Source of the DNA: Pseudomonas mendocina
Lineage (GTDB): Bacteria; Pseudomonadota; Gammaproteobacteria; Pseudomonadales; Pseudomonadaceae
Direction: 5' to 3'
DNA length: 64,000 bases
Assembly (NCBI RefSeq): GCF_900636545.1
Contig: NZ_LR134290.1
Span: 2,542,001 to 2,606,000 of the forward strand
Position numbers and translations under genes: made by a program. The first letter of the stretch is position 1, and each line of letters starts with the position of its first letter. Below the pieces are notes generated by a model that made no database searches, was not told where the DNA came from, and worked only from the letters and a program-made list of their open reading frames with translations. Below, piece after piece: positions 1 through 64,000 of the stretch.

Positions 1-466
1 GGAAGCGCATGTCGCCATGCACCTGGATACGTTGGCGGAAGGTGCTGATGGTGTCCTGGTACAGGCCACCGCAGGCGGCGATGACGTTGTCATGCACCAG
101 GCCGAAGTGCTCGACCTGCTGCTGAATCTGGTCCAGGCGACTGCCCATCACCTGCAGCATGTCGCTGCGTTTATCCAGTTGCCGTTCCAGCCCGATCATC
201 GCCAGGGAGTAGCGCAGCGGCTCGCGCTGCAGGGCAGACGGGTTGCGCTCCAGCGAGCTGATCAGCGCGCGATAGCCATCACGCAGGTTGAGGTCGTCAC
301 CACCGTACACGTCCAGTGTGGTTTTCGGATCGCGCACCAGCAGACTGCCGAGCATGCAGCCCATCGAGGCTTCACTGACCTGGCCGGTGCGGGCGATCTT
401 GTCGGCCAGTACGGCGGCTTCGAAGACGGCGCCGAGCGCGACCAACTGCTCCTGCATCGGGCTCAT
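1..466 (-). CDS. hflD: HflD, high-frequency lysogenization protein homologue (partial, C-terminus outside window)
   Basis: The reading frame starts with the ATG at 466 and runs off the left edge, giving about 155 residues of a protein usually a little over 200 long. The start ([17 protein letters not shown]) and the helical, glutamine-rich body match HflD/YcfC, a peripheral inner-membrane protein known in E. coli for limiting lambda CII; its own role in Pseudomonas is unclear. Its ATG overlaps the mnmA stop (ATGA at 466-463), so the two are translationally coupled, the same mnmA-hflD pair seen in many gammaproteobacteria. Identification rests on sequence feel plus this neighbour. Confidence 0.85.
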
Positions 467-1575
467 CGGGCGTCCTCGTACCAGGCTTCTGCGGTTTCGA
501 TCACGCCGCCGCCGAGGCACACCTCGCCGTCGTAGAACACCACGGACTGCCCCGGGGTCACAGCGCGCTGCGGTTCATCGAACACGGCGCGATAGCCGGT
601 CTCGGTCTTCTCCAGGGTGCAGAGCTGGTCACTCTGGCGGTAGCGCACCTTGGCGGTGAGGCGGCGCGGGCTGCTCAGGTCCACTGGGTTGACCCAGTAG
701 ATTTCCGAGGCGAGCAGGGCGCGGGAGAACAGCCAGGGGTGTGCGTTGCCCTGGCCGACGATCAGCACATTGCGCGTCAGGTCCTTGCGCAGCACGTACC
801 AGGGATCATCGCTGGCGTCCTTGAGGCCGCCGATGCCGAGGCCCTGGCGTTGGCCGATGGTGTGATACATCAGGCCGTGATGGCGGCCGATGACCTGGCC
901 TTCCGTGGTTTCGATGTCGCCCGGCTGCGCCGGCAGATACTGCTTGAGGAAATCGCTGAAGCGGCGCTCACCGATGAAGCAGATGCCGGTGGAGTCCTTC
1001 TTCTTTGCGGTGGCCAGCTCGTATTTCTCGGCGATGGCGCGCACCTGCGGTTTTTCCAGTTCGCCGACCGGGAACAGGGTCTTGGCGATCTGCACGCCGC
1101 CGACGGCGTGCAGGAAGTAGCTCTGGTCCTTGTTCGGGTCGAGGCCCTTGAGCAGTTCGGTACGGCCATCGATATCGCGGCGACGCACATAATGGCCGGT
1201 GGCGATCAGGTCGGCGCCGAGGCTCAGGGCGTAGTCGAGAAAGGCTTTGAACTTGATTTCGCGATTGCACAGGATGTCCGGGTTCGGTGTACGCCCGGCC
1301 TTGTATTCGGCCAGGAAGTGTTCGAACACGTTGTCCCAGTATTCGGCGGCGAAGTTGGCGGTGTGCAGCTTGATGCCGATGCGGTCGCATACGGCCTGGG
1401 CGTCGGCCAGGTCATCCATGGCGGTGCAGTATTCGGTGCCGTCGTCTTCGTCCCAGTTCTTCATGAACAGGCCTTCGACCTGGTAACCCTGCTCCATCAG
1501 CAGCAGGGCGGAAACGGACGAGTCGACGCCGCCGGACATGCCGACGATCACGCGTTGGGTGCTAGGTGCTTGCAT
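463..1575 (-). CDS. mnmA: tRNA-specific 2-thiouridylase MnmA
   Basis: 370 residues, full length for the family. The PP-loop SGGVDS lies at residues 14-19. The two catalytic cysteines are Cys103 (in ILCNREIKF) and Cys199 (in STGICFIGE), matching the E. coli pair at 102 and 199. MnmA adenylates U34 of tRNA-Lys/Glu/Gln and inserts sulfur to give s2U. The sulfur is delivered by the Tus relay, whose tusDCBE genes are in this same window at 22.5-23.9 kb. It is the first gene of the mnmA-hflD unit on the minus strand. Confidence 0.98.
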
Positions 1576-1835
1576 GGGAGTCTGCGAGTGAAGCCTGAAA
1601 AACTGTCGAGTCTACCAGAAAGCCTGCCGCCCGTAGGGCGTAGTCGGCTTTGGCTTCCTGCGTCGCTCTACCTCCTGCATCCATGCAGTCGTCGTGAAGC
1701 AGTACGCCGTTGGCGTCGTGTGGCGCTCAAGAGCGGCGGGCTGTTCGCTTCGCTACAAGCGGCCGGCGTTTCGATCCGTCCGTCATCATCTGGAACCGGC
1801 GAGCGCGGCATCCCCGGATTTCATCCGGGCTACGC
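1576..1835. repeat. Gene-free 260 bp with REP-like inverted repeat
   Basis: No convincing ORF is present between mnmA and the Nudix gene. The right end holds an inverted repeat (CCCGGAT-TTC-ATCCGGG, 1813-1829) followed by GCTACGC. This looks like the dispersed GCGTAGCCCGGATGAAATCCGGG-type element common in pseudomonads, and it could also terminate the Nudix transcript. The rest (1620-1760) is GC-rich sequence with CGTAGGGCGTAGTCGG-like motifs that also feel repeat-derived. The repeat assignment is from memory; a genome self-search would settle it. Confidence 0.5.
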
Positions 1836-2276
1836 TTAGTCGCGTAGCAGCTCCAGCGACCCGCTGACCCCCGCGAGGTAGTCGTCAACGCAGCGCAACA
1901 CCAGCTCGCTGCGCCAGCGCTCGGGTTGTGCGGCCAGCTCGTCACGGGTCAGCCAGGTGATGCTGCTGATGTCGCTATCCAGCTCGCGCTCGGGGTCATG
2001 GCATACGGGGCGGGCGCTGAAGCACACGCGTTGATAGGTCACGCCGTTGCTCGGTGCCGTGTAGAGATAGATGCCGAGCAGGGCGGTCAGCTCCACGTTC
2101 CAGCCGGTCTCCTCGAGTGTTTCCCGCACTGCGGCTTCACGCAGCGACTCGTTGGCCTCCAGGTGTCCAGCTGGCTGGTTCAGCACCATACGGCCGGCTT
2201 TGAATTCTTCGACGAAGAGGAAACGGCCGTCATCTTCGATCACCGTGGCCACGGTGATATGGGGTTGCCAGTCCAT
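1836..2276 (-). CDS. Nudix hydrolase (NudJ-like)
   Basis: 146 residues from the ATG at 2276, preceded by a good ribosome site (GGAG). The open frame continues upstream to 2390, but that extension runs through the idh terminator and is not coding-like, so the short start MDWQPHITVATVIE is preferred. A complete Nudix box GX5EX7REUXEEXGU is visible (GHLEANE...RETLEETGW). Size and position next to mnmA suggest NudJ, a nucleoside tri/diphosphatase with HMP-PP/thiamine-phosphate activity in E. coli. The substrate here is not proven by sequence. Confidence 0.9.
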   Translation of the reverse strand: MDWQPHITVATVIEDDGRFLFVEEFKAGRMVLNQPAGHLEANESLREAAVRETLEETGWNVELTALLGIYLYTAPSNGVTYQRVCFSARPVCHDPERELDSDISSITWLTRDELAAQPERWRSELVLRCVDDYLAGVSGSLELLRD

Positions 2277-2349
2277 CTCGGTGCTCCAGAAAAAGGTCGA
2301 TGAGCAGGATTTTGCGGCGGCGAGTGCAGCTCGCGAAAGTTCTGCCTGA

Positions 2350-2386
2350 TAAAAAAGAACCCCGGCGCAAGGCCGGGGTTCTTCTG
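2350..2386 (-). terminator. Rho-independent terminator of idh
   Basis: A 12-bp GC-rich stem, arms at about 2355-2366 and 2372-2383 (AAGAACCCCGGC/GCCGGGGTTCTT), is followed on the minus strand by a T run (complement of AAAAAA at 2351-2356). It lies 15 bp beyond the idh stop codon. Confidence 0.9.
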
Positions 2387-2400
2387 ACACTCAAGCCTTA

Positions 2401-4629
2401 TCAGGCATTCAGTGCAGCCAGAGCGGCATTGAAGGTAGTGCTGGGTCGCATAACCTTGCTGGTCAGCTCGGGGTTGGAGCGGTAGTAGCCACCGATCTCA
2501 GCCGGCTTGCCTTGCACGGCAGCCAGTTCGGCAACGATGGTCGCTTCCTGCTCGGTCAATTGCTTGGCCAGCGGCGCGAAGTGAGCCTTCAGCTCGGCAT
2601 CGTCGTTCTGCTCGGCCAGGGCTTGAGCCCAGTACAGCGCCAGATAGAAGTGGCTGCCACGGTTGTCGATCTCACCAACCTTGCGCGCCGGGGACTTGTT
2701 GTTGTCCAGCAGCTTGCCGGTAGCCTGGTCCAGGGTCTTGCCCAGTACCTTGGCCTTGGCGTTGTTGGTCTTGATGCCGGTTTCTTCCAGCGATACGGCC
2801 AAGGCCAGGAACTCGCCCAGGGAATCCCAGCGCAGGTAGTTCTCTTCGACCAGCTGTTGTACGTGCTTGGGAGCCGAGCCGCCGGCGCCGGTTTCATACA
2901 TGCCGCCGCCGGCCATCAGCGGAACGATGGACAGCATCTTGGCCGAAGTACCCAGCTCCATGATCGGGAACAGGTCGGTCAGGTAGTCACGCAGCACGTT
3001 ACCGGTCACCGAGATGGTGTCCTGGCCACGGATCATGCGCTCCATGGACACGCGGATGGCCTCGTTGTAGCCCATCATGCGAATGTCCAGACCGGTCAGA
3101 TCGTGATCCTTGAGGTACAGCTCGACTTTCTTCTGCAGCTCGCGATCATGGGCGCGCTCCGGGTCCAGCCAGAAGATGGCCGGGGTATCGGATTGACGGG
3201 CACGGGTAACGGCCAGCTTGACCCAGTCGCGGATCGGGGCGTCCTTGGTCTGGCAGGCGCGCCAAATATCGCCAGCTTCGACTTCGTGCTGCATCAGCAC
3301 GGTGCCATCGGCAGCTACGACGCGCATGGTGCCGTCGGCGGTCATTTCGAAGGTCTTGTCGTGAGAGCCGTATTCTTCGGCTTTCTGCGCCATCAGGCCA
3401 ACGTTCGGCACGCTGCCCATGGTGGTCGGGTCGAACGCACCGTTGGTTTTGCAGAAGTTGATCATTTCCTGATAGATGCGAGCGTAGGTGCTCTCAGGCA
3501 TGACCGCCTTGGTGTCTTTCTGCTTGCCATCTTTGCCCCACATCTGACCGGAGTTGCGGATCATGGCCGGCATCGAGGCGTCGACAATGACGTCGCTCGG
3601 GATGTGCAGGTTAGTGATGCCCTTGACCGAGTCGACCATCGCCATTTCCGGGCGATGAGCATAAACCTCGTGGATGTCATGCAGGATTTCTTCCTGCTGC
3701 GAGGCTGGCAGCGACTTGATCTTGTCGTAGACGCTGCTGATGCCGTTGTTCGGGTTGACGCCCAGTTCCTTGAACAGGTCGCCGTACTTGTCGAACACGT
3801 CCTTGTAGTAAACGCTGACGGCATGACCGAAGACGATCGGGTGGGAGACCTTCATCATGGTCGCCTTGACGTGCAGGGACCACATTACGCCGGTTTCCTT
3901 GCAGTCTTGCAGGGTCTTCTCGAAGAAGGCGCGCAGCTTGCGGCAGCTCATGAACATGCTGTCGAACACTTCGCCTTCCTGCAGGGCGAGTTGTTTCTTG
4001 ACTTCGACCTTGCCGTCCTTGCCGACGAACTCGATACGCACATCACCGGCCTTGGCCATGGTGATCGACTGCTCGCTGGAGAAGAAGTCGCCGCCGCGCA
4101 TGTAGTCGGCGTGGGACTGCGAAGCCATGCTCCACTTGCCCATGCTGTGCGGGTGCTTGCGGGCGTAGGCTTTTACCGCGGCCGGAGCACGGCGGTCGGA
4201 GTTGCCTTCGCGCAGAACCGGGTTGACAGCGCTGCCGAGAACCTTGGCGTAACGCGCGCGAACTTCCTTGTCTTCTTCGCTCTGCGGATCTTCCGGGAAG
4301 TCCGGGATGTTGTAGCCCTGGGCCTGCAGCTCGGCGATGGCGGCCTTGAGCTGAGGGACGGAGGCACTGATGTTCGGCAGTTTGATGATGTTGGCGTCAG
4401 GCTGCAGGGTCAGCTCAGCCAGCTTGGCCAGGTCGTCATCGATGCGCTTGTCAGCGTCCAGACGGTCGGCAAAGCTCGCCAGGATTCGCCCAGCAAGAGA
4501 GATGTCGCGGGTTTCAACGGAGATGTCAGCCGAGGCGGCAAAGGCTTCCACGATGGGCAGAAGCGAATAGGTGGCAAGTGCCGGGGCTTCGTCGGTGAAG
4601 GTGTAGATGATCTTCGAAGGGGTGGACAT
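2401..4629 (-). CDS. idh: Monomeric NADP-dependent isocitrate dehydrogenase (Idh type II)
   Basis: 742 residues, the size of the monomeric 80-kDa IDH found in Azotobacter, Corynebacterium and Pseudomonas. It starts [19 protein letters not shown], a typical beginning for that family, and contains its conserved blocks (for example SNDRRAP near 140 and the [11 protein letters not shown] segment near the C-terminus). It oxidatively decarboxylates isocitrate to 2-oxoglutarate in the cytosol, making NADPH. It is divergent from icd, which encodes a structurally unrelated dimeric enzyme for the same reaction. A long antisense frame over it (2512-4665) is a codon-bias shadow. Confidence 0.98.
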
Positions 4630-4989
4630 TTAGCGTTAACTCTCTTCTTTGCTGAGCGCGCATAGAAACTCGACCTGCACTGGTAGGTGCCTGGGCCCCA
4701 TGGTGGCGGGGCCGGGTCGAGGACTCGCCGCGGTGATGTTGGATGCACCCGTAGAGTGTCGAGCATTTCGAGCCGGCAGACAGTGATGGTCGCGTACCGG
4801 TTTCAAGAGGTTGCTGCCTGGTTCCAGGCAGGTCGCCCCTTATGACTCGTTAGTCACCTAAGCAGTATACCACTGCGGCACCTCGCCGCAGAATGCCCAG
4901 TTGAATAAGACCTTTGCACATGTGTCTCGCCGAGCGGTTTGCGCTACTCTCGGGGATGCACACTGTCTAACCACGAGATGGAGTCCAGC
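4630..4989. other. 360-bp divergent intergenic region idh/icd
   Basis: No gene is supportable here. The stretch must carry the promoters of both isocitrate dehydrogenase genes and perhaps long leaders. I see no clear factor site; minor GC-rich inverted segments around 4690-4720 are not compelling. The frame from 4939 into icd lacks a ribosome site and is not part of the icd protein. Confidence 0.6.
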
Positions 4990-6246
4990 ATGGGATACCA
5001 AAAGATCCAGGTGCCAGCCAGCGGTGACAAAATCACCGTCAACGCCGATATGTCGTTGAACGTTCCCGATAATCCGATCATCCCTTTCATCGAGGGTGAT
5101 GGTATCGGCGTCGATATTTCTCCGGTGATGATCAAGGTGGTCGACGCTGCCGTCGAAAAAGCCTATGGCGGCGCTCGCAAGATCTCCTGGATGGAAGTTT
5201 ATGCCGGTGAGAAGGCGACCCAGGTTTACGATCAGGACACCTGGCTGCCGAAAGAAACCCTCGAGGCCGTGCGTGATTATGTGGTCTCGATCAAAGGCCC
5301 GCTGACAACGCCTGTTGGTGGCGGCATTCGTTCGCTCAACGTGGCCCTGCGCCAGGAGCTCGACCTTTATGTCTGCCTGCGCCCGGTACGCTGGTTCGAG
5401 GGCGTGCCCAGCCCGGTCAAGAAGCCGGGTGACGTGGACATGGTGATCTTCCGCGAGAACTCCGAGGACATTTACGCCGGTGTCGAGTGGAAGGCTGGCA
5501 GCCCCGAAGCGGAGAAGGTCATCAAGTTCCTCACCGAGGAAATGGGCGTCAAGAAGATCCGCTTCACCGACATGTGCGGTATCGGCATCAAGCCGGTTTC
5601 CGAGGCCGGGACCAAACGCCTGGTGCGCAAGGCGCTGCAGTATGCCGTAGACAACGACCGCAGTTCGGTGACTCTGGTGCACAAGGGCAACATCATGAAG
5701 TTCACCGAAGGCGCCTTCAAGGAATGGGGTTACGAGATCGCCCGCGAGGAGTTCGGCGCCGAGTTGCTCGATGGTGGCCCATGGATGCAGTTCAAGAATC
5801 CGCGCACCGGCAAGAACATCGTGGTCAAGGACGTGATCGCTGACGCCATGCTGCAACAGATCCTGCTGCGTCCGGCTGAATATGACGTGATCGCCACGCT
5901 CAATCTCAATGGCGACTACCTCTCCGACGCGCTGGCGGCCGAGGTGGGTGGCATTGGCATTGCACCGGGTGCCAACCTGTCCGACTCCGTGGCCATGTTC
6001 GAGGCGACTCACGGCACCGCACCGAAGTATGCCGGCCAGGACAAGGTCAACCCGGGCTCGGTCATCCTTTCTGCCGAAATGATGCTGCGTCACATGGGCT
6101 GGGGCGAGGCTGCCGACCTGATCATCAAAGGCACTAATGGCGCCATCGCTGCCAAGACCGTGACTTATGACTTCGAGCGCCTGATGGAAGGAGCGAAACT
6201 GATGTCATGCTCCGAATTTGGCGATGCGATGATCAGCCATATGTAG
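4990..6246 (+). CDS. icd: NADP-dependent isocitrate dehydrogenase, homodimeric
   Basis: 418 residues from the ATG at 4990 ([15 protein letters not shown]), matching the 416-residue E. coli enzyme; the in-frame extension to 4939 is rejected. The substrate loop [11 protein letters not shown] places Ser115 at the position that AceK phosphorylates in E. coli (Ser113), so reversible inactivation at the glyoxylate branch point is likely. The signature block around [12 protein letters not shown] and the C-terminal [12 protein letters not shown] nucleotide site are intact. This is the TCA-cycle enzyme; the neighbouring idh is its unrelated isozyme. Confidence 0.98.
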
Positions 6247-6261
6247 GCTGATTAAGGTGTG

Positions 6262-6293
6262 AAAAAAAGGCCGGTCAAATGACCGGCCTTTTC
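6262..6293 (+). terminator. Bidirectional rho-independent terminator icd/cspD
   Basis: The stem AAGGCCGGTCA-aa-TGACCGGCCTT (about 6268-6290) has A-tracts on the left and TTTT on the right, and it lies between the convergent icd and cspD. Confidence 0.9.
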
Positions 6294-6346
6294 GTGCTCA
6301 GCACATCCATGTGCTTCGTATTCGATGAAGCTGTGAGTCAGGATAC

Positions 6347-6616
6347 TCAGACTTCGGCAGTGCTCGCGATACTCTGCGTCTGGGTGGCTGCCACGGGGGC
6401 ATCCTGGGTGGCGCTGGCTGCGCTGATATTGACCGCATGCAGTCCTTTGGGGCCTTGCACGATCTCGAAGCGGACCGGCTGACCGGCCTTGAGCGTTTTA
6501 TAACCGTCCATCTGGATGGCCGAGTAGTGGGCGAACAGGTCCTCATCTCGGCCGTCGGCCAGGATGAACCCATAGCCTTTGGCGTTGTTGAACCACTTGA
6601 CCTTACCACTGAGCAT
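6347..6616 (-). CDS. cspD: Cold-shock domain protein CspD
   Basis: 89 residues from the ATG at 6616 ([11 protein letters not shown]), preceded by AGAGGG. The cold-shock beta-barrel fills residues 1-68, with RNP1 KGYGFI at 13-18 and an RNP2-like LFAHYSAI. The tail is Ala/Thr/Gln-rich. CspD binds single-stranded nucleic acid and in E. coli inhibits replication in stationary phase. The cspD-clpS-clpA neighbourhood is conserved across gammaproteobacteria, which supports CspD over other Csp paralogues. Confidence 0.93.
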
Positions 6617-6847
6617 GCTGATATCCCTCTGCAAAGGACTCCATCTCTGGAGTATCATCCACTTCGATTCCGCGCGATAACCAACCAGGCTGGGCGAAGG
6701 CGTGGAATCCCTGATACCCGCTACTGGGTATTCTTTTGTTGTAACACCCTTTTGCCGTTAGTCAAGGCTATACGGCGGATGGCTGAGAAGTCAGTCAAAA
6801 TCCCTCTAGCATCCCCGTTCGCCCGGCCTCGAACCTCTGATTTCAGC

Positions 6848-7210
6848 ATGCATGCAAGTAGCCAGATTCGACTAACATTCAATCAGGATCACCCGGCAGA
6901 GCATGAGGATGACTCCTCTGGTATTGCTGTTCAGGAATCCAAGCCAGCATTGCAGGCACCACCGATGTACAAGGTGGTCTTATTCAATGACGACTACACC
7001 CCGATGGATTTCGTCGTCGAAGTGCTTGAAACATTTTTCGGCATGAACCGGGAGCTGGCGACCAAGATCATGCTGGCCGTCCATACAGAAGGGCGTGCGG
7101 TATGTGGTGTTTACACCCGCGATATTGCAGAGACCAAGGCGATGCAGGTCAATCAGTACGCACGGGAAAGTCAGCATCCGCTACTCTGTGAAATAGAGAA
7201 GGACGGTTAA
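6848..7210 (+). CDS. clpS: ClpS, N-degron adaptor of ClpAP
   Basis: 120 residues from the ATG at 6848 ([14 protein letters not shown]). Upstream in-frame sequence back to 6437 is antisense to cspD and is excluded. Asn47, Asp48 and Asp49 (in [10 protein letters not shown]), Met53 and His79 line up with the E. coli N-end pocket residues N34, D35, M40 and H66. ClpS captures proteins with Leu/Phe/Trp/Tyr N-termini and hands them to ClpA. clpA begins 29 bp downstream, and the enzymes that create leucyl N-termini (bpt, aat) are 2.5-4 kb away. Confidence 0.97.
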
Positions 7211-7239
7211 CGCCGGCCACTTGGGTATGAGGTGAAGCT

Positions 7240-9510
7240 ATGTTGAATCGAGAGCTCGAAGTCACCCTCAATCTGGCTTTCAAGGAGGCCCGTGCCAAGC
7301 GTCATGAGTTCATGACGGTCGAGCATCTGCTGCTCGCCTTGCTGGACAACGAGGCAGCCGCCAGCGTGCTGCGGGCCTGTGGGGCCAACCTCGACAAGCT
7401 GCGCCATGATCTGCAGGAGTTCATCGACTCCACCACGCCATTGATTCCTCAGCACGATGAAGATCGCGAAACCCAGCCGACCCTGGGCTTCCAGCGCGTG
7501 CTGCAGCGCGCGGTGTTTCACGTGCAGAGTTCCGGCAAGCGCGAAGTGACCGGCGCCAACGTGCTGGTGGCCATCTTCAGCGAACAGGAAAGTCAGGCGG
7601 TATTCCTGCTCAAGCAACAGAGCGTCGCCCGTATCGATGTGGTCAACTATATCGCCCATGGCATTTCCAAGGTGCCGGGGCACGGCGAGCACCACGAAAA
7701 CGACCAGGACATGCAGGATGAAGAGGGCGGTGAGGCCTCCACTTCCGGCAATCCTCTGGATGCCTACGCCAGCAACCTCAACGAACTGGCACGTCAGGGG
7801 CGTATCGATCCGCTGGTCGGGCGCGAGCATGAAGTCGAGCGCGTCGCGCAGATTCTCGCTCGTCGGCGCAAGAACAACCCGCTACTGGTAGGCGAGGCTG
7901 GCGTCGGCAAGACCGCCATTGCCGAAGGTCTGGCCAAGCGCATCGTCGACGAGCAGGTGCCTGATCTGCTGGCCGACAGCGTGGTCTATTCCCTGGATCT
8001 CGGCGCACTGCTGGCCGGTACCAAGTACCGCGGCGACTTCGAGAAGCGTTTCAAGGCGTTGCTCAACGAGTTGCGCAAGCGTCCGCACGCCATCCTCTTC
8101 ATCGACGAGATTCACACCATCATCGGTGCCGGCGCGGCATCAGGTGGGGTCATGGATGCGTCCAACCTGCTCAAGCCGATGTTGTCGTCGGGCGAGATCC
8201 GCTGCATCGGCTCCACCACCTTCCAGGAATTTCGCGGCATTTTCGAGAAGGACCGTGCGTTGGCGCGGCGTTTCCAGAAGGTCGACGTGGTCGAGCCTTC
8301 GGTAGAGGACACTGTCGGCATTCTCAAGGGGCTCAAGGCGCGCTTCGAGCAGCACCACCACATCGAGTACAGCGACGAGGCCCTGCGTGCAGCGGCGGAG
8401 CTGGCTGCACGCTACATCAATGACCGGCACATGCCGGACAAGGCCATTGACGTGATCGATGAGGCGGGCGCCTACCAGCGTCTGCTGCCGGAAGACAAGC
8501 GGGTATCGCGTATCGAGGTCGCCCAGGTCGAGGATATCGTCGCCAAGATCGCGCGGATTCCACCGAAGCACGTTTCCAGCTCCGACAAGGAGCTGCTGCG
8601 CAACCTGGAGCGTGACCTGAAACTCACCGTATTCGGTCAGGACGCTGCCATCGATTCGCTGTCAACCGCGATCAAGCTGTCGCGTGCCGGTCTCAAGGCG
8701 CCAGACAAGCCGGTTGGCTCCTTCCTGTTCGCCGGCCCTACCGGTGTGGGCAAGACCGAGGCGGCGCGGCAGCTGGCCAAGGCCATGGGCATCGAGTTGG
8801 TGCGTTTCGACATGTCTGAGTACATGGAGCGCCACACCGTATCGCGTCTGATCGGTGCGCCGCCCGGCTACGTCGGTTTCGATCAGGGGGGGTTGCTGAC
8901 AGAAGCGATTACCAAGCAGCCTCACTGCGTGTTGCTGCTCGACGAAATCGAGAAGGCGCATCCGGAAGTCTTCAATCTGCTGCTGCAGGTGATGGATCAC
9001 GGGACGCTGACTGACAACAACGGGCGCAAGGCGGACTTCCGCAACGTGATCCTGATCATGACTACCAACGCTGGCGCGGAAACCGCGTCGCGAGCTTCGA
9101 TCGGCTTCACTCAGCAGGATCACTCCACCGATGCCATGGAAGTGATCAAGAAGAGCTTCACGCCGGAGTTCCGCAACCGCCTGGATACCATCATCCAGTT
9201 TGGTCGCCTGAGTCACGAAACCATCAAGAGCATCGTCGACAAGTTCCTCACCGAACTGCAGGCGCAGCTGGAAGACAAGCGCGTTACGCTGGAAGTCAGC
9301 GATACGGCGCGCAGCTGGCTGGCCGAGCGCGGCTACGATGTGATGATGGGCGCGCGGCCGATGGCGCGTTTGATCCAGGACAAGATCAAGCGTCCGCTGG
9401 CGGAGGAAATCCTTTTCGGCGAACTGGCCGAGCATGGCGGCGTGGTCCACGTCGACATCAAGGATGGCGAACCCAGCTTCGAGTTCGAGACGGCGGCAGA
9501 GGTCGCCTGA
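7240..9510 (+). CDS. clpA: ClpA, AAA+ unfoldase of the ClpAP protease
   Basis: 756 residues, full length. A Clp repeat N-domain comes first ([17 protein letters not shown]). Two AAA+ modules follow, with Walker A GEAGVGKT at 218-225 and GPTGVGKT at 499-506, and Walker B motifs ([16 protein letters not shown]). The acidic linker around residues 145-160 is normal. The hexamer unfolds substrates and feeds ClpP, which is not in this window. Transcribed with clpS; a strong terminator follows. Confidence 0.98.
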
Positions 9511-9553
9511 TCGGATGGTGGTCCACCGGAAGTCGACGACTTTCGGTGAACTA

Positions 9554-9587
9554 ACGAAAACGCCCGGCATATGCCGGGCGTTTTCGT
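9554..9587. terminator. Bidirectional terminator clpA/infA
   Basis: A perfect 17-bp palindrome, 9554-9570 against 9571-9587 (ACGAAAACGCCCGGCAT and its complement), ends in TTTTCGT on both strands between convergent genes. Confidence 0.93.
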
Positions 9588-9599
9588 TTGGTGCTTGGC

Positions 9600-9818
9600 T
9601 TAACGGGCGCGGTAGGTAATGCGACCCTTGCTCAAGTCATAAGGCGTCAGCTCAACGCGCACCTTGTCACCAGTGAGAATGCGGATGTAGTTCTTGCGCA
9701 TCTTGCCGGAGATGTGCGCGGTAACGACGTGCCCGTTTTCCAACTCCACGCGGAACATGGTGTTGGGCAGGGTGTCGACGACAGTGCCTTCCATTTCGAA
9801 GCTGTCTTCTTTCGACAT
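9600..9818 (-). CDS. infA: Translation initiation factor IF-1
   Basis: 72 residues from the ATG at 9818 ([18 protein letters not shown]), exactly the family length. It is a single S1/OB-fold ending [12 protein letters not shown]-1 binds the 30S A-site during initiation. It lies downstream of bpt-aat and convergent with clpA, the usual gammaproteobacterial position. The open frame extends to 9872, but the extension is not conserved-looking. Confidence 0.98.
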
Positions 9819-9954
9819 GCAGTAAAGCCCTCGGTATCCAGGAAATGGCCCGGTGCAACTGGCGCCAGGCAAAAGCGGCGTGCATTGTGCCCGAAAACAG
9901 GGGGCTGCGCCAAGGGGCTTGGATTGTCGAGCTGGCTGGGTGATGTGTGCAGGG

Positions 9955-10662
9955 CTAGGTCAGCAGCGTCCAGCGCTGATTCACGAAGAGCTCGATCGGG
10001 CGGTACTGGGTCTTGTAGTTCATCTTGCGGCAGTTCTTGATCCAGTAGCCAAGATAGACGGCATCAAGCCCCTGGCGCGCAGTCTCGCCGATCTGCCAGA
10101 GAATGGCGAAACGGCCCAGGCTACGACGCTCTTCCGTTGGGTCGTAAAAGGTGTAGACCGCCGACAGACCGTTCGGCAGAAGATCGGTGACGGCAATCGC
10201 CACCAGTCGGTCTTGCAGGCGGAACTCATAGAAGCGTGAGAAGGGCAGGTCGCGTACCAGGAAGGTGGAGAACTGATCGCGGCTGGGGGGATACATATCG
10301 CCGTCGGCGTGGCGTTGCTCGATATAGCGCACGTAGAGGTCGTAATACTCTTCGTTGAATGCCGGCCGCACGCAGCGAACCGCAATATCTTCATTGCGCT
10401 TGAGGATGCGGCGCTGTTGCCGGTTTGGCGTGAAGCGCGCAGCCGGAATTCGCGCCGGGATGCAGGCGGTGCACTGCTGGCAGTGCGGACGGTAGAGGTG
10501 ATCGCCGCTGCGGCGAAAGCCCAGCTCCGACAGTTCGGCGTAGACCAGCACGTCCATGGGCTGACTGGGGTCGAGAAACAGGGTGGTGGCCTGCTCTTCC
10601 GGCAGATAGCTGCAAGGATGAGGTTGAGTGGCGTAGAACTTCAGGCGGGCCAGCTCGGTCAT
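9955..10662 (-). CDS. bpt: Aspartate/glutamate leucyltransferase Bpt (ATE family)
   Basis: 235 residues ([20 protein letters not shown]). The N-terminal ATE domain has the Cys cluster around residues 60-66 (CQQCTAC), and the GNAT-like C-terminal half includes YLGYWI. Older annotations call it arginyl-tRNA transferase; the bacterial Bpt branch transfers Leu from Leu-tRNA onto N-terminal Asp/Glu, making a ClpS-recognised N-degron. It follows aat with a gap of about 50 bp. Confidence 0.95.
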
Positions 10663-10715
10663 GGCGAAATCTCGAAAAAGCCTGACTTGAGTGTAAGCCA
10701 GGCTTGGCTGTACGA

Positions 10716-11396
10716 CTAGGCAAGCCAGTCAGCTTGGCTCGGCAGATCGAGATGGTTCTGCAGATAGTCGGCAAAACGAGCGCGCGGTATGGCTCTGGCG
10801 CCGAAGCTGTGCAGGTGCTGGGTAGGCATCTGGCAATCGATGAGCACGAAACCCCATTGCTGCAGCTTGCCAACGAGCGTAGCGAAGCCAATCTTGGATG
10901 CGTTGTCGGCACGGCTGAACATTGATTCGCCGAAGAACAGTTGGCCCATGGCCAGGCCGTAAAGACCGCCAACCAGCTCGTCCTCCTGCCAGACCTCCAC
11001 CGAATGAGCGATACCGCGTTGATGCAACTGCAGATAGGCGTCCTGCATGCCTGGGGTGATCCAGGTGCCGTCGGCGTATGAGCGCGGTGCAGCGCAGGCT
11101 GCGATGACGGCTGCGAAATCCTGATCGAAGGTGACGCGATAGCGCTGTTGGCGCAGCAATTTGGCCAGGCTACGGGAAACGTGGAGTTCCTCAGGGAAGA
11201 GCACTGTGCGTGGGTCCGGTGACCACCAGAGGATCGGCTGGCCATCCTGGAACCAGGGGAAACAGCCATGCCGATAGGCGCTGACCAGGCGGTCGGCACT
11301 CAGGTCGCCGCCGGCTGCCAGCAAGCCGTTGGGCTCGCGCATGGCTTTGGCCAGTGGCGGGAACTGTAGGGAGTCACGTTGCAGCCAGGTCAGCAT
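10716..11396 (-). CDS. aat: Leucyl/phenylalanyl-tRNA-protein transferase Aat
   Basis: 226 residues with the family signature YRHGCFPWF followed by [12 protein letters not shown] near residue 60. Aat adds Leu or Phe to N-terminal Lys/Arg, creating primary N-degrons for ClpS-ClpAP. It sits between trxB and bpt on the minus strand; aat, bpt and infA probably share a transcript. Confidence 0.97.
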
Positions 11397-11450
11397 GCGC
11401 GTTGGTCCAGCGGGGCAGAGGAGGGCGAGCAGGTCGCTCGCCCTGGTCCA

Positions 11451-12479
<1,029 letters not shown>

Positions 12480-12595
12480 CTACACCGAAGCAGGGTAGGT
12501 GCGGGAGCACGCTGATTGGCCTACTCGCCAGGCTGGCCCTACAATAGGCCGCTTCTGCGGTTAACCATCAGATGGACGCGCCTGAGGCGCAGGAA

Positions 12596-15001
12596 ATGGC
12601 TGTTTTGAAGAATTCCACCACCCAGATCAACGATTGGCGCCAGAAACTTCAGTATCGACTGAAGGAAGGTGCGTTGATCGCCCTGGGCGCAATGTGCCTC
12701 TATCTGTTGATGGCACTGTTGACCTACAACGTTGCCGATCCGGCCTGGGACAACAGCGTGCAGGTCGAGCGCATCATCAATGCAGGCGGCAGCATTGGCG
12801 CCTGGCTCTCCAGTGCGTTGTTTGGCGCCCTGGGTTATTTCGCCTACATCTTTCCGCTTCTGTTGGCCGCCAAGACCTGGCAGGTCTTCCGCACCCGCAA
12901 TCAACCCTGGCACTGGAATGGCTGGCTGTTTTCCTGGCACAGCATCGGCCTGGTTTTCCTGATCCTGTCCGGCGCCGCGCTGGGTGACATTCATTTCTCT
13001 GCCGCTGCCGGGATGCAAGGCTCTGGCGGCGGTATGCTCGGTGCCAGCCTGGGCGATCTGGCCGTGCACGCACTGAACGTGCAGGGCAGCACACTGGTGT
13101 TCCTGGCGCTGTTCCTGTTTGGTCTGACCGTATTCACCGACCTGTCCTGGTTCCGGGTAATGGACCTGACGGGCAAGATCACGCTCGATCTGATCGAACT
13201 GATCCAGGGCATTATCACCGGCTGGTGGAATGCGCGCAGCGAGCGCAAGCAGATGAAGATCCAGCTGCGCGAGCTGGACGAGCGGGTCACCGAAGTGGCG
13301 GCACCTGTAGTATCCGACCGTCGCGAGCAGGCCAAGGTCAAGGAACGCCTGCTCGAACGCGAGGAGTCGCTGAGCAAACACATGAGCGAGCGCGAGAAGC
13401 GCCCGGCGCCGGTGATCACCCCGCCAGCACCGCCCAAGGCAGCGGAGCCGAGCAAGCGGGTACTCAAGGAGAAACAGGCACCTCTGTTCGTCGATACTGC
13501 TGTCGAAGGCAGCCTGCCGCCGATTTCCATCCTCGATGTCGCCGAGAAGAAGCAGAAGCAGTTCTCCCCTGAGTCGCTGGAGGCCATGTCGCGTCTGCTG
13601 GAGATCAAGCTCAAGGAGTTCGGCGTCGATGTGGTGGTCGAGTCCGTACATCCCGGTCCGGTGATTACCCGTTTCGAAATCCAGCCTGCTGCGGGGGTGA
13701 AGGTCAGCCGCATCTCCAACCTGGCCAAGGACCTGGCGCGCTCGATGGCGATGGTCAGCGTGCGCGTGGTCGAAGTGATTCCCGGCAAGACCACCGTGGG
13801 CATCGAGGTGCCCAACGAGGATCGGCAGATCGTGCGCTTCTCCGAAGTGCTATCCTCCAGCGAATACGATGATGCCAAGTCGCCGGTCACCCTGGCGTTG
13901 GGTCATGATATCGGCGGTCGCCCGGTCATCGCCGACCTGGCCAAGATGCCGCACCTGCTGGTGGCCGGTACTACCGGTTCCGGTAAGTCGGTGGGCGTCA
14001 ACGCCATGATCCTGTCGGTGCTGTTCAAGTCCACGCCGGAAGAGGCGCGGATGATCATGATCGACCCGAAAATGCTCGAACTGTCGATCTACGAAGGTAT
14101 TCCCCACCTGCTGTGCCCGGTCGTCACCGACATGAAGGAAGCCGCCAATGCGCTGCGCTGGTCGGTGGCCGAGATGGAGCGTCGTTACAAGCTGATGGCG
14201 GCCATGGGCGTGCGCAACCTGGCGGGCTTCAACCGCAAGGTGAAAGACGCCATCGACGCCGGCACCCCGCTGCATGATCCGCTCTACAAGCGCGAGTCGA
14301 TGGACGACGAGCCGCCGTACCTGAAGACGCTGCCGACTATCGTCGTGGTCGTGGACGAATTCGCCGACATGATGATGATTGTCGGCAAGAAGGTCGAAGA
14401 GCTGATCGCGCGTATCGCGCAGAAGGCGCGTGCCGCCGGTATTCACCTGATCCTCGCGACCCAGCGCCCATCGGTGGACGTGATCACCGGCCTGATCAAG
14501 GCCAACATTCCGACCCGTATGGCCTTCCAGGTATCGAGCAAGATCGACTCGCGCACCATTCTCGATCAGGGCGGCGCCGAGCAGTTGCTTGGCCATGGTG
14601 ACATGCTCTATCTGCCGCCTGGAACAGGCCTGCCGATTCGCGTGCACGGCGCCTTCGTCTCCGACGACGAGGTGCATCGTGTCGTCGAAGCGTGGAAGCA
14701 GCGCGGCGCACCGGACTACATCGAGGACATCCTTGCAGGCGTCGAGGAGAGCGGCAGCGGCTTCGAAGGCGGTGGTGGCGAAGGTGGTGAGGGCAGCGAG
14801 GAAGACCCGCTGTACGACGAGGCTGTCAATTTCGTGCTGGAAAGCCGTCGCGCCTCCATTTCCGCGGTGCAGCGCAAGCTGAAGATCGGCTACAACCGCG
14901 CAGCACGGATGATCGAAGCGATGGAAATGGCCGGCGTGGTCAGCTCGATGAATACCAACGGTTCGCGCGAGGTGCTCGCGCCAGGTTCATCGCGCGACTG
15001 A
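12596..15001 (+). CDS. ftsK: DNA translocase FtsK
   Basis: About 801 residues from the ATG at 12596 ([13 protein letters not shown], with GAGG upstream); an alternative in-frame ATG at 12572 adds eight residues. The N-terminus has four to five membrane segments (residues about 25-190), then a short charged linker, the RecA-like motor with Walker A GTTGSGKS at about 458-465, and a C-terminal winged-helix gamma domain (from about 740) that reads KOPS. A Gly/Glu-rich spacer ([13 protein letters not shown]) joins motor and gamma. FtsK pumps chromosome termini and activates XerCD at dif at the septum. Confidence 0.96.
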
Positions 15002-15117
15002 TCGCGGATAAACCGCCCGGTTGGCGGTCTACAGGATTCACGGCAGCTCATGATGCTGCCGAGCAGTGCGGGGTGCGGAGTCGCCCCGTCATTCTCATAC
15101 GGACTCAAGGGGTTTAT

Positions 15118-15744
15118 ATGCGTGTTATTCGCCTGCTGATGCTGGCTGCTCTGAGCTTTACCCTGCTGACCGCCCAGGCTGACGAAGAGGCGGCCACCAA
15201 GCGCCTGACCGAACTGCTCAACCAGGCGCAAACCATCAACGCCCGTTTTTCCCAGCTGACCCTGGATGCCAGCGGCACCCAGCTGCAGGAAACCGCCGGC
15301 GAGCTGGTACTCAAGCGTCCTGGCCTGTTCCGCTGGCATACCGATCAGCCGATGGAGCAACTGCTGGTTTCCAATGGTGAAAAGGTCTGGCTGTATGACC
15401 CGGATCTGGAGCAGGTGACTATCCAGACCCTTGATCAGCGCCTGACCCACACTCCGGCCTTGTTGCTGTCCGGTGATGTGTCGCAGATTCGCGAGAACTT
15501 CGAGATCGACTACAAGGAAGGTGGCAGCGTGGTCGACTTCATTCTCAAGCCCAAGGCAAAGGACAGCCTGTTCGACAGCCTGCGCCTGTCGTTCCGCAAC
15601 CGCATGCTCAACGATATGCAACTGATCGACAGCATTGGTCAGCGTACCAACATCCTGTTCCTCAATGTGAAGATGAACGAGCCGGTCGATGATGGGCAGT
15701 TCACCTTCGACATTCCGGAAGGTGCGGACGTCATCCAGGAGTAA
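15118..15744 (+). CDS. lolA: Outer-membrane lipoprotein carrier protein LolA
   Basis: 208 residues from the ATG at 15118. Residues 1-20 form a signal peptide ([20 protein letters not shown], cleavage before ADEE). The mature part is the incomplete beta-barrel LolA fold ([14 protein letters not shown]...; [11 protein letters not shown]). It shuttles lipoproteins from LolCDE to LolB through the periplasm. The frame opens at 15073, but only the downstream ATG gives a proper signal sequence. rarA follows after 3 bp, so they are cotranscribed. Confidence 0.96.
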
Positions 15745-15747
15745 GAC

Positions 15748-17073
15748 GTGGATCTGTTCGGTCGCCAACCTGTCGCGCAGCCGCTGGCTGCGCGTTTGCG
15801 TGCCACCAGCCTGGACGAGTACGTCGGGCAGGAGCATGTGCTGGCGCCGGGTAAGCCACTGCGCGAGGCGCTGGAGCAGGGCGCCTTGCACTCGATGATC
15901 TTCTGGGGGCCGCCCGGGGTGGGCAAGACCACCCTGGCGCGTCTGCTGGCCAAGGTCACCGATGCTCATTTCGAGACCATCTCGGCCGTTTTGTCAGGTG
16001 TGAAGGAAATCCGTCAGGCTGTCGAGGTGGCTCAGCAGCATGCGGCGCAGTACGGCCGTCGCACCATCCTCTTCGTCGACGAGGTGCATCGCTTCAACAA
16101 GAGCCAGCAGGACGCCTTCCTGCCTTACGTTGAAGATGGCACGCTGATTTTCATCGGCGCGACTACCGAAAACCCCTCCTTCGAACTCAACAATGCCTTG
16201 CTGTCCCGCGCTCGCGTCTACGTGCTCAAGAGCCTCGACGAAGCGGCCATGCGTAAGCTGGTCAATCGTGCCTTGAGTGATCCGAAAGGCTTGGGCGAGC
16301 GTCACCTGAGCCTGCCGGACGACGCCTTTCAGATTCTTCTGGCTGCCGCTGACGGTGATGGCCGCCGCCTGCTCAATTTCCTCGAGAACGCCGCGGACCT
16401 GGCGGAGGATGATGGCGAGATCGGCGTCGAACTGCTGCAGAATCTGCTGGGTGACAGCCGCCGACGTTTCGACAAGGGCGGCGAGGCCTTCTACGACCAG
16501 ATATCCGCGCTGCACAAGTCGGTGCGAGGCTCCAGTCCGGACGGCGCGCTGTACTGGTACGCGCGGATGCTCGACGGCGGCTGCGATCCGCTGTACATCG
16601 CCCGCCGCGTGGTGCGCATGGCCAGCGAAGACATTGGCAATGCTGACCCACGCGCGCTGACCCTATGTCTTAACGCCTGGGATGTCCAGGAGCGCCTGGG
16701 CAGCCCGGAAGGCGAATTGGCCGTGGCCCAGGCCATCGTGTATCTGGCCTGTGCACCCAAGAGCAACGCTGTCTATATGGCGTTCAAGGCGGCCATGCGC
16801 GATGCCGCCGAGCAGGGTTCGCAGGAGGTCCCGCTGCACCTGCGCAATGCGCCGACCAAGCTGATGAAGCAGCTCGGCTACGGCGATGAATACCGCTATG
16901 CCCACGACGAGCCGGATGCTTACGCTGCGGGCGAGGATTACTTCCCCGAGAGCCTGCAGCCGCGTCAGTACTACGACCCTGTGCCGCGCGGCCTGGAGCT
17001 GAAGATTCGCGACAAGCTGCTGCATTTGCGCAGCCTGGACGCTGCGAGCCCGAGGCGGAGGAGAGCACCATGA
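15748..17073 (+). CDS. rarA: Replication-associated recombination protein RarA (MgsA)
   Basis: 441 residues, GTG start at 15748, three bases after lolA. The AAA+ ATPase has Walker A GPPGVGKT at 54-61 and Walker [11 protein letters not shown], then a C-terminal MgsA domain. It acts on stalled forks and interacts with SSB and the clamp loader family. Its stop overlaps the crcB start (ATGA), suggesting a lolA-rarA-crcB operon. Confidence 0.96.
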
Positions 17074-17450
17074 TCCGCGTCGCGCTTGCCGTAGCTGCTG
17101 GGGGCGCGGTTGGCTCGGTGCTGCGGTTTCTGGCTTCCAGCTGGGTCGCGGGCAATTGGCCAAGGCACTTTTATCTGGGCACCTTTGCCGTCAACCTCGT
17201 TGGCTGCCTGTTGATCGGCTTGCTTTCGGGGCTGTTCCTCACGCGTACCGACCTTCCACTGGAGCTGCGCACGGGGTTGATTACCGGCGTTTTGGGCGGT
17301 TTCACCACTTTTTCATCCTTCAGCCTGGAAATCATGAAACTGATCGAGGGTGGTCGCGCAGTCGAGGCGCTCGGCTACCTGGCGTTCAGCATCATCGGCG
17401 GTCTGCTGGCGGCCTGGGCAGGTTTGAGCCTGGCTCGTTTGGCGGCCTGA
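17070..17450 (+). CDS. crcB: Fluoride-specific ion channel CrcB/Fluc
   Basis: 126 residues with four hydrophobic segments and the Fluc signature [15 protein letters not shown] near residue 71, plus AVNLVGC, which contributes the pore Asn. The dual-topology dimer exports fluoride. No fluoride riboswitch is seen in front of it; expression appears to depend on rarA, which it overlaps by 4 bp. Confidence 0.94.
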
Positions 17451-17457
17451 CCTGGCA

Positions 17458-17500
17458 GCAGGCTGTTGAAAAGAACGCAGGTGGTTTTTCAACAGCCTGC
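17458..17500. repeat. 15-bp inverted repeat after crcB
   Basis: Arms GCAGGCTGTTGAAAA (17458-17472) and its complement (17486-17500) are perfect and separated by 13 bases. There is no T run after it, so it is either a weak terminator of lolA-rarA-crcB or a dispersed repeat; AGCAGGCTGTTGAAAAA-type pieces are frequent in pseudomonads (from memory). Confidence 0.6.
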
Positions 17501-17564
17501 TAAGGCTTTACACTCCACAACCCGCGCCACAGTGCCGGCCATCATCATTTCGCTGTTGTATTGA

Positions 17565-18854
<1,290 letters not shown>

Positions 18855-18875
18855 ACCGCGATCGGTTCGCATCAT

Positions 18876-18906
18876 ACGGGGTGGCAATGGCCGCCCCGTT
18901 TTTTAG
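18876..18906 (+). terminator. Rho-independent terminator of serS
   Basis: The stem ACGGGGTGGC/GCCGCCCCGT (one G-U pair) is followed by TTTTTT, about 20 bp past the serS stop. Confidence 0.88.
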
Positions 18907-19020
18907 GCGGCAAACGCCGTGAGCAGGGTGCGCGATGCGCATCAGGATCGGCATCAATCAATGGCGCGCACGGCGCCCCCTAAAGCTTGCCGCTCACCTT
19001 CCTCTTACGAGGTGTGATTC

Positions 19021-20409
19021 ATGCAATTCCTTCCGCTGTTCCACAAGCTGCAGGATCGCTCGGTACTGGTGATCGGCGGTGGCGAAGTCGCGCTGCGCAA
19101 GGCACGACTGCTAAGCGATGCCGGGGCTCGTCTGCGCGTTGTCGCGCCGGATATTCGTAGCGAGCTGCAGGAGCTTGCCGGCCCCGACGGCATCTTCCTG
19201 CGCGGCTACGCGAGTGGCGATTTGCAGGGGGTATCCCTGGTCATCGCTGCCACCGATGACGTTCCGCTCAATGCTCGGATTTCCGCTGAGGCCCAGGCGC
19301 TGGGTATTCCGGTCAACGTGGTGGATGCGCCGGCGCTGTGTAGCGTGATCTTTCCCGCTATCGTCGATCGCTCGCCACTGATCGTCGCTGTCAGCAGTGG
19401 CGGCGATGCTCCGGTACTGGCCAGGCTGATCCGCGCCAAGATCGAAACCTGGATTCCGGCTACCTACGGCCAGCTGGCTAACCTGGGCAAGCGCTTCCGG
19501 GAACGGGTCAAGCAGCTGTTTCCCGATGTGCAGCAACGCCGGGTGTTCTGGGAGGATGTTTTCCAGGGCCAGATTGCCGAGAGCGTTTTCTCCGGCAAGC
19601 CGCACGAGGCCGAGCGCCTGCTGGAAGAGCGGTTGGCTGGGGCTGCGCCGCGTGCGCTGGGTGAGGTGTACCTGGTCGGCGCAGGTCCGGGGGATCCGGA
19701 TTTGCTGACCTTCCGTGCCCTGCGACTGATGCAGCAGGCCGATGTGGTGCTCTACGACCGTTTGGTGGCGCCTGCGATCATCGAGCTGTGCCGGCGCGAT
19801 GCCGAACGCATCTACGTCGGCAAGCGCCGCGCCGATCACGCTGTGCCACAGGAGCAGATCAACCAACTTCTGATCGATCTGGCGCGCCAGGGCAAGCGTG
19901 TGCTGCGTCTTAAGGGCGGCGATCCGTTCATATTCGGCCGTGGCGGCGAGGAGATCGAGCAACTGGCGGTTGAGGGGATTCCGTTCCAGGTCGTGCCGGG
20001 CATCACCGCCGCGTCGGGCTGTGCAGCCTATGCGGGCATTCCGCTGACCCATCGCGACCACGCGCAGTCGGTGCGTTTCGTTACCGGTCACCTGAAGGAC
20101 GGCAGCAGTAATCTGCCATGGAAGGATCTTGTCGCGCCCGGTCAGACGCTGGTGTTCTACATGGGCCTGGTAGGGCTGCCGGGCATCTGTGAGCAACTGA
20201 TCGCGCACGGCCGCTCAGGTGCAACGCCCGCGGCATTGGTGCAACAGGGCACCACGCAGAATCAGCGCGTCTTCACTGGCACGCTGGATACCCTGCCGGA
20301 GCTGGTGGCCGAACACGAAGTGCACGCGCCTACCCTGGTGATAGTCGGGGAGGTAGTGACGCTACGTGACAAGCTGGCCTGGTTCGAAGGCGCTCAGAGC
20401 AGCATCTGA
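19021..20409 (+). CDS. cysG: Siroheme synthase CysG (trifunctional)
   Basis: 462 residues. The N-terminal CysG-B half has a Rossmann motif ([15 protein letters not shown], residues 16-30) for precorrin-2 dehydrogenase/ferrochelatase. The C-terminal CysG-A half starts at about residue 215 with the SUMT motif [12 protein letters not shown]. It converts uroporphyrinogen III to siroheme for sulfite and assimilatory nitrite reductases. Monocistronic, convergent with yqjG. Confidence 0.97.
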
Positions 20410-20417
20410 CGCAGCGA

Positions 20418-20446
20418 GACTGAAGCCCCTTTGCGAGGCTTCAGTC
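20418..20446. terminator. Hairpin between cysG and yqjG
   Basis: Inverted repeat GACTGAAGCC (20418-20427)/GGCTTCAGTC (20437-20446), 9-base loop, between convergent genes. No clear T run, so its strength as a terminator is uncertain. Confidence 0.65.
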
Positions 20447-20453
20447 ATCGCCA

Positions 20454-21452
20454 TCAACGCTTGAATACACCTTTGCCCGGCAGGCGCTGGCGATCATATG
20501 CGCGCGTGAAGTCCTGTTGCGGCCCCTTGGGAATCACGCCGGTCGGATTGATGGTGGCGTGGCTGGCGTAGTAGTGCGACTTGATGTGAGTGAAGTCCAC
20601 CGTCTCGGCGATGCCTGGCCATTGGTACAGCTCGCGCAGCCAGTTGGACAGGTTCGGGTAGTCCTCGATGCGCCGCAGGTTGCACTTGAAGTGCCCGTGA
20701 TAGACGGCGTCGAAGCGAATCAGCGTGGTGAAAAGGCGGATGTCCGCTTCGGTCAGGTATTCGCCTGCCAGGTAGCGGTCGCTGTCTAGCAGCGCTTCCA
20801 GCTCGTCGAGCATGGCGAACAGCTCGTCGAAGGCTTCCTCATAAGCTTCCTGGGTCGTGGCGAAGCCGGCGCGATAGACACCATTGTTCACTGCCGGGTA
20901 GATACGCTCGTTGAGGTCGTCGATACGCTCGCGTAACGGCTCGGGGTAGAAGTCCAGGGTGTTGCCGGTCAGGCCATCGAATGCACTGTTGAACATGCGG
21001 ATGATCTCCGCCGATTCGTTGCTGACGATGCCGCCGCTCTGCTTGTCCCACAACACGGGTACGGTGACGCGGCCGGTGTAGTGACGGTCATCGGCGGTGT
21101 AGCGCTGGTGCATGTAGCTCAGGTTGTCGAGGTGATCACCGCTGGAGCCGGTGTCGCGATCGAAGGTCCAGCCTTGCTCACGCATCAGCCAACTGACTAT
21201 CGATACGTCGATCAGGGATTCCAGCCCCTTGAGCTTGCGCAGGATCAGCGTGCGATGAGCCCACGGGCAGGCCAGAGAAACGTACAGGTGATAACGCCCG
21301 GCCTCGGCCTTGAAGCCGCCATCGCCACTCGGTCCGGCGCTGCCATCAGCGGTCACCCAGTTGCGGCGTTGTGCGCTCTCGCGCTGGAAGCGGCCACTGT
21401 TGCCGGTGTCATACCACTGGTCGTGCCAGCGCCCATCGATCAACAAGCCCAT
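20454..21452 (-). CDS. yqjG: Glutathionyl-hydroquinone reductase (YqjG/Xi-class GST)
   Basis: 332 residues. The N-terminal thioredoxin-like domain carries the catalytic Cys62 in the family motif ACPWAHRT, and an all-alpha GST C-terminal domain follows. Xi-class enzymes remove glutathione from glutathionyl-hydroquinones and use Cys rather than Tyr/Ser. It sits alone between cysG and the ybiB-tus block. Related glutathione genes in the window are gor (51.2 kb) and the ybdK-type ligase (59.9 kb). Confidence 0.93.
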   Translation of the reverse strand: MGLLIDGRWHDQWYDTGNSGRFQRESAQRRNWVTADGSAGPSGDGGFKAEAGRYHLYVSLACPWAHRTLILRKLKGLESLIDVSIVSWLMREQGWTFDRDTGSSGDHLDNLSYMHQRYTADDRHYTGRVTVPVLWDKQSGGIVSNESAEIIRMFNSAFDGLTGNTLDFYPEPLRERIDDLNERIYPAVNNGVYRAGFATTQEAYEEAFDELFAMLDELEALLDSDRYLAGEYLTEADIRLFTTLIRFDAVYHGHFKCNLRRIEDYPNLSNWLRELYQWPGIAETVDFTHIKSHYYASHATINPTGVIPKGPQQDFTRAYDRQRLPGKGVFKR

Positions 21453-21537
21453 AGCGCTTGCCTCCGTTCAGAATGAACCTGAAGTCTAGCGACATGAAGT
21501 CGATTGAAAGGTGGAAAAAGCTGGCTTAAAGAATCGA

Positions 21538-22521
21538 TCAATTCGATTGAAGGCGTGCATCCCAGCGGTGTTGCGCCTGTTGGAAAGCCTCATTGCGGGC
21601 CACGCCCAATCCGCGCAGCGCGGTCGCCATGGTGGCGATCACTGCCAGGCGCCCGTAGGCATCCTCATGCTCGCCGCGCCAGAACGCCCCCAGCATGTCT
21701 GTGTCGAGCCGTTCGGGCTTGACGTGACGCTGTGCCGAGAGCGCTGGCCATTCCTCGTCCCAATCCTTGCCGTTCCGCGTGCCATACAGATGGCAGGCCG
21801 CATCAGGGTTGACTTCGATCTCGCCACCTTCGCCCTTGATCACGATGGCTTCATCGCCCAGCAGGCGACTGGCCTCGCGGTGCACGGCCTGATAGCCAGG
21901 GTGAAAGATGCTCTGCAATCCGCAGCGGGCGCCGAGTGGGTTGATCACGCGCGCCAGGGAATGAATGGGTGAGCGCAGGCCGAGGGTATTGCGCAAGTCG
22001 ATCATGTGTTGCAGTGCCGGCATCCAATCACCCAGGTAGCTGTAGGCTAGGCCGTGCTGATCGAGCGCAACCGCCACATTCTGCCAATCACGGCAGTAGG
22101 CGATATCCAGTTTTGCCAGTAGTTGCTCGGTATAAAGGCGCCCGGCAGTATGCGCGCCACCGCCGTGCATGAAGATGCGCACGCCGCTGGCGGCCAACGC
22201 CTTGGCGGCCAGCAGATACCAGGGCAGATGGCGCTTTTTGCCGGCGTAGCTGGGCCAGTCCAGATCGACCTGGATGGTGGGTGCAGCCAGCCGCGGGCGG
22301 ATGGCTTCGGTGAAACCGGCGAGCTCCTCTGCGCTTTCCTCCTTGTGCCGCAGTAGCATCAGGAAGGCGCCGAGCTGGGCGTCCTCGACCTTGCCATCGA
22401 GCAGCATGCCCATGGCTTCGCGGGCTTCGTCGCGTGTCAGCCCGCGTGCACCGCGTTTGCCCTTGCCGAGAATGCGCACGAACTGGGCGAAAGGGTGTTC
22501 TTCGGGCGTGATCAGGTTCAT
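21538..22521 (-). CDS. ybiB: YbiB/TrpD2-family protein (anthranilate phosphoribosyltransferase-like fold)
   Basis: 327 residues with the glycosyl transferase family 3 N-terminal helical domain (GLTRDEAREAMGMLLDGKVEDAQLGAFLMLLRHK) and the large TrpD-like domain containing MHGGGAHT. It lacks trp-operon context. YbiB (TrpD2) in E. coli binds nucleic acid rather than making tryptophan intermediates, so I avoid the name anthranilate phosphoribosyltransferase. Its ATG overlaps the tusE stop (22521-22518), so it is translationally coupled to the sulfur relay genes. Confidence 0.87.
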   Translation of the reverse strand: MNLITPEEHPFAQFVRILGKGKRGARGLTRDEAREAMGMLLDGKVEDAQLGAFLMLLRHKEESAEELAGFTEAIRPRLAAPTIQVDLDWPSYAGKKRHLPWYLLAAKALAASGVRIFMHGGGAHTAGRLYTEQLLAKLDIAYCRDWQNVAVALDQHGLAYSYLGDWMPALQHMIDLRNTLGLRSPIHSLARVINPLGARCGLQSIFHPGYQAVHREASRLLGDEAIVIKGEGGEIEVNPDAACHLYGTRNGKDWDEEWPALSAQRHVKPERLDTDMLGAFWRGEHEDAYGRLAVIATMATALRGLGVARNEAFQQAQHRWDARLQSN

Positions 22522-22853
22522 AGGCAGTTGGTCGGTTTCGGCAGGCCGGCGAGCTTGGCGGCGAGTTTGGCGGGGGTGCCCTTGAACAGGCGATTGAGGT
22601 GCAGGCCGTTGCCCTTGTCTGGCCCGAGTTTCAGGGCCACGTACTTGATCAGCGGACGGTTGGCCGGTGACAGCTGGAATTCGTCATAGAAGGCGCGCAA
22701 CAGGTCGAGAATTTCCCAGTGCTCATCGCTCAGTTGCAGCTCTTCGGCGGCGGCAAGCGCCTCGGCAACGGGGCGCGACCAGTCCTGCAGGTCGATGAGG
22801 TAGCCATCCTTGTCCAGGGCGATATCACGTCCGCCGACGTTAAGCGTACTCAT
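22518..22853 (-). CDS. tusE: Sulfur relay protein TusE (DsrC family)
   Basis: 111 residues with the DsrC fold and the invariant penultimate cysteine (Cys110, in KPTNCL). It accepts persulfide from TusBCD and passes it to MnmA for s2U34. As in TusE, and unlike true DsrC, only the C-terminal Cys is present in the arm. It overlaps tusB (ATGA) and ybiB (ATGA). Confidence 0.95.
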   Translation of the reverse strand: MSTLNVGGRDIALDKDGYLIDLQDWSRPVAEALAAAEELQLSDEHWEILDLLRAFYDEFQLSPANRPLIKYVALKLGPDKGNGLHLNRLFKGTPAKLAAKLAGLPKPTNCL

Positions 22854-23149
22854 AGCCAGCTGTTGACCTTTGCGTAGCGGGTGCAGAGTTCGACGAATGT
22901 CGGGTAATCCACGGACTGAACGCGCCCGCAGGCCTGCAGGCCGCGGGCGGCGAGGTCTTCATCCAGTGCGTAGAGCGCGACTCTGGCGGGCATCAGTTGC
23001 AGCGCCTGCAGGTTGGCGGTGCCGGGTTGTAGGGCATACACCGCGTCACCGCTGAGCAACAGCGCGTCGTCAGCACCCAGCAGGCGCAGGCAACTGGCCA
23101 GACGGCTGTCGGCGAATGGGGAGTGGGAAAGAACATGCAGGGTGGCCAT
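22850..23149 (-). CDS. tusB: Sulfur relay protein TusB (DsrH family)
   Basis: 99 residues (MATLHVLSHSPFADSRLASC). Its size and beginning match DsrH/TusB, the small non-catalytic subunit of the TusBCD hexamer. Its start overlaps the tusC stop by one base (TGATG), and its own stop overlaps tusE. Confidence 0.9.
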   Translation of the reverse strand: MATLHVLSHSPFADSRLASCLRLLGADDALLLSGDAVYALQPGTANLQALQLMPARVALYALDEDLAARGLQACGRVQSVDYPTFVELCTRYAKVNSWL

Positions 23150-23508
23150 CAGAGGGTGATCACCTGGTCGTAACGATTGAGGAGGGCGGTCAGCGCGTTG
23201 TCGTCGAGGCGCTCTATCGCCAGATTCAATTCGCTATCGCCAAGACCGCGTTCGACCAGGCTGCGCTGGCTAGCGTACAGATTCTCTACGCCGAACATGG
23301 GGAGTGCCTGCAGATTGGCGCCGAGGTCTTTCTGTTGCAGTCGACTAGGTTGCTGCCCGGCGCAGAGCTGAAAGACGCCGTCATCGAGAAACAGCATGCC
23401 AATGGGCAGATCGAAAGCGCCGCCAGCCAGGGCGATGTCCAATGCCTCGCGTGCGCCGGGGCCGCTCCATGGGGCCTGGCGGCTGATGATCAAGAGCGAC
23501 TTGTTCAT
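23149..23508 (-). CDS. tusC: Sulfur relay protein TusC (DsrF family)
   Basis: 119 residues (MNKSLLIISRQAPWSGPGAREALDIALAGG), the DsrE/F fold typical of TusC. It is part of TusBCD, which takes sulfur from TusA (not in this window) and hands it to TusE. The start codon is immediately before the tusD stop. Confidence 0.93.
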   Translation of the reverse strand: MNKSLLIISRQAPWSGPGAREALDIALAGGAFDLPIGMLFLDDGVFQLCAGQQPSRLQQKDLGANLQALPMFGVENLYASQRSLVERGLGDSELNLAIERLDDNALTALLNRYDQVITL

Positions 23509-23901
23509 TCAGTGGCCTCCGAAGCAGATCAGTCGGTCAGCCTGTTGCGCCGCTTCATGCAACTGGCCGAGGCCGGAAAGCTCCCATGGTGCCTCCAGGT
23601 TGGCTGCTGGGCGTGCATAGCGCCGTGACTCTTCAGTGTTCAGCACACCGCGACGCAGTGCCGCGGCGATGCACACCACGGCGTCCAGCCCGTTGCTTGT
23701 GACGAACTCGCGCCACTCTCGGGGCAGGTCCAGCTCGTCCTGCGGGCTCACGACATTGCTGGCAGCACTGTGCACGCCGTCCTGATAGAAGAACAGGCGA
23801 ACGATCTCATGGCCGCCGGCCAATGCGGCCTGGGCAAAGCGCAGCGCGCGACGTGAGGCAGGCTGGTGAGGGGCGGCGAACAGGGCAATGGCAAACTTCA
23901 T
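23509..23901 (-). CDS. tusD: Sulfurtransferase TusD (DsrE family)
   Basis: 130 residues from the ATG at 23901 (MKFAIALFAAPHQP); the frame extends to 23967, but the added residues do not resemble the family. The catalytic cysteine is Cys77 (in DAVVCIAAALRRG), equivalent to E. coli Cys78. First gene of tusD-tusC-tusB-tusE-ybiB, all overlapping or abutting. Confidence 0.94.
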   Translation of the reverse strand: MKFAIALFAAPHQPASRRALRFAQAALAGGHEIVRLFFYQDGVHSAASNVVSPQDELDLPREWREFVTSNGLDAVVCIAAALRRGVLNTEESRRYARPAANLEAPWELSGLGQLHEAAQQADRLICFGGH

Positions 23902-23989
23902 GGGGTGTCCGGCGAGGTAAAACTGCGGCAATGATAAAGCCAGGGTGCCCGGCAAACAAAGGATCACTGCGGCAGGACAAACAAGCGCG

Positions 23990-24016
23990 CAAGAAAAAGC
24001 CCGCCGAAGCGGGCTC
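23990..24016 (-). terminator. Rho-independent terminator of yccA
   Basis: On the minus strand AGCCCGC-TTCG-GCGGGCT is followed by TTTTTC, a classic tetraloop terminator just past the yccA stop. Confidence 0.93.
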
Positions 24017-24035
24017 TAAGGGGGACGAACCGTGA

Positions 24036-24704
24036 TCAGTCGTCGCCGCCCATGATGCCGAAGATCTGCAGCAGGCTGACGAACAGGTTGTAGATCGAAA
24101 CGTACAGGCTGATGGTGGCCATGATGTAGTTGCGTTCACCGCCATGGATGATGGCGCTGGTCTGGAACAGGATGCAGACCGAGGAGAACAGCACGAAGCC
24201 GGCACTGATCGCCAGCTGCAGGCCGCTGATCTGGAAGAAGAAACTGGCCAGAACGGCAGCGAGCAGGACGAAGAAGCCCGCGGTAATGAAGCCGCTGAGG
24301 AAGCTCATGTCCTTGCGGGTAGTCAGCACATAGGCGGACAGGCCGAAGAACACCAGCGCGGTCATGGAGAACGCCGAGCTGATCACCTCGGCCCCGTTGG
24401 CCATGCCCAAGTAACGGTTGAGGATCGGGCCGAGGGTGTAGCCCATGAAACCAGTCAGGGCGAGGGTGGAAACCAGGCCCCAAGCCGAATCGCGCAGCTT
24501 GTAGGTGAGGAAGAACAAACCGTAGAAGCCGATCAGTACCACGAAGAAGTTCGGGTAGGGCACGTTGGCGCGCTGGCTGAGAAAGGCGACCAGGCCACTG
24601 AAGGCCAGGGTGATTGCCAGCAGGCCATAGGTGTTGCGCAATACCTTGCTGACTTCCAGCTGGTCGGTCTGCGAATGATTTAGTACGTAGTCTCGCTCTT
24701 GCAT
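24036..24704 (-). CDS. yccA: Bax inhibitor-1 family protein YccA (FtsH modulator)
   Basis: 222 residues from the ATG at 24704 (MQERDYVLNHSQTDQ), with AGGAG 8 bases before it; the frame back to 24755 is non-coding. Seven hydrophobic segments cover residues about 25-215, ending in an acidic GGDD tail. YccA binds and restrains the membrane protease FtsH in E. coli. The C-terminal segment RNYIMATISLYVSIYNLF is typical of the family. Confidence 0.92.
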   Translation of the reverse strand: MQERDYVLNHSQTDQLEVSKVLRNTYGLLAITLAFSGLVAFLSQRANVPYPNFFVVLIGFYGLFFLTYKLRDSAWGLVSTLALTGFMGYTLGPILNRYLGMANGAEVISSAFSMTALVFFGLSAYVLTTRKDMSFLSGFITAGFFVLLAAVLASFFFQISGLQLAISAGFVLFSSVCILFQTSAIIHGGERNYIMATISLYVSIYNLFVSLLQIFGIMGGDD

Positions 24705-24788
24705 GGCAACGCTCCTGTGACACAAGGATTCCGTTATTCGAATGCACCGGATCATAACAGAGCCAGTCGAGGTGCCAAGACAGAGAGT

Positions 24789-24816
24789 TTGACAGTGTGT
24801 TGCGTTCGGGTAAGAT
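24789..24816 (+). promoter_or_regulatory. Sigma-70 promoter for tRNA-Ser
   Basis: TTGACA at 24789-24794, a 16-base spacer and TAAGAT at 24811-24816, about 55 bases before the tRNA. The near-consensus -35 suits a strong stable-RNA promoter. Confidence 0.8.
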
Positions 24817-24871
24817 TGCCGCCCGCACTACTGCAGAGGCTTGAGCACCAGCCTCCGCAACTCAAGAATTT

Positions 24872-24959
24872 GGAAGCGTGGCCGAGTGGTTTAAGGCAAC
24901 GGTCTTGAAAACCGTCGATGGGCAACTATCCGTGAGTTCGAATCTCACCGCTTCCGCCA
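24872..24959 (+). tRNA. tRNA-Ser(UGA)
   Basis: 88 bases including encoded CCA. The acceptor GGAAGCG pairs with CGCTTCC, the anticodon loop CTTGAAA carries TGA, the long class II variable arm is present, and the T loop is TTCGAAT. Confidence 0.97.
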
Positions 24960-25121
24960 ATTTTCCATATTGCCTTGATGCGATATCTGACCGTAATCTG
25001 GCGCTTTCTTTTTGACTGCTATGCGCCAAGCTAGGTCAGTGTCTGGCTTTTTGCTAAGGTGGCCGGCAAGTTCAACCTCACCGTCGTGCACGGTGGCTGA
25101 CAAGGTGCAACGAGGTGGCGA

Positions 25122-25766
25122 TTGATTAGGGTCTTGGTTGTCGACGATCACGATCTGGTTCGCACGGGCATCACCCGCATGCTGGCTGACATCGAAGGTC
25201 TGCAAGTCGTAGGTGAAGCCTGCACCGGCGAAGAAGCCCTGCTCAAGGTTCGCGAACTCAAGCCCGACGTCGTTCTGATGGACGTCAAGATGCCCGGCAT
25301 CGGCGGTCTGGAGGCCACCCGCAAACTGATGCGCAGCCACCCCGACATCAAGGTCGTCGCTGTCACCGTATGCGAGGAAGATCCATTCCCGACTCGCCTG
25401 CTGCAGGCCGGCGCCGCTGGTTATCTGACCAAGGGCGCGGCGCTGGATGAAATGGTGCAAGCCATTCGCCTGGTGTTTGCCGGCCAGCGCTACATCGACC
25501 CGCAAATCGCCCAGCAACTGGCGCTGAAATCCTTCCAGCCGCAAACCAGTGGTTCGCCGTTCGATCTTCTATCCGAACGCGAAATCCAGATCGCGCTGAT
25601 GATCGCCAACTGCCACAAGGTGCAGAACATCTCGGACAAGCTGTGCCTGTCGCCGAAGACGGTCAATACCTATCGTTACCGCATCTTCGAGAAACTCTCC
25701 ATCACCAGCGACGTCGAGCTGGCCCTGCTTGCGGTACGCCACGGCATGGTCGACGCCGTCAGCTGA
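25122..25766 (+). CDS. gacA: Response regulator GacA
   Basis: 214 residues from a TTG start at 25122 ([20 protein letters not shown]), the start used for gacA in other pseudomonads. The receiver domain has the Asp8/Asp9 pair, phospho-acceptor Asp54 (VVLMDVKMP) and the conserved Lys near 104; a LuxR-type HTH lies at about 148-205 ([21 protein letters not shown]). GacA, phosphorylated by GacS, switches on the small RNAs RsmY/Z and so controls secondary metabolism, biofilm and stress. uvrC starts 2 bases after its stop, the conserved gacA-uvrC linkage. Confidence 0.97.
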
Positions 25767-25768
25767 AG

Positions 25769-27592
25769 ATGTCCGCTTCCTTCGATTCGAGTGCCTTCCT
25801 GGCGACCTGCAGCGGCCGTCCTGGTGTCTATCGCATGTTCGATGGCGAGGGCAGGCTGCTTTACGTCGGCAAGGCGAAGAACCTCAAGAAGCGTCTCTCC
25901 AGTTATTTCCGCAAGACTGGCCAGGCACCCAAGACCGCCGCTCTGGTAGCCCGCATCGCGCAGATCGAAACGACCATTACCGCCAACGAGACCGAGGCGC
26001 TGCTGCTCGAGCAGACGCTGATCAAGGAATGGCGGCCGCCGTACAACATCCTGCTGCGCGACGATAAGTCCTATCCCTATGTGTTCCTCTCCGATGGTGA
26101 ATTCCCGCGCCTCGGTATTCACCGCGGCGCGAAGAAGGCCAAGGGGCGCTATTTCGGTCCTTACCCCAGCGCCCTGGCGATTCGCGAGAGCTTGAGCCTG
26201 CTGCAGAAGACCTTTCTGGTTCGTCAGTGCGAGGACAGTTACTACAAGAACCGTACGCGCCCCTGCCTGCAGTACCAGATCAAGCGCTGCAAGGGCCCCT
26301 GCGTCGGTCTGGTCAGCCCGGAGGAGTACGCCGAAGACGTGCGTCATTCGGTGATGTTCCTCGATGGTCGCAGCAATGCATTGAGCGAAGAACTCTCCGC
26401 CAGCATGGAGAAGGCCTCCATGGCCCTGGAGTTCGAACGCGCCGCCGAACTGCGCGACCAGATCGCCATGCTGCGTCGCGTACAGGACCAGCAGAGCATG
26501 GAAGGTGGCACCGGCGATGTCGATGTGGTCGCTGTGATGCTCACGCCGGGCGGCGCATGTGTGCACCTGATCAGCGTGCGTGGCGGCCGCGTGCTGGGCA
26601 GCAAGAATTTCTTTCCGCAGGTGGCGATCGAGGAGGAGGGGGGCGATGTGCTGATGGCCTTCCTCGCCCAGTACTATTTGGGCAACGCCGAGCGAGACCT
26701 GCCCAGCGAGTTGATCGTCAACGTGCAGCATGAAGACTTCGCCACGTTGATCGAGGCCATCGAATCGCTGCGCGGGCGCAGCATCAGCATCAGCTTGCGC
26801 GTGCGTGGCACCCGCGCTCGTTGGCAGCAACTGGCGGTCACCAATGCGGAACAGGCACTGGCTGCGAGACTGGCCAATCGGCAGCATCTGGCAGAGCGCT
26901 TCGAGGCGCTGGCGACCGTGCTGGAAATGGACGAACCGCCGCAGCGCATGGAGTGCTTCGATATCAGTCACTCCAGCGGCGAGGCGACTGTCGCTTCCTG
27001 CGTGGTGTTCGGCCCCGAGGGCCCGCTGAAATCCGATTATCGTTGCTTCAATATCGAGGGCGTGACTGCCGGCGATGACTACGCCGCCATGCACCAGGCC
27101 CTGACACGCCGTTTCAGCAAGATCAAGGATGGCGAAGGCAAACTGCCAGACGTGCTGCTGGTCGACGGCGGCAAGGGCCAACTGGCCATGGCCCGCGAGG
27201 TGCTGCAGGAGCTGGCGGTGCCGGACCTGATCCTGCTTGGCGTGGCCAAGGGCACGACGCGCAAACCTGGCCTCGAAGTGCTCTACCTAAACGACGCCGA
27301 GCATGAGTTCACCTTGCCCGGCAATTCACCGGCGCTGCACCTGATCCAGCAGATTCGTGACGAATCACACCGCTTCGCGATCACTGGGCACCGCGCACGC
27401 CGAGGCAAGACGCGGCGTACTTCGACGCTGGAAGAGGTCGCTGGGATCGGTCCGAAGCGGCGACGTGAGCTGCTCAATCACTTCGGCGGTCTGCAGGAGC
27501 TGTCCCGCGCCAGCGCCGAAGAAATCGCCAAAGCGCCCGGAATCAGTAAAAAGCTCGCCGAGTTGATTTATGACACTCTGCACAGTGAGTAG
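25769..27592 (+). CDS. uvrC: Excinuclease ABC subunit C
   Basis: 607 residues from the ATG at 25769 ([16 protein letters not shown]). The N-terminal GIY-YIG nuclease includes [21 protein letters not shown] CxxC-containing segment follows ([17 protein letters not shown]), then the UVR helix pair (around 205-240), the RNase H-like C-nuclease ([27 protein letters not shown]) and two HhH motifs at the end. It makes both incisions in nucleotide excision repair with UvrAB. Confidence 0.98.
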
Positions 27593-27625
27593 AATGCCCG
27601 TTCATTTCGCAGCCTAGTTGTGCCG

Positions 27626-28186
27626 ATGAATATCCCCAACTTGCTTACCGTGCTCCGGGTCGCACTGATTCCGGTCTTCATCCTGCTGTTCTATCTGCCG
27701 TTCTCCTGGAGCTACTGGGCGGCCAGCGGCGTCTTCGCCGTTGCCGCCGTGACCGACTGGCTCGACGGCTATCTGGCACGCCGCTGGGAGCAGGGCACGC
27801 CGTTCGGCGCCTTCCTCGACCCGGTAGCCGACAAACTGATGGTGGCCGTGGCGTTGGTGCTGCTGGCTGCGGAGCATTCCAATCTGTGGCTGACCCTGGC
27901 GGCTGCGACCATCATCGGCCGCGAGATCGTCGTCTCTGCCTTGCGCGAGTGGATGGCCGAGCTGGGGGCTCGGGCACATGTGGCGGTATCCAATCTCGGT
28001 AAATGGAAAACCGCGGCGCAGATGCTGGCCCTGGTCATCCTGCTGGGCAATCCGCCTGTGTTCACCTTCTGGGTCGTGGTCGGATACATCCTGCTGGTGA
28101 TCGCGGCGGTGCTGACATTGTGGTCGATGCTGCAGTACCTGCTGGCTGCCTGGCCGCACCTCAGCACCACCTCGGAAAAGAAATAA
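27626..28186 (+). CDS. pgsA: CDP-diacylglycerol-glycerol-3-phosphate 3-phosphatidyltransferase PgsA
   Basis: 186 residues from the ATG at 27626 ([16 protein letters not shown]); a GTG two codons earlier is possible. The CDP-alcohol phosphotransferase motif DGX2ARX8GX3DX3D is complete at about 45-67 (DGYLARR...[10 protein letters not shown]). Five or six membrane segments. It makes phosphatidylglycerol-phosphate at the inner membrane. The uvrC-pgsA-tRNA order is conserved. Confidence 0.96.
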
Positions 28187-28205
28187 GTATTTTTGAATCA
28201 AAGGG

Positions 28206-28233
28206 TTGACGGCACGATTCGATTCTATAGAAT
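28206..28233 (+). promoter_or_regulatory. Sigma-70 promoter for the tRNA-Gly/Cys unit
   Basis: TTGACG (28206-28211), 16-base spacer, TAGAAT (28228-28233), about 20 bases before tRNA-Gly. Confidence 0.72.
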
Positions 28234-28253
28234 GGCGCCCGTCGACAAGACAA

Positions 28254-28329
<76 letters not shown>

Positions 28330-28367
28330 GTTTTACACGAGTCGCCAAGGCGGCTCGTTTGCTTCAT

Positions 28368-28441
28368 GGCTGAGTTGCAGAGTGGTTATGCACCGGATTG
28401 CAAATCCGTGAACGCCGGTTCGATTCCGACCTCAGCCTCCA
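28368..28441 (+). tRNA. tRNA-Cys(GCA)
   Basis: 74 bases with encoded CCA. Acceptor GGCTGAG/CTCAGCC, anticodon GCA in GGATTGCAAATCC, T loop TTCGATT. Confidence 0.97.
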
Positions 28442-28444
28442 ATC

Positions 28445-28483
28445 AAAAGGCCTCGTAGATCAATGATTTACGAGGCCTTTTTC
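28445..28483 (+). terminator. Terminator after tRNA-Cys
   Basis: Perfect 13-bp arms AAAAGGCCTCGTA (28445-28457) and TACGAGGCCTTTT (28469-28481) followed by T. It separates the Gly-Cys unit from tRNA-Leu. Confidence 0.93.
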
Positions 28484-28509
28484 ATTCTCGCTAGTGCGCT
28501 TTGCATGCC

Positions 28510-28538
28510 TTGCGAGGACGCGGAGGGCTGTATATAGT
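28510..28538 (+). promoter_or_regulatory. Promoter for tRNA-Leu
   Basis: TTGCGA (28510-28515), 17-base spacer, TATAGT (28533-28538), ending 22 bases before the mature tRNA. The -35 is weaker than those of the other tRNA units. Confidence 0.6.
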
Positions 28539-28560
28539 CCGCCCTTCGCACAGCGCTACC

Positions 28561-28647
28561 GCCCGAATGGCGAAATCGGTAGACGCAGGAGACTTAAAAT
28601 CTCTCGCCAGCAATGGCGTGCCGGTTCGAGTCCGGCTTCGGGCACCA
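28561..28647 (+). tRNA. tRNA-Leu(UAA)
   Basis: 87 bases with encoded CCA. Acceptor GCCCGAA/TTCGGGC, anticodon TAA in GAGACTTAAAATCTC, long variable arm, T loop TTCGAGT. Its 3' side marks the junction with the RES-Xre toxin-antitoxin genes, a typical integration site, though I find no repeated tRNA 3' end (att) in the window. Confidence 0.97.
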
Positions 28648-28815
28648 TTCATCTGTTTCTAGCTGGCCTACAAGTCTACGAAACTCATCCAATCGGCACT
28701 CTGGCCGGTTTTGTCATTTATGGCTGTCTCTTATTTCCCATTCTGAAATCGGCGAAAAGTGTTTGGCGCGGGTTAATGACGGCTAAGGCGTTCTGCTTGT
28801 CTATATCCGGCAAAC

Positions 28816-29517
28816 CTAGGTGCCAATCAACGTCGTGATCTGATTGACGCTGATCACCTGGCCGCTCCAGATCATTTCGTAATGCGCGCTCTGGATGATT
28901 GAAGCCACTGGCCGCGGCGTCATCAGTGCCCAGCAGATATTGCCGGCAGAGCGAACCGAGTGATAGCGCAGGCCCATGCATCCTGCGCTTTTGACCTCGG
29001 CCCCGAGCTGGTTGGAGTGGGAGTAGTCGCTCGGCGCATAGATCGGGTCGGATAGTGGCACGACCGTCGCGTCTCTCAACCCCGTTTCGTTGAAGTTGGC
29101 TGTCAGCCCTCTGAAGACGAAGCGCTCATAATTGAGCTCCGGCACCTTCGACCAGTAGCTTTCCTGGTGGTAGCACACCTCGGCAATCGCGGTATCCATC
29201 CTGTCCGCCAGGTACAGCACGCCGAAGCTGCCGTTGCTGAAGCGCGATCCGGCAGGGTTGACGTGGGTGAAGGGGGCCGTCGCGTACGAGCAGCCAGCAA
29301 TGCCGAAGGGAATCTGATCACGCGGGATCAGCTCCAGGCGACCAATCTCGTTCTGCAGCCTTGGATTGGTCAGCGCCTGGATCTGATAGAGGGCTTCGAA
29401 GTCCTCTGCGTCGGCGACGTCATCGAACAGGGCGATGGGCGGGAACTTGGAGTTGACCAGGCGATAGGCTTGTACCGGCTCATCCTCCAGCAGCGGCAGG
29501 TCGCTGAGCATTACCAC
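28816..29517 (-). CDS. RES-domain toxin of a RES-Xre toxin-antitoxin pair
   Basis: 233 residues from a GTG at 29517 with GAGG six bases upstream; an ATG at 29511, overlapping the antitoxin stop as TAATG, is an alternative. The RES domain spans about 60-200 and contains the Arg-Phe-Ser segment (AGSRFSNGSFGVLYLADRMDT) and conserved Glu (AIAEVCYHQ) that shape the NAD pocket. Characterised RES toxins are ADP-ribosyltransferase-fold enzymes that degrade NAD+ and arrest growth. It follows and overlaps the Xre antitoxin, the standard order for this TA type. No truncation is seen. Confidence 0.9.
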   Translation of the reverse strand: MVMLSDLPLLEDEPVQAYRLVNSKFPPIALFDDVADAEDFEALYQIQALTNPRLQNEIGRLELIPRDQIPFGIAGCSYATAPFTHVNPAGSRFSNGSFGVLYLADRMDTAIAEVCYHQESYWSKVPELNYERFVFRGLTANFNETGLRDATVVPLSDPIYAPSDYSHSNQLGAEVKSAGCMGLRYHSVRSAGNICWALMTPRPVASIIQSAHYEMIWSGQVISVNQITTLIGT

Positions 29518-29918
29518 TGAGCACCTCGCAGTGTGTCGATGCGCCGGAACGTCTCGTACAGCGAGATCATGTCGCCTTGCGCCATGACTTCCATTGGCGT
29601 GCGACCGTTGAAGAACTCGTTGTGATTCTCCATCAGGGCAAAGCCATAGACGTTATCGGGGTTGTCGAACATCACGCGCAATGCGGCATGGATATTCAGC
29701 ACCAGGCTGATGCGCTGCATCTGATCGGAATCCAGGCTCACCGTCCACGACGAGTCCTTCTGGCTGGCACGGGCGTAGGTGCTGCGGGAAATTCGTAGCA
29801 CTCGGCAGGCCTGCTCGGCCGAGGCCTTCCACTTGTCGAGAATGTTCAACGCCGCGCGCAGACCGGCTGCGCACTGGCTTTTCGAGAAGTCCTGAAGCTG
29901 GAGGGCTGTAGCAGTCAT
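29511..29918 (-). CDS. Xre/MbcA/ParS-type antitoxin of the RES-Xre pair
   Basis: 135 residues from the ATG at 29918 (MTATALQLQDFSKSQ) with GAAGGG upstream; the longer frame to 30026 runs through the operator. An Xre-like HTH at about 20-65 (ILDKWKASAEQACRVLRISRSTYARA) is followed by the DUF2384 toxin-binding domain (about 75-130), whose end NEFFNGRTPMEVMAQGDM is diagnostic. It should neutralise the RES enzyme and repress its own promoter through the palindrome 50 bases upstream. Confidence 0.9.
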   Translation of the reverse strand: MTATALQLQDFSKSQCAAGLRAALNILDKWKASAEQACRVLRISRSTYARASQKDSSWTVSLDSDQMQRISLVLNIHAALRVMFDNPDNVYGFALMENHNEFFNGRTPMEVMAQGDMISLYETFRRIDTLRGAQW

Positions 29919-29936
29919 ATAGAACCCTTCTTTGTG

Positions 29937-29978
29937 TCTGCAGATAAATTTATAGCATATTTTAATCTGCAGATTAAA
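29937..29978 (-). promoter_or_regulatory. Probable antitoxin operator: 18-bp palindrome plus half-site copy
   Basis: TTTAATCTGCAGATTAAA at 29961-29978 is a perfect 18-bp palindrome. Its core is repeated 29 bp away as TCTGCAGATAAATTT (29937-29951). The AT-rich stretch lies just upstream of the antitoxin gene, where autoregulatory operators of such pairs lie. Binding is inferred, not shown. Confidence 0.72.
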
Positions 29979-30028
29979 TTTGCTTACTTTCCCGAACGAA
30001 GAGAGGTCAGCGTCAGCGCCCGACAAAC

Positions 30029-30070
30029 TTGATCACGGTCAATTTTAAACCGGCCCTCGAAGCGTAGATT
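30029..30070 (+). promoter_or_regulatory. Anr/Dnr-type box and -10 of the nrdD operon
   Basis: TTGATCACGGTCAA (30029-30042) matches TTGAT-N4-ATCAA in nine of ten positions. TAGATT at 30065-30070 is spaced as in a class II FNR-type promoter and puts the start of transcription near 30077. An anaerobic activator in front of an anaerobic ribonucleotide reductase makes functional sense. Confidence 0.8.
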
Positions 30071-30071
30071 C

Positions 30072-30117
30072 CACATCATCTTGTGTTCTTAGTCTGATCT
30101 TTAAACTAGATGATGTG
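30072..30117 (+). repeat. Inverted repeat in the nrdD leader
   Basis: CACATCATCT (30072-30081) and AGATGATGTG (30108-30117) are perfect 10-bp arms with a 26-base spacer. They straddle the predicted transcript start and end 14 bases before the GTG start codon. It could be an operator or a leader hairpin; it does not match the NrdR box as I know it. Confidence 0.55.
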
Positions 30118-30131
30118 CCAGGAGGTGCTGA

Positions 30132-32150
30132 GTGTATAAGGAGCGTGTCCCATATCGACCGCAGTCGTTGTTCAAGCGCGACGGCCAGGAGGTGCCTTTC
30201 GAGGGCGCCAAGATAGAGCGTGCGATCACTGCTGCTGGCCAGGCCACTGGGGAATTCGCGGCGATTGAGGCCAAGGCGCTCTCCGACGCGGTGCTGGCAC
30301 GTCTGACGGAGTTCCGCAGCCTGGACGTGGAGCAGGTTCAGGATCGGGTCGAGCAGGTGCTGATGGAGGCCGGTTACTATCAGACCGCACGCGCCTACAT
30401 CGTCTATCGCGAGCGGCATGGTCGTCTGCGGCGCGACCGCAAACACCTGATCGATGTAGCGGCGTCGATGAACGAATACCTGTCGCGCGAGGATTGGCGG
30501 GTGCAGGCCAACGCCAACCAGGGCTATTCACTGGGTGGGCTGATTCTCAACGTATCCGGCAAGGTGACGGCCAACTACTGGCTGGACGAGGTATACAGCG
30601 AGGAGGTCGGCCGGGCACACCGTGAGGCCGACCTGCACATCCATGACCTCGACATGCTGGCCGGATACTGCGCGGGTTGGTCGCTGCGCACGCTGCTGCA
30701 TGAGGGTTTCAATGGCATCGCGGGGCGGGTCGAGGCGGGGCCGCCCAAGCATCTGTCCAGCGCGCTGGGGCAGATGGTCAACTTCCTCGGGACCCTGCAG
30801 AACGAATGGGCCGGCGCTCAGGCGTTCAGCTCGTTCGATACCTACCTCGCGCCTTTCGTGCGCAAGGACGGTCTGACCTACGACGAAATCCGCCAGGCCA
30901 TTCAGGAGTTCATCTACAACCTCAACGTGCCGTCGCGCTGGGGGACACAGACGCCTTTCACCAACCTGACCTTCGACTGGGTCTGCCCCGAGGACCTGCG
31001 TGAGCAGGTGCCGGTGATCGGTGGCCAGGAGATGTCGTTCTGCTACGGCGACCTGCAGGACGAGATGGAGCTGATCAACCGCGCCTACATCGAGGTCATG
31101 ATGGCCGGCGACGCGAAAGGGCGGGTGTTCACCTTCCCGATCCCGACCTACAACATCACCCACGACTTCCCCTGGGACAGCGACAACGCCACGCGTCTGT
31201 TCGACATGACCGCGCGCTATGGCTTGCCGTACTTCCAGAACTTCCTCAATTCGGACATGCAGCCTAATCAGGTGCGCTCGATGTGCTGCCGCCTGCAACT
31301 GGACGTGCGTGAGCTACTGAAACGCGGCAACGGGCTGTTCGGCTCAGCGGAGCAGACGGGGTCCCTTGGCGTGGTGACCATCAACTGCGCGCGCCTCGGC
31401 TATCGCCATCGGCAGGATCTGCCCGGCCTGCTACAGCGCCTGGATGCGCTGCTGGACATGGCGTACGAAAGCCTGGAGGTCAAACGCAAGGTCATTCAGC
31501 ACCACATGGATGCAGGGCTCTATCCCTACACGCGGCGCTACCTGGGCACGCTGCGCAATCACTTCTCCACCATTGGTGTGAACGGCCTGCACGAAATGCT
31601 ACGCAACTTCACCGGCGACCGCGAAGGCATGCACACCGAGCTGGGGCGTGAGCTGGCGCTGCAGGTGCTCGATCATGTGCGGGCGCGCCTGGTGCAGTTC
31701 CAGGAACGCAGTGGCCATCTCTACAACCTCGAAGCCACGCCGGCCGAGGGCACTACCTACCGTTTCGCCAAGGAGGACCAGAAGCGTTTCCCCGACATCC
31801 TCCACGCTGGGACGGTCGATGCGCCTTACTACACCAACTCCTCGCAACTGCCAGTCGGCTTCACTGACGATCCCTTCGAAGCCTTGGCCCTGCAGGACGA
31901 GCTGCAATGTAAGTACACCGGCGGCACCGTGCTGCACCTGTACATGGCTGAGCGGATTTCTTCGGCGCAGGCCTGCAAACAACTGGTGCGCACGGCGCTG
32001 TCGCGCTTCCGCCTGCCGTACCTGACCATCACCCCGACCTTCTCCATCTGCCCGGTGCACGGTTACCTGGCTGGTGAACATGAGTTTTGCCCAAAGTGCG
32101 ACGAGGTACTGCTGCAAAAACAGCAGTGCTGCGGCGCCTGCGGCGGATGA
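30132..32150 (+). CDS. nrdD: Anaerobic (class III) ribonucleoside-triphosphate reductase large subunit, lacking its glycyl-radical tail
   Basis: 672 residues, GTG start at 30132 behind a near-perfect AGGAGGTG. An ATP-cone lies at about 8-95 (LFKRDGQEVPFEGAKIERAI), then the ten-stranded barrel with the active-site loops (NLNVPSRWGTQTPFTNLTFDW; GSLGVVTINCARLG). The C-terminus has a Cys-rich zinc-ribbon segment (Cys640, Cys653, Cys656, Cys666, Cys667, Cys670) and then stops. E. coli NrdD continues with RVCGYLG, which holds the radical Gly681; that motif is absent here and appears in the next gene. The enzyme reduces NTPs to dNTPs without oxygen. Confidence 0.95.
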   Translation: MYKERVPYRPQSLFKRDGQEVPFEGAKIERAITAAGQATGEFAAIEAKALSDAVLARLTEFRSLDVEQVQDRVEQVLMEAGYYQTARAYIVYRERHGRLRRDRKHLIDVAASMNEYLSREDWRVQANANQGYSLGGLILNVSGKVTANYWLDEVYSEEVGRAHREADLHIHDLDMLAGYCAGWSLRTLLHEGFNGIAGRVEAGPPKHLSSALGQMVNFLGTLQNEWAGAQAFSSFDTYLAPFVRKDGLTYDEIRQAIQEFIYNLNVPSRWGTQTPFTNLTFDWVCPEDLREQVPVIGGQEMSFCYGDLQDEMELINRAYIEVMMAGDAKGRVFTFPIPTYNITHDFPWDSDNATRLFDMTARYGLPYFQNFLNSDMQPNQVRSMCCRLQLDVRELLKRGNGLFGSAEQTGSLGVVTINCARLGYRHRQDLPGLLQRLDALLDMAYESLEVKRKVIQHHMDAGLYPYTRRYLGTLRNHFSTIGVNGLHEMLRNFTGDREGMHTELGRELALQVLDHVRARLVQFQERSGHLYNLEATPAEGTTYRFAKEDQKRFPDILHAGTVDAPYYTNSSQLPVGFTDDPFEALALQDELQCKYTGGTVLHLYMAERISSAQACKQLVRTALSRFRLPYLTITPTFSICPVHGYLAGEHEFCPKCDEVLLQKQQCCGACGG

Positions 32151-32189
32151 GGACCTCATCCAGCACTAACCACCACAAGGAGCGACACC

Positions 32190-32339
32190 ATGAACGCACA
32201 ACTGAAACTTCCCGAAGCCCAGCGGCAGCGCTGCGAGGTCTGGACCCGGGTGATGGGCTATCACCGGCCAGTGACGGCCTTCAACCTGGGCAAGCAGTCC
32301 GAGCATCGCGAGCGCCGTCATTTCGTCGAGCCACGTTGA
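32190..32339 (+). CDS. Separate glycyl-radical domain of class III ribonucleotide reductase (49 aa)
   Basis: ATG at 32190 behind AAGGAG, stop at 32337-32339. The peptide contains EVWTRVMGYHRPVTAFNLGK at 16-35 and ends in a basic tail. It aligns by eye with the extreme C-terminus of E. coli NrdD (RRVCGYLG...RPFNAGKQEEVKRR), so Gly23 is the predicted radical site. It lies 39 bp after nrdD, which lacks this motif, and before nrdG, its activase. I infer a two-polypeptide catalytic subunit, comparable in principle to GrcA/YfiD replacing the radical end of pyruvate formate-lyase. It falls below usual ORF length cut-offs and is easily missed. Confidence 0.9.
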   Translation: MNAQLKLPEAQRQRCEVWTRVMGYHRPVTAFNLGKQSEHRERRHFVEPR

Positions 32340-32406
32340 TTGCGCCGTGAGTCCGGGCCATTACGATGGCCCGGACTTCGCCATCTTCATTCCTGGAGTG
32401 ACGGCC

Positions 32407-33132
32407 ATGCCTCCATCTCCCTTGCATCCAGCCCGCCAGGCGTTGCGCATTGGTGGGCTGCAGCCGATGACGACCCTCGACTACCCCGATCACCTGGCCT
32501 GCGTGCTGTTCTGCCAGGGCTGCGCATGGCGCTGCCGCTATTGCCACAACCCGGAGCTGATCCGCTGCGGTGCAACGAACGCCGAATGGAGCTGGGCCAA
32601 GGTGTTGGATTTCCTGCAGCAGCGCCAGGGACTGCTGCAGGCGGTGGTGTTTTCCGGTGGCGAGGCTACCCTGCAGCTAGCGTTGCCGTCGGCCATGCGT
32701 CGGGTACGCGAACTGGGTTTCAAGGTCGGCTTGCACAGCGCCGGGATCAAACCGGCTTCGTTCGGACGCGCACTGGCGCATTGCAACTGGGTCGGTTTCG
32801 ACGTCAAGGCATTGGAGGAAGAGTCGGCCCTGATCACCGGCGTCAGCGGCAGCGGCCAGGCCAACTGGAAAAGCCTGGAGCTGCTGCTGGCCAGCGGTGT
32901 GAGCTACGAATGCCGCACCACGGTGCATTGGGACCTGTTCGATTGCCGGCACCTGCGACGTCTGGGCGAACGCCTGGCGGCTCAAGGCGTACGCCGCTTC
33001 GCAGTGCAGCTGGCTCGCTCGCAGCGGATGCTCGACGAGCAGTTGGGCACTGCTGCCACACCACCGCAGGCGGCAGAGCTCTGGCCTTACTTCGAGCAAC
33101 TGTTCGAACGTTTTGAACTGCGCGCGGCCTAG
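32407..33132 (+). CDS. nrdG: Anaerobic ribonucleotide reductase activating protein NrdG (radical SAM)
   Basis: 241 residues from the ATG at 32407 with GGAG 8 bases before it; a GTG at 32347 is less likely. The radical-SAM CX3CX2C cluster is Cys39, Cys43 and Cys46 (in QGCAWRCRYCHNPE), followed by a GGE-like VFSGGEATLQ. It cleaves S-adenosylmethionine to put the radical on the glycine of NrdD, here presumably Gly23 of the 49-residue protein just upstream. At 241 residues it is longer than E. coli NrdG (154) and closer to the PflA/NrdG-2 subtype. Confidence 0.93.
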   Translation: MPPSPLHPARQALRIGGLQPMTTLDYPDHLACVLFCQGCAWRCRYCHNPELIRCGATNAEWSWAKVLDFLQQRQGLLQAVVFSGGEATLQLALPSAMRRVRELGFKVGLHSAGIKPASFGRALAHCNWVGFDVKALEEESALITGVSGSGQANWKSLELLLASGVSYECRTTVHWDLFDCRHLRRLGERLAAQGVRRFAVQLARSQRMLDEQLGTAATPPQAAELWPYFEQLFERFELRAA

Positions 33133-33239
33133 GCCAATGGCTGAAAGAGTGTCGGAAATACCCCGGGGACCGCTCGACCACCAAGGCCCCGACATTCTAG
33201 TAACCCCTGTGCCTCGATCCGGGCGGGGGAGGAGACAAC

Positions 33240-34424
33240 ATGCTGATTACCGATAAGCGCAAGGCCCTGGCCATTCCGGCGATCCTGCGCCTGGGCTTTC
33301 GCCCATTCTTTCTGTTCGGCGCGGGACTGGCCGTATTGGCCGTGCCGCTGTGGATCATGGCGCTCTACGGCGGCCCTATCGCCGAGCCACAGGGTGGTTG
33401 GCTGGCCTGGCACCGCCACGAGCAGACGTTCGGCTTCGCCGGGGCCATCATCGCGGGCTTCCTGCTGACGGCGGTGCAGACCTGGACGGGGCGACCGAGC
33501 CTGTCGGGCAGACCACTGGCCTGGCTGGCCGCACTCTGGTTGCTGGGGCGTCTGAGCTGGTGGCTGCCTTCGTCCTGGTTGCTGCTGGTGGCCAACGTGG
33601 CGTTTCTACTCGCGGTCGCGGTAGTCATGGCCCGGCTGCTCTGGGCGGTGCGTCAGCGACGCAATTACCCGATCGTACTGGTGCTGGCGTTGCTGGCTGC
33701 GGCGGATCTGCTCAGTCTGCTCGGCGTGGTGTTCGGGCACGAGTCCTGGCAACGCCAGGGCTGCCTGACGGCCATCTGGCTGGTGGCCGCGATGATGACA
33801 GTGATCGGCGGGCGGGTGATTCCCTTCTTCACCCAACGCGGGCTGGGCCGGACAGAGGCAGTACAGCCCTGGGTCTGGCTGGATGTGGCCCTGCTGGTCG
33901 GCAATGTGCTAATGGCAGTGCTCACCGCTGCCGGACTGCTGCTGCAGCCTCATTGGCTCGGCACGATCCTGCCGCTGGCTCTGGGGCTGGGGCACGGGAT
34001 TCGTCTCTACCGCTGGTTCGATGCCGGTCTGCTGCGGGTGCCGCTGCTGTGGTCGCTGCACCTGGCCTATGCCTGGCTGGTAGTGGCTTGCATTGCGCTT
34101 GCGGCGTCGCAGCTGGGCGCTGCGCTGGCTTTCAGCCAGGCATTGCATGGGCTGACCATCGGTGCGATGGGCGGCCTGATCCTGGCCATGTTGGCACGGG
34201 TGTCGCTGGGCCATACGGGAAGGGCGCTGCAGTTGCCACGCGGTTTCGCCATCGCCTTCGTCGCGCTCAATCTGGCCGCGCTGGTCAGGGTCTTCGGCGT
34301 GTCCTTCGCCTACCAGCCGGCGCTCTGGCTGGCAGCCCTGGCCTGGAGCCTGGCCTTTGCACAATATCTCTACTGCTACGGGCCCATGCTGTGTCGGCCA
34401 CGTGTCGATGGTCATCCGGGCTAG
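33240..34424 (+). CDS. nnrS: NnrS family membrane protein
   Basis: 394 residues with about twelve hydrophobic segments and a GGGGAGGAG ribosome site. The N-terminal LRLGFRPFFLFGAG and WLAWHRHEQTFGF are hallmark NnrS blocks; the histidines are thought to bind heme/copper. NnrS proteins are induced with denitrification genes and protect cells against nitric oxide damage. It follows nrdG by 107 bp in an anaerobic/NO-defence block. Confidence 0.93.
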   Translation: MLITDKRKALAIPAILRLGFRPFFLFGAGLAVLAVPLWIMALYGGPIAEPQGGWLAWHRHEQTFGFAGAIIAGFLLTAVQTWTGRPSLSGRPLAWLAALWLLGRLSWWLPSSWLLLVANVAFLLAVAVVMARLLWAVRQRRNYPIVLVLALLAAADLLSLLGVVFGHESWQRQGCLTAIWLVAAMMTVIGGRVIPFFTQRGLGRTEAVQPWVWLDVALLVGNVLMAVLTAAGLLLQPHWLGTILPLALGLGHGIRLYRWFDAGLLRVPLLWSLHLAYAWLVVACIALAASQLGAALAFSQALHGLTIGAMGGLILAMLARVSLGHTGRALQLPRGFAIAFVALNLAALVRVFGVSFAYQPALWLAALAWSLAFAQYLYCYGPMLCRPRVDGHPG

Positions 34425-34447
34425 GGGCCAGAAAACAAGTGACCTCA

Positions 34448-34486
34448 CTGCCGCCGCGCACTCCTGCTTGGGGCGCGCGGCGGCAG
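34448..34486. terminator. GC-rich hairpin between nnrS and ytfE
   Basis: CTGCCGCCGCGC (34448-34459) pairs perfectly with GCGCGGCGGCAG (34475-34486) between convergent genes. No T run. Confidence 0.65.
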
Positions 34487-34490
34487 GGGC

Positions 34491-35174
34491 TTATTGATAG
34501 CCGACCGATTCACCCAACGCGCGAGGGAACAGCAGGTTGTTTTCCAGATGGATGTGTTGCATCAGGTCGCGGCGTAGTTCATCCAGCCCGCCGTAAAGCG
34601 CTCGCCAGGTGTTGCAGGCGTTGGCAGGCGGCTGCATGCCATTGGTCAATGCCACCATACGCTCCAGGGCATCGCCGTGCTGGTCATGCTCATAGCGCAT
34701 TACCGAAACCGGCGCACCCAGCATCACACCACCGCCGCGCTGGATCATCGGAAAGAGGATCTGCTCCTCCTTCTGCATGTGGCTTTCCAGTTCCTGCAGC
34801 AGATTCATCAACAGATCCGTCAGGCCCAGCGGGCAGTGCTCGCGGCCGCCGTGCACCTGTTCGACACGGGCCGCGAGGCGAATCAGCTCCGGCAACTGCT
34901 GGCGATGGACGTCGTGGTAGCGCTCCAGGATGTGATCGATAAGTTGCTCTGGCGGCGCCGTGCGCCAATCTTCTTCATTCCCTATTTCGCCGTCGAGCGA
35001 AAGCAGCTGTCGTTGTACCTGTTCGGCATCAATGCCGCGCTCCTGTGCTGCCTGGCGAAGGCTTTTCTGGCCGCCGCAGCAGAAATCGAGGTGGAACTCA
35101 TGGAGAACCCGGGTCGCACCGGGGATGTTGCAGGCGATGTGGCCGAGGGTGTGGTCGAGCAGTTGGCTGGCCAT
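34491..35174 (-). CDS. ytfE: Iron-sulfur cluster repair di-iron protein (YtfE/DnrN/ScdA)
   Basis: 227 residues. The N-terminal ScdA_N domain has FHLDFCCGGQKSL (about 27-39), then a hemerythrin-like four-helix bundle with iron ligands in HDVHRQQLPEL, ELESHMQKEEQILFPM, YEHDQHGD and HIHLENNLLFPRA. It repairs Fe-S clusters damaged by NO or oxidants. It is divergent from norR, with a sigma-54 promoter in between, the expected regulator-target pair. Confidence 0.95.
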   Translation of the reverse strand: MASQLLDHTLGHIACNIPGATRVLHEFHLDFCCGGQKSLRQAAQERGIDAEQVQRQLLSLDGEIGNEEDWRTAPPEQLIDHILERYHDVHRQQLPELIRLAARVEQVHGGREHCPLGLTDLLMNLLQELESHMQKEEQILFPMIQRGGGVMLGAPVSVMRYEHDQHGDALERMVALTNGMQPPANACNTWRALYGGLDELRRDLMQHIHLENNLLFPRALGESVGYQ

Positions 35175-35213
35175 GCATGGCTCCTTTCAGGCTGGTTTGT
35201 GCCTGTGCCCATC

Positions 35214-35227
35214 GCAAACACCGTGCC
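35214..35227 (-). promoter_or_regulatory. Sigma-54 (RpoN) promoter of ytfE
   Basis: On the minus strand GGCACGGTGTTTGC has the -24 GG and -12 GC with the obligatory 10-base spacing and matches the consensus TGGCACG-N4-TTGC except for the first base. It lies about 40 bases upstream of the ytfE start, next to the gene for the sigma-54 activator NorR. Confidence 0.85.
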
Positions 35228-35237
35228 GGGGCAAGAC

Positions 35238-35279
35238 TTGACGACAATCAAGGGCTAGCGCGGCTTACAGGTCTAATCT
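35238..35279 (+). promoter_or_regulatory. Anr/Dnr-like box and -10 of norR
   Basis: TTGACGACAATCAA (35238-35251) matches TTGAT-N4-ATCAA in nine of ten positions, and TCTAAT/TAATCT (35272-35279) lies at -10 spacing, giving a start near 35286. The same dyad could instead serve NorR as an enhancer for the divergent ytfE promoter. Confidence 0.6.
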
Positions 35280-35311
35280 ACCCGGCATGAATCAGGTCCG
35301 GGGCACCCGAA

Positions 35312-36841
35312 ATGGTAGATTTCACTCCCTTGCAGAACACCTTGCTCGCCGACCTGACAGGCGAGTTGCCCAGCGCTGTACGCCTGCAGCGACTAGTGGT
35401 CAGCCTGCGTGAAGTCTTCGCCTGCAGTGCGGTGGTGCTATTGCGCCTGGATGGCGACAATCTGCGACCTCAGGCTGCGGTCGGGCTCAGCCACGAAACC
35501 CTGGGGCGCAGCTTCGCAGTTGCCAGGCACCCGCGTCTGGCACTGATCATGGAGCAGCGCGCGCCGGTACAGTTTCCGGCCGATAGCGAGCTGCCCGATC
35601 CTTACGATGGCTTGTTGCAGCACAGCCCGGACGAGCCGCTACCGGTGCACGACTGCATGGGGATGAGCCTGGTGGTCGATGGTCGTACGTGGGGCGCGGT
35701 GACGCTCGATGCCTTGCGCCCCGGCACCTTCGACCGCCGCGCCGGCGAACGGCTGCAGCGCTATGGCCTGTTGATCGAGGCGGCGCTGCGGACCTGTCGA
35801 CTGGAGAACGAGATTCGCAGCCTGCGTCTGGTCCGCTCTGAGCCGGGCGAGGAGGGTGACGAGGCGGCGGGCATGATTCTGGGCGATAGCCCAATCCTCA
35901 CGCAGTTGCTCGACGAGCTCGGCGTGGTGGCTGAATCCGAATTGCCGGTGTTGCTGCAGGGCGAAACCGGCGTCGGCAAGGAATTGTTTGCCCGTTGGCT
36001 GCATGCCCATTCGCCCCGCGCGCGCAAGCCGCTGGTGTACGTCAATTGTGCAGCTCTGCCAGAGACGCTGGCGGAAAGCGAGCTATTCGGGCATGTGCGC
36101 GGCGCGTTTTCCGGCGCCACGCAGGATCGGCCCGGGCGCTTCGAGGCCGCCAACGGCGGCACGCTGTTTCTCGACGAGATCGGTGAGCTGCCGCTGTCGA
36201 TCCAGGCCAAGTTGCTGCGTGCCCTGCAGAACGGCGAGATTCAGCGCCTGGGCTCGGACCGCACGCGGCATGTCGATGTCCGGGTGATCACCGCGACCAA
36301 CCGACGGCTGTGGGAAGAGGTTCGTGAGGGGCGATTCAGGGCCGACCTCTATCATCGTCTGTCGGTCTACCCGGTACACATCCCGTCGCTGCGCGAGCGG
36401 GGCAGGGACATCCTGCTGCTGGCCGGGCACTTTCTCGAGCTAAACCGCGCGCGCCTGGGCCTGCGCTGCCTGCGTCTGGCGGCCGATGCCGAGGAAGCGC
36501 TGCTTGGCTATTGTTGGCCAGGCAATGTGCGTGAACTGGAACACGTGATCAGCAGGGCTGCGCTCAAGGTATTGAGCCAGGCCGAGTCGCGTACCGCTTT
36601 GCTCAGTATCGGTGCATCCTGGTTGGGTCTGGAAGGCCCGGTCTCGCTGCCGGCAAGTGCCCCTGCAGCGCCGCGCCCGGTCGCCAGCGAGAGCCTGCAG
36701 CAGAGCGTGGATCGCTATCAGCGGGAGCTGATCCGCAACGCACTGAGCGAGCATGGTGGTAAGTGGGCCGCCACTGCACGGACGCTGGCCGTCGATCCGA
36801 GCAACCTGCGCAAGCTGGCAAGGCGATTGAACCTTCTTTGA
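35312..36841 (+). CDS. norR: NO-responsive sigma-54 activator NorR
   Basis: 509 residues. The N-terminal GAF domain (about 20-170) senses NO through a mononuclear iron. The central AAA+ domain has Walker A GETGVGKE at 217-224 and the sigma-54 contact loop GAFSGA at 264-269, where most activators have GAFTGA. A C-terminal Fis-type HTH begins at about 462 (WAATARTLAVDPSNLRKLARR). It is divergent from ytfE, its probable target. A denitrification regulator such as DnrR or FhpR is the same family. Confidence 0.93.
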   Translation: MVDFTPLQNTLLADLTGELPSAVRLQRLVVSLREVFACSAVVLLRLDGDNLRPQAAVGLSHETLGRSFAVARHPRLALIMEQRAPVQFPADSELPDPYDGLLQHSPDEPLPVHDCMGMSLVVDGRTWGAVTLDALRPGTFDRRAGERLQRYGLLIEAALRTCRLENEIRSLRLVRSEPGEEGDEAAGMILGDSPILTQLLDELGVVAESELPVLLQGETGVGKELFARWLHAHSPRARKPLVYVNCAALPETLAESELFGHVRGAFSGATQDRPGRFEAANGGTLFLDEIGELPLSIQAKLLRALQNGEIQRLGSDRTRHVDVRVITATNRRLWEEVREGRFRADLYHRLSVYPVHIPSLRERGRDILLLAGHFLELNRARLGLRCLRLAADAEEALLGYCWPGNVRELEHVISRAALKVLSQAESRTALLSIGASWLGLEGPVSLPASAPAAPRPVASESLQQSVDRYQRELIRNALSEHGGKWAATARTLAVDPSNLRKLARRLNLL

Positions 36842-36880
36842 TTGCGAACAGCAGGTGAGATGCGCTAGACCGCAAGAGCT

Positions 36881-37117
36881 TTATTCCAGCGGCACCAGGC
36901 GTACCTGGGCGATATCGGCACTCGCTTTCTCTTGCGGCTCTGCCAGATCCATACCCCAATCGCCATGCTCATACCAATCGTCGCCGAGCATCTCGACCGG
37001 GTGCATGGTGCGGTCTGCGCCATTGCCGCAGGCCAGCGAATCAGCCGGGCAATAGCGATCACAGCCCCAGCAGATGCGATCAGGGCGGCTCGGGTGCAAG
37101 GGAAACTTCTTGGCCAT
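36881..37117 (-). CDS. DUF3079 family protein
   Basis: 78 residues from the ATG at 37117 (MAKKFPLHPSRPDRICWGCD) with AGGAAA upstream; the frame to 37204 crosses the promoter. Four closely spaced cysteines (CWGCDRYCPADSLACGNG) at about 16-29 suggest a metal or Fe-S site, and the rest is acidic (WYEHGDWGMD). The family has no known function to me. An Anr/Dnr box 62 bp upstream with a well-placed -10 implies anaerobic expression, in keeping with a redox role. Confidence 0.88.
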   Translation of the reverse strand: MAKKFPLHPSRPDRICWGCDRYCPADSLACGNGADRTMHPVEMLGDDWYEHGDWGMDLAEPQEKASADIAQVRLVPLE

Positions 37118-37151
37118 TTCAGCGTTTCCTGCCTGGCTTGTCGTCCTCTCA

Positions 37152-37192
37152 AGCCTAGTGGCGCCAGTTGTGGCGGCCTTGATCGATATCAA
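37152..37192 (-). promoter_or_regulatory. Anr/Dnr box and -10 of the DUF3079 gene
   Basis: TTGATCGATATCAA (37179-37192) is a perfect TTGAT-N4-ATCAA palindrome. On the minus strand TAGGCT (37157-37152) sits at class II spacing, giving a start near 37144 and a leader of about 27 bases. Confidence 0.85.
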
Positions 37193-37234
37193 GTTTCGGC
37201 GCATTCGGCGCCGTGAGGAAACGGCCGGACCGAC

Positions 37235-37277
37235 TTGATCGCAGTCAAGGCGACCGCTGTGATGCGTCGCCTAGAGT
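37235..37277 (+). promoter_or_regulatory. Anr/Dnr box and -10 of ubiUVT
   Basis: TTGATCGCAGTCAA (37235-37248), nine of ten consensus positions, with TAGAGT at 37272-37277; predicted transcript start near 37283, 26 bases before ubiU. Confidence 0.82.
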
Positions 37278-37308
37278 GGCGCCTCGCTGTCGAAGCAGGA
37301 GTCGAATC

Positions 37309-38298
37309 ATGCATCTGGTCTGTCCCGCGGGAAGTCTTCCCGCCCTCAAGGCCGCGCTGAATCAGGGGGCGGATGCCATCTACGTGGGCTTTCGCGATGA
37401 CACCAATGCCCGTCATTTTGCCGGCCTGAATCTGGATGAGCGCCAGCTGGACACGGGCTTGCAGCTCATCCGTCAGCGCGGCCGCCAGCTCTATGTCGCG
37501 GTCAACACCTACGCCCAGGCGCAGGGCTGGAAGCGCTGGCAGCGCGCCGTGGACCAGGCCGCCGCACTCGGAGTGGACGCGCTGATTGCCGCCGATCCAG
37601 GTGTGCTGGCATATGCCAGCCGCCATCATCCCGACCTCAGCCTGCATCTCTCGGTGCAGGGGTCTGCCACCAACGCCGCGGCCCTGGCGTTCTACCAGCA
37701 GCGCTACAACATCCGCCGCGCGGTGCTACCGCGGGTGCTGTCACTGGCCCAAGTGCGCCAGGTGGCGGAAAAGAGCAGCGTGCCGCTGGAGGTCTTCGCC
37801 TTCGGCAGCCTGTGCATCATGGCCGAGGGGCGCTGCCACCTGTCGTCCTACGTTACCGGCGAGTCGCCCAATCTGTGCGGTGTCTGTTCGCCGGCCAAGG
37901 CCGTGCGCTGGCAGGAAGATGCCCAGGGCCTGAATTCGCGTCTGGGCGGCGTGCTGATCGACCGTTATGCGCCGGGCGAGCCGGCGGGCTATCCGACTCT
38001 GTGCAAGGGACGGTTCCTGGTCGAGGGCCAGCGCTTCCACGCCCTGGAGGAACCCACCAGCCTCAACACCATCGATCTGATCCCGCAGTTGGCCGGAATG
38101 GGCATCGCCGCGGTGAAAATCGAAGGACGCCAGCGCAGTCCGGCGTATGTCGAGCAGGTCACGCGGGTCTGGCGTGAAGCGCTGGATGCCCATGCAACTG
38201 GCCATTTCGCCGTTCAGGAACGCTGGCGCCAGGAGTTGGCGCGGCTGTCCGAGGGCAGCCAGACCACGCTTGGCGCCTATCATCGATCCTGGCAATGA
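37309..38298 (+). CDS. ubiU: UbiU, O2-independent ubiquinone hydroxylation protein (U32 family)
   Basis: 329 residues from the ATG at 37309 (MHLVCPAGSLPALKAALNQG) behind AGCAGGAG. The U32 fold has its cysteine ligands in FGSLCIMAEGRCHLSSY, NLCGVCSP and YPTLCKGRF, the four-Cys set that holds a 4Fe-4S cluster in UbiU. With UbiV it carries out the hydroxylations of ubiquinone synthesis without O2, using prephenate as oxygen donor. First gene of ubiU-ubiV-ubiT. Confidence 0.95.
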   Translation: MHLVCPAGSLPALKAALNQGADAIYVGFRDDTNARHFAGLNLDERQLDTGLQLIRQRGRQLYVAVNTYAQAQGWKRWQRAVDQAAALGVDALIAADPGVLAYASRHHPDLSLHLSVQGSATNAAALAFYQQRYNIRRAVLPRVLSLAQVRQVAEKSSVPLEVFAFGSLCIMAEGRCHLSSYVTGESPNLCGVCSPAKAVRWQEDAQGLNSRLGGVLIDRYAPGEPAGYPTLCKGRFLVEGQRFHALEEPTSLNTIDLIPQLAGMGIAAVKIEGRQRSPAYVEQVTRVWREALDAHATGHFAVQERWRQELARLSEGSQTTLGAYHRSWQ

Positions 38299-38305
38299 GG
38301 AAGCT

Positions 38306-39193
38306 ATGAAACTGAGTCTGGGCCCCGTCCTGTTCTACTGGAGTCGCAGCAAACTGCTGGACTTCTATGCCGAGATGGCCGAACAACCACTCGACATCAT
38401 CTACCTGGGCGAAACGGTTTGCTCCAAGCGCCGCGCGCTGTCGTTGGACGACTGGCTGCAACTGGCCCGTGAACTGCGCACATGCACTGGCGCCGAGCTG
38501 GTGCTGTCCGGGCTGGCGCTGGTTGAGGCAGCCTCCGAACTGGCGAGCCTGCGCCGCCTGTGCGACAACGGCGAGCTGCTGGTCGAGGCCAACGACATGG
38601 GGGCGGTACAGCTGCTTGCCGACCGCGGCCTGCCTTTCGTCGCCGGGCCGGCGCTGAACCTGTACAACGCTCATGCCTTGCACGAGTTGATAACGTGCGG
38701 GCTGCAACGCTGGGTTCCACCCGTGGAATGCTCCGGGCAACTGCTGCACGATTGCCTGCAACAACTCGACGCCCTGCAGATCGAACGCCCGGAAGTGGAA
38801 CTGTTCGCCTACGGCCATCTACCGCTGGCCTACTCGGCGCGCTGCTTCACGGCGCGTGCCGAGAACCGGCCCAAGGACGACTGCCAATTCTGCTGCCAGA
38901 ACTATCCCGAGGGCATCGCGCTGCTCAGCCAGGAGGCGCAGCCGTTGTTCACCATCAACGGCATCCAGACCCTGTCTGCGGAGGTCAGCAATCTTCTCGC
39001 CGACTATCCGACCCTTGCCGATAGTGGAGTGGACATCCTGCGCCTGAGCCCGCGTAGCGAAGGTATGGCGCAGGTAATCGGGGACTTCGCCGCGGTGCGC
39101 GACGGAGGCCTGCCGCCCCTGGCAGTGAGCGGCTGCAACGGTTACTGGCATGGCCTTCCGGGCATGCTGACGGCGCAGGGGCTGAACCCATGA
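38306..39193 (+). CDS. ubiV: UbiV, O2-independent ubiquinone hydroxylation protein (U32 family)
   Basis: 295 residues from the ATG at 38306 (MKLSLGPVLFYWSRSKLLDFY) with GAGGAAG upstream. Cysteine ligands include YSARCFTAR and DCQFCCQNYP. It forms a heterodimer with UbiU; each carries a 4Fe-4S cluster. Starts 7 bp after ubiU, and its stop overlaps ubiT (ATGA). Confidence 0.95.
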   Translation: MKLSLGPVLFYWSRSKLLDFYAEMAEQPLDIIYLGETVCSKRRALSLDDWLQLARELRTCTGAELVLSGLALVEAASELASLRRLCDNGELLVEANDMGAVQLLADRGLPFVAGPALNLYNAHALHELITCGLQRWVPPVECSGQLLHDCLQQLDALQIERPEVELFAYGHLPLAYSARCFTARAENRPKDDCQFCCQNYPEGIALLSQEAQPLFTINGIQTLSAEVSNLLADYPTLADSGVDILRLSPRSEGMAQVIGDFAAVRDGGLPPLAVSGCNGYWHGLPGMLTAQGLNP

Positions 39194-39651
39194 CCCTGGC
39201 CCAACGACTGGTGAAACTGGGCACGCCGCTATTGCCACTTGGTCAGTACGTACCCTTTGCCGTACAGCGCCGGCTGATCGAAAGCGCGGCGGCCCGGTTG
39301 TTCGCCAAGCCACTGGCCGAGGGTGCGTTCGATCTGCTGGCAGGCCGTTGGCTGTGCATCGAAATCAGCGATCTGGGCCTGGCCTGGTGCATCAGTTGTG
39401 TCGGCACCCGGCTGCTGGTGCGCCGCCGTGAAACCGTGGACGTGACCATTCGCGGCAGGTGGCGCGACTTCCTTCTGCTGGCCAGCCGTCGGGAAGATCC
39501 GGATACCCTGTTCTTTCGCCGTCACCTGGTGATCGAAGGCGACACCGATCTGGGGCTGGGTGTGAAGAATCTGCTGGACGCGCTTGAACCGCAGGAGCTT
39601 TCACCCAGGGCCTGGCAGCTGATCCAGGCGATTGGCGAAGCCGTGCACTGA
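39190..39651 (+). CDS. ubiT: UbiT, SCP2-domain accessory factor of anaerobic ubiquinone synthesis
   Basis: 153 residues. The SCP2 lipid-binding fold runs from about 35 to 140 (GAFDLLAGRWLCIEISDLGL; DTLFFRRHLVIEGDTDLGLGVKNLLD). It is the anaerobic counterpart of UbiJ, binding ubiquinone intermediates. Overlaps ubiV by 4 bp. In P. aeruginosa UbiTUV are needed for denitrifying growth (from memory). Confidence 0.93.
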   Translation: MTLAQRLVKLGTPLLPLGQYVPFAVQRRLIESAAARLFAKPLAEGAFDLLAGRWLCIEISDLGLAWCISCVGTRLLVRRRETVDVTIRGRWRDFLLLASRREDPDTLFFRRHLVIEGDTDLGLGVKNLLDALEPQELSPRAWQLIQAIGEAVH

Positions 39652-39673
39652 GTGATGATGACCACCTGCTGAG

Positions 39674-40570
39674 TCAGCCTGAATCCTGACCAGCTCCTGC
39701 GCTTCGCTGTAGCCGTTGCTGGAGGTCGCGCGCGTCGTAGGGCGCTCGCACCTTCACGTCGTTATCGAAGTAACAGTAAAGATCGCGCGCCGTGCGGCGG
39801 GGCTTATGTGCCTGGTCGATCAACCGGGCATCGTCGGGTTGGCCTCCGGCAGTCCAGGTTTCGATGCGTTGCTGCCAATGCTGCAGGGCTTCAGTCGAAT
39901 ACCCGCTGACATAGAGCTCGGCATCGCCATGCAGACGCAAGTAGAGGAAATCGGCGGTGATGTCTTCGGCATAAGGCCATTTGCCCGCCGTGTCTGCCAC
40001 CACCAGGGCGATGCCGTGTTGGCGCAGCAGCTCGATGAACGCCGGATCGCAGAAACTGGCATTGCGAACCTCCACGGCATGCCGCAGTGGGCGATCCGCT
40101 GCGGCGTCCAGGTAGCCGGCCACATGCAGTCGGGCGGAGGCGTGACGGGCGAGACTGCGGGCCTGGTCGGTATCGGTTGGCAGCTTGGCGACGAACTCGG
40201 CGAAGAGGGTTTCGTCGAAGCGGAAGCTGGGTGGGAACTGCCAGAGGATGGGGCCGAGCTTTTCCTTAAGACTCAGCAGGCCGGACGCGAAGAAGTTGGC
40301 CAGCGGTTCGTCGATGTCGACCAGACGGCGCACATGGGTGATGAAGCGCGGCGCCTTGACACTGAAGACGAAGTCGTCGGGCGTCTGTGCTGCCCACTTG
40401 CTGTAGCGCTCGGGCGCCTGCAGGCCGTAGAACGAACCGTTGATCTCAATGCTGTTCACCTCGCGCGAGGCGAACTCCAGTTCGCGCCGCTGCGCCAACC
40501 CCCTGGGGTAGAAGTCGCCGCGCCAGGGCGCGTAGCGCCAGCCGGAAATACCGATGCGTACATCACTCAT
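39674..40570 (-). CDS. DUF72 domain protein (YecE-like)
   Basis: 298 residues from the ATG at 40570 (MSDVRIGISGWRYAPWRGDFYP) behind GGGAGG. A TIM-barrel DUF72 fold with the family blocks SIEINGSFYGLQ, FVFSVKAPRFITH, GPILWQFPPSF and LYCYFDND. The biochemical role of the family is not established. It marks the left edge of the stress-type region that includes Ku/LigD. Confidence 0.9.
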   Translation of the reverse strand: MSDVRIGISGWRYAPWRGDFYPRGLAQRRELEFASREVNSIEINGSFYGLQAPERYSKWAAQTPDDFVFSVKAPRFITHVRRLVDIDEPLANFFASGLLSLKEKLGPILWQFPPSFRFDETLFAEFVAKLPTDTDQARSLARHASARLHVAGYLDAAADRPLRHAVEVRNASFCDPAFIELLRQHGIALVVADTAGKWPYAEDITADFLYLRLHGDAELYVSGYSTEALQHWQQRIETWTAGGQPDDARLIDQAHKPRRTARDLYCYFDNDVKVRAPYDARDLQQRLQRSAGAGQDSG

Positions 40571-40754
40571 GCTGCCGCCTCCCAACGTCTCCGGTAGCGC
40601 TGTCGGGACACAACGAAAAGACCATGACACCACCTCGCAACTGGCATGAGTCATTGGATACCTGGCAGGTGCCGGTCATTCGAGCAAATTTTCTCTGAAC
40701 CGCAGGCCTCGCGGGCGGCCACAACTGTATGGACCTGTGCGGAGGAAATTCGAG

Positions 40755-40979
40755 ATGTCCGGTGAACTCAGTCTGCTATTCATTGCGCTCGGCGTGATCG
40801 TCATCCTGCTCGACCTATGGGCCATCGTCAGCGTCTTCCGCAGCGACAAGGGGGTAGAGACGAAAGCCCTGTGGTCGCTGCTGATCGTGCTGTTCCCGGT
40901 ACTGGGATTGGGCCTGTGGGGCCTGTTCGGACCGCGAGGCATGAGCCCGCCGCCGTCCTCGCCGGAGCACAGCAAGTAA
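40755..40979 (+). CDS. PLDc_N-type small membrane protein
   Basis: 74 residues from the ATG at 40755 behind GGAGGAAA. Two hydrophobic helices (residues about 5-27 and 38-58) with WAIVSVFRSDKG and LFPVLGLGLWGLFG between and after them fit the cardiolipin synthase N-terminal (PLDc_N) domain as a stand-alone protein. Such peptides are often near stress genes in Pseudomonas; the function is unknown. Confidence 0.8.
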   Translation: MSGELSLLFIALGVIVILLDLWAIVSVFRSDKGVETKALWSLLIVLFPVLGLGLWGLFGPRGMSPPPSSPEHSK

Positions 40980-41078
40980 CGACGGCGACCTGCAGAGAAC
41001 AGGAGGATGAGATGAACGTTGAGACTGCCTCGGCGCTGGCCATACGTGCTGGCAATGGTCGGTACGGAGACGAGCACC

Positions 41079-41939
41079 ATGCCTAGGGCCATCTGGAAAG
41101 GCGCCATCAGTTTCGGTCTGGTTCATATCCCCGTTGCCCTGGTGACCGCAACGTCGACCCAGGGCGTGGACTTCGACTGGCTGGACAAGCGCAGCATGGA
41201 GCCGGTCGGTTACAAGCGGGTGAACAAGGTCACCGGCAAGGAAGTGAGCAAGGAAAACATCGTCAAGGGCGTGGCCTACGAGAAAGGCCGCTACGTGGTG
41301 ATCAGCGAAGAAGAGATTCGCGAAGCGCACCCCAAGTCGACGCAGACCATCGATATCTTCGCTTTCGTCGACAGCGCGCAGATTCCCCTGCAGCACATCG
41401 ACAAGCCGTATTACCTGGCCCCGGATCGACGGGGTGAGAAAGTCTATGCGCTGCTGCGCGAAGCGCTGAGCAGCACCAACAAGGTGGCCCTGGCTCATGT
41501 GGTGCTGCACACCCGCCAGCACCTTGCGGCCCTGATGCCGATCGACTCGGCAATGGTGCTGGTAATCCTGCGCTGGCCGAGCGAGGTGCGTGGGCTGGAC
41601 ACGCTGGAACTGGATGATTCGGTGACCAAGCCCAAGCTGGCCAAAAGCGAGCTGGACATGGCCAAGCGCCTGATCAAGGACATGAGCGCCGACTGGCAGC
41701 CTGAGGAGTATCAGGACAGCTTCCAGGACCGCATCATGGCGCTGGTGGAGAAGAAGGCCAAGGCCGGCAAGATCGAGAACGTCGAGCGCGTCGAAGGCGA
41801 GGAGGAGCGGCGCAGTGCCGATGTCATCGACCTGACCGAACTGCTCAAACGCAGCCTGGGCGGCAAGCCCGACAGCAAGGCGAAAGCCAAGCCCAAGGCC
41901 AGCACGCCCCGCAAGAGCCCCAAGACTGCACGCAAATAA
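41079..41939 (+). CDS. ku: Non-homologous end-joining protein Ku
   Basis: 286 residues from the ATG at 41079 (MPRAIWKGAISFGLVHIPVAL), the canonical bacterial Ku start; upstream in-frame codons to 41019 are excluded. The Ku beta-barrel core covers about 1-210, followed by a Lys/Pro/Ala-rich DNA-binding tail (AKPKASTPRKSPKTARK). The homodimer threads DNA ends and recruits LigD, encoded 15 bp downstream. Confidence 0.97.
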   Translation: MPRAIWKGAISFGLVHIPVALVTATSTQGVDFDWLDKRSMEPVGYKRVNKVTGKEVSKENIVKGVAYEKGRYVVISEEEIREAHPKSTQTIDIFAFVDSAQIPLQHIDKPYYLAPDRRGEKVYALLREALSSTNKVALAHVVLHTRQHLAALMPIDSAMVLVILRWPSEVRGLDTLELDDSVTKPKLAKSELDMAKRLIKDMSADWQPEEYQDSFQDRIMALVEKKAKAGKIENVERVEGEEERRSADVIDLTELLKRSLGGKPDSKAKAKPKASTPRKSPKTARK

Positions 41940-41954
41940 GCCGGGATACCGACC

Positions 41955-44495
41955 ATGGCCAGAGCGCAGAGCGAATACAACCGCAAACGCAATTTCGAGC
42001 AGACCAGCGAACCGCGCGAACAACCGCGCGAACAACCGCGCAAGCGCCGCAGCAAGGCCGGTGCGCTGCGTTTCGTGGTGCAGAAGCACGATGCGCGCCG
42101 CCTGCACTACGACTTTCGCCTGGAGCTGGACGGCACTCTGAAGAGCTGGGCGGTGCCCAAGGGGCCGAGCCTGGACCCGACGCAAAAGCGCCTGGCGGTG
42201 CACGTCGAAGACCATCCGCTGGATTACGCCAGCTTCGAAGGCAGCATCGCCGAAGGCAACTATGGCGCCGGCGATGTGATCGTCTGGGACCATGGTATCT
42301 GGCAGCCGCAGGGCGACCCGACGGCTGCCTACCAGGCCGGCAAGCTCAAGTTCACTCTGGTGGGCGAGAAACTTTCCGGGGACTGGACGCTGGTGCGCAC
42401 TCGTCTGCGCGGCAGTGGCGACAAGGAGCAGTGGCTACTGATCAAGGAACGCGACGACATCGCGCGCCCCGGCGACGAGTACGACATCGTCGAGGCGCAG
42501 CCGCAAAGCGTGATCAGCGGCGCGCTGGTGGGAGGCCCAAGCAAGGTGGCCAAGCGCAAGGCATCGACGAAACCCGCAAAAAGTCGCAAGGCCCAGACGG
42601 AGTTCCCCGACAGCCTAGCGCCGCAGCTGGCGACCCTAGCCGAGCGTCCGCCCGAAGGCGACTGGCTGTATGAGGTGAAGTTCGACGGTTATCGCATCCT
42701 GGCGCGGGTGCGCGGCGATGAGGTGCGTCTGTTCACCCGCAATGGCCATGACTGGACGGAGCGCCTGCCGCAGCAGGCCAAGGCTCTGGCCAAGCTGGGC
42801 CTGAGCGATAGCTGGCTGGACGGAGAGGTCGTGGCGCTCAATGAGCAAGGCCTGCCGGATTTCCAGCAACTGCAGAATGCCTTCGATATCGGCCGCAGTC
42901 ACGATCTCATCTACTACCTGTTCGATGCGCCGTTTCTCAACGGCGAAGACATGCGCGAGGTGCCCCTGGAGACTCGGCGCGGCAAACTCAAGACTGCATT
43001 GGGCAGCACGCGGCGCAGCCCGCTGCGTTTTTCGGAGGCTTTTACCGCCCATCACAGGGACATCGTCGAGAGCGCCTGCGCCATGTCGCTGGAAGGCGTC
43101 ATCGGCAAGCGCTCGGGCAGCCTTTACGTGTCGCGCCGCAGCGCGGACTGGATCAAGCTCAAATGCCGTCTGCGCCAGGAGTTCGTCATCGTCGGCTACA
43201 CCAAGCCGCAGGGCAGTCGCAGCGGCTTTGGCGCGCTGCTGTTGGCGGTGAACGAGGCGGGCGGGCTGCGCTATGCCGGGCGGGTCGGCACCGGCTTCGG
43301 GGAAGCCTCGCTCAAGGCCCTGCATGAGCAGTTGCGCAAGCTGGGGCGAGACGAGTCGCCACTCGAGCGGAAACTGACCGCTGCCCTGGCCCGCGGTGTG
43401 AGCTGGGTTGAGCCGCAACTGGTCGGCGAGGTCGAGTTCGCCGAATGGACGCGTGAAGGCATCGTGCGCCAGGCCAGCTTCATCGCCTTGCGCAGTGACA
43501 AGCCGGCGGCGCAGATCGTTCGTGAGCATCCGCGCATGCCGGAAGCTGCAACAGAGAAACAGACAAGGAAAGCCGAAAGTTCGCGCAAGTCATCCGCCAA
43601 GCCGGTAGTGGCCGGGGTGCCGATCAGCAATCCGCAACGGGTGATCGACCCGGACAGCGGCACCACGAAACTGCAGCTCGCCCAGTTCTATGCGGATATC
43701 GCCGCATGGTTGCTGCCGTACCTGCGCAACCGGCCAGTCTCGCTGGTGCGGGCGCCGGACGGGGTAGAGGGGGAACAATTCTTCCAGAAGCATGCCGAGC
43801 GCCTGGCAATCCCCAACATCAAGCATCTCGATCCCAAGCTGGATCCCGGACACGCGCGCCTCATGGAAATCGACAGTGTGCCAGCCCTGGTCGGTGCAGC
43901 GCAGATGGGCTGCATCGAGTTCCACCGCTGGGGCGCTACCAGCGACCGCATCGAAACGCCCGATCATTTCGTGCTCGATCTCGACCCGGACCCGGCGCTG
44001 CCGTGGCGCAGCATGCTGGAGGCGACCCGTCTGACCCTGAGCGTGCTCGACGAACTGGGTCTGCAGGCCTTTATCAAGACCAGCGGTGGCAAAGGCATGC
44101 ACATCATCGTGCCGCTTGCCCGGCACGCCGGCTGGGATACGGTCAAGGGCTTCGCCAAGGCCCTGGCGCAGTTCATGGCCAGGCAGCTACCCGAGCGATT
44201 CACCGCGACGTCGGGGCCGAAGAATCGGGTGGGGAAAATCTTCATCGACTATCTGCGCAACGGCCGTGGCGCCAGTACGGTGTCGGCCTACTCGGTGCGC
44301 GCGCGGCCCGGCCTGCCGGTGTCGGTGCCGGTCGCCCGGGACGAGCTGGATGGCCTGCGCAGCGCCCAGCAGTGGACGCTCGCCAATCTGCAGCAGCGCC
44401 TCGATGGGCTGCGCCAGGACCCCTGGGCCGGCTACGCCAACCGTCAGCGCCTGAGCCGCGCCATGTGGGACAGACTCGGCGCCGAGCCGCCATGA
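41955..44495 (+). CDS. ligD: ATP-dependent DNA ligase LigD (phosphoesterase-ligase-polymerase)
   Basis: 846 residues with the Pseudomonas domain order. The 3'-phosphoesterase is at about 35-190 (FVVQKHDARRLHYDFRLEL). The ligase follows, with adenylated Lys242 in YEVKFDGYRIL, then its OB domain. The primase-polymerase starts at about 555 (ISNPQRVIDPDSG; LDLDPDPALPW holds metal-binding Asp residues). Together with Ku this is a full two-component NHEJ system, usually used in stationary phase. Ku-LigD share a transcript. Confidence 0.97.
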   Translation: MARAQSEYNRKRNFEQTSEPREQPREQPRKRRSKAGALRFVVQKHDARRLHYDFRLELDGTLKSWAVPKGPSLDPTQKRLAVHVEDHPLDYASFEGSIAEGNYGAGDVIVWDHGIWQPQGDPTAAYQAGKLKFTLVGEKLSGDWTLVRTRLRGSGDKEQWLLIKERDDIARPGDEYDIVEAQPQSVISGALVGGPSKVAKRKASTKPAKSRKAQTEFPDSLAPQLATLAERPPEGDWLYEVKFDGYRILARVRGDEVRLFTRNGHDWTERLPQQAKALAKLGLSDSWLDGEVVALNEQGLPDFQQLQNAFDIGRSHDLIYYLFDAPFLNGEDMREVPLETRRGKLKTALGSTRRSPLRFSEAFTAHHRDIVESACAMSLEGVIGKRSGSLYVSRRSADWIKLKCRLRQEFVIVGYTKPQGSRSGFGALLLAVNEAGGLRYAGRVGTGFGEASLKALHEQLRKLGRDESPLERKLTAALARGVSWVEPQLVGEVEFAEWTREGIVRQASFIALRSDKPAAQIVREHPRMPEAATEKQTRKAESSRKSSAKPVVAGVPISNPQRVIDPDSGTTKLQLAQFYADIAAWLLPYLRNRPVSLVRAPDGVEGEQFFQKHAERLAIPNIKHLDPKLDPGHARLMEIDSVPALVGAAQMGCIEFHRWGATSDRIETPDHFVLDLDPDPALPWRSMLEATRLTLSVLDELGLQAFIKTSGGKGMHIIVPLARHAGWDTVKGFAKALAQFMARQLPERFTATSGPKNRVGKIFIDYLRNGRGASTVSAYSVRARPGLPVSVPVARDELDGLRSAQQWTLANLQQRLDGLRQDPWAGYANRQRLSRAMWDRLGAEPP

Positions 44496-44504
44496 GCAGC
44501 GCAG

Positions 44505-45479
44505 TCAGATCAGCAACAGAACCAGCAAGGCGGCGCAGGCGCCGAGCAGGGCGGTGACGCGGGCCGAACTCAAGGCCAAGGCGTGTCCACGCGATCTGCG
44601 GGTAAAGCGCCCCTGCACCTCGTGCAGGCCATCGACGCTGTGAAAGAGGTTGTCGCTTGTCGATTCCGGCTGGCCCTCGCTCAACTGGCCCTGCCAGGCG
44701 CGACGCGCCAGGAGCCGGTCGAGCAAGCCCGGAAAGAACAGCGTGCCGAGGATGGCCTTGAGCGTCGGCAGGCCGACCCACAGCTCCCTTGGCGGTGCGC
44801 TGGCGACGCTGAGAATGGCACGCGCCGCGACGCCGGGGTCATGGATGGGCGGCACGGGCTGCAGCCGTTGCCCCAGCTTGTTGCGGGCCCAGTCGAACTG
44901 AGGGGTATTGATCGCAGGAAGCTGCACCATGCAGACCTTGACCTCGCTGCGCTGGTGAATGAGTTCGCAGCGTAGCGAGTCGGTGAAGCCGCGCAGCGCG
45001 AACTTCGCGGCGCAATAGGCCGACTGCAAAGGAATGGCGCGATAGGCGAGTGCCGAACCGACCTGGATGATCACGCCTCGATTACGTGCGCGCATCAGGG
45101 GCAGCGCCGCCAGGGTGCCATGTACGGCGCCGAGGTAGGTCACCTCGGTAACGCGCCTGATCTCCTCCGGCGTCAACTGCTCGATCGCAGCGAACACCGT
45201 GACCAGCGCCGAATTGACCCAGACGTCGATGGGGCCGAGTTCGGCCTCGAAACGTTGCGCCGCCAGCGCCACGGCATTGGCATCGGCCACGTCCGCGCTG
45301 ATCGCCAGGGTCGGCGTGCCATAGACCTCCAGCTCCGATGTCGCCGCTGCCAGCCCCTCGTCGCTACGAGCCAGCAAGCCGACGGCATAGCCCGCGGCAG
45401 CGAAAGCATGCGCGGTGGCCCGGCCGACACCGGCGCTGGCCCCGCAGATCACCACCACGGGGCAATCGTCTTTTTTCAT
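44505..45479 (-). CDS. SDR-family oxidoreductase with C-terminal membrane anchor
   Basis: 324 residues. The Rossmann motif is VVVICGASAGVGRATAHAFA (residues 8-27), the catalytic Ser is in IIQVGSALAY and the Tyr-Lys pair is in YCAAKFAL. After the SDR core (about 1-250) comes a basic stretch and one hydrophobic helix (VTALLGACAALLVLLLI, 308-324) that probably anchors it in the inner membrane. Substrate unknown. Convergent with ligD, 9 bp apart. Confidence 0.88.
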   Translation of the reverse strand: MKKDDCPVVVICGASAGVGRATAHAFAAAGYAVGLLARSDEGLAAATSELEVYGTPTLAISADVADANAVALAAQRFEAELGPIDVWVNSALVTVFAAIEQLTPEEIRRVTEVTYLGAVHGTLAALPLMRARNRGVIIQVGSALAYRAIPLQSAYCAAKFALRGFTDSLRCELIHQRSEVKVCMVQLPAINTPQFDWARNKLGQRLQPVPPIHDPGVAARAILSVASAPPRELWVGLPTLKAILGTLFFPGLLDRLLARRAWQGQLSEGQPESTSDNLFHSVDGLHEVQGRFTRRSRGHALALSSARVTALLGACAALLVLLLI

Positions 45480-45495
45480 TCAAACAGCCTCAGGA

Positions 45496-47289
45496 TCACT
45501 TCTTGTGCTTACCCGGCAGCAGCGAACCGAACAATTGCTTGGCGGTTTGCGCAAGGATGCCGCGCTGGTCCGGGTCGACCTGCAGCAGGGTGGAGGCGAA
45601 CTGCTTGGCCTGCTCCAGGCTGATATGCGGCGGCAATGGTGGGACATCCGGGTCGGTGCGAAATTCCAGCAGCACCGGGCGATCTGCAGCGAGAGCCTGC
45701 TCCCAGGCCGGGCCGACATCCTCTTCACGCTCGATCAACAGGCCGAGCAGGCCAATGGAGTTGGCGAAGGTGTGGTAGGGCACGTCGGGGATATTCTGCG
45801 AAGCCTCGAATTTCGGGTCGCCTTCCATCACCCTCTGCTCCCAGGTGACCTGGTTGAGGTCCTGATTGTTGAACACTGCGAGCACCCATTGCGGGTTCTG
45901 CCACTCGCGCCAGTACTTGGCCACGGTGATCAGCTCAGCCAGGTTATTCATCTGCATGGCGCCGTCACCCACCAGGCCGACCACCGGACGGTCCGGGTGG
46001 GCGAACTTGGCGGCGATGGCGTAAGGCACCGCCGCGCCCATCGAGGCCAGGCCGCCGGACAGCGAGCAGAGCATGTCGCGGCGTATCTTCAGATCGCGGG
46101 CATACCAGTTGGCGCAGGAGCCGGAGTCGCAAGTGACCACGGCGCGCTCCGGCAGCCGCGGCGACAACTCGTAGACCACCCGCTGCGGGTTGATCGGGTT
46201 GGCCGAGACCATGGCGCGGCTTTCCAGCGTCTGGTCCCAGTCCCTGCGCCACGCCTCGATGGTGGTGCGCCAGCTGTCATCCTGCTTGGCCTCCAGCAGG
46301 GGCAGCAGGGCACGAAGGGTCTCGGCGGCATTGCCCTGCAGATTGACCTCCATTGGATAGCGCAGGCTGAGCATGTCCGGCTGGATGTCGATCTGCACGC
46401 CACGCGCATGTCCTTCTGCGGGCAGGAACTCGGAGTAGGGGAAGCCCGAGCCGATCATCAGCAGGGTGTCGCATTCCTCCATCATCTTGTAGCTCGGCAC
46501 CGTACCGAGCAGGCCGATGGAGCCGGTGACCCAAGGCAACTCGTCAGGCAGCACGGCCTTGCCCAGCAGCGCCTTGGCCACCCCGGCGCCGAGTTTCTGC
46601 GCCACTTCGAAGACCTCATCACTGGCATTCAGCGCCCCGGCGCCTACCAGTATGGCGACCTTGTTGCCGCTGTTGAGCACTTCGGCAGCGCGCTGCAGAT
46701 CCGCGTCATAGGGCACGACGCACGGGTGGCTGTAGCCGATGCCGCTGTGCACGGTGCCGTGCTTGTGCGCTGGCTCGGCGTACTCGGCCTCCTGCAGATC
46801 GTTGGGCAGGATGATCGCCGTCACCCGGCGCTCACCGATGGCGGTGCGGATGGCACGGTCGATCAGATGACGCACCTGCGCCGGTGCGCTGGCCTGCTGG
46901 ACGAAGGCGCCGGCGACGTCCTTGAACACCGAGACCAGGTCCAACTCCTGCTGGTAATGCCCGCCAAGCGCGGTGCGCGCCTGCTGTCCGGTTATCGCCA
47001 GCACCGGCATATGGTCCATGCGCGCATCGTAAAGGCCGGTGAGCAAATGGGTCGCGCCGGGGCCGGAGGTGGCGATACAAACCCCTAGCTCGCCGGAGAA
47101 CTTGGCATCTGCCGCAGCCATGAAGGCAGCCATTTCTTCGTGTCGGGCCTGGATGAACTTGATCTTCCCATCGGCCCGGCGAAGCGCCCCGAACACGCCG
47201 TTGATGCCATCGCCGGGGTAGCCATAAATGCGCCGAACGCCCCACTGGTAAAGCCGTTCGACGATGAAATCTCCGACTGTCGTGGTCAT
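45496..47289 (-). CDS. Thiamine-pyrophosphate-requiring enzyme (pyruvate oxidase/acetolactate synthase-like)
   Basis: 597 residues from the ATG at 47289 with GGAGG six bases before it; a GTG two codons earlier is less likely. The N-terminal PYR domain has YGYPGDGINGVFGAL and the catalytic Glu in QARHEEMAAF; a central Rossmann domain follows; the C-terminal PP domain has VGDGAMQMNNLAELITVAKY for Mg-TPP. It resembles PoxB-type enzymes but lacks a clearly recognisable PoxB membrane-binding tail, so the reaction is open. 16 bp upstream of the SDR on the same strand. Confidence 0.88.
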   Translation of the reverse strand: MTTTVGDFIVERLYQWGVRRIYGYPGDGINGVFGALRRADGKIKFIQARHEEMAAFMAAADAKFSGELGVCIATSGPGATHLLTGLYDARMDHMPVLAITGQQARTALGGHYQQELDLVSVFKDVAGAFVQQASAPAQVRHLIDRAIRTAIGERRVTAIILPNDLQEAEYAEPAHKHGTVHSGIGYSHPCVVPYDADLQRAAEVLNSGNKVAILVGAGALNASDEVFEVAQKLGAGVAKALLGKAVLPDELPWVTGSIGLLGTVPSYKMMEECDTLLMIGSGFPYSEFLPAEGHARGVQIDIQPDMLSLRYPMEVNLQGNAAETLRALLPLLEAKQDDSWRTTIEAWRRDWDQTLESRAMVSANPINPQRVVYELSPRLPERAVVTCDSGSCANWYARDLKIRRDMLCSLSGGLASMGAAVPYAIAAKFAHPDRPVVGLVGDGAMQMNNLAELITVAKYWREWQNPQWVLAVFNNQDLNQVTWEQRVMEGDPKFEASQNIPDVPYHTFANSIGLLGLLIEREEDVGPAWEQALAADRPVLLEFRTDPDVPPLPPHISLEQAKQFASTLLQVDPDQRGILAQTAKQLFGSLLPGKHKK

Positions 47290-47443
47290 CTGCACCCTCC
47301 GCTAGATCGAGTTTCGGCCAGACGAGGCAGCGGTAACCAGGCGGCTACCGCTGTCATGACCGCTGATTAGGGTGGACGTGAGGCAGCGGCGGAAGTTTCT
47401 ACTGTTTGACCTGCGGTCAGCGCGGGGCGCCCCAGGGCGGCGA

Positions 47444-48091
47444 TTATTGGTTGGGGTTGTCCAGGAACAGGATTTCCGTCTCCTGGCTGTACTCATAGGG
47501 CGTGGCCTCGATGTCCGGTGAGGAGTACTGGAGATTGCTGACCAGCAGCCCGACTCGCTTGCTGTTGGCGTCGCCCTCGAAGACATTGATGAACACCCTG
47601 TTACCCGAGCAGTCGCGCTCTACATAGGCGCCGCAGTTGCCGGAATTGTCGGATTCGCTTGCGCTGAACAGCGTTTTGACTGCCCAGCCATCGAACACCA
47701 CCAACGAATAGCTGCTCTCCGACGTACCTTGGCCCGAACCCGCGCCGCCAATGATCACCGCAGAATGGCTGGTGCTGTATTCGTCCAGGGTGCGAATCTG
47801 GTTGTACTGCCCGCCGAATTCGTCCAAAGGTCGTGCTTCGCCGATCTGGGGGCGTACCAGCAGGTAGCCGGCCCAGAAATTGCGCCCGGCGTTCTCGTAG
47901 GACACGGAAGCGAGATAGGCCTGCTCACCGCCCTTGAGGGTGATGGGCAGCAACTTGTCGATGCTCGGCCCCATTTCATTGATTTCCTCGGGTGACCAGG
48001 CGGCGATCTGAGTAGGCGACGGCGGCGTCGGGGGCGCGGCGAAGACGGTGGCGGCAGAACAGGCGAGGGCGGCGATAGCCAGTGAGCGCAT
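47444..48091 (-). CDS. Hypothetical secreted/periplasmic protein
   Basis: 215 residues from the ATG at 48091. Residues 1-18 are a signal peptide (MRSLAIAALACSAATVFA). The mature part begins with a Pro-rich segment, then alternating beta-like sequence, with Cys residues in GNCGAYVERDCSGNR that could form a disulfide. I do not recognise the family. The open frame runs far upstream antisense to ugd, but that part is a shadow. No obvious operon partner. Confidence 0.78.
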   Translation of the reverse strand: MRSLAIAALACSAATVFAAPPTPPSPTQIAAWSPEEINEMGPSIDKLLPITLKGGEQAYLASVSYENAGRNFWAGYLLVRPQIGEARPLDEFGGQYNQIRTLDEYSTSHSAVIIGGAGSGQGTSESSYSLVVFDGWAVKTLFSASESDNSGNCGAYVERDCSGNRVFINVFEGDANSKRVGLLVSNLQYSSPDIEATPYEYSQETEILFLDNPNQ

Positions 48092-48265
48092 GACGAGGTC
48101 CCTGTAGTCGGTTGGTTTCCAGCTGCCCGTGGAAGATACAAGCCGCCTGGAGCCAGCGCCAGTCGCGCGGCAGGGCTGGCGCTTGTCACCATTGCTTAGT
48201 CGTTTCGTCACATCACTGCCACCACGATTGGTTGCAATCGCAGCAAACGCCTGGAGGATACTGCG

Positions 48266-49627
48266 ATGCAGATATGCGTGATAGGAGCAGGGTACGTGGG
48301 GCTGGTGACGGCGACCTGCCTGGCCGAGATGGGCAACCAGGTGGTCTGCGTCGAGCGTGATCCGCAGCGCGTTGCGCAGCTTGCGCAAGGTGAGGTACCG
48401 ATCTACGAGCCGGGCCTGGAGGCGCTGCTCAGGGCGCAGCTGACGGCGGGGCAGCTCAGCTTCACCGCGCAGCTTCAGGCGGGAATCCGCCGCACCGAGG
48501 TCATTTTCATCGCGGTGGGCACGCCCAGTGGTGAGGACGGTTCGGCCGACCTGAGTCATGTACTGGCGGTTGCCGATGAGTTGGGGGAGCGGCTCGAGCA
48601 CGGATGCCTGGTCGTCGACAAGTCCACCGTGCCAGTGGGCACCGCCGAACGCGTCGAACAGCGCATCAACGCCGGCCTGGCCCGTCGAGGCAAGCGCGTG
48701 CGGGTGAGCGTTGCCAGCAACCCGGAATTCCTCAAGGAGGGCTCGGCGGTCGAAGACTTCATGCGCCCCGATCGGGTCATCGTCGGCTGTGATGACGAGC
48801 GCGGGCGTGAGCTGCTGCGCAGATTGTATGCGCCGTTCCTGCGCAATCACGACCGCCTGTTGTGCATGGGTGTGCGCGCGGCCGAGTTCAGCAAATATGC
48901 GGCCAACGCCTTCCTGGCCACCAAGATTTCCTTCATCAACGAGATGGCCGGTATCTGCGCGCGCCTTGGCGTCGATATCGAGGAGGTGCGTCGCGGCATC
49001 GGCAGCGACCGGCGCATCGGTACGCACTTCATCTATGCCGGCTGCGGCTATGGCGGCTCGTGCTTTCCCAAGGACGTCAAGGCGTTGATCCGCACCGCCG
49101 AGCACGAGGGTATCGAGCCGGGCATCCTGCGCGCGGTCGAGGCGCGCAATGCGCTGCAGAAAACGCTGCTGTTCCAGGCACTGCGCGAACACTTCGACGG
49201 CCACCTGCAGGGACGGGTCGTCGCACTCTGGGGCCTGGCGTTCAAGCCCGGTACCGATGATCTACGCGAGGCGCCCAGCCTGGTGCTGCTCGAGGCGCTA
49301 TTACTTGCCGGCGCCAGGGTGCAGGCCTGCGATCCGGCGGCTACGGCCGCCGTCGCGTCACGCTATCCGTCGGCCGTCGAGGCGGGGCAGCTGGTGCTCA
49401 GCGAGTCTCCCTATGCAGTCACCCAGGGTGCCGATGCGCTGGTACTGGTGACCGAGTGGAAGCAGTTTCGCCAGCCGGATTTCCCGCGCATTCGCGGTGC
49501 CATGCGCATGCCGGTGCTTTTCGATGGGCGCAATATCTATGACGCCGAACAACTGGCGGAATCGGGTTTTCTGTATCGGGGTATCGGTCGGCCTGCAAGC
49601 GGCAGTTGTAAGGCTAGCGCGGCTTGA
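48266..49627 (+). CDS. ugd: UDP-glucose 6-dehydrogenase
   Basis: 453 residues (MQICVIGAGYVGLVTATCLAE) with the NAD Rossmann motif GAGYVGL at 7-13 and catalytic Cys266 in YGGSCFPKD. It oxidises UDP-glucose twice to UDP-glucuronate for acidic polysaccharide or lipid A-related pathways. galU follows 42 bp later and makes its substrate, so the two form a UDP-glucuronate cassette. Confidence 0.96.
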   Translation: MQICVIGAGYVGLVTATCLAEMGNQVVCVERDPQRVAQLAQGEVPIYEPGLEALLRAQLTAGQLSFTAQLQAGIRRTEVIFIAVGTPSGEDGSADLSHVLAVADELGERLEHGCLVVDKSTVPVGTAERVEQRINAGLARRGKRVRVSVASNPEFLKEGSAVEDFMRPDRVIVGCDDERGRELLRRLYAPFLRNHDRLLCMGVRAAEFSKYAANAFLATKISFINEMAGICARLGVDIEEVRRGIGSDRRIGTHFIYAGCGYGGSCFPKDVKALIRTAEHEGIEPGILRAVEARNALQKTLLFQALREHFDGHLQGRVVALWGLAFKPGTDDLREAPSLVLLEALLLAGARVQACDPAATAAVASRYPSAVEAGQLVLSESPYAVTQGADALVLVTEWKQFRQPDFPRIRGAMRMPVLFDGRNIYDAEQLAESGFLYRGIGRPASGSCKASAA

Positions 49628-49669
49628 TAGACTGAGCAGGCATTCCAACCATCCCCATCTGGGAGTCCC

Positions 49670-50509
49670 ATGATCAAGAAATGCCTGTTCCCCGCTGCCG
49701 GTTACGGCACCCGCTTTTTGCCAGCGACCAAGGCAATGCCCAAGGAAATGCTTCCGGTGGTGAACAAGCCACTGATCCAGTACGGCGTCGAAGAGGCACT
49801 GGAAGCTGGCCTCGACCAGATTTCCATCGTCACCGGCCGTGGCAAGCGCGCACTGGAAGACCATTTCGACGTGAGCTATGAGCTCGAGCATCAGATCAAG
49901 GGCACCGACAAGGAAAAATACCTGGTTGGCATCCGTCGCCTGATCGACGAGTGCAGCTTCTCCTACACCCGTCAGGTCGAGATGAAAGGCCTGGGCCACG
50001 CCATCCTCTGCGGTCAGCCGCTGATCGGTGACGAACCCTTCGCCGTGGTTCTGGCCGACGACCTGTGCCTGAACCTCGAAGGCGACAGCGTACTGGCGCA
50101 GATGGTCAAGCTGTACAACCAGTTCCGCTGCTCCATCGTCGCGATCCAGGAAGTGCCGAGGGACGAAACCTCCAAGTACGGTGTGATCGCCGGCGAGATG
50201 ATCCGCGAGGACATCTACCGCGTCAGCAACATGGTGGAGAAGCCCAAGCCCGAGGATGCACCGTCGAACCTGGCGATCATCGGTCGCTACATCCTCACCC
50301 CGGACATCTTCGATCTGATCCGCAGCACGCCGCCGGGCAAGGGCGGTGAGATCCAGATCACCGACGCCCTGATGCGCCAGGCCCAGCAGGGCTGCGTGAT
50401 GGCATACAAGTTCAAGGGCCAGCGTTTCGACTGCGGTAGCGCCGAGGGTTACATCGACGCGACCAACTTCTGCTTCGAGAATCTGTACAAGACCGGCAAG
50501 GCGTTCTGA
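49670..50509 (+). CDS. galU: UTP-glucose-1-phosphate uridylyltransferase (copy 1)
   Basis: 279 residues, full length. The nucleotidyl-transferase signature FPAAGYGTRFLPATKAMPKE is at 7-26, with VEKPKPEDAPSNLAIIGRY in the sugar site. Makes UDP-glucose. Directly downstream of ugd. A second, closely similar copy lies at 54762-55625. Confidence 0.97.
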   Translation: MIKKCLFPAAGYGTRFLPATKAMPKEMLPVVNKPLIQYGVEEALEAGLDQISIVTGRGKRALEDHFDVSYELEHQIKGTDKEKYLVGIRRLIDECSFSYTRQVEMKGLGHAILCGQPLIGDEPFAVVLADDLCLNLEGDSVLAQMVKLYNQFRCSIVAIQEVPRDETSKYGVIAGEMIREDIYRVSNMVEKPKPEDAPSNLAIIGRYILTPDIFDLIRSTPPGKGGEIQITDALMRQAQQGCVMAYKFKGQRFDCGSAEGYIDATNFCFENLYKTGKAF

Positions 50510-50551
50510 TACGCCGCCAGGTCAGCGCCCGGGGTAATCCCCTCAGTTGAA

Positions 50552-50590
50552 AAAACGCCGCGATCGTCTTGCATGATCGCGGCGTTTTCA
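50552..50590 (+). terminator. Terminator of ugd-galU
   Basis: Perfect 14-bp arms AAAACGCCGCGATC (50552-50565) and GATCGCGGCGTTTT (50575-50588). Confidence 0.92.
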
Positions 50591-50594
50591 TTTA

Positions 50595-50673
50595 TTCGCG
50601 GACAAGTCCGCTCCCACAAGGGGCTGCACCAGAGGCCTTTGGCGTGGGCTGTGGGAGCGGACTTGTCCGCGAA
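50595..50673. repeat. REPIN-like pair of inverted REP sequences
   Basis: TTCGCGGACAAGTCCGCTCC followed by CAC (50595-50617) returns as an exact reverse complement at 50651-50673, separated by 33 bases. Each arm is itself palindromic (GCGGACAAGTCCGC). This is the standard GCGGACAAGTCCGCTCCCAC REP sequence of Pseudomonas in its mobile, inverted-pair form. Confidence 0.9.
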
Positions 50674-50688
50674 GCTGTCGTGCTCAAA

Positions 50689-51123
50689 TCACTGGCCGTA
50701 CCTGGGAACTGGCATCTGCTCCGAGCCGGGGCCGAGCGGCTGGCCGTAGCTGAATTCAACATAGTTGCCGGCCGGGTCACGCATGCCGCAGTAATAACCA
50801 ACCGGATAGGGCTCATCACGTGGCGCCCAGATCAGGCAACCCTCGCGCTCGGCCAGGGCGGCAATGCGGTCGACCTCCTCGCGGCTGCCCAGGGCGAAGC
50901 CGAAGTGACTGTAGTCGTTGGCCGCCAGGTTACGGTCCTCACCGCCGGGCATGATGACGAAGATGAACTGGTGTTCCTTGCCCGGCTCGGCCATCCAGAC
51001 GATACGCGTGCCCTTGCCAGGGCGCTCGTGGATCACCTGCATGCCGCAAAATTGCTGATAGAACGCGATGCAGGCATCGAGATCGGGAACGTGCAGGGCG
51101 AGATGAGTCAGGGTAGGGCGCAT
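50689..51123 (-). CDS. VOC/glyoxalase-family protein
   Basis: 144 residues from the ATG at 51123 behind a perfect AGGAGGT; an upstream in-frame GTG is not needed. Two beta-alpha-beta-beta-beta VOC modules with metal ligand candidates His in LTHLALHVPD and Glu in GNYVEFSYGQ. The layout suggests lactoylglutathione lyase or a related isomerase or dioxygenase. Divergent from gor, which supplies glutathione in reduced form, so a glutathione-linked role is reasonable but inferred. Confidence 0.85.
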   Translation of the reverse strand: MRPTLTHLALHVPDLDACIAFYQQFCGMQVIHERPGKGTRIVWMAEPGKEHQFIFVIMPGGEDRNLAANDYSHFGFALGSREEVDRIAALAEREGCLIWAPRDEPYPVGYYCGMRDPAGNYVEFSYGQPLGPGSEQMPVPRYGQ

Positions 51124-51192
51124 ATCCACCTCCTGCTTTCAGCTTAGTGCTGGCCTTTACGGTATGCTCCTCATCTGCCAAGGAGATACCTC

Positions 51193-52551
51193 ATGAGTTA
51201 CGACTTCGACCTGTTCGTGATCGGCGCCGGTTCCGGCGGCGTGCGTGCGGCGCGCTTCGCCGCTGGTTTTGGCGCTCGCGTCGCGGTCGCCGAGAGCCGC
51301 TACCTGGGCGGCACCTGCGTCAACGTCGGCTGCGTACCGAAGAAACTGCTGGTGTACGGTGCGCATTTCTCCGAGGACTTCGAGCAGGCCTCGGGTTTCG
51401 GCTGGTCGCTCGGCGAGGCGAACTTCGACTGGGCGACATTGATCGCCAACAAGAACCGCGAAATCGAGCGCCTCAATGGCATCTACCGCAATCTATTGAC
51501 CAACAGTGGCGTCAGCCTGTTCGAAGGCCATGCGCGCATCGTCGATGCCCATACCGTCGAGGTCAATGGCCAGCGCCACAGCGCCGAGCGCATCCTCATC
51601 GCCACCGGTGGCTGGCCGCAGATCCCCGACATTCCCGGTCGCGAGCACGCCATCAGCTCCAACGAAGCCTTCTTCCTCAAGCAACTGCCCAAGCGTGTGC
51701 TGGTGGTCGGCGGTGGCTATATCGCCGTGGAGTTCGCCTCGATCTTCCATGGCCTGGGCGCTCGGACTTCGCTGCTGTATCGCGGCGACTTGTTCCTGCG
51801 CGGTTTCGACGGTGCGGTGCGCGAGCACCTGCGCGACGAGCTGAGCAAGAAGGGCCTGGACCTGCAGTTCAATGCCGACATCGCCAGCATCGAACGCAAG
51901 GCTGACGGCAGCCTCGCGGCCACACTCAAGGATGGCCGCGTGCTGGAGGCCGACTGTGTGTTCTATGCCACCGGTCGCCGCCCGATGCTCGACAACCTTG
52001 GCCTGGAGAACGTCGAGGTCAAGCTGGACAAGCGGGGCTACATCGAAGTCGATGATCTGTTCCAGACGTCCACGCCGTCGATTCTCGCCCTGGGCGATGT
52101 GATCGGCCGCGTGCAGTTGACCCCGGTCGCGCTGGCCGAAGGCATGGCCGTGGCGCGGCGGCTGTTCAAGCCCGAGGAATATCGTCCGCTGGACTACCGC
52201 ATGATCCCCACCGCCGTTTTCAGCCTGCCGAACATCGGCACCGTTGGCCTCAGCGAAGAGCAGGCCATCGAAGACGGCCACAAGGTCAAGGTCTTCGAGA
52301 GCCGCTTCCGCCCGATGAAGCTGACGCTCACGGAAAACCCGGAGCGCACCCTGATGAAGCTGGTGGTCGATGCCGACAGCGACCGTGTGCTCGGCTGCCA
52401 CATGGTCGGCCCGGAGGCGGGTGAGATCATCCAGGGCCTGGCCATCGCGCTCAAGGCTGGTGCGACCAAGCAGATCTTCGACGAGACCATCGGCGTGCAC
52501 CCGAGCGCCGCCGAGGAGTTCGTCACCCTGCGTACGCCGGTCAGCCGTTGA
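51193..52551 (+). CDS. gor: Glutathione-disulfide reductase
   Basis: 452 residues. FAD motif [11 protein letters not shown] at 11-21, redox-active Cys42-Cys47 ([13 protein letters not shown]), NADPH fold [10 protein letters not shown] and the C-terminal catalytic HPSAAEE. Keeps glutathione reduced with NADPH. The TRIC-family gene follows 7 bp later. Confidence 0.96.
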
Positions 52552-52558
52552 GGGCCGC

Positions 52559-53182
52559 ATGGAAAAGCTTTTCTATGTCGCCGACCTGTTCGGCGTGGCG
52601 GTGTTCGCCATCACCGGGGCATTGATGGCGGGGCGCAAGTCCATGGACCTGTTCGGCGTGCTGGTGATGGCCATCGTCACCGCACTGGGTGGCGGTACGC
52701 TGCGTGACCTGATCCTGGACAACCATCCGGTCAGCTGGATTCGCGACGACACCTACATTCTCGTCGCGTCCCTGGCGGCACTGGGCACAGTGGCCTGGGT
52801 GCGCATGACCCGGCCAATTCATGAAAAGGGCCTGCTGATCGCCGATGCCTTCGGCCTGGCCGTGTTCACCGTGTATGGCACCGAGCTGGCGTTGCAGAAC
52901 GGCACACCGATCAGCACTGCAGTGATCATGGGGGTGATGACCGGCGTGGTCGGCGGGGTGATTCGTGATGTGCTGTGCAACGAGATCCCGCTGATCTTCC
53001 AGAAGGAAATCTACGCTACCGCCTGCATCGCCGGGGCGCTCACCTTCATCGGTCTGCGCGCCCTGGGTACGCCGCACTGGCTGGATACCGCCGCGGCGAT
53101 GTTCGTGGTGTTGGCAGCGCGGCTGGCGGCGATCCACTGGCACCTTGGCTTGCCGCGCTTCCACCTGCTCGACCGGCATTGA
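52559..53182 (+). CDS. TRIC-family (UPF0126) membrane protein, YicG-like
   Basis: 207 residues from the ATG at 52559. Seven hydrophobic segments arranged as two repeats, each containing the glycine-rich family motif (TALGGGTLRDLILDNHPVSW; GVVGGVIRDVLCNEIPLIF). Prokaryotic TRIC proteins are cation channels, and YicG was linked to glycine uptake in E. coli; the actual substrate is unknown here. Probably cotranscribed with gor. Confidence 0.92.
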   Translation: MEKLFYVADLFGVAVFAITGALMAGRKSMDLFGVLVMAIVTALGGGTLRDLILDNHPVSWIRDDTYILVASLAALGTVAWVRMTRPIHEKGLLIADAFGLAVFTVYGTELALQNGTPISTAVIMGVMTGVVGGVIRDVLCNEIPLIFQKEIYATACIAGALTFIGLRALGTPHWLDTAAAMFVVLAARLAAIHWHLGLPRFHLLDRH

Positions 53183-53196
53183 GCATGACTGCAAGT

Positions 53197-53222
53197 CTGG
53201 TAGTGCCTGTCGGCACTACCAG
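53197..53222 (+). terminator. Hairpin after the TRIC gene
   Basis: Perfect 11-bp arms CTGGTAGTGCC (53197-53207) and GGCACTACCAG (53212-53222), 4-base loop. No T tract follows, so termination is likely but not certain. Confidence 0.65.
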
Positions 53223-53379
53223 CTGCATGGCGCCTGCTGGTCCCCATCTGATCTGAGGCCTGCCATGACGGCAGCCGGGACGCGTGCAACACGCGTCCGC
53301 TCCGGTCGATACAGCATGGGAAATTTTCTTCTGATGTTTGCCTTCGACGGTAGGTCATAGGTTTCAGGAGGAGACCAAC

Positions 53380-53871
53380 ATGCACCTACCTGAACAAAGC
53401 AGTCGCGACGCCCCCGTAGAGGAAAACATGGCCCTGCAGGTCCGTGGCTGGAAGATAGAGCGCCTGGGCTGGTATGGCCTGCTGCTGATCATGGCCCTGG
53501 CACTGGCCGGGCTGTTTTCCAAAGGGCCGCTCAGTCATGTTCAGGCCGGTGGCGCGCAGGATGCGCTCCAGGTGGAATACCAGCGTTTTGCACGCAATGG
53601 CGCGCATTCGCCACTCAAGGTGAGCCTGCAGGGCACCATGCAACTGCATATCGCCGGCGAACTGCTGGAGGGCTTTTCCATCGAGTCGATCCAACCCGTT
53701 CCGAGGCGTAGCGCCAGCGACGGGGCCGGCGGCCTGATTCTCGATTTCACTGGCGAGGCCGAACGCATCGACGTCAGCCTGAGACTCACCGCTGACGGCT
53801 TGGGGGCTTATCGCTCGACGTTCCATGCAGCGGGCCAGCAGCTCGAACTGAACCAGTTCATCTACCCCTGA
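53380..53871 (+). CDS. Hypothetical single-pass membrane protein
   Basis: 163 residues from the ATG at 53380 with AGGAGGAG ahead of it. A single hydrophobic helix (31-47, WYGLLLIMALALAGLFS) follows a cytosolic N-terminus; the remainder is a predicted beta-rich periplasmic domain (ending AAGQQLELNQFIYP). I do not recognise it by name, but it is immediately upstream (10 bp) of a DUF421 protein, a pairing that suggests a joint membrane role. Confidence 0.82.
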   Translation: MHLPEQSSRDAPVEENMALQVRGWKIERLGWYGLLLIMALALAGLFSKGPLSHVQAGGAQDALQVEYQRFARNGAHSPLKVSLQGTMQLHIAGELLEGFSIESIQPVPRRSASDGAGGLILDFTGEAERIDVSLRLTADGLGAYRSTFHAAGQQLELNQFIYP

Positions 53872-53881
53872 GGAGACGATC

Positions 53882-54331
53882 ATGGATGCGGTATTGCGTG
53901 CCTGCGCCGTCTATCTGGCGCTGCTGATCCTGTTCAAGCTGTCTGGCAGACGCTCGTTGGCGCAACTGACCACCTTCGATTTCGTGCTGCTACTGATCAT
54001 CGGCGAAGCGACTCAGCAGGCACTGCTGGGCGATGACTTCTCCGTTACCAACATGATCCTGGTGGTCACCACTCTGATCGCCCTGGATGTCGGCGCCTCG
54101 CTGCTCAAGCGCCGCAACGACTGGTTGGCGCGCCTGCTCGATGGGTCACCGACCATAATCGTCGAGGACGGCGTGCCGATGCAGTGGCGCATGGACAAGG
54201 CGCGCCTGACTCTCGACGACATCATGGAATCTGCGCGGGAGAGCGGGCTGGAGCGTCTGGACCAGATTCGCTACGCGATCATCGAGCGTAACGGCAAGAT
54301 CTCCATCATCCAGCGACGCGACGAAAAATGA
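53882..54331 (+). CDS. DUF421/YetF-family membrane protein
   Basis: 149 residues, short for the family (YetF is larger). Two or three N-terminal helices (LRACAVYLALLILFKLSGRRSL; FDFVLLLIIGEATQQALLGD; TNMILVVTTLIALDVGASLL), then a cytosolic domain with the signature DGSPTIIVEDG and RMDKARLTLDDIMESARESG. Function unknown. Forms a unit with the preceding hypothetical gene. Confidence 0.88.
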   Translation: MDAVLRACAVYLALLILFKLSGRRSLAQLTTFDFVLLLIIGEATQQALLGDDFSVTNMILVVTTLIALDVGASLLKRRNDWLARLLDGSPTIIVEDGVPMQWRMDKARLTLDDIMESARESGLERLDQIRYAIIERNGKISIIQRRDEK

Positions 54332-54449
54332 GCATGACCGCTCGTCAGCGATTGTCGAGCGAGGCGGAGAAATAGGCTGAACGTCCGCGCAGGGTCCTTT
54401 CTCCAAATCAGTGCACGGGCAATTCTGCCCATCACTGAGGAGAAACGAC

Positions 54450-54617
54450 ATGAGTAACAAGAACCCTGGCAACTTCGCCAACGATCGTGAAAAAGCGTCC
54501 GAAGCCGGCAAGAAGGGCGGCCAGAACAGCGGCGGCAACTTCGCCAATGATCGTCAGAAAGCCTCCGAGGCTGGCCGCAAAGGTGGCCAGAACAGCCACG
54601 GTGGAGGCCGCAGTTGA
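54450..54617 (+). CDS. KGG-repeat stress protein, copy 1
   Basis: 55 residues from the ATG at 54450 behind GAGGAG. Two nearly identical repeats of GNFANDREKASEAGKKGGQN (KGG domain, YciG/GsiB-like); such hydrophilic glycine-rich peptides are abundant in starved or desiccated bacteria. Its first start candidate upstream is spurious. A paralogue sits at 56598-56768, on the other side of galU-2 and an SDR gene. Confidence 0.92.
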   Translation: MSNKNPGNFANDREKASEAGKKGGQNSGGNFANDRQKASEAGRKGGQNSHGGGRS

Positions 54618-54635
54618 TTGATTGCGTAGCCTGGG

Positions 54636-54662
54636 GGAGGCCCACTACGGGCCTCCTTTCCC
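54636..54662 (+). terminator. Terminator of KGG copy 1
   Basis: GGAGGCCC (54636-54643)/GGGCCTCC (54649-54656) followed by TTTCCCTCT. Confidence 0.78.
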
Positions 54663-54761
54663 TCTGCCGCAGCGAAACGCCAAACGCGCGAAATTCCTTG
54701 AACCGCCAGCACTTCAGATAGGTCAAGTTCTATTACCGAGTCATTCAACTGGTAGAGAACC

Positions 54762-55625
54762 ATGATCAAGAAATGTTTGTTCCCCGCAGCCGGTTACGGC
54801 ACCCGTTTTCTTCCCGCTACCAAGTCGATGCCCAAGGAAATGCTCCCGGTAGTCGACACCCCGTTGATCCAGTATGGCGTCGAAGAAGCACTGCAAGCCG
54901 GGCTGCATGAAATTGCCATCGTCACGGGCCGTGGCAAGCGTTCGCTGGAAGACCACTTCGATATCAGCTATGAGCTGGAACACGAGATTTCCAACACCGG
55001 CAAGGAAAAATCCTTGAGCGGTGTGCGCCACTTGATCGACCAATGCACTTTCTCCTATACCCGCCAGATCGAGATGAAAGGCCTCGGTCATGCCATCCTC
55101 ACCGGCCGTTCGCTGATTGGCGACGAGGCGTTCGCCGTGGTGCTGGCCGATGACCTGTGCCTGAACCTGGAAGGCGACGGCGTGCTGGCCCAGATGGTCA
55201 AGCTCTACGAACAGTTCCGCTGCTCCATCGTCGCCATCCAGGAGGTGCCGATGGAGGAGGTTTCGCGTTACGGCGTGATCGCCGGCGAAGCGCTGCGTGA
55301 CGACATCTTCCGCATCGAGCGCATGGTGGAGAAACCCAATCCCGAAGATGCGCCGTCGAACCTGGCGATCATCGGCCGCTACATCCTCACACCGGATATC
55401 TTCGAGCTGATCGAGCAGACCGAACCGGGCAAGAGCGGCGAAATCCAGATCACCGACGCGCTGATGAAACAGGCCCAGCAGGGCTGCGTGCTGGCGTACA
55501 AGTTCAAGGGCCGTCGCTTCGACTGCGGCTCGGCCGAAGGCTATGTGCAGGCCACCAATTTCTGCTTCGAGAACCGCCACAAGACCCACCCGGTGATGGC
55601 CAGCCCACGTCTGCAGGCCGTCTGA
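54762..55625 (+). CDS. galU: UTP-glucose-1-phosphate uridylyltransferase (copy 2)
   Basis: 287 residues, intact active-site motifs (FPAAGYGTRFLPATKSMPKE). It agrees with copy 1 at most positions, with a longer C-terminal end (THPVMASPRLQAV). It is flanked by KGG-repeat and SDR stress genes rather than by ugd, and may be expressed in other conditions, for example to feed UDP-glucose to stress polysaccharides or glycogen/trehalose-like routes. Confidence 0.96.
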   Translation: MIKKCLFPAAGYGTRFLPATKSMPKEMLPVVDTPLIQYGVEEALQAGLHEIAIVTGRGKRSLEDHFDISYELEHEISNTGKEKSLSGVRHLIDQCTFSYTRQIEMKGLGHAILTGRSLIGDEAFAVVLADDLCLNLEGDGVLAQMVKLYEQFRCSIVAIQEVPMEEVSRYGVIAGEALRDDIFRIERMVEKPNPEDAPSNLAIIGRYILTPDIFELIEQTEPGKSGEIQITDALMKQAQQGCVLAYKFKGRRFDCGSAEGYVQATNFCFENRHKTHPVMASPRLQAV

Positions 55626-55651
55626 ACGCTTACCCGAAGGGAGGAGTGAAG

Positions 55652-56506
55652 ATGAACGACAAGACACTGCCCGCTCAGCATCAGGAGCGACAGCCCGGCG
55701 TCGAGCACGCCATGCACCCCGAGCCGGTGTACCTCGCCGACGATTATCGCGCCGCTGGCAAGCTGGCTGGCAAGGTGGCGATCATCACCGGTGGCGACAG
55801 CGGCATCGGCCGCGCCGTCGCCGTGCACTACGCGCTCGAAGGCGCCAAAGTCGCGCTGGTCTATCTCAACGAAGACGCGGACGCACAGAAAACCCTCGAC
55901 GAAGTGAACCGGCATGGCGGCGAAGCCGTCGCCCTGGCCGGTGACGTGGGCGACGGCAACTTCTGCCAGTGCGTGGTCGATGCGGTCATCGCCAAGTGGG
56001 GACGCATCGACATCCTTATCAACAATGCTGGCGAACAGCACCCCGAGCACAACCTCGAGGCACTCGACGAAGCGCAGTGGGAACAGACCTTTCGCACCAA
56101 CATCTTCGCCATGTTCCACCTGACCAAGGTCGCGCTGCAGCACCTGCAGCCGGGCTCGAGCATCATCAACACCAGTTCGGTGACGGCCTACAAGGGCAAT
56201 CCCATGCTGCTCGACTATTCCTCCACCAAGGGGGCGATCACTTCGTTCACCCGGTCGCTGTCGATCAACCTGGCGCCGCGTGGCATACGGGTCAACGGCG
56301 TTGCCCCGGGGCCGATCTGGACGCCGTTGATTCCCTCCACCTTCAGTGCCGAAAAGGTTTCCGAGTTCGGTGCCGACACGCCGCTGGGGCGCCCCGGACA
56401 GCCGTCGGAGGTCGCGCCGGCATTCGTCTATCTGGCCAGTAACGACGCCTCTTACGTCACCGGGCAGATGCTCCATGTAAACGGCGGCAGCGTGGTCAAT
56501 GGCTGA
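55652..56506 (+). CDS. SDR-family oxidoreductase (YghA-like)
   Basis: 284 residues; ATG at 55652 with GGGAGG at good spacing (a GTG at 55646 is too close to it). N-terminal extension with the family's HPEPVYLADDYRAAGKLAGK, then GGDSGIGRAVA, the NAG motif (ILINNAGEQHP), Ser (IINTSSVTAY) and YSSTKGA. This YghA/YdaD/GsiB-island SDR is a general-stress gene in many bacteria. 26 bp downstream of galU-2, so probably cotranscribed. Confidence 0.92.
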   Translation: MNDKTLPAQHQERQPGVEHAMHPEPVYLADDYRAAGKLAGKVAIITGGDSGIGRAVAVHYALEGAKVALVYLNEDADAQKTLDEVNRHGGEAVALAGDVGDGNFCQCVVDAVIAKWGRIDILINNAGEQHPEHNLEALDEAQWEQTFRTNIFAMFHLTKVALQHLQPGSSIINTSSVTAYKGNPMLLDYSSTKGAITSFTRSLSINLAPRGIRVNGVAPGPIWTPLIPSTFSAEKVSEFGADTPLGRPGQPSEVAPAFVYLASNDASYVTGQMLHVNGGSVVNG

Positions 56507-56597
56507 TTAAAAAAGCCTGAACGAGTCGGCGAAGCGCCTGCCTGAAATTAGGTAGAGGCAATAACGCCTCGCGAAAAACTCTCAGGAGGTACCAGCA

Positions 56598-56768
56598 ATG
56601 GCGACCAACAAAAATCCGGGTAACTTCGCAAACGATCGTGAAAAGGCTTCCGAAGCCGGCCGTAAAGGTGGCAAGAACAGCGGCGGCAACTTCGCCAATG
56701 ACCGCCAGAGAGCCTCCGAGGCCGGGCGCAAGGGTGGCCAGAAAAGCCACGGCGCTCGCGACTCGTGA
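56598..56768 (+). CDS. KGG-repeat stress protein, copy 2
   Basis: 56 residues from the ATG at 56598 (MATNKNPGNFAND) behind CAGGAGG. Two repeats of the form GNFANDREKASEAGRKGGKN, followed by SHGARDS. Paralogue of the peptide at 54450. Too short for many ORF callers. Confidence 0.93.
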   Translation: MATNKNPGNFANDREKASEAGRKGGKNSGGNFANDRQRASEAGRKGGQKSHGARDS

Positions 56769-56775
56769 CGCTCAC

Positions 56776-56809
56776 CCTGGGCCCGCTGCTAGCGGGCCCA
56801 GGCTTTTCT
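56776..56809 (+). terminator. Terminator of KGG copy 2
   Basis: Perfect 12-bp arms CCTGGGCCCGCT (56776-56787)/AGCGGGCCCAGG (56791-56802) followed by CTTTTCT. Confidence 0.92.
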
Positions 56810-56845
56810 AACGATGTGATTAGTAGACCTCAGGAGAGCAAGACG

Positions 56846-57316
56846 ATGAATGCCATCGAACTGCTGAAGAAGGACCACGAAACCGTCAAAGACCTGCTGA
56901 GCAAGCTCGAAGAAACCACTGAACGAGCGGTGCAGACGCGCAAGAAGCTGCTGCTCAAGATCGAGCAGGAGCTGAAGATCCATACCGAGCTCGAAGAGCA
57001 GATTTTCTATCCGGCCTTCAGGCAAGCGGGCAGCAAGGACGAAGCGGTGCTGGCCGTCGAAGCGAAGGAAGAGCACCGTGCCGTCGAGGCGCTGGTGTTG
57101 CCCGATATCAAGGAAACACCGCCGTCTACGGTCGAGTTCGCCGGTCGGGTCAAGGTGCTCAAGGAACTACTCGAACACCACATCGAGGAAGAGGAACGCG
57201 ACATGTTCCCTCAGGCCCGCAAGCTGCTGAGCAAACAGCAGCTGGAGCAACTGGGCGAGTCGATGGAAGTGCTGCGCAAGTCGCTGAAGAGCAGCGCGCA
57301 GGCCAAGGCGGCCTGA
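56846..57316 (+). CDS. Hemerythrin-domain protein
   Basis: 156 residues from the ATG at 56846 (MNAIELLKKDHETVKDLLSK). A four-helix HHE bundle with candidate di-iron ligands His11 in KKDHETV, HTELEEQIFYPAF, KEEHRAVEAL and HHIEEEERDMFPQ. Likely an O2/NO/iron-handling cytosolic protein. The charged C-terminal helix is Lys/Ala-rich. It stands next to KGG genes, a frequent stress-region partner. Confidence 0.92.
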   Translation: MNAIELLKKDHETVKDLLSKLEETTERAVQTRKKLLLKIEQELKIHTELEEQIFYPAFRQAGSKDEAVLAVEAKEEHRAVEALVLPDIKETPPSTVEFAGRVKVLKELLEHHIEEEERDMFPQARKLLSKQQLEQLGESMEVLRKSLKSSAQAKAA

Positions 57317-57328
57317 CGCTCAAGGGCG

Positions 57329-57349
57329 GCGCCTGCGCATGGCAGGCGC
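57329..57349. terminator. Hairpin between hemerythrin and methyltransferase genes
   Basis: GCGCCTGC (57329-57336)/GCAGGCGC (57342-57349) between convergent genes; no T tract. Confidence 0.55.
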
Positions 57350-57353
57350 TGCT

Positions 57354-58322
57354 CTAACGCTGGCGCAGGCTGGGTTGATAGGTAAGCCGCAACGCCACGC
57401 AGGCAATACGCTCGGCCTGAGCGTACTCGGGCTTCTGCAACTCCTCGCCGAACACATCCGGATCGATCTCCTGGTAATCCCAGTCCCAGCCGGTATCGCG
57501 CAGCGACAGGCGAATGGCGTTTAGGAACGGGTCCTCGCCGGCGAAGATCGCCACGCCGGTATACAACAGCAGCGTACCGCCAGGTGCCAGGCGTTCCATC
57601 GCCGTATCGAAGATCGCCAGGGACAATCCGGCACCGTGCTTGCCGCCGCCGTGGCGATAGGTTCGCTGTTGCGAGTCGAGCATATAAGGCGGGTTGGCGA
57701 TGATCAGATCGAACTGGCCCGGAACATCCCGCAGCAGGTCGCTGCGCTGTACGCGCAGGTTGTAGATGCCAGCCTGGCGTGCATTCACCGCAGTCATGGC
57801 CAGGGCTTTGTTGTTGATATCCAGCGCCATGACCTCGGCTCCCGGTCGCAGCTGCGCTGCTGTGATCGCACCCGGGCCCGCGCCGCAGCCGATATCGGCG
57901 ATGCGCCGCAGCGGTTGGTTGGCGTGCGCCAGGTAATCGCGCAGCAGGCGGGTGAAGCGGTAGGTATCGGGGCCGAAGAACACCGCGTCGCTTTCCTCGG
58001 TGGGAAAGGGCGAGTGCACATAGAGTTCGTCGCCCAGGCTGGAGAAGCGCACCTGGCTGATCCAGCCCAGAGCGTGAGGCTGCAGTACCTGCGCTTCACG
58101 CATGGCCGCGACGATTTCCTCATCCAGCGTTCCATCGGCGAAAGGCCGGCTCCAACCGAATACGTCGCGCAAATCCTTCGCCCGGGCATTGTCCGGGCGC
58201 TGATTGACCCGCTGGTGGGTGAGCGGCGTAGGCGTGACGAAGTGGTAGCGACGTGCGCGTAGCAAGGTGCCCAGACGCAGCAGGGCGAGGGTTTGGGTGG
58301 CATCGAAGGTCTGTTCGAGCAT
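57354..58322 (-). CDS. Class I SAM-dependent methyltransferase (HemK/PrmC-like)
   Basis: 322 residues. An N-terminal helical region (about 1-130) precedes the Rossmann core, with SAM motif I DIGCGAGPGAITAAQ (about 142-156) and the NPPY motif (DLIIANPPYMLDS) typical of glutamine-N5 and adenine-N6 enzymes. The domain layout resembles PrmC/RlmG-type proteins, but the substrate is not deducible. Confidence 0.87.
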   Translation of the reverse strand: MLEQTFDATQTLALLRLGTLLRARRYHFVTPTPLTHQRVNQRPDNARAKDLRDVFGWSRPFADGTLDEEIVAAMREAQVLQPHALGWISQVRFSSLGDELYVHSPFPTEESDAVFFGPDTYRFTRLLRDYLAHANQPLRRIADIGCGAGPGAITAAQLRPGAEVMALDINNKALAMTAVNARQAGIYNLRVQRSDLLRDVPGQFDLIIANPPYMLDSQQRTYRHGGGKHGAGLSLAIFDTAMERLAPGGTLLLYTGVAIFAGEDPFLNAIRLSLRDTGWDWDYQEIDPDVFGEELQKPEYAQAERIACVALRLTYQPSLRQR

Positions 58323-58337
58323 AAGCGGGCTCCTGAG

Positions 58338-59738
58338 TCAGCGCGGTTGTCGCATCAACGCCGTGAAGGTGCGGGTAGCCGCCAGGCCGGCACTGCTCCA
58401 GTGCTGGGCCGGCGACTGCAATTCGATCAGGCGGCACTCGCGTCGGTAGGCATCCAGGCCCTGTAACTGCCTGAGCATTTCGCGGCGCTCGCGATCCAGC
58501 TCGCCATGTTGCGTACCCCCTTCGGACGGCATAGCGGCTTGACTCATGCGGCGCGCTCGGAACGGCGTGCGCTGTTCGGCTGGCTGCCAGTCACCCGCGA
58601 TCCAGTCGTGCAGCAGCTGACGCTCGTAGGGGCTGAATACACCGAACATCGCCGCGCCCTGACCTTGTACCAGACGCCAGAAACGACTGTCGGCCGGGTC
58701 CTTGTCGCGTCTTATCCAGCCGTTGCGCTGCAGCGCTTCGAGAAAACCCGCCACGTCACCGGAGCTACCCAGCCACTGGTTCACCGTACGCCCTTCGATA
58801 CGGCAGTAGTCCGAATGCACCTGGCTGGCCACCTTGCGCTTGCGTTCGAGCATCTGCAGTACCTGCTGCTCCAGATCGAAACTGTCGATCACGGCGGTGG
58901 AGCCCATGCCTAGGTCGTTGAGCAGATAACCGCGCATGACGCGCTGGTAATAAGCCTGGGCGTCGCCAACCCGCGGCAGATTGTCCAGCACGCTTTGCAC
59001 GGCCTTGGCGGCATGGCCGCTGGAGCCGTTGTCGATGGTCACGTGCAGTTGAAAATAGTAGGGGTCGATGTCCAGTTCATTGAGTTCGAAGGCGCTGATC
59101 AGCAGATGCAGCGGCAACTGTTCGTAGCCAAGGTTGTAGCCGATCACCTCGGGCAAAAACTCCTCGACCAGCAGCCCAAGGGCCAGCTGGATCGCCCCCT
59201 GGCGATAAAGCACGTCCTCCAGTTCCAGCGCATCTTCACAGCCCTGGCTGGCCAGCAGTTGGCGATAGAGCAGCACATGATTCTGCTGTGGCACGCCGTC
59301 GCCCAGCTCTTCCAGGTAGGTCCGCACCAGGGGATACACACGGTGATCACGCCAGTGGGGCAGGGTGCCGTAGAGCCAGGCACCGTCGACCAGCTTGGTT
59401 GGCGCTACCGCGCGGAGAAAATGCAGCGCATGCGCCTTGCGCGGAAAGAAACGGCGGCCCTGCCCCGAGCGGCGTCCTTCCAGGTAACTGGCGTAATCGG
59501 CGGTCACCCGTTGATGTTGACGCAACGACCAGTCGGCCAGCTCATAGGGGCTGGCCGGCAGTTCGCAGGGCAACTGCTCGACCTCCTGCAGACACTCCTG
59601 GAGAAACTCACGTGCTTGCGGATGACCCGGCTCGGGTTCGTCCAGCAGTTGGCGATAGAGGCTTTGCCAGGGGCCGGTGGCAGGAACGAAGGAAATACGT
59701 TGCGCGGCAGGCGTGTCGATGAAACTGGCGATCGACAT
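58338..59738 (-). CDS. Heme-oxygenase-like di-iron protein (iron-containing redox enzyme family)
   Basis: 466 residues. Helical core with potential metal ligands in RTYLEELGDGVPQQNHVLLY (about 139-158) and NELDIDPYYFQLHVTIDNGSSGHA (about 215-240), the EX..HX pattern of the HDO superfamily. The C-terminal third is basic/Arg-Gln-rich with ERREMLRQLQGLD. HDO enzymes desaturate or cleave lipids and amino acids with O2; here the substrate is unknown. Start 16 bp upstream of the methyltransferase start region on the same strand, so they may form a two-gene unit. Confidence 0.82.
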   Translation of the reverse strand: MSIASFIDTPAAQRISFVPATGPWQSLYRQLLDEPEPGHPQAREFLQECLQEVEQLPCELPASPYELADWSLRQHQRVTADYASYLEGRRSGQGRRFFPRKAHALHFLRAVAPTKLVDGAWLYGTLPHWRDHRVYPLVRTYLEELGDGVPQQNHVLLYRQLLASQGCEDALELEDVLYRQGAIQLALGLLVEEFLPEVIGYNLGYEQLPLHLLISAFELNELDIDPYYFQLHVTIDNGSSGHAAKAVQSVLDNLPRVGDAQAYYQRVMRGYLLNDLGMGSTAVIDSFDLEQQVLQMLERKRKVASQVHSDYCRIEGRTVNQWLGSSGDVAGFLEALQRNGWIRRDKDPADSRFWRLVQGQGAAMFGVFSPYERQLLHDWIAGDWQPAEQRTPFRARRMSQAAMPSEGGTQHGELDRERREMLRQLQGLDAYRRECRLIELQSPAQHWSSAGLAATRTFTALMRQPR

Positions 59739-59899
59739 GGGTCAAGTCTCCTGAAGAACGGGTGCCATGTTCTGTCTAGGAGGGCCCGGCCTAAACAAAG
59801 ATTCCACCTAAATTCGCCTCACCCGGCGCTGCCGCAAACAGGTTGAACCCAAGCCGCAGACACGTCCTCAACTGCAGGAATCCTGGGAGTAGGTGGGGC

Positions 59900-61036
59900 A
59901 TGAGCACGAGCACGTTCGGCATCGAGGAAGAGTACTTTCTGACCGACCTGGCAAGTCGTTGCGTGGCGCAGCAGGGGGTCGAGGCCTTTGCCGTATCCAG
60001 CCGCCGCGCCTTGGGCCCGCGCGTGACGCGCGAGATGTTCGCCGCGCAGTTCGAAGTGGTGACCCCGGTGCTGCACAGCCTCGACGAGGCGCGCGAATTT
60101 CTCGGCCAGGCGCGCCGCACCATGGCCGAACTGGCCAGCGAGTTCGGCTGCGGCATTCTCGCCGCCGGTACCCATCCGCTGGGGCAATGGCGCAGCGTGC
60201 AGGCCACCAACATGGCGCGCTACCAGGCGATCTTCGACGATTACCGCATCGTCGCCAGCCGCAGCGTGCTGGCCGGCCTGCATGTGCATGTCGGGGTGCC
60301 GGAAGGCATCGACCGCATTCGTCTGATGAACAGGCTGACGCCCTGGCTGCCATTGCTGTTGGGTTTGAGCGCGTCGTCGCCATTCTGGGATGGCCGGCCC
60401 AGCGGTCTGATGAGCTACCGCCAGGCCGTCTGTGATGAATGGCCGCGCATGGGCATTCCCGATCACTTTCGCGATGACGCCGAATACCAGCGTTACCTGA
60501 AGGTGATGACCGCGACCGACTGCATCGGCTCGGCCGTCAACCTGTGGTGGAACATCCGCCCGTCACTGCGCTTTCCTACCCTAGAGTTGCGTATCGCCGA
60601 CGCCTGCCCGCAACTGCAGGACGCCCTGTGCATCGCCGGGTTGTTCCGCGCCATGCTCGGCCATGCGCTGGATGCCCCGCACCATGACTGGTTCGACGAC
60701 CCGCTGACGCGCATTCTCACCCTGGAAAACCGCTGGCGTGCCAAGCGCCGTGGCCTGCGCGGTCTGTTCATCGAACCGCGCAGCCGGAGCACCTTGCCGT
60801 TCGCGGCCTGGCTGGAGCAGGTACTGGCCTGCGTCGCCGAGCAGATCGCGCCCGAGGACCGCTGGGTCATGGCACATGCGCGCAAGCTGGCACGTATCGG
60901 CGGCAGTGCCGAAGCGCAGCTTGGCCTCTATCGGCGTGCCCGCAGCGGCGGCGCCGATCATCGCGCCGCCGTGGGCGAAGTGGTCGATACGCTGATGCAG
61001 CAGACGGCCCTGCAGGACGTTCGGCAAATAGCCTGA
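59900..61036 (+). CDS. ybdK: YbdK-type carboxylate-amine ligase (GCS2 family)
   Basis: 378 residues from the ATG at 59900 (MSTSTFGIEEEYFLTD); upstream in-frame codons are non-coding. FGIEEEY with GLHVHVG, RLMNRLTPWLPLLLGLSASSPFW and the C-terminal region are family blocks of ATP-dependent YbdK, which has weak glutamate-cysteine ligase activity in E. coli. The true substrate is unknown. Confidence 0.92.
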   Translation: MSTSTFGIEEEYFLTDLASRCVAQQGVEAFAVSSRRALGPRVTREMFAAQFEVVTPVLHSLDEAREFLGQARRTMAELASEFGCGILAAGTHPLGQWRSVQATNMARYQAIFDDYRIVASRSVLAGLHVHVGVPEGIDRIRLMNRLTPWLPLLLGLSASSPFWDGRPSGLMSYRQAVCDEWPRMGIPDHFRDDAEYQRYLKVMTATDCIGSAVNLWWNIRPSLRFPTLELRIADACPQLQDALCIAGLFRAMLGHALDAPHHDWFDDPLTRILTLENRWRAKRRGLRGLFIEPRSRSTLPFAAWLEQVLACVAEQIAPEDRWVMAHARKLARIGGSAEAQLGLYRRARSGGADHRAAVGEVVDTLMQQTALQDVRQIA

Positions 61037-61092
61037 ACATCCGCCCGGCAGCGATTTCGGAATAGGAACATGCCTTTTGCGGGAGAAGCCTC

Positions 61093-62259
61093 ATGCAAGC
61101 ATTGACCTATCACGGTAGCCACGACGTGCGGGTGGAGCGGGTGCCCGATCCCGTCATCGAACAACCCGACGACATCATCCTGCGCGTGACCGCCACGGCG
61201 ATCTGCGGCTCGGACCTGCACCTGTATCGCGGCAAGATTCCGCAGGTCAAGGACGGCGATATCTTCGGCCACGAGTTCATGGGCGTGGTCGAGGAGGTCG
61301 GCCCGCAGGTCACCGCGGTTAGCAAGGGCGATCGGGTCATCGTGCCCTTCGTCATCGCCTGCGGCGACTGCTTCTTCTGCCAGATGGACCTGCACGCGGC
61401 GTGCGAAACCACCAATCCGGGGCGTGGCGCGATTCTCAACAAGAAGCAGATTCCGCCAGGCGCGGCGCTGTTCGGCTACAGCCACCTGTACGGCGGTGTG
61501 CCGGGCGGGCAGGCCGAGCTGGTGCGCGTGCCCAAGGCCAATGCCGGCCCGTTCAAGGTGCCGGACGTACTCGACGACGAGCAGGTGCTGTTCCTCACCG
61601 ACATCCTGCCCACTGGCTACCAGGCTGCAGTCAACGCAGGAGTCAGACCGGGCAGTCGCGTGGCGATCTATGGCGCCGGCCCGGTCGGTCTGATGAGCGC
61701 AGCCTGCGCGCGCATGCTCGGTGCCGAGCAGATCTTCATGGTCGACCATCACGATTACCGTCTGACCTACGCTCAGCAGACCTACGGGGTGATACCGATC
61801 AATTTCGACGTGATCGATGATCCAGCCAGCGCCATCATCGAACAGACGCCGGGGCACCGTGGCGTGGATGCGGTGATCGATGCGGTGGGCTTCGAGGCCA
61901 AGGGCAGCCTCACCGAAACCGTGCTGACCACGCTCAAGCTGGAAGCCAGCAGCGGCGTGGCGCTGCGCCAGTGCATCGCGGCCGTTCGCCGCGGCGGCAC
62001 GGTCAGCGTGCCAGGCGTCTATGCCGGTTTCATCCACGGCTTTCTGTTTGGCGATGCCTTCGACAAGGGGCTGACCTTCAAGATGGGCCAGACCCATGTC
62101 CACCCGCTGCTGCCCACGCTACTGGAACACATCCAGCGTGGCGACCTGAACCCGGAAATCATCATCAGTCATCGCATGCCGCTGGCCGAGGCGGCTGAAG
62201 GCTATCGCCTGTTCGACTCGCGCCGCGATCAGTGCCGCAAGGTGATTCTGCGGCCCTGA
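61093..62259 (+). CDS. Zinc-dependent alcohol dehydrogenase
   Basis: 388 residues. Catalytic Zn site Cys in [12 protein letters not shown] and the [12 protein letters not shown] block; structural Zn cysteines in [18 protein letters not shown] fold [17 protein letters not shown]. Closest in layout to formaldehyde/threonine-dehydrogenase-like MDR enzymes that carry the LYG..PGGQAE segment. 56 bp after ybdK; part of the stress region. Confidence 0.93.
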
Positions 62260-62377
62260 ACCGAGGCTACCAAGCGGCCGCTGGCCCGATTCTCTGAACC
62301 TTTGGCGTCGGCGAGGCTTTCTAAATCTCACGGGCGCCGCAATCGGCATTCGTCATGAACCATCAGGAGGAAACGCC

Positions 62378-62722
62378 ATGTCACTGACCCAAAACGTCCA
62401 TCGTGTTGAACGTGCCGTATCGCTCGCCACGGGCGCCACTGCCATCGTCGCCGGCGTCTGCCAGGGCGGCACCTCGGGTGTACTCAAGGCCCTTGGCGGC
62501 GCCGCACTGCTGCAACGCGGTCTGACTGGCCACTGCGTGGTCAAGGGGCTGATCAGCGACCCCAAGGCCGAGCTGGAATGCCTGCGTGAGCGGGTGGCCG
62601 AACTGCGCGCCGCACTGCCGCGCCTGCAGAAGGAAATGGACAGCTTGAAAGGGCGCCAGGAAAACCGGCTGGATCATGCCGTCGAAGAAACGTTCCCGGC
62701 CAGCGATCCGATCTCGCCTTGA
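62378..62722 (+). CDS. DUF2892-like membrane protein with metallothionein-type C-terminal tail
   Basis: 114 residues behind AGGAGG. Two hydrophobic segments (about 14-30 and 33-48) resemble the YgaP/DUF2892 transmembrane hairpin. A charged coiled coil follows (61-97), and the protein ends LDHAVEETFPASDPISP (98-114). That tail matches, from memory, the end of the Pseudomonas metallothionein PmtA family (LDEALEETFPASDPISP). Oddly, the metallothionein 0.5 kb downstream has no such tail. Confidence 0.85.
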   Translation: MSLTQNVHRVERAVSLATGATAIVAGVCQGGTSGVLKALGGAALLQRGLTGHCVVKGLISDPKAELECLRERVAELRAALPRLQKEMDSLKGRQENRLDHAVEETFPASDPISP

Positions 62723-62794
62723 ACCGAGCGTAAGGGCGATGGCGCATCTGCGCCGTCGCCATGCTTGGCCCATATCGTTCGAAGGAGGCATCCC

Positions 62795-63217
62795 ATGAAA
62801 GACACGACTCCAGGTCCCACCCCGGAACGAATCGATGAACAGGCGCTGGACTTCAGCGATGACGACGACAGCCTTGGCACGGGTGAGCCCTCGTTGCGGC
62901 AGTCCGCGCGACCATCGTCCAGCGCCGAGAACGAGATCGGCCTGACCGGCGCCGCGACCCTCGGCGAAAGCGAACACGAGGACAACGTCAGCCTCGACGA
63001 TCTCAGTCCGGACACCCTGATCGACGACAGCGGCGCGCGCTCGCCGCTCGAACGTGGTGGCGACGGTGCCAACGATGAGGAACTGAGCGTGGTCGACGAA
63101 TCGCAGGTCGGCGGTGGCTTTGGCCTCGACGAAGCGGAGCTGGCGCGCTCGGCCCCCATCGACGGCAAGCCCTGGACCGATGAAGTGGTACCTACCGACG
63201 AGGAGCGCAAGCCATGA
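62795..63217 (+). CDS. Hypothetical acidic, disordered-looking protein
   Basis: 140 residues from the ATG at 62795 behind AAGGAGG. Very acidic (DFSDDDDSLG; SEHEDNVSLDDLSPDTLIDD), with few hydrophobics and no predicted fold. Similar acidic proteins occur next to stress genes in other pseudomonads; function unknown. Its stop overlaps the metallothionein start (ATGA), so the two are translationally coupled. Confidence 0.85.
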   Translation: MKDTTPGPTPERIDEQALDFSDDDDSLGTGEPSLRQSARPSSSAENEIGLTGAATLGESEHEDNVSLDDLSPDTLIDDSGARSPLERGGDGANDEELSVVDESQVGGGFGLDEAELARSAPIDGKPWTDEVVPTDEERKP

Positions 63218-63414
63218 ACGCACGAACCTGCGCCTGCCCACATTGCGATTGCCCGGTCGAGTCCCGTGAATGGGTGCACGAAGTCGCGGGCGAAGATCTG
63301 CTGTATTGCTGCGAGGCCTGCATGCAGCGACATCCCAAGGGCCTGGTCCAGTGCCAGAGCGCCGGCTGCGATTGCGGCGAGCGCGTGGCGCGTGAACGCG
63401 AGCAGGCTCCCTAG
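63214..63414 (+). CDS. Bacterial metallothionein (PmtA/SmtA-like)
   Basis: 66 residues with Cys6, Cys8, Cys11 and Cys13 (TCACPHCDCP), Cys32, Cys33 and Cys36 (YCCEACMQRHP) and three more near 47-54 (QCQSAGCDCG), the spacing of bacterial zinc/cadmium metallothioneins. It should bind a Zn4 cluster in the cytosol. Compared with P. aeruginosa PmtA as I recall it, it lacks the ETFPASDPISP tail. Translationally coupled to the acidic protein before it. Confidence 0.9.
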   Translation: MNARTCACPHCDCPVESREWVHEVAGEDLLYCCEACMQRHPKGLVQCQSAGCDCGERVAREREQAP

Positions 63415-63449
63415 GCGCTAATGCTGTTCACTGGAGGCACGCGTTTGCT

Positions 63450-63475
63450 CCCCTCTCCCATTCATGGGAGAGGGG
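63450..63475. repeat. Inverted repeat CCCCTCTCCCA/TGGGAGAGGGG
   Basis: Perfect 11-bp arms (63450-63460, 63465-63475) between convergent genes, followed by GGGGGAGAGGG. This resembles a widespread CCCTCTCCC-type intergenic repeat and may also terminate transcription. Confidence 0.7.
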
Positions 63476-63522
63476 CTGGGGGAGAGGGCCGAGGGCACTG
63501 ATCGCGTGAACAGCAGCCCCTC

Positions 63523-63903
63523 TCAGGCACTGGCCTTGCGCAGCGCCTGCAACAGTTCTTCCTTGCGCATGCGAGAGCGCCCGGCGATATCCCGCTTGCG
63601 CGCCAAGTCCATCAGCTCGGTCTTGGTCATCGCTTCCAGGCGCTGACCGGGGCGGGGTGTACCTTCGCGAGTAGCGGCTGCACGCCGCGCCGAGGACTTG
63701 CGTGCAGCCTGCTTGCTGGTCGCGCTGGTCGTCTGTCCGGAACCGCCAGCCTTGTCGCCACCGCCGGACTGCTTGTTGACCGTGGCCCAGGCGCGCGCCT
63801 CGGCCTCGTCTTGGGGGACGCCGCGTTCCTTGTAGCTGTCCTCGATGTGTTCGGCCTTGCGCTTCTGCTTGTCGGTGTATTTGTCTTTGCTGCCACGGGG
63901 CAT
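63523..63903 (-). CDS. Rho_N/SAP-like basic protein
   Basis: 126 residues, strongly basic. Residues 1-48 (MPRGSKDKYTDKQKRKAEHI...) form a helical N-terminal module often fused to stress proteins, then a Gly/Ser/Ala/Lys linker. The C-terminal helix-extended loop-helix (about 85-124, LEAMTKTELMDLARKRDIAG) resembles Rho N-terminal/SAP DNA-binding motifs. Some databases call such proteins plasmid stabilization proteins without evidence. Probably nucleic acid-binding. Confidence 0.82.
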   Translation of the reverse strand: MPRGSKDKYTDKQKRKAEHIEDSYKERGVPQDEAEARAWATVNKQSGGGDKAGGSGQTTSATSKQAARKSSARRAAATREGTPRPGQRLEAMTKTELMDLARKRDIAGRSRMRKEELLQALRKASA

Positions 63904-64000
63904 GAGCGTTCTCCCGGCTGGTTGTGAGGTAAAGGAAGTGAATGCGCCCTGATTAATTGGTTCCCGGTTTCGGATGACCGGCGGCGATTGTTCGAACCTC
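63904..64000. other. Upstream region at the right edge
   Basis: 97 bp upstream of the Rho_N/SAP-like gene. No further gene start is visible before the window ends. Confidence 0.5.

Follow-up and report, generated by a model that had tools for sequence, protein, structure and literature searches.

A class III ribonucleotide reductase of Pseudomonas mendocina with a probable glycyl-radical peptide encoded by a separate gene

Introduction

Glycyl-radical enzymes are described as bearing their radical on a covalently attached C-terminal loop, where it is destroyed by oxygen. The window analysed here, a 64,000-nucleotide stretch of the Pseudomonas mendocina genome, contains a gene for the catalytic chain of a class III ribonucleotide reductase (RNR), nrdD, which ends without such a loop and is followed by a small open reading frame (ORF) and by nrdG. 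This raises the question of where the enzyme carries its radical.

Organisation of the nrdD locus

The features of the locus, in window coordinates, are as follows.

30029..30042, + strand: Anr/Dnr (FNR-type) box TTGATCACGGTCAA, 89 bases 5' of nrdD, an exact match to TTGAT-N5-TCAA
30132..32150, + strand: nrdD, class III RNR catalytic chain without the glycyl-radical loop (PF13597 positions 2–528 of 562; NF006126)
30174..30422, + strand: ATP-cone of NrdD, residues 15–97 (PF03477, E 3.2e-20)
31284..31289, + strand: Cys385-Cys386 in SMCCRL of NrdD, invariant in a 66-row alignment
32049..32099, + strand: zinc ribbon CPVHGYLAGEHEFCPKC, NrdD residues 640–656, after which the family profile is left
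32177..32182, + strand: Shine-Dalgarno sequence AAGGAG of the small ORF, 7 bases ahead of its ATG, read from the sequence
32190..32339, + strand: predicted separate glycyl-radical peptide, ATG start, 49 aa (PF13597 positions 531–562 of 562, E 3.2e-8)
32232..32234, + strand: Cys15 of the peptide, conserved as Cys in all 136 split loci that were scored
32256..32258, + strand: Gly23 of the peptide, the predicted radical glycine, in RVMGYHRP within the radical-loop part of PF13597
32347..33132, + strand: nrdG, radical-SAM activase of the NrdG2 type (TIGR02495; PF04055)

The nrdD gene starts with GTG, encodes 672 aa and ends at a TGA (32148–32150). Its product belongs to the PRK08270 (NF006126) subfamily, with 1130 bits against a curated cut-off of 548. 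Homology to the NRDD barrel, an ATP-cone and an adjoining NrdG activase mark the system as a class III RNR; the NrdD chain itself lacks a C-terminal glycyl-radical loop. Cys385-Cys386 are taken here to be the catalytic thiyl site of the finger loop. In the zinc ribbon, C640, H643, G644, C653 and C656 are invariant across 66 split and fused rows, and residues 640–656 presumably bind zinc, as is familiar from this family. The nrdG gene may start at GTG 32347 or at the in-frame ATG 32407, and its product scores 201 bits against the TIGR02495 cut-off of 131.

The pattern TTGAT-N5-TCAA has five matches in the window, one palindrome being counted on both strands, against 0.22 expected, and the box ahead of nrdD probably has a regulatory function. 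A Dnr box upstream of nrdDG is described for P. aeruginosa in the parts of PMC5645315 consulted.

Division of the NrdD family profile between two genes

PF13597 covers positions 2–528 of 562 in NrdD (E 1.5e-175) and positions 531–562 in the small ORF (E 3.2e-8), each above the cut-off. The cut therefore falls past the zinc ribbon and ahead of the radical loop, and hardly any profile positions are missing between the two. TIGR02487 and NF006126 place it identically, the small ORF alone matching them below their whole-protein cut-offs. The initial annotation, made from the sequence by eye, had proposed that NrdD ends past its zinc segment without a radical motif, that a separate 49-aa ORF with its own ribosome site supplies the radical end of NrdD and that nrdG is next in row; the profiles and the AAGGAG motif bear out all of this.

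The whole genome (a single contig of 5.19 Mb) has one PF13597 match, with one TGA within it. A second full NrdD, which would have spoken against the reading of the initial annotation, is absent from the whole genome in this search. PF01228, the profile of the pyruvate formate-lyase and GrcA type, gave no genome match at E ≤ 0.01 and none for the small ORF at E ≤ 1, and no PDB sequence matched the tail profile at E ≤ 1.

The small ORF is more than a chance reading frame, judging from its relatives and its codons. Proteins of 0.55–1.75 times its length match it in 1006 cases at E ≤ 1e-3, of which 120 were listed, and its 34-codon core shows purifying selection, with a mean pN of 0.094, pS of 0.586 and pN/pS of 0.16 over 31 comparisons, each made against the window. 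Gly23 is invariant in a seven-row tail alignment (A2); larger core sets are no test of this residue because the extraction pattern itself includes that Gly.

A probable two-piece enzyme and its proposed mechanism

The best explanation, and in our view a very probable one, is a two-piece class III RNR made of NrdD, a separate radical peptide and NrdG. It is favoured because the two ORFs hold complementary parts of one profile, occur as genes of their own whatever the frame and across several orders (see below), are single copies in the genome and fit together in a structure model; the two-piece catalytic subunit put forward in the initial annotation is thus upheld. In the model the peptide occupies the radical-loop site of solved NrdDs. 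The input was an artificial read-through chain with 66 alignment rows, 24 of them fused homologues, and the docking is therefore partly imposed. When the fused rows were omitted, the model of the whole enzyme was poor (pLDDT 66.3, pTM 0.56) because the alignment was garbled, the five NrdD rows checked covering 399–481 residues of the first row.

In the proposed mechanism, the ATP-cone, the thiyl-cysteine barrel and the zinc ribbon would come from NrdD. Into this barrel the peptide would insert its RVMGYHRP loop non-covalently, at the site that the covalent loop takes in other NrdDs. Once docked, the peptide would receive its radical from NrdG at Gly23, and this radical would set off reduction of the substrate just as it does in other class III enzymes. 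More speculatively, a damaged peptide might be replaced by a fresh one, since the oxygen-labile residue lies on a small separate part, and phages could provide peptides of their own.

Distribution of split and fused enzymes

Searches at three taxonomic levels recovered the peptide from 32 of 149 genomes (genus), 20 of 194 (order) and 33 of 369 (class); the three samples share members, and the genome of the window is counted in them. The surmise of the initial annotation that similar small ORFs occur in other pseudomonads is thereby borne out, and the peptide extends far beyond the genus. Among the loci from these searches (75, L001 and L004–L077, reduced to 74 by dropping L076, which has no usable NrdD), 72 are split, with the tail on its own ORF, one is fused (L077) and one is unclassified (L051, from a metagenome-assembled genome (MAG), with stops in the NrdD end and in the tail). 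Some matches without loci stand outside the script's classing: two in the genus search, split-like with open frames of 95 and 97, and four in the class search, one being a split-like second copy in genome G603. Three weak class-search matches (G350, G391 and G663) lie in open frames of 613–735 codons and are fused-like; G350 and G391 are fused, as loci L093 and L089, respectively.

Across the phylum, NF006126 was matched by 28 of 398 genomes at E ≤ 1e-30, 16 of them above the cut-off. Thirteen of these 16 are split, 12 with the tail adjoining nrdD and one (G975) with the tail elsewhere, and three are fused. Among the best 80 of at least 579 named relatives, ranked by similarity to a fused NrdD of the same phylum (L092), 49 have a split enzyme with a downstream tail, 25 are fused and six have no downstream tail: in L148 the tail is upstream, in L132 it is on another contig, and L133, L134, L137 and L153 end at a contig end. 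For L133 and L137, both MAGs with a split-type NrdD at the contig end, no tail was found across either genome.

Judging from these sequences, the split class III RNR also reaches into several further bacterial phyla. Among its carriers are Flavobacterium, Algoriphagus, Sulfuricurvum, Campylobacter concisus, Akkermansia and Proteobacteria; the fused form occurs, among others, in Brachybacterium, Cellulomonas, Rickettsiales MAGs, Maricaulis and on an Acidiphilium plasmid. Cupriavidus necator H16, a non-pathogenic laboratory strain, has three genes, for NrdD (676 aa), a 66-aa 'nrdD' with the locus tag H16_RS32675, and NrdG, and a Bradyrhizobium plasmid has the same arrangement. In NCBI naming, small proteins of the peptide type carry the enzyme's name.

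The tail as an independent gene

The tail gene is found apart from nrdD in several genomes. It sits 3' of nrdG plus one further ORF in Sulfuricurvum (L136) and 3' of two other ORFs in Arcobacteraceae (L135). In G975 the tail and nrdG are paired about 8.4 kb from nrdD, with opposite-strand genes between, and in a Campylobacter MAG (G1059) both lie on a contig different from that of nrdD, so that in these two genomes the tail accompanies the activase gene. At the loci just described, nrdG was identified by eye via the radical-SAM motif. Second tails also occur, near a RecT ORF in G603, with an RNR-barrel ORF at the edge of the stretch, and inside an element with a reverse transcriptase in G1064.

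For the phylogenetic analysis, 171 loci passed the score filter, 168 had coverage and 105 remained after 90% clustering; L051, L134, L153 and the other NrdD types L094–L105 were left out. On the 105-row tree, where long branches meet, the fused label needs six changes, two of them forced by well-supported branches, and the split label needs 11, with unlinked, upstream and contig-end rows labelled apart. Removal of the long branches L089, L093, L090 and L179 gave a two-state tree of 101 rows on which four changes are needed, at least three of them forced by starred branches. Both trees are quick ones with many weak forks and give neither the root nor the direction of change; the four changes on the second indicate that split and fused states interchanged a few times. 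In a Maricaulis (L152) the split-type lead 'EEDRQPCEVW' is kept inside a fused chain. Re-fusion apparently occurs, and the separation is not always retained.

A cysteine four residues ahead of the T in TRVMGY is present in every one of the 136 scored split loci (near-duplicates kept in); fused relatives have Thr (16) or Cys (14) there. A free C-terminal dithiol of split NrdDs, considered as a new redox arm, is confined to a minority: CC or C-x(1-4)-C ends 20 of 136 chains, 10 have one Cys and 106 have none.

The changes on the tree and the Maricaulis chain bear on what the separation is for. The split may be real while the peptide is a permanent, never-exchanged subunit with no role in repair, the separation being a neutral accident. 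The fused rows amid split ones and the split-type lead of the Maricaulis chain favour this, as does the buried position of the radical loop in P. copri NrdD (PMC11226230, in part). Against it stand the occurrence of the split in several phyla, the unlinked tail genes and the solo phage copies described below, which would be pointless unless a peptide synthesised elsewhere can be loaded. We consider a permanent subunit quite possible, while leaning slightly against it. For the opposite reading our confidence is evenly balanced: a widespread trans-acting class III RNR whose radical cartridge is separate from the barrel, to which many phages lacking NrdD and NrdG bring their own and in which damaged cartridges are replaced. 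If so, oxygen damage would cost a new cartridge rather than a whole enzyme, and phages would keep or seize anaerobic dNTP synthesis of the host, in parallel to Y06I of phage T4 and pyruvate formate-lyase.

Copies in viral genomes

The first of two scans of the viral collection IMG/VR confirmed 147 relatives, of which 80 were kept, and the second confirmed 70; together they make up 138 loci. Removal of 23 with identical surroundings left 115, among which the same phage from different samples still recurs. In 110 of the 115 the peptide occurs in a piece without an NrdD or NrdG match at E ≤ 1e-6; four hold NrdD, and in one the peptide is in a long ORF. Of the 110 solo loci, 103 hold the peptide in an open frame no longer than 130 codons. 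The split-type cysteine is present in 92 of 95 distinct viral cores, and the nearest cellular core is split for 71, fused for six and tied for 18, split cores outnumbering fused ones in the cellular reference set. The peptide of L283 matches phrog_4132, a PHROG of unknown function, and the two-piece reading would suggest a function for this small phage protein.

IMG/VR includes host flanks and fragments, and the solo peptides might thus be host sequence, or NrdD might lie beyond the fragment. The flanking sequence is 2.5 kb or longer on each side in only 60 of the 110 solo loci, none of 50 hand-picked records is graded at least 90% complete, and INPHARED holds one weak match only, so that cultured phages lend no support. 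Nevertheless, when one large ORF was taken from each of 20 random solo loci, 16 belonged to virion or packaging families, two to replication and two to none (in L272 the second-largest ORF was taken, the largest being antisense over it). L283 carries a terminase, L215 and L232 tape-measure proteins and L246 structural proteins; of ten phage proteins checked, two had no family (one each in L246 and L232). Searched whole with PF13597, the 50 hand-picked records gave matches in 49, 37 of them above the cut-off; 50 of the 51 matches lie at positions 513–562 and one, of 15 bits, at 503–529, and no NrdD barrel was found in these records. The pN/pS of 0.165 among viral copies (93 pairs) likewise speaks against a host or fragment origin, which appears improbable. 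The solo phage peptides suggest, short of proof, an exchangeable radical part that could be loaded into the host enzyme.

Reading frame and site of the radical

In the window the small ORF shares the frame of nrdD, which the initial annotation overlooked: 39 nt with 13 sense codons and the single TGA separate them. As there is no further stop between them, recoding of the TGA needed a test, all the more with the whole-genome PF13597 match spanning both ORFs. Read-through, or a frameshift or sequencing error, would give an ordinary fused NrdD. Other loci speak strongly against this: relative to nrdD, the tail lies in the three frames 45, 49 and 43 times in 137 split loci (near-duplicates kept in), so no frame is conserved over the stop, as a read-through or selenocysteine protein would need. 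In genus and order loci the nrdD stop ahead of the tail is TGA, TAA or TAG, the tail is found in all frames, and the gap to its first ATG is 17–78 nt (genus) or 1–108 nt (order). The small ORF has its own ribosome site; in 100 of 117 distinct split loci an ATG start follows an SD-like 5-mer, with each locus free to count through any one of its several candidate starts, against 48 of 1401 internal nrdD ATGs. Gene order is altered in some loci. A frameshift joining both ORFs, the objection raised in the initial annotation, is rejected because dozens of genomes share the split, and one continuous chain is very unlikely.

It is equally hard to credit that the radical is on NrdD Gly644 in HGYLAG of the zinc ribbon, with the small ORF as an accessory: HGYLAG does resemble RVCGYLG, and residue 650 of C. 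necator H16 NrdD, the zinc-ribbon HGY glycine, is the radical site reportedly named by Siedow et al. in 1999, who are said to have studied that enzyme as NrdD + NrdG, but fused relatives carry the HGY zinc ribbon and then an RVxGY loop, the tail is the end of the NRDD profile, and invariant Cys and His flank HGY. If that work did name Gly650, the assignment merits re-examination.

Implications

A two-piece enzyme would offer a natural, obligate, separately encoded radical peptide of an essential enzyme, and with it three directly testable questions: whether NrdG acts on the peptide alone or only once it is docked, whether the peptide is exchanged following oxygen damage, and how dATP inhibits an enzyme whose radical domain can depart. 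In P. copri NrdD, dATP inhibition accompanies a loosened radical domain (PMC11226230, in part). Reconstitution from just NrdD and NrdG should fail.

The two-piece reading bears on denitrifiers whose nrdD has already been studied in print (P. aeruginosa, C. necator and C. metallidurans), for which the sources, as far as consulted, name only nrdD and nrdG. Both genes are named for P. aeruginosa in PMC5645315 and PMC4860495 (in part); for C. metallidurans CH34, PMC2864759 (in part) gives nrdD as Rmet_5137 and nrdG as Rmet_5139, leaving one number between them. The same paper reports that C. necator H16 needs NrdDG to denitrify completely and that B12 offsets the defect of cells lacking pHG1. In C. 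necator fitness data, 'nrd' is absent from the main text of the paper examined. Nowhere in the open-licence literature, as far as covered, is an NrdD radical domain described as the product of its own gene; subscription papers may do so.

Comparison with known systems

Fused NrdDs (P. copri 8p23/8p2s, T. maritima 4coi, phage T4 1h7a) with their NrdG have the barrel, thiyl cysteine, zinc ribbon, radical-loop sequence and activase partner in common with the present system, and P. copri also the ATP-cone; the difference is that the radical loop here is a separate polypeptide from a separate gene. An RNR catalytic chain spread over two genes is known from the class II NrdJa/NrdJb of P. aeruginosa (PMC4860495 and PMC4520616, in part), which differ in class, in split point and in their cobalamin radical. 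Phage nrdD genes are also found in pieces, there broken by introns, inteins or unknown events (PMC3653736, in part); the main text of that paper, as far as available, does not contain 'glycyl'.

A functional parallel is that of GrcA/YfiD of E. coli and Y06I of phage T4, small free radical domains for pyruvate formate-lyase (PFL), which PMC8683613 (in part) calls the sole validated spare parts for PFL, adding that other glycyl-radical enzymes may have some and that YfiD shows no detectable activation without cleaved PFL. There, as proposed here, a small separate protein docks with a large barrel and receives its radical from the radical-SAM activase of that enzyme, and a phage version exists. 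The GrcA/YfiD analogy of the initial annotation stands as a likeness in working, and fails as to family and as to a backup role: the P. mendocina peptide is of the NrdD family (PF13597), with no PF01228 match, and it would replace a covalent domain. The single PF13597 place in this genome is in two pieces, and the peptide would be obligate rather than a spare, because the host enzyme has no covalent radical domain.

Genomic context of nrdDG

The nrdD and nrdG genes lie in a nitric-oxide/denitrification neighbourhood, with the following features nearby:

33240-36841, genes for NnrS, a ScdA_N/hemerythrin protein and a sigma-54 activator with a GAF domain
35238-35251 and 37179-37248, further FNR-type boxes

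The sigma-54 activator is presumably NorR-like. Upstream of nrdD, an ORF with a RES domain (PF08808) and an Xre-like antitoxin (PF20432) occupy positions 28816-30026 on the minus strand and probably form a toxin-antitoxin pair.

Radical peptides in viral contigs and possible prophages

Viral contigs of the IMG/VR collection (pieces L203-L340) contain the NrdD-type glycyl-radical peptide standing alone, and most of the pieces carrying it include neither NrdD nor NrdG within the piece. The peptide of L283, the only one compared with PHROGs, matched phrog_4132, a family of unknown function. One viral contig, L238, harbors a split class III ribonucleotide reductase (RNR), in which a 1261-aa first nrdD ORF is followed by another ORF, a 130-aa nrdD piece, the tail and nrdG. 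Orphan peptides were also found in two bacterial loci, listed here together with the viral contig:

L238, 620-6952, split class III RNR of the viral contig
L201 (genome G603), 1803-1991, minus strand, second, orphan radical peptide
L202 (genome G1064), 2445-2609, plus strand, orphan radical peptide

The L201 peptide is located close to a RecT-family ORF and to an ORF for a class I/II RNR barrel that lies at the margin of the retrieved sequence, and the region may be a prophage. The L202 element, which encodes a reverse transcriptase (RVT_1) and an integrase recognised by eye, probably represents a prophage that carries a diversity-generating system.

C-terminus of the split NrdD

The freed C-terminus of NrdD, which in the window lies at 32100-32147, features a close cysteine pair in 20 of the 136 split loci, in the forms CCGACGG, CCA and CCTE. 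In these 20 proteins, the C-terminal pair is reminiscent of the redox tails of class I/II RNRs.
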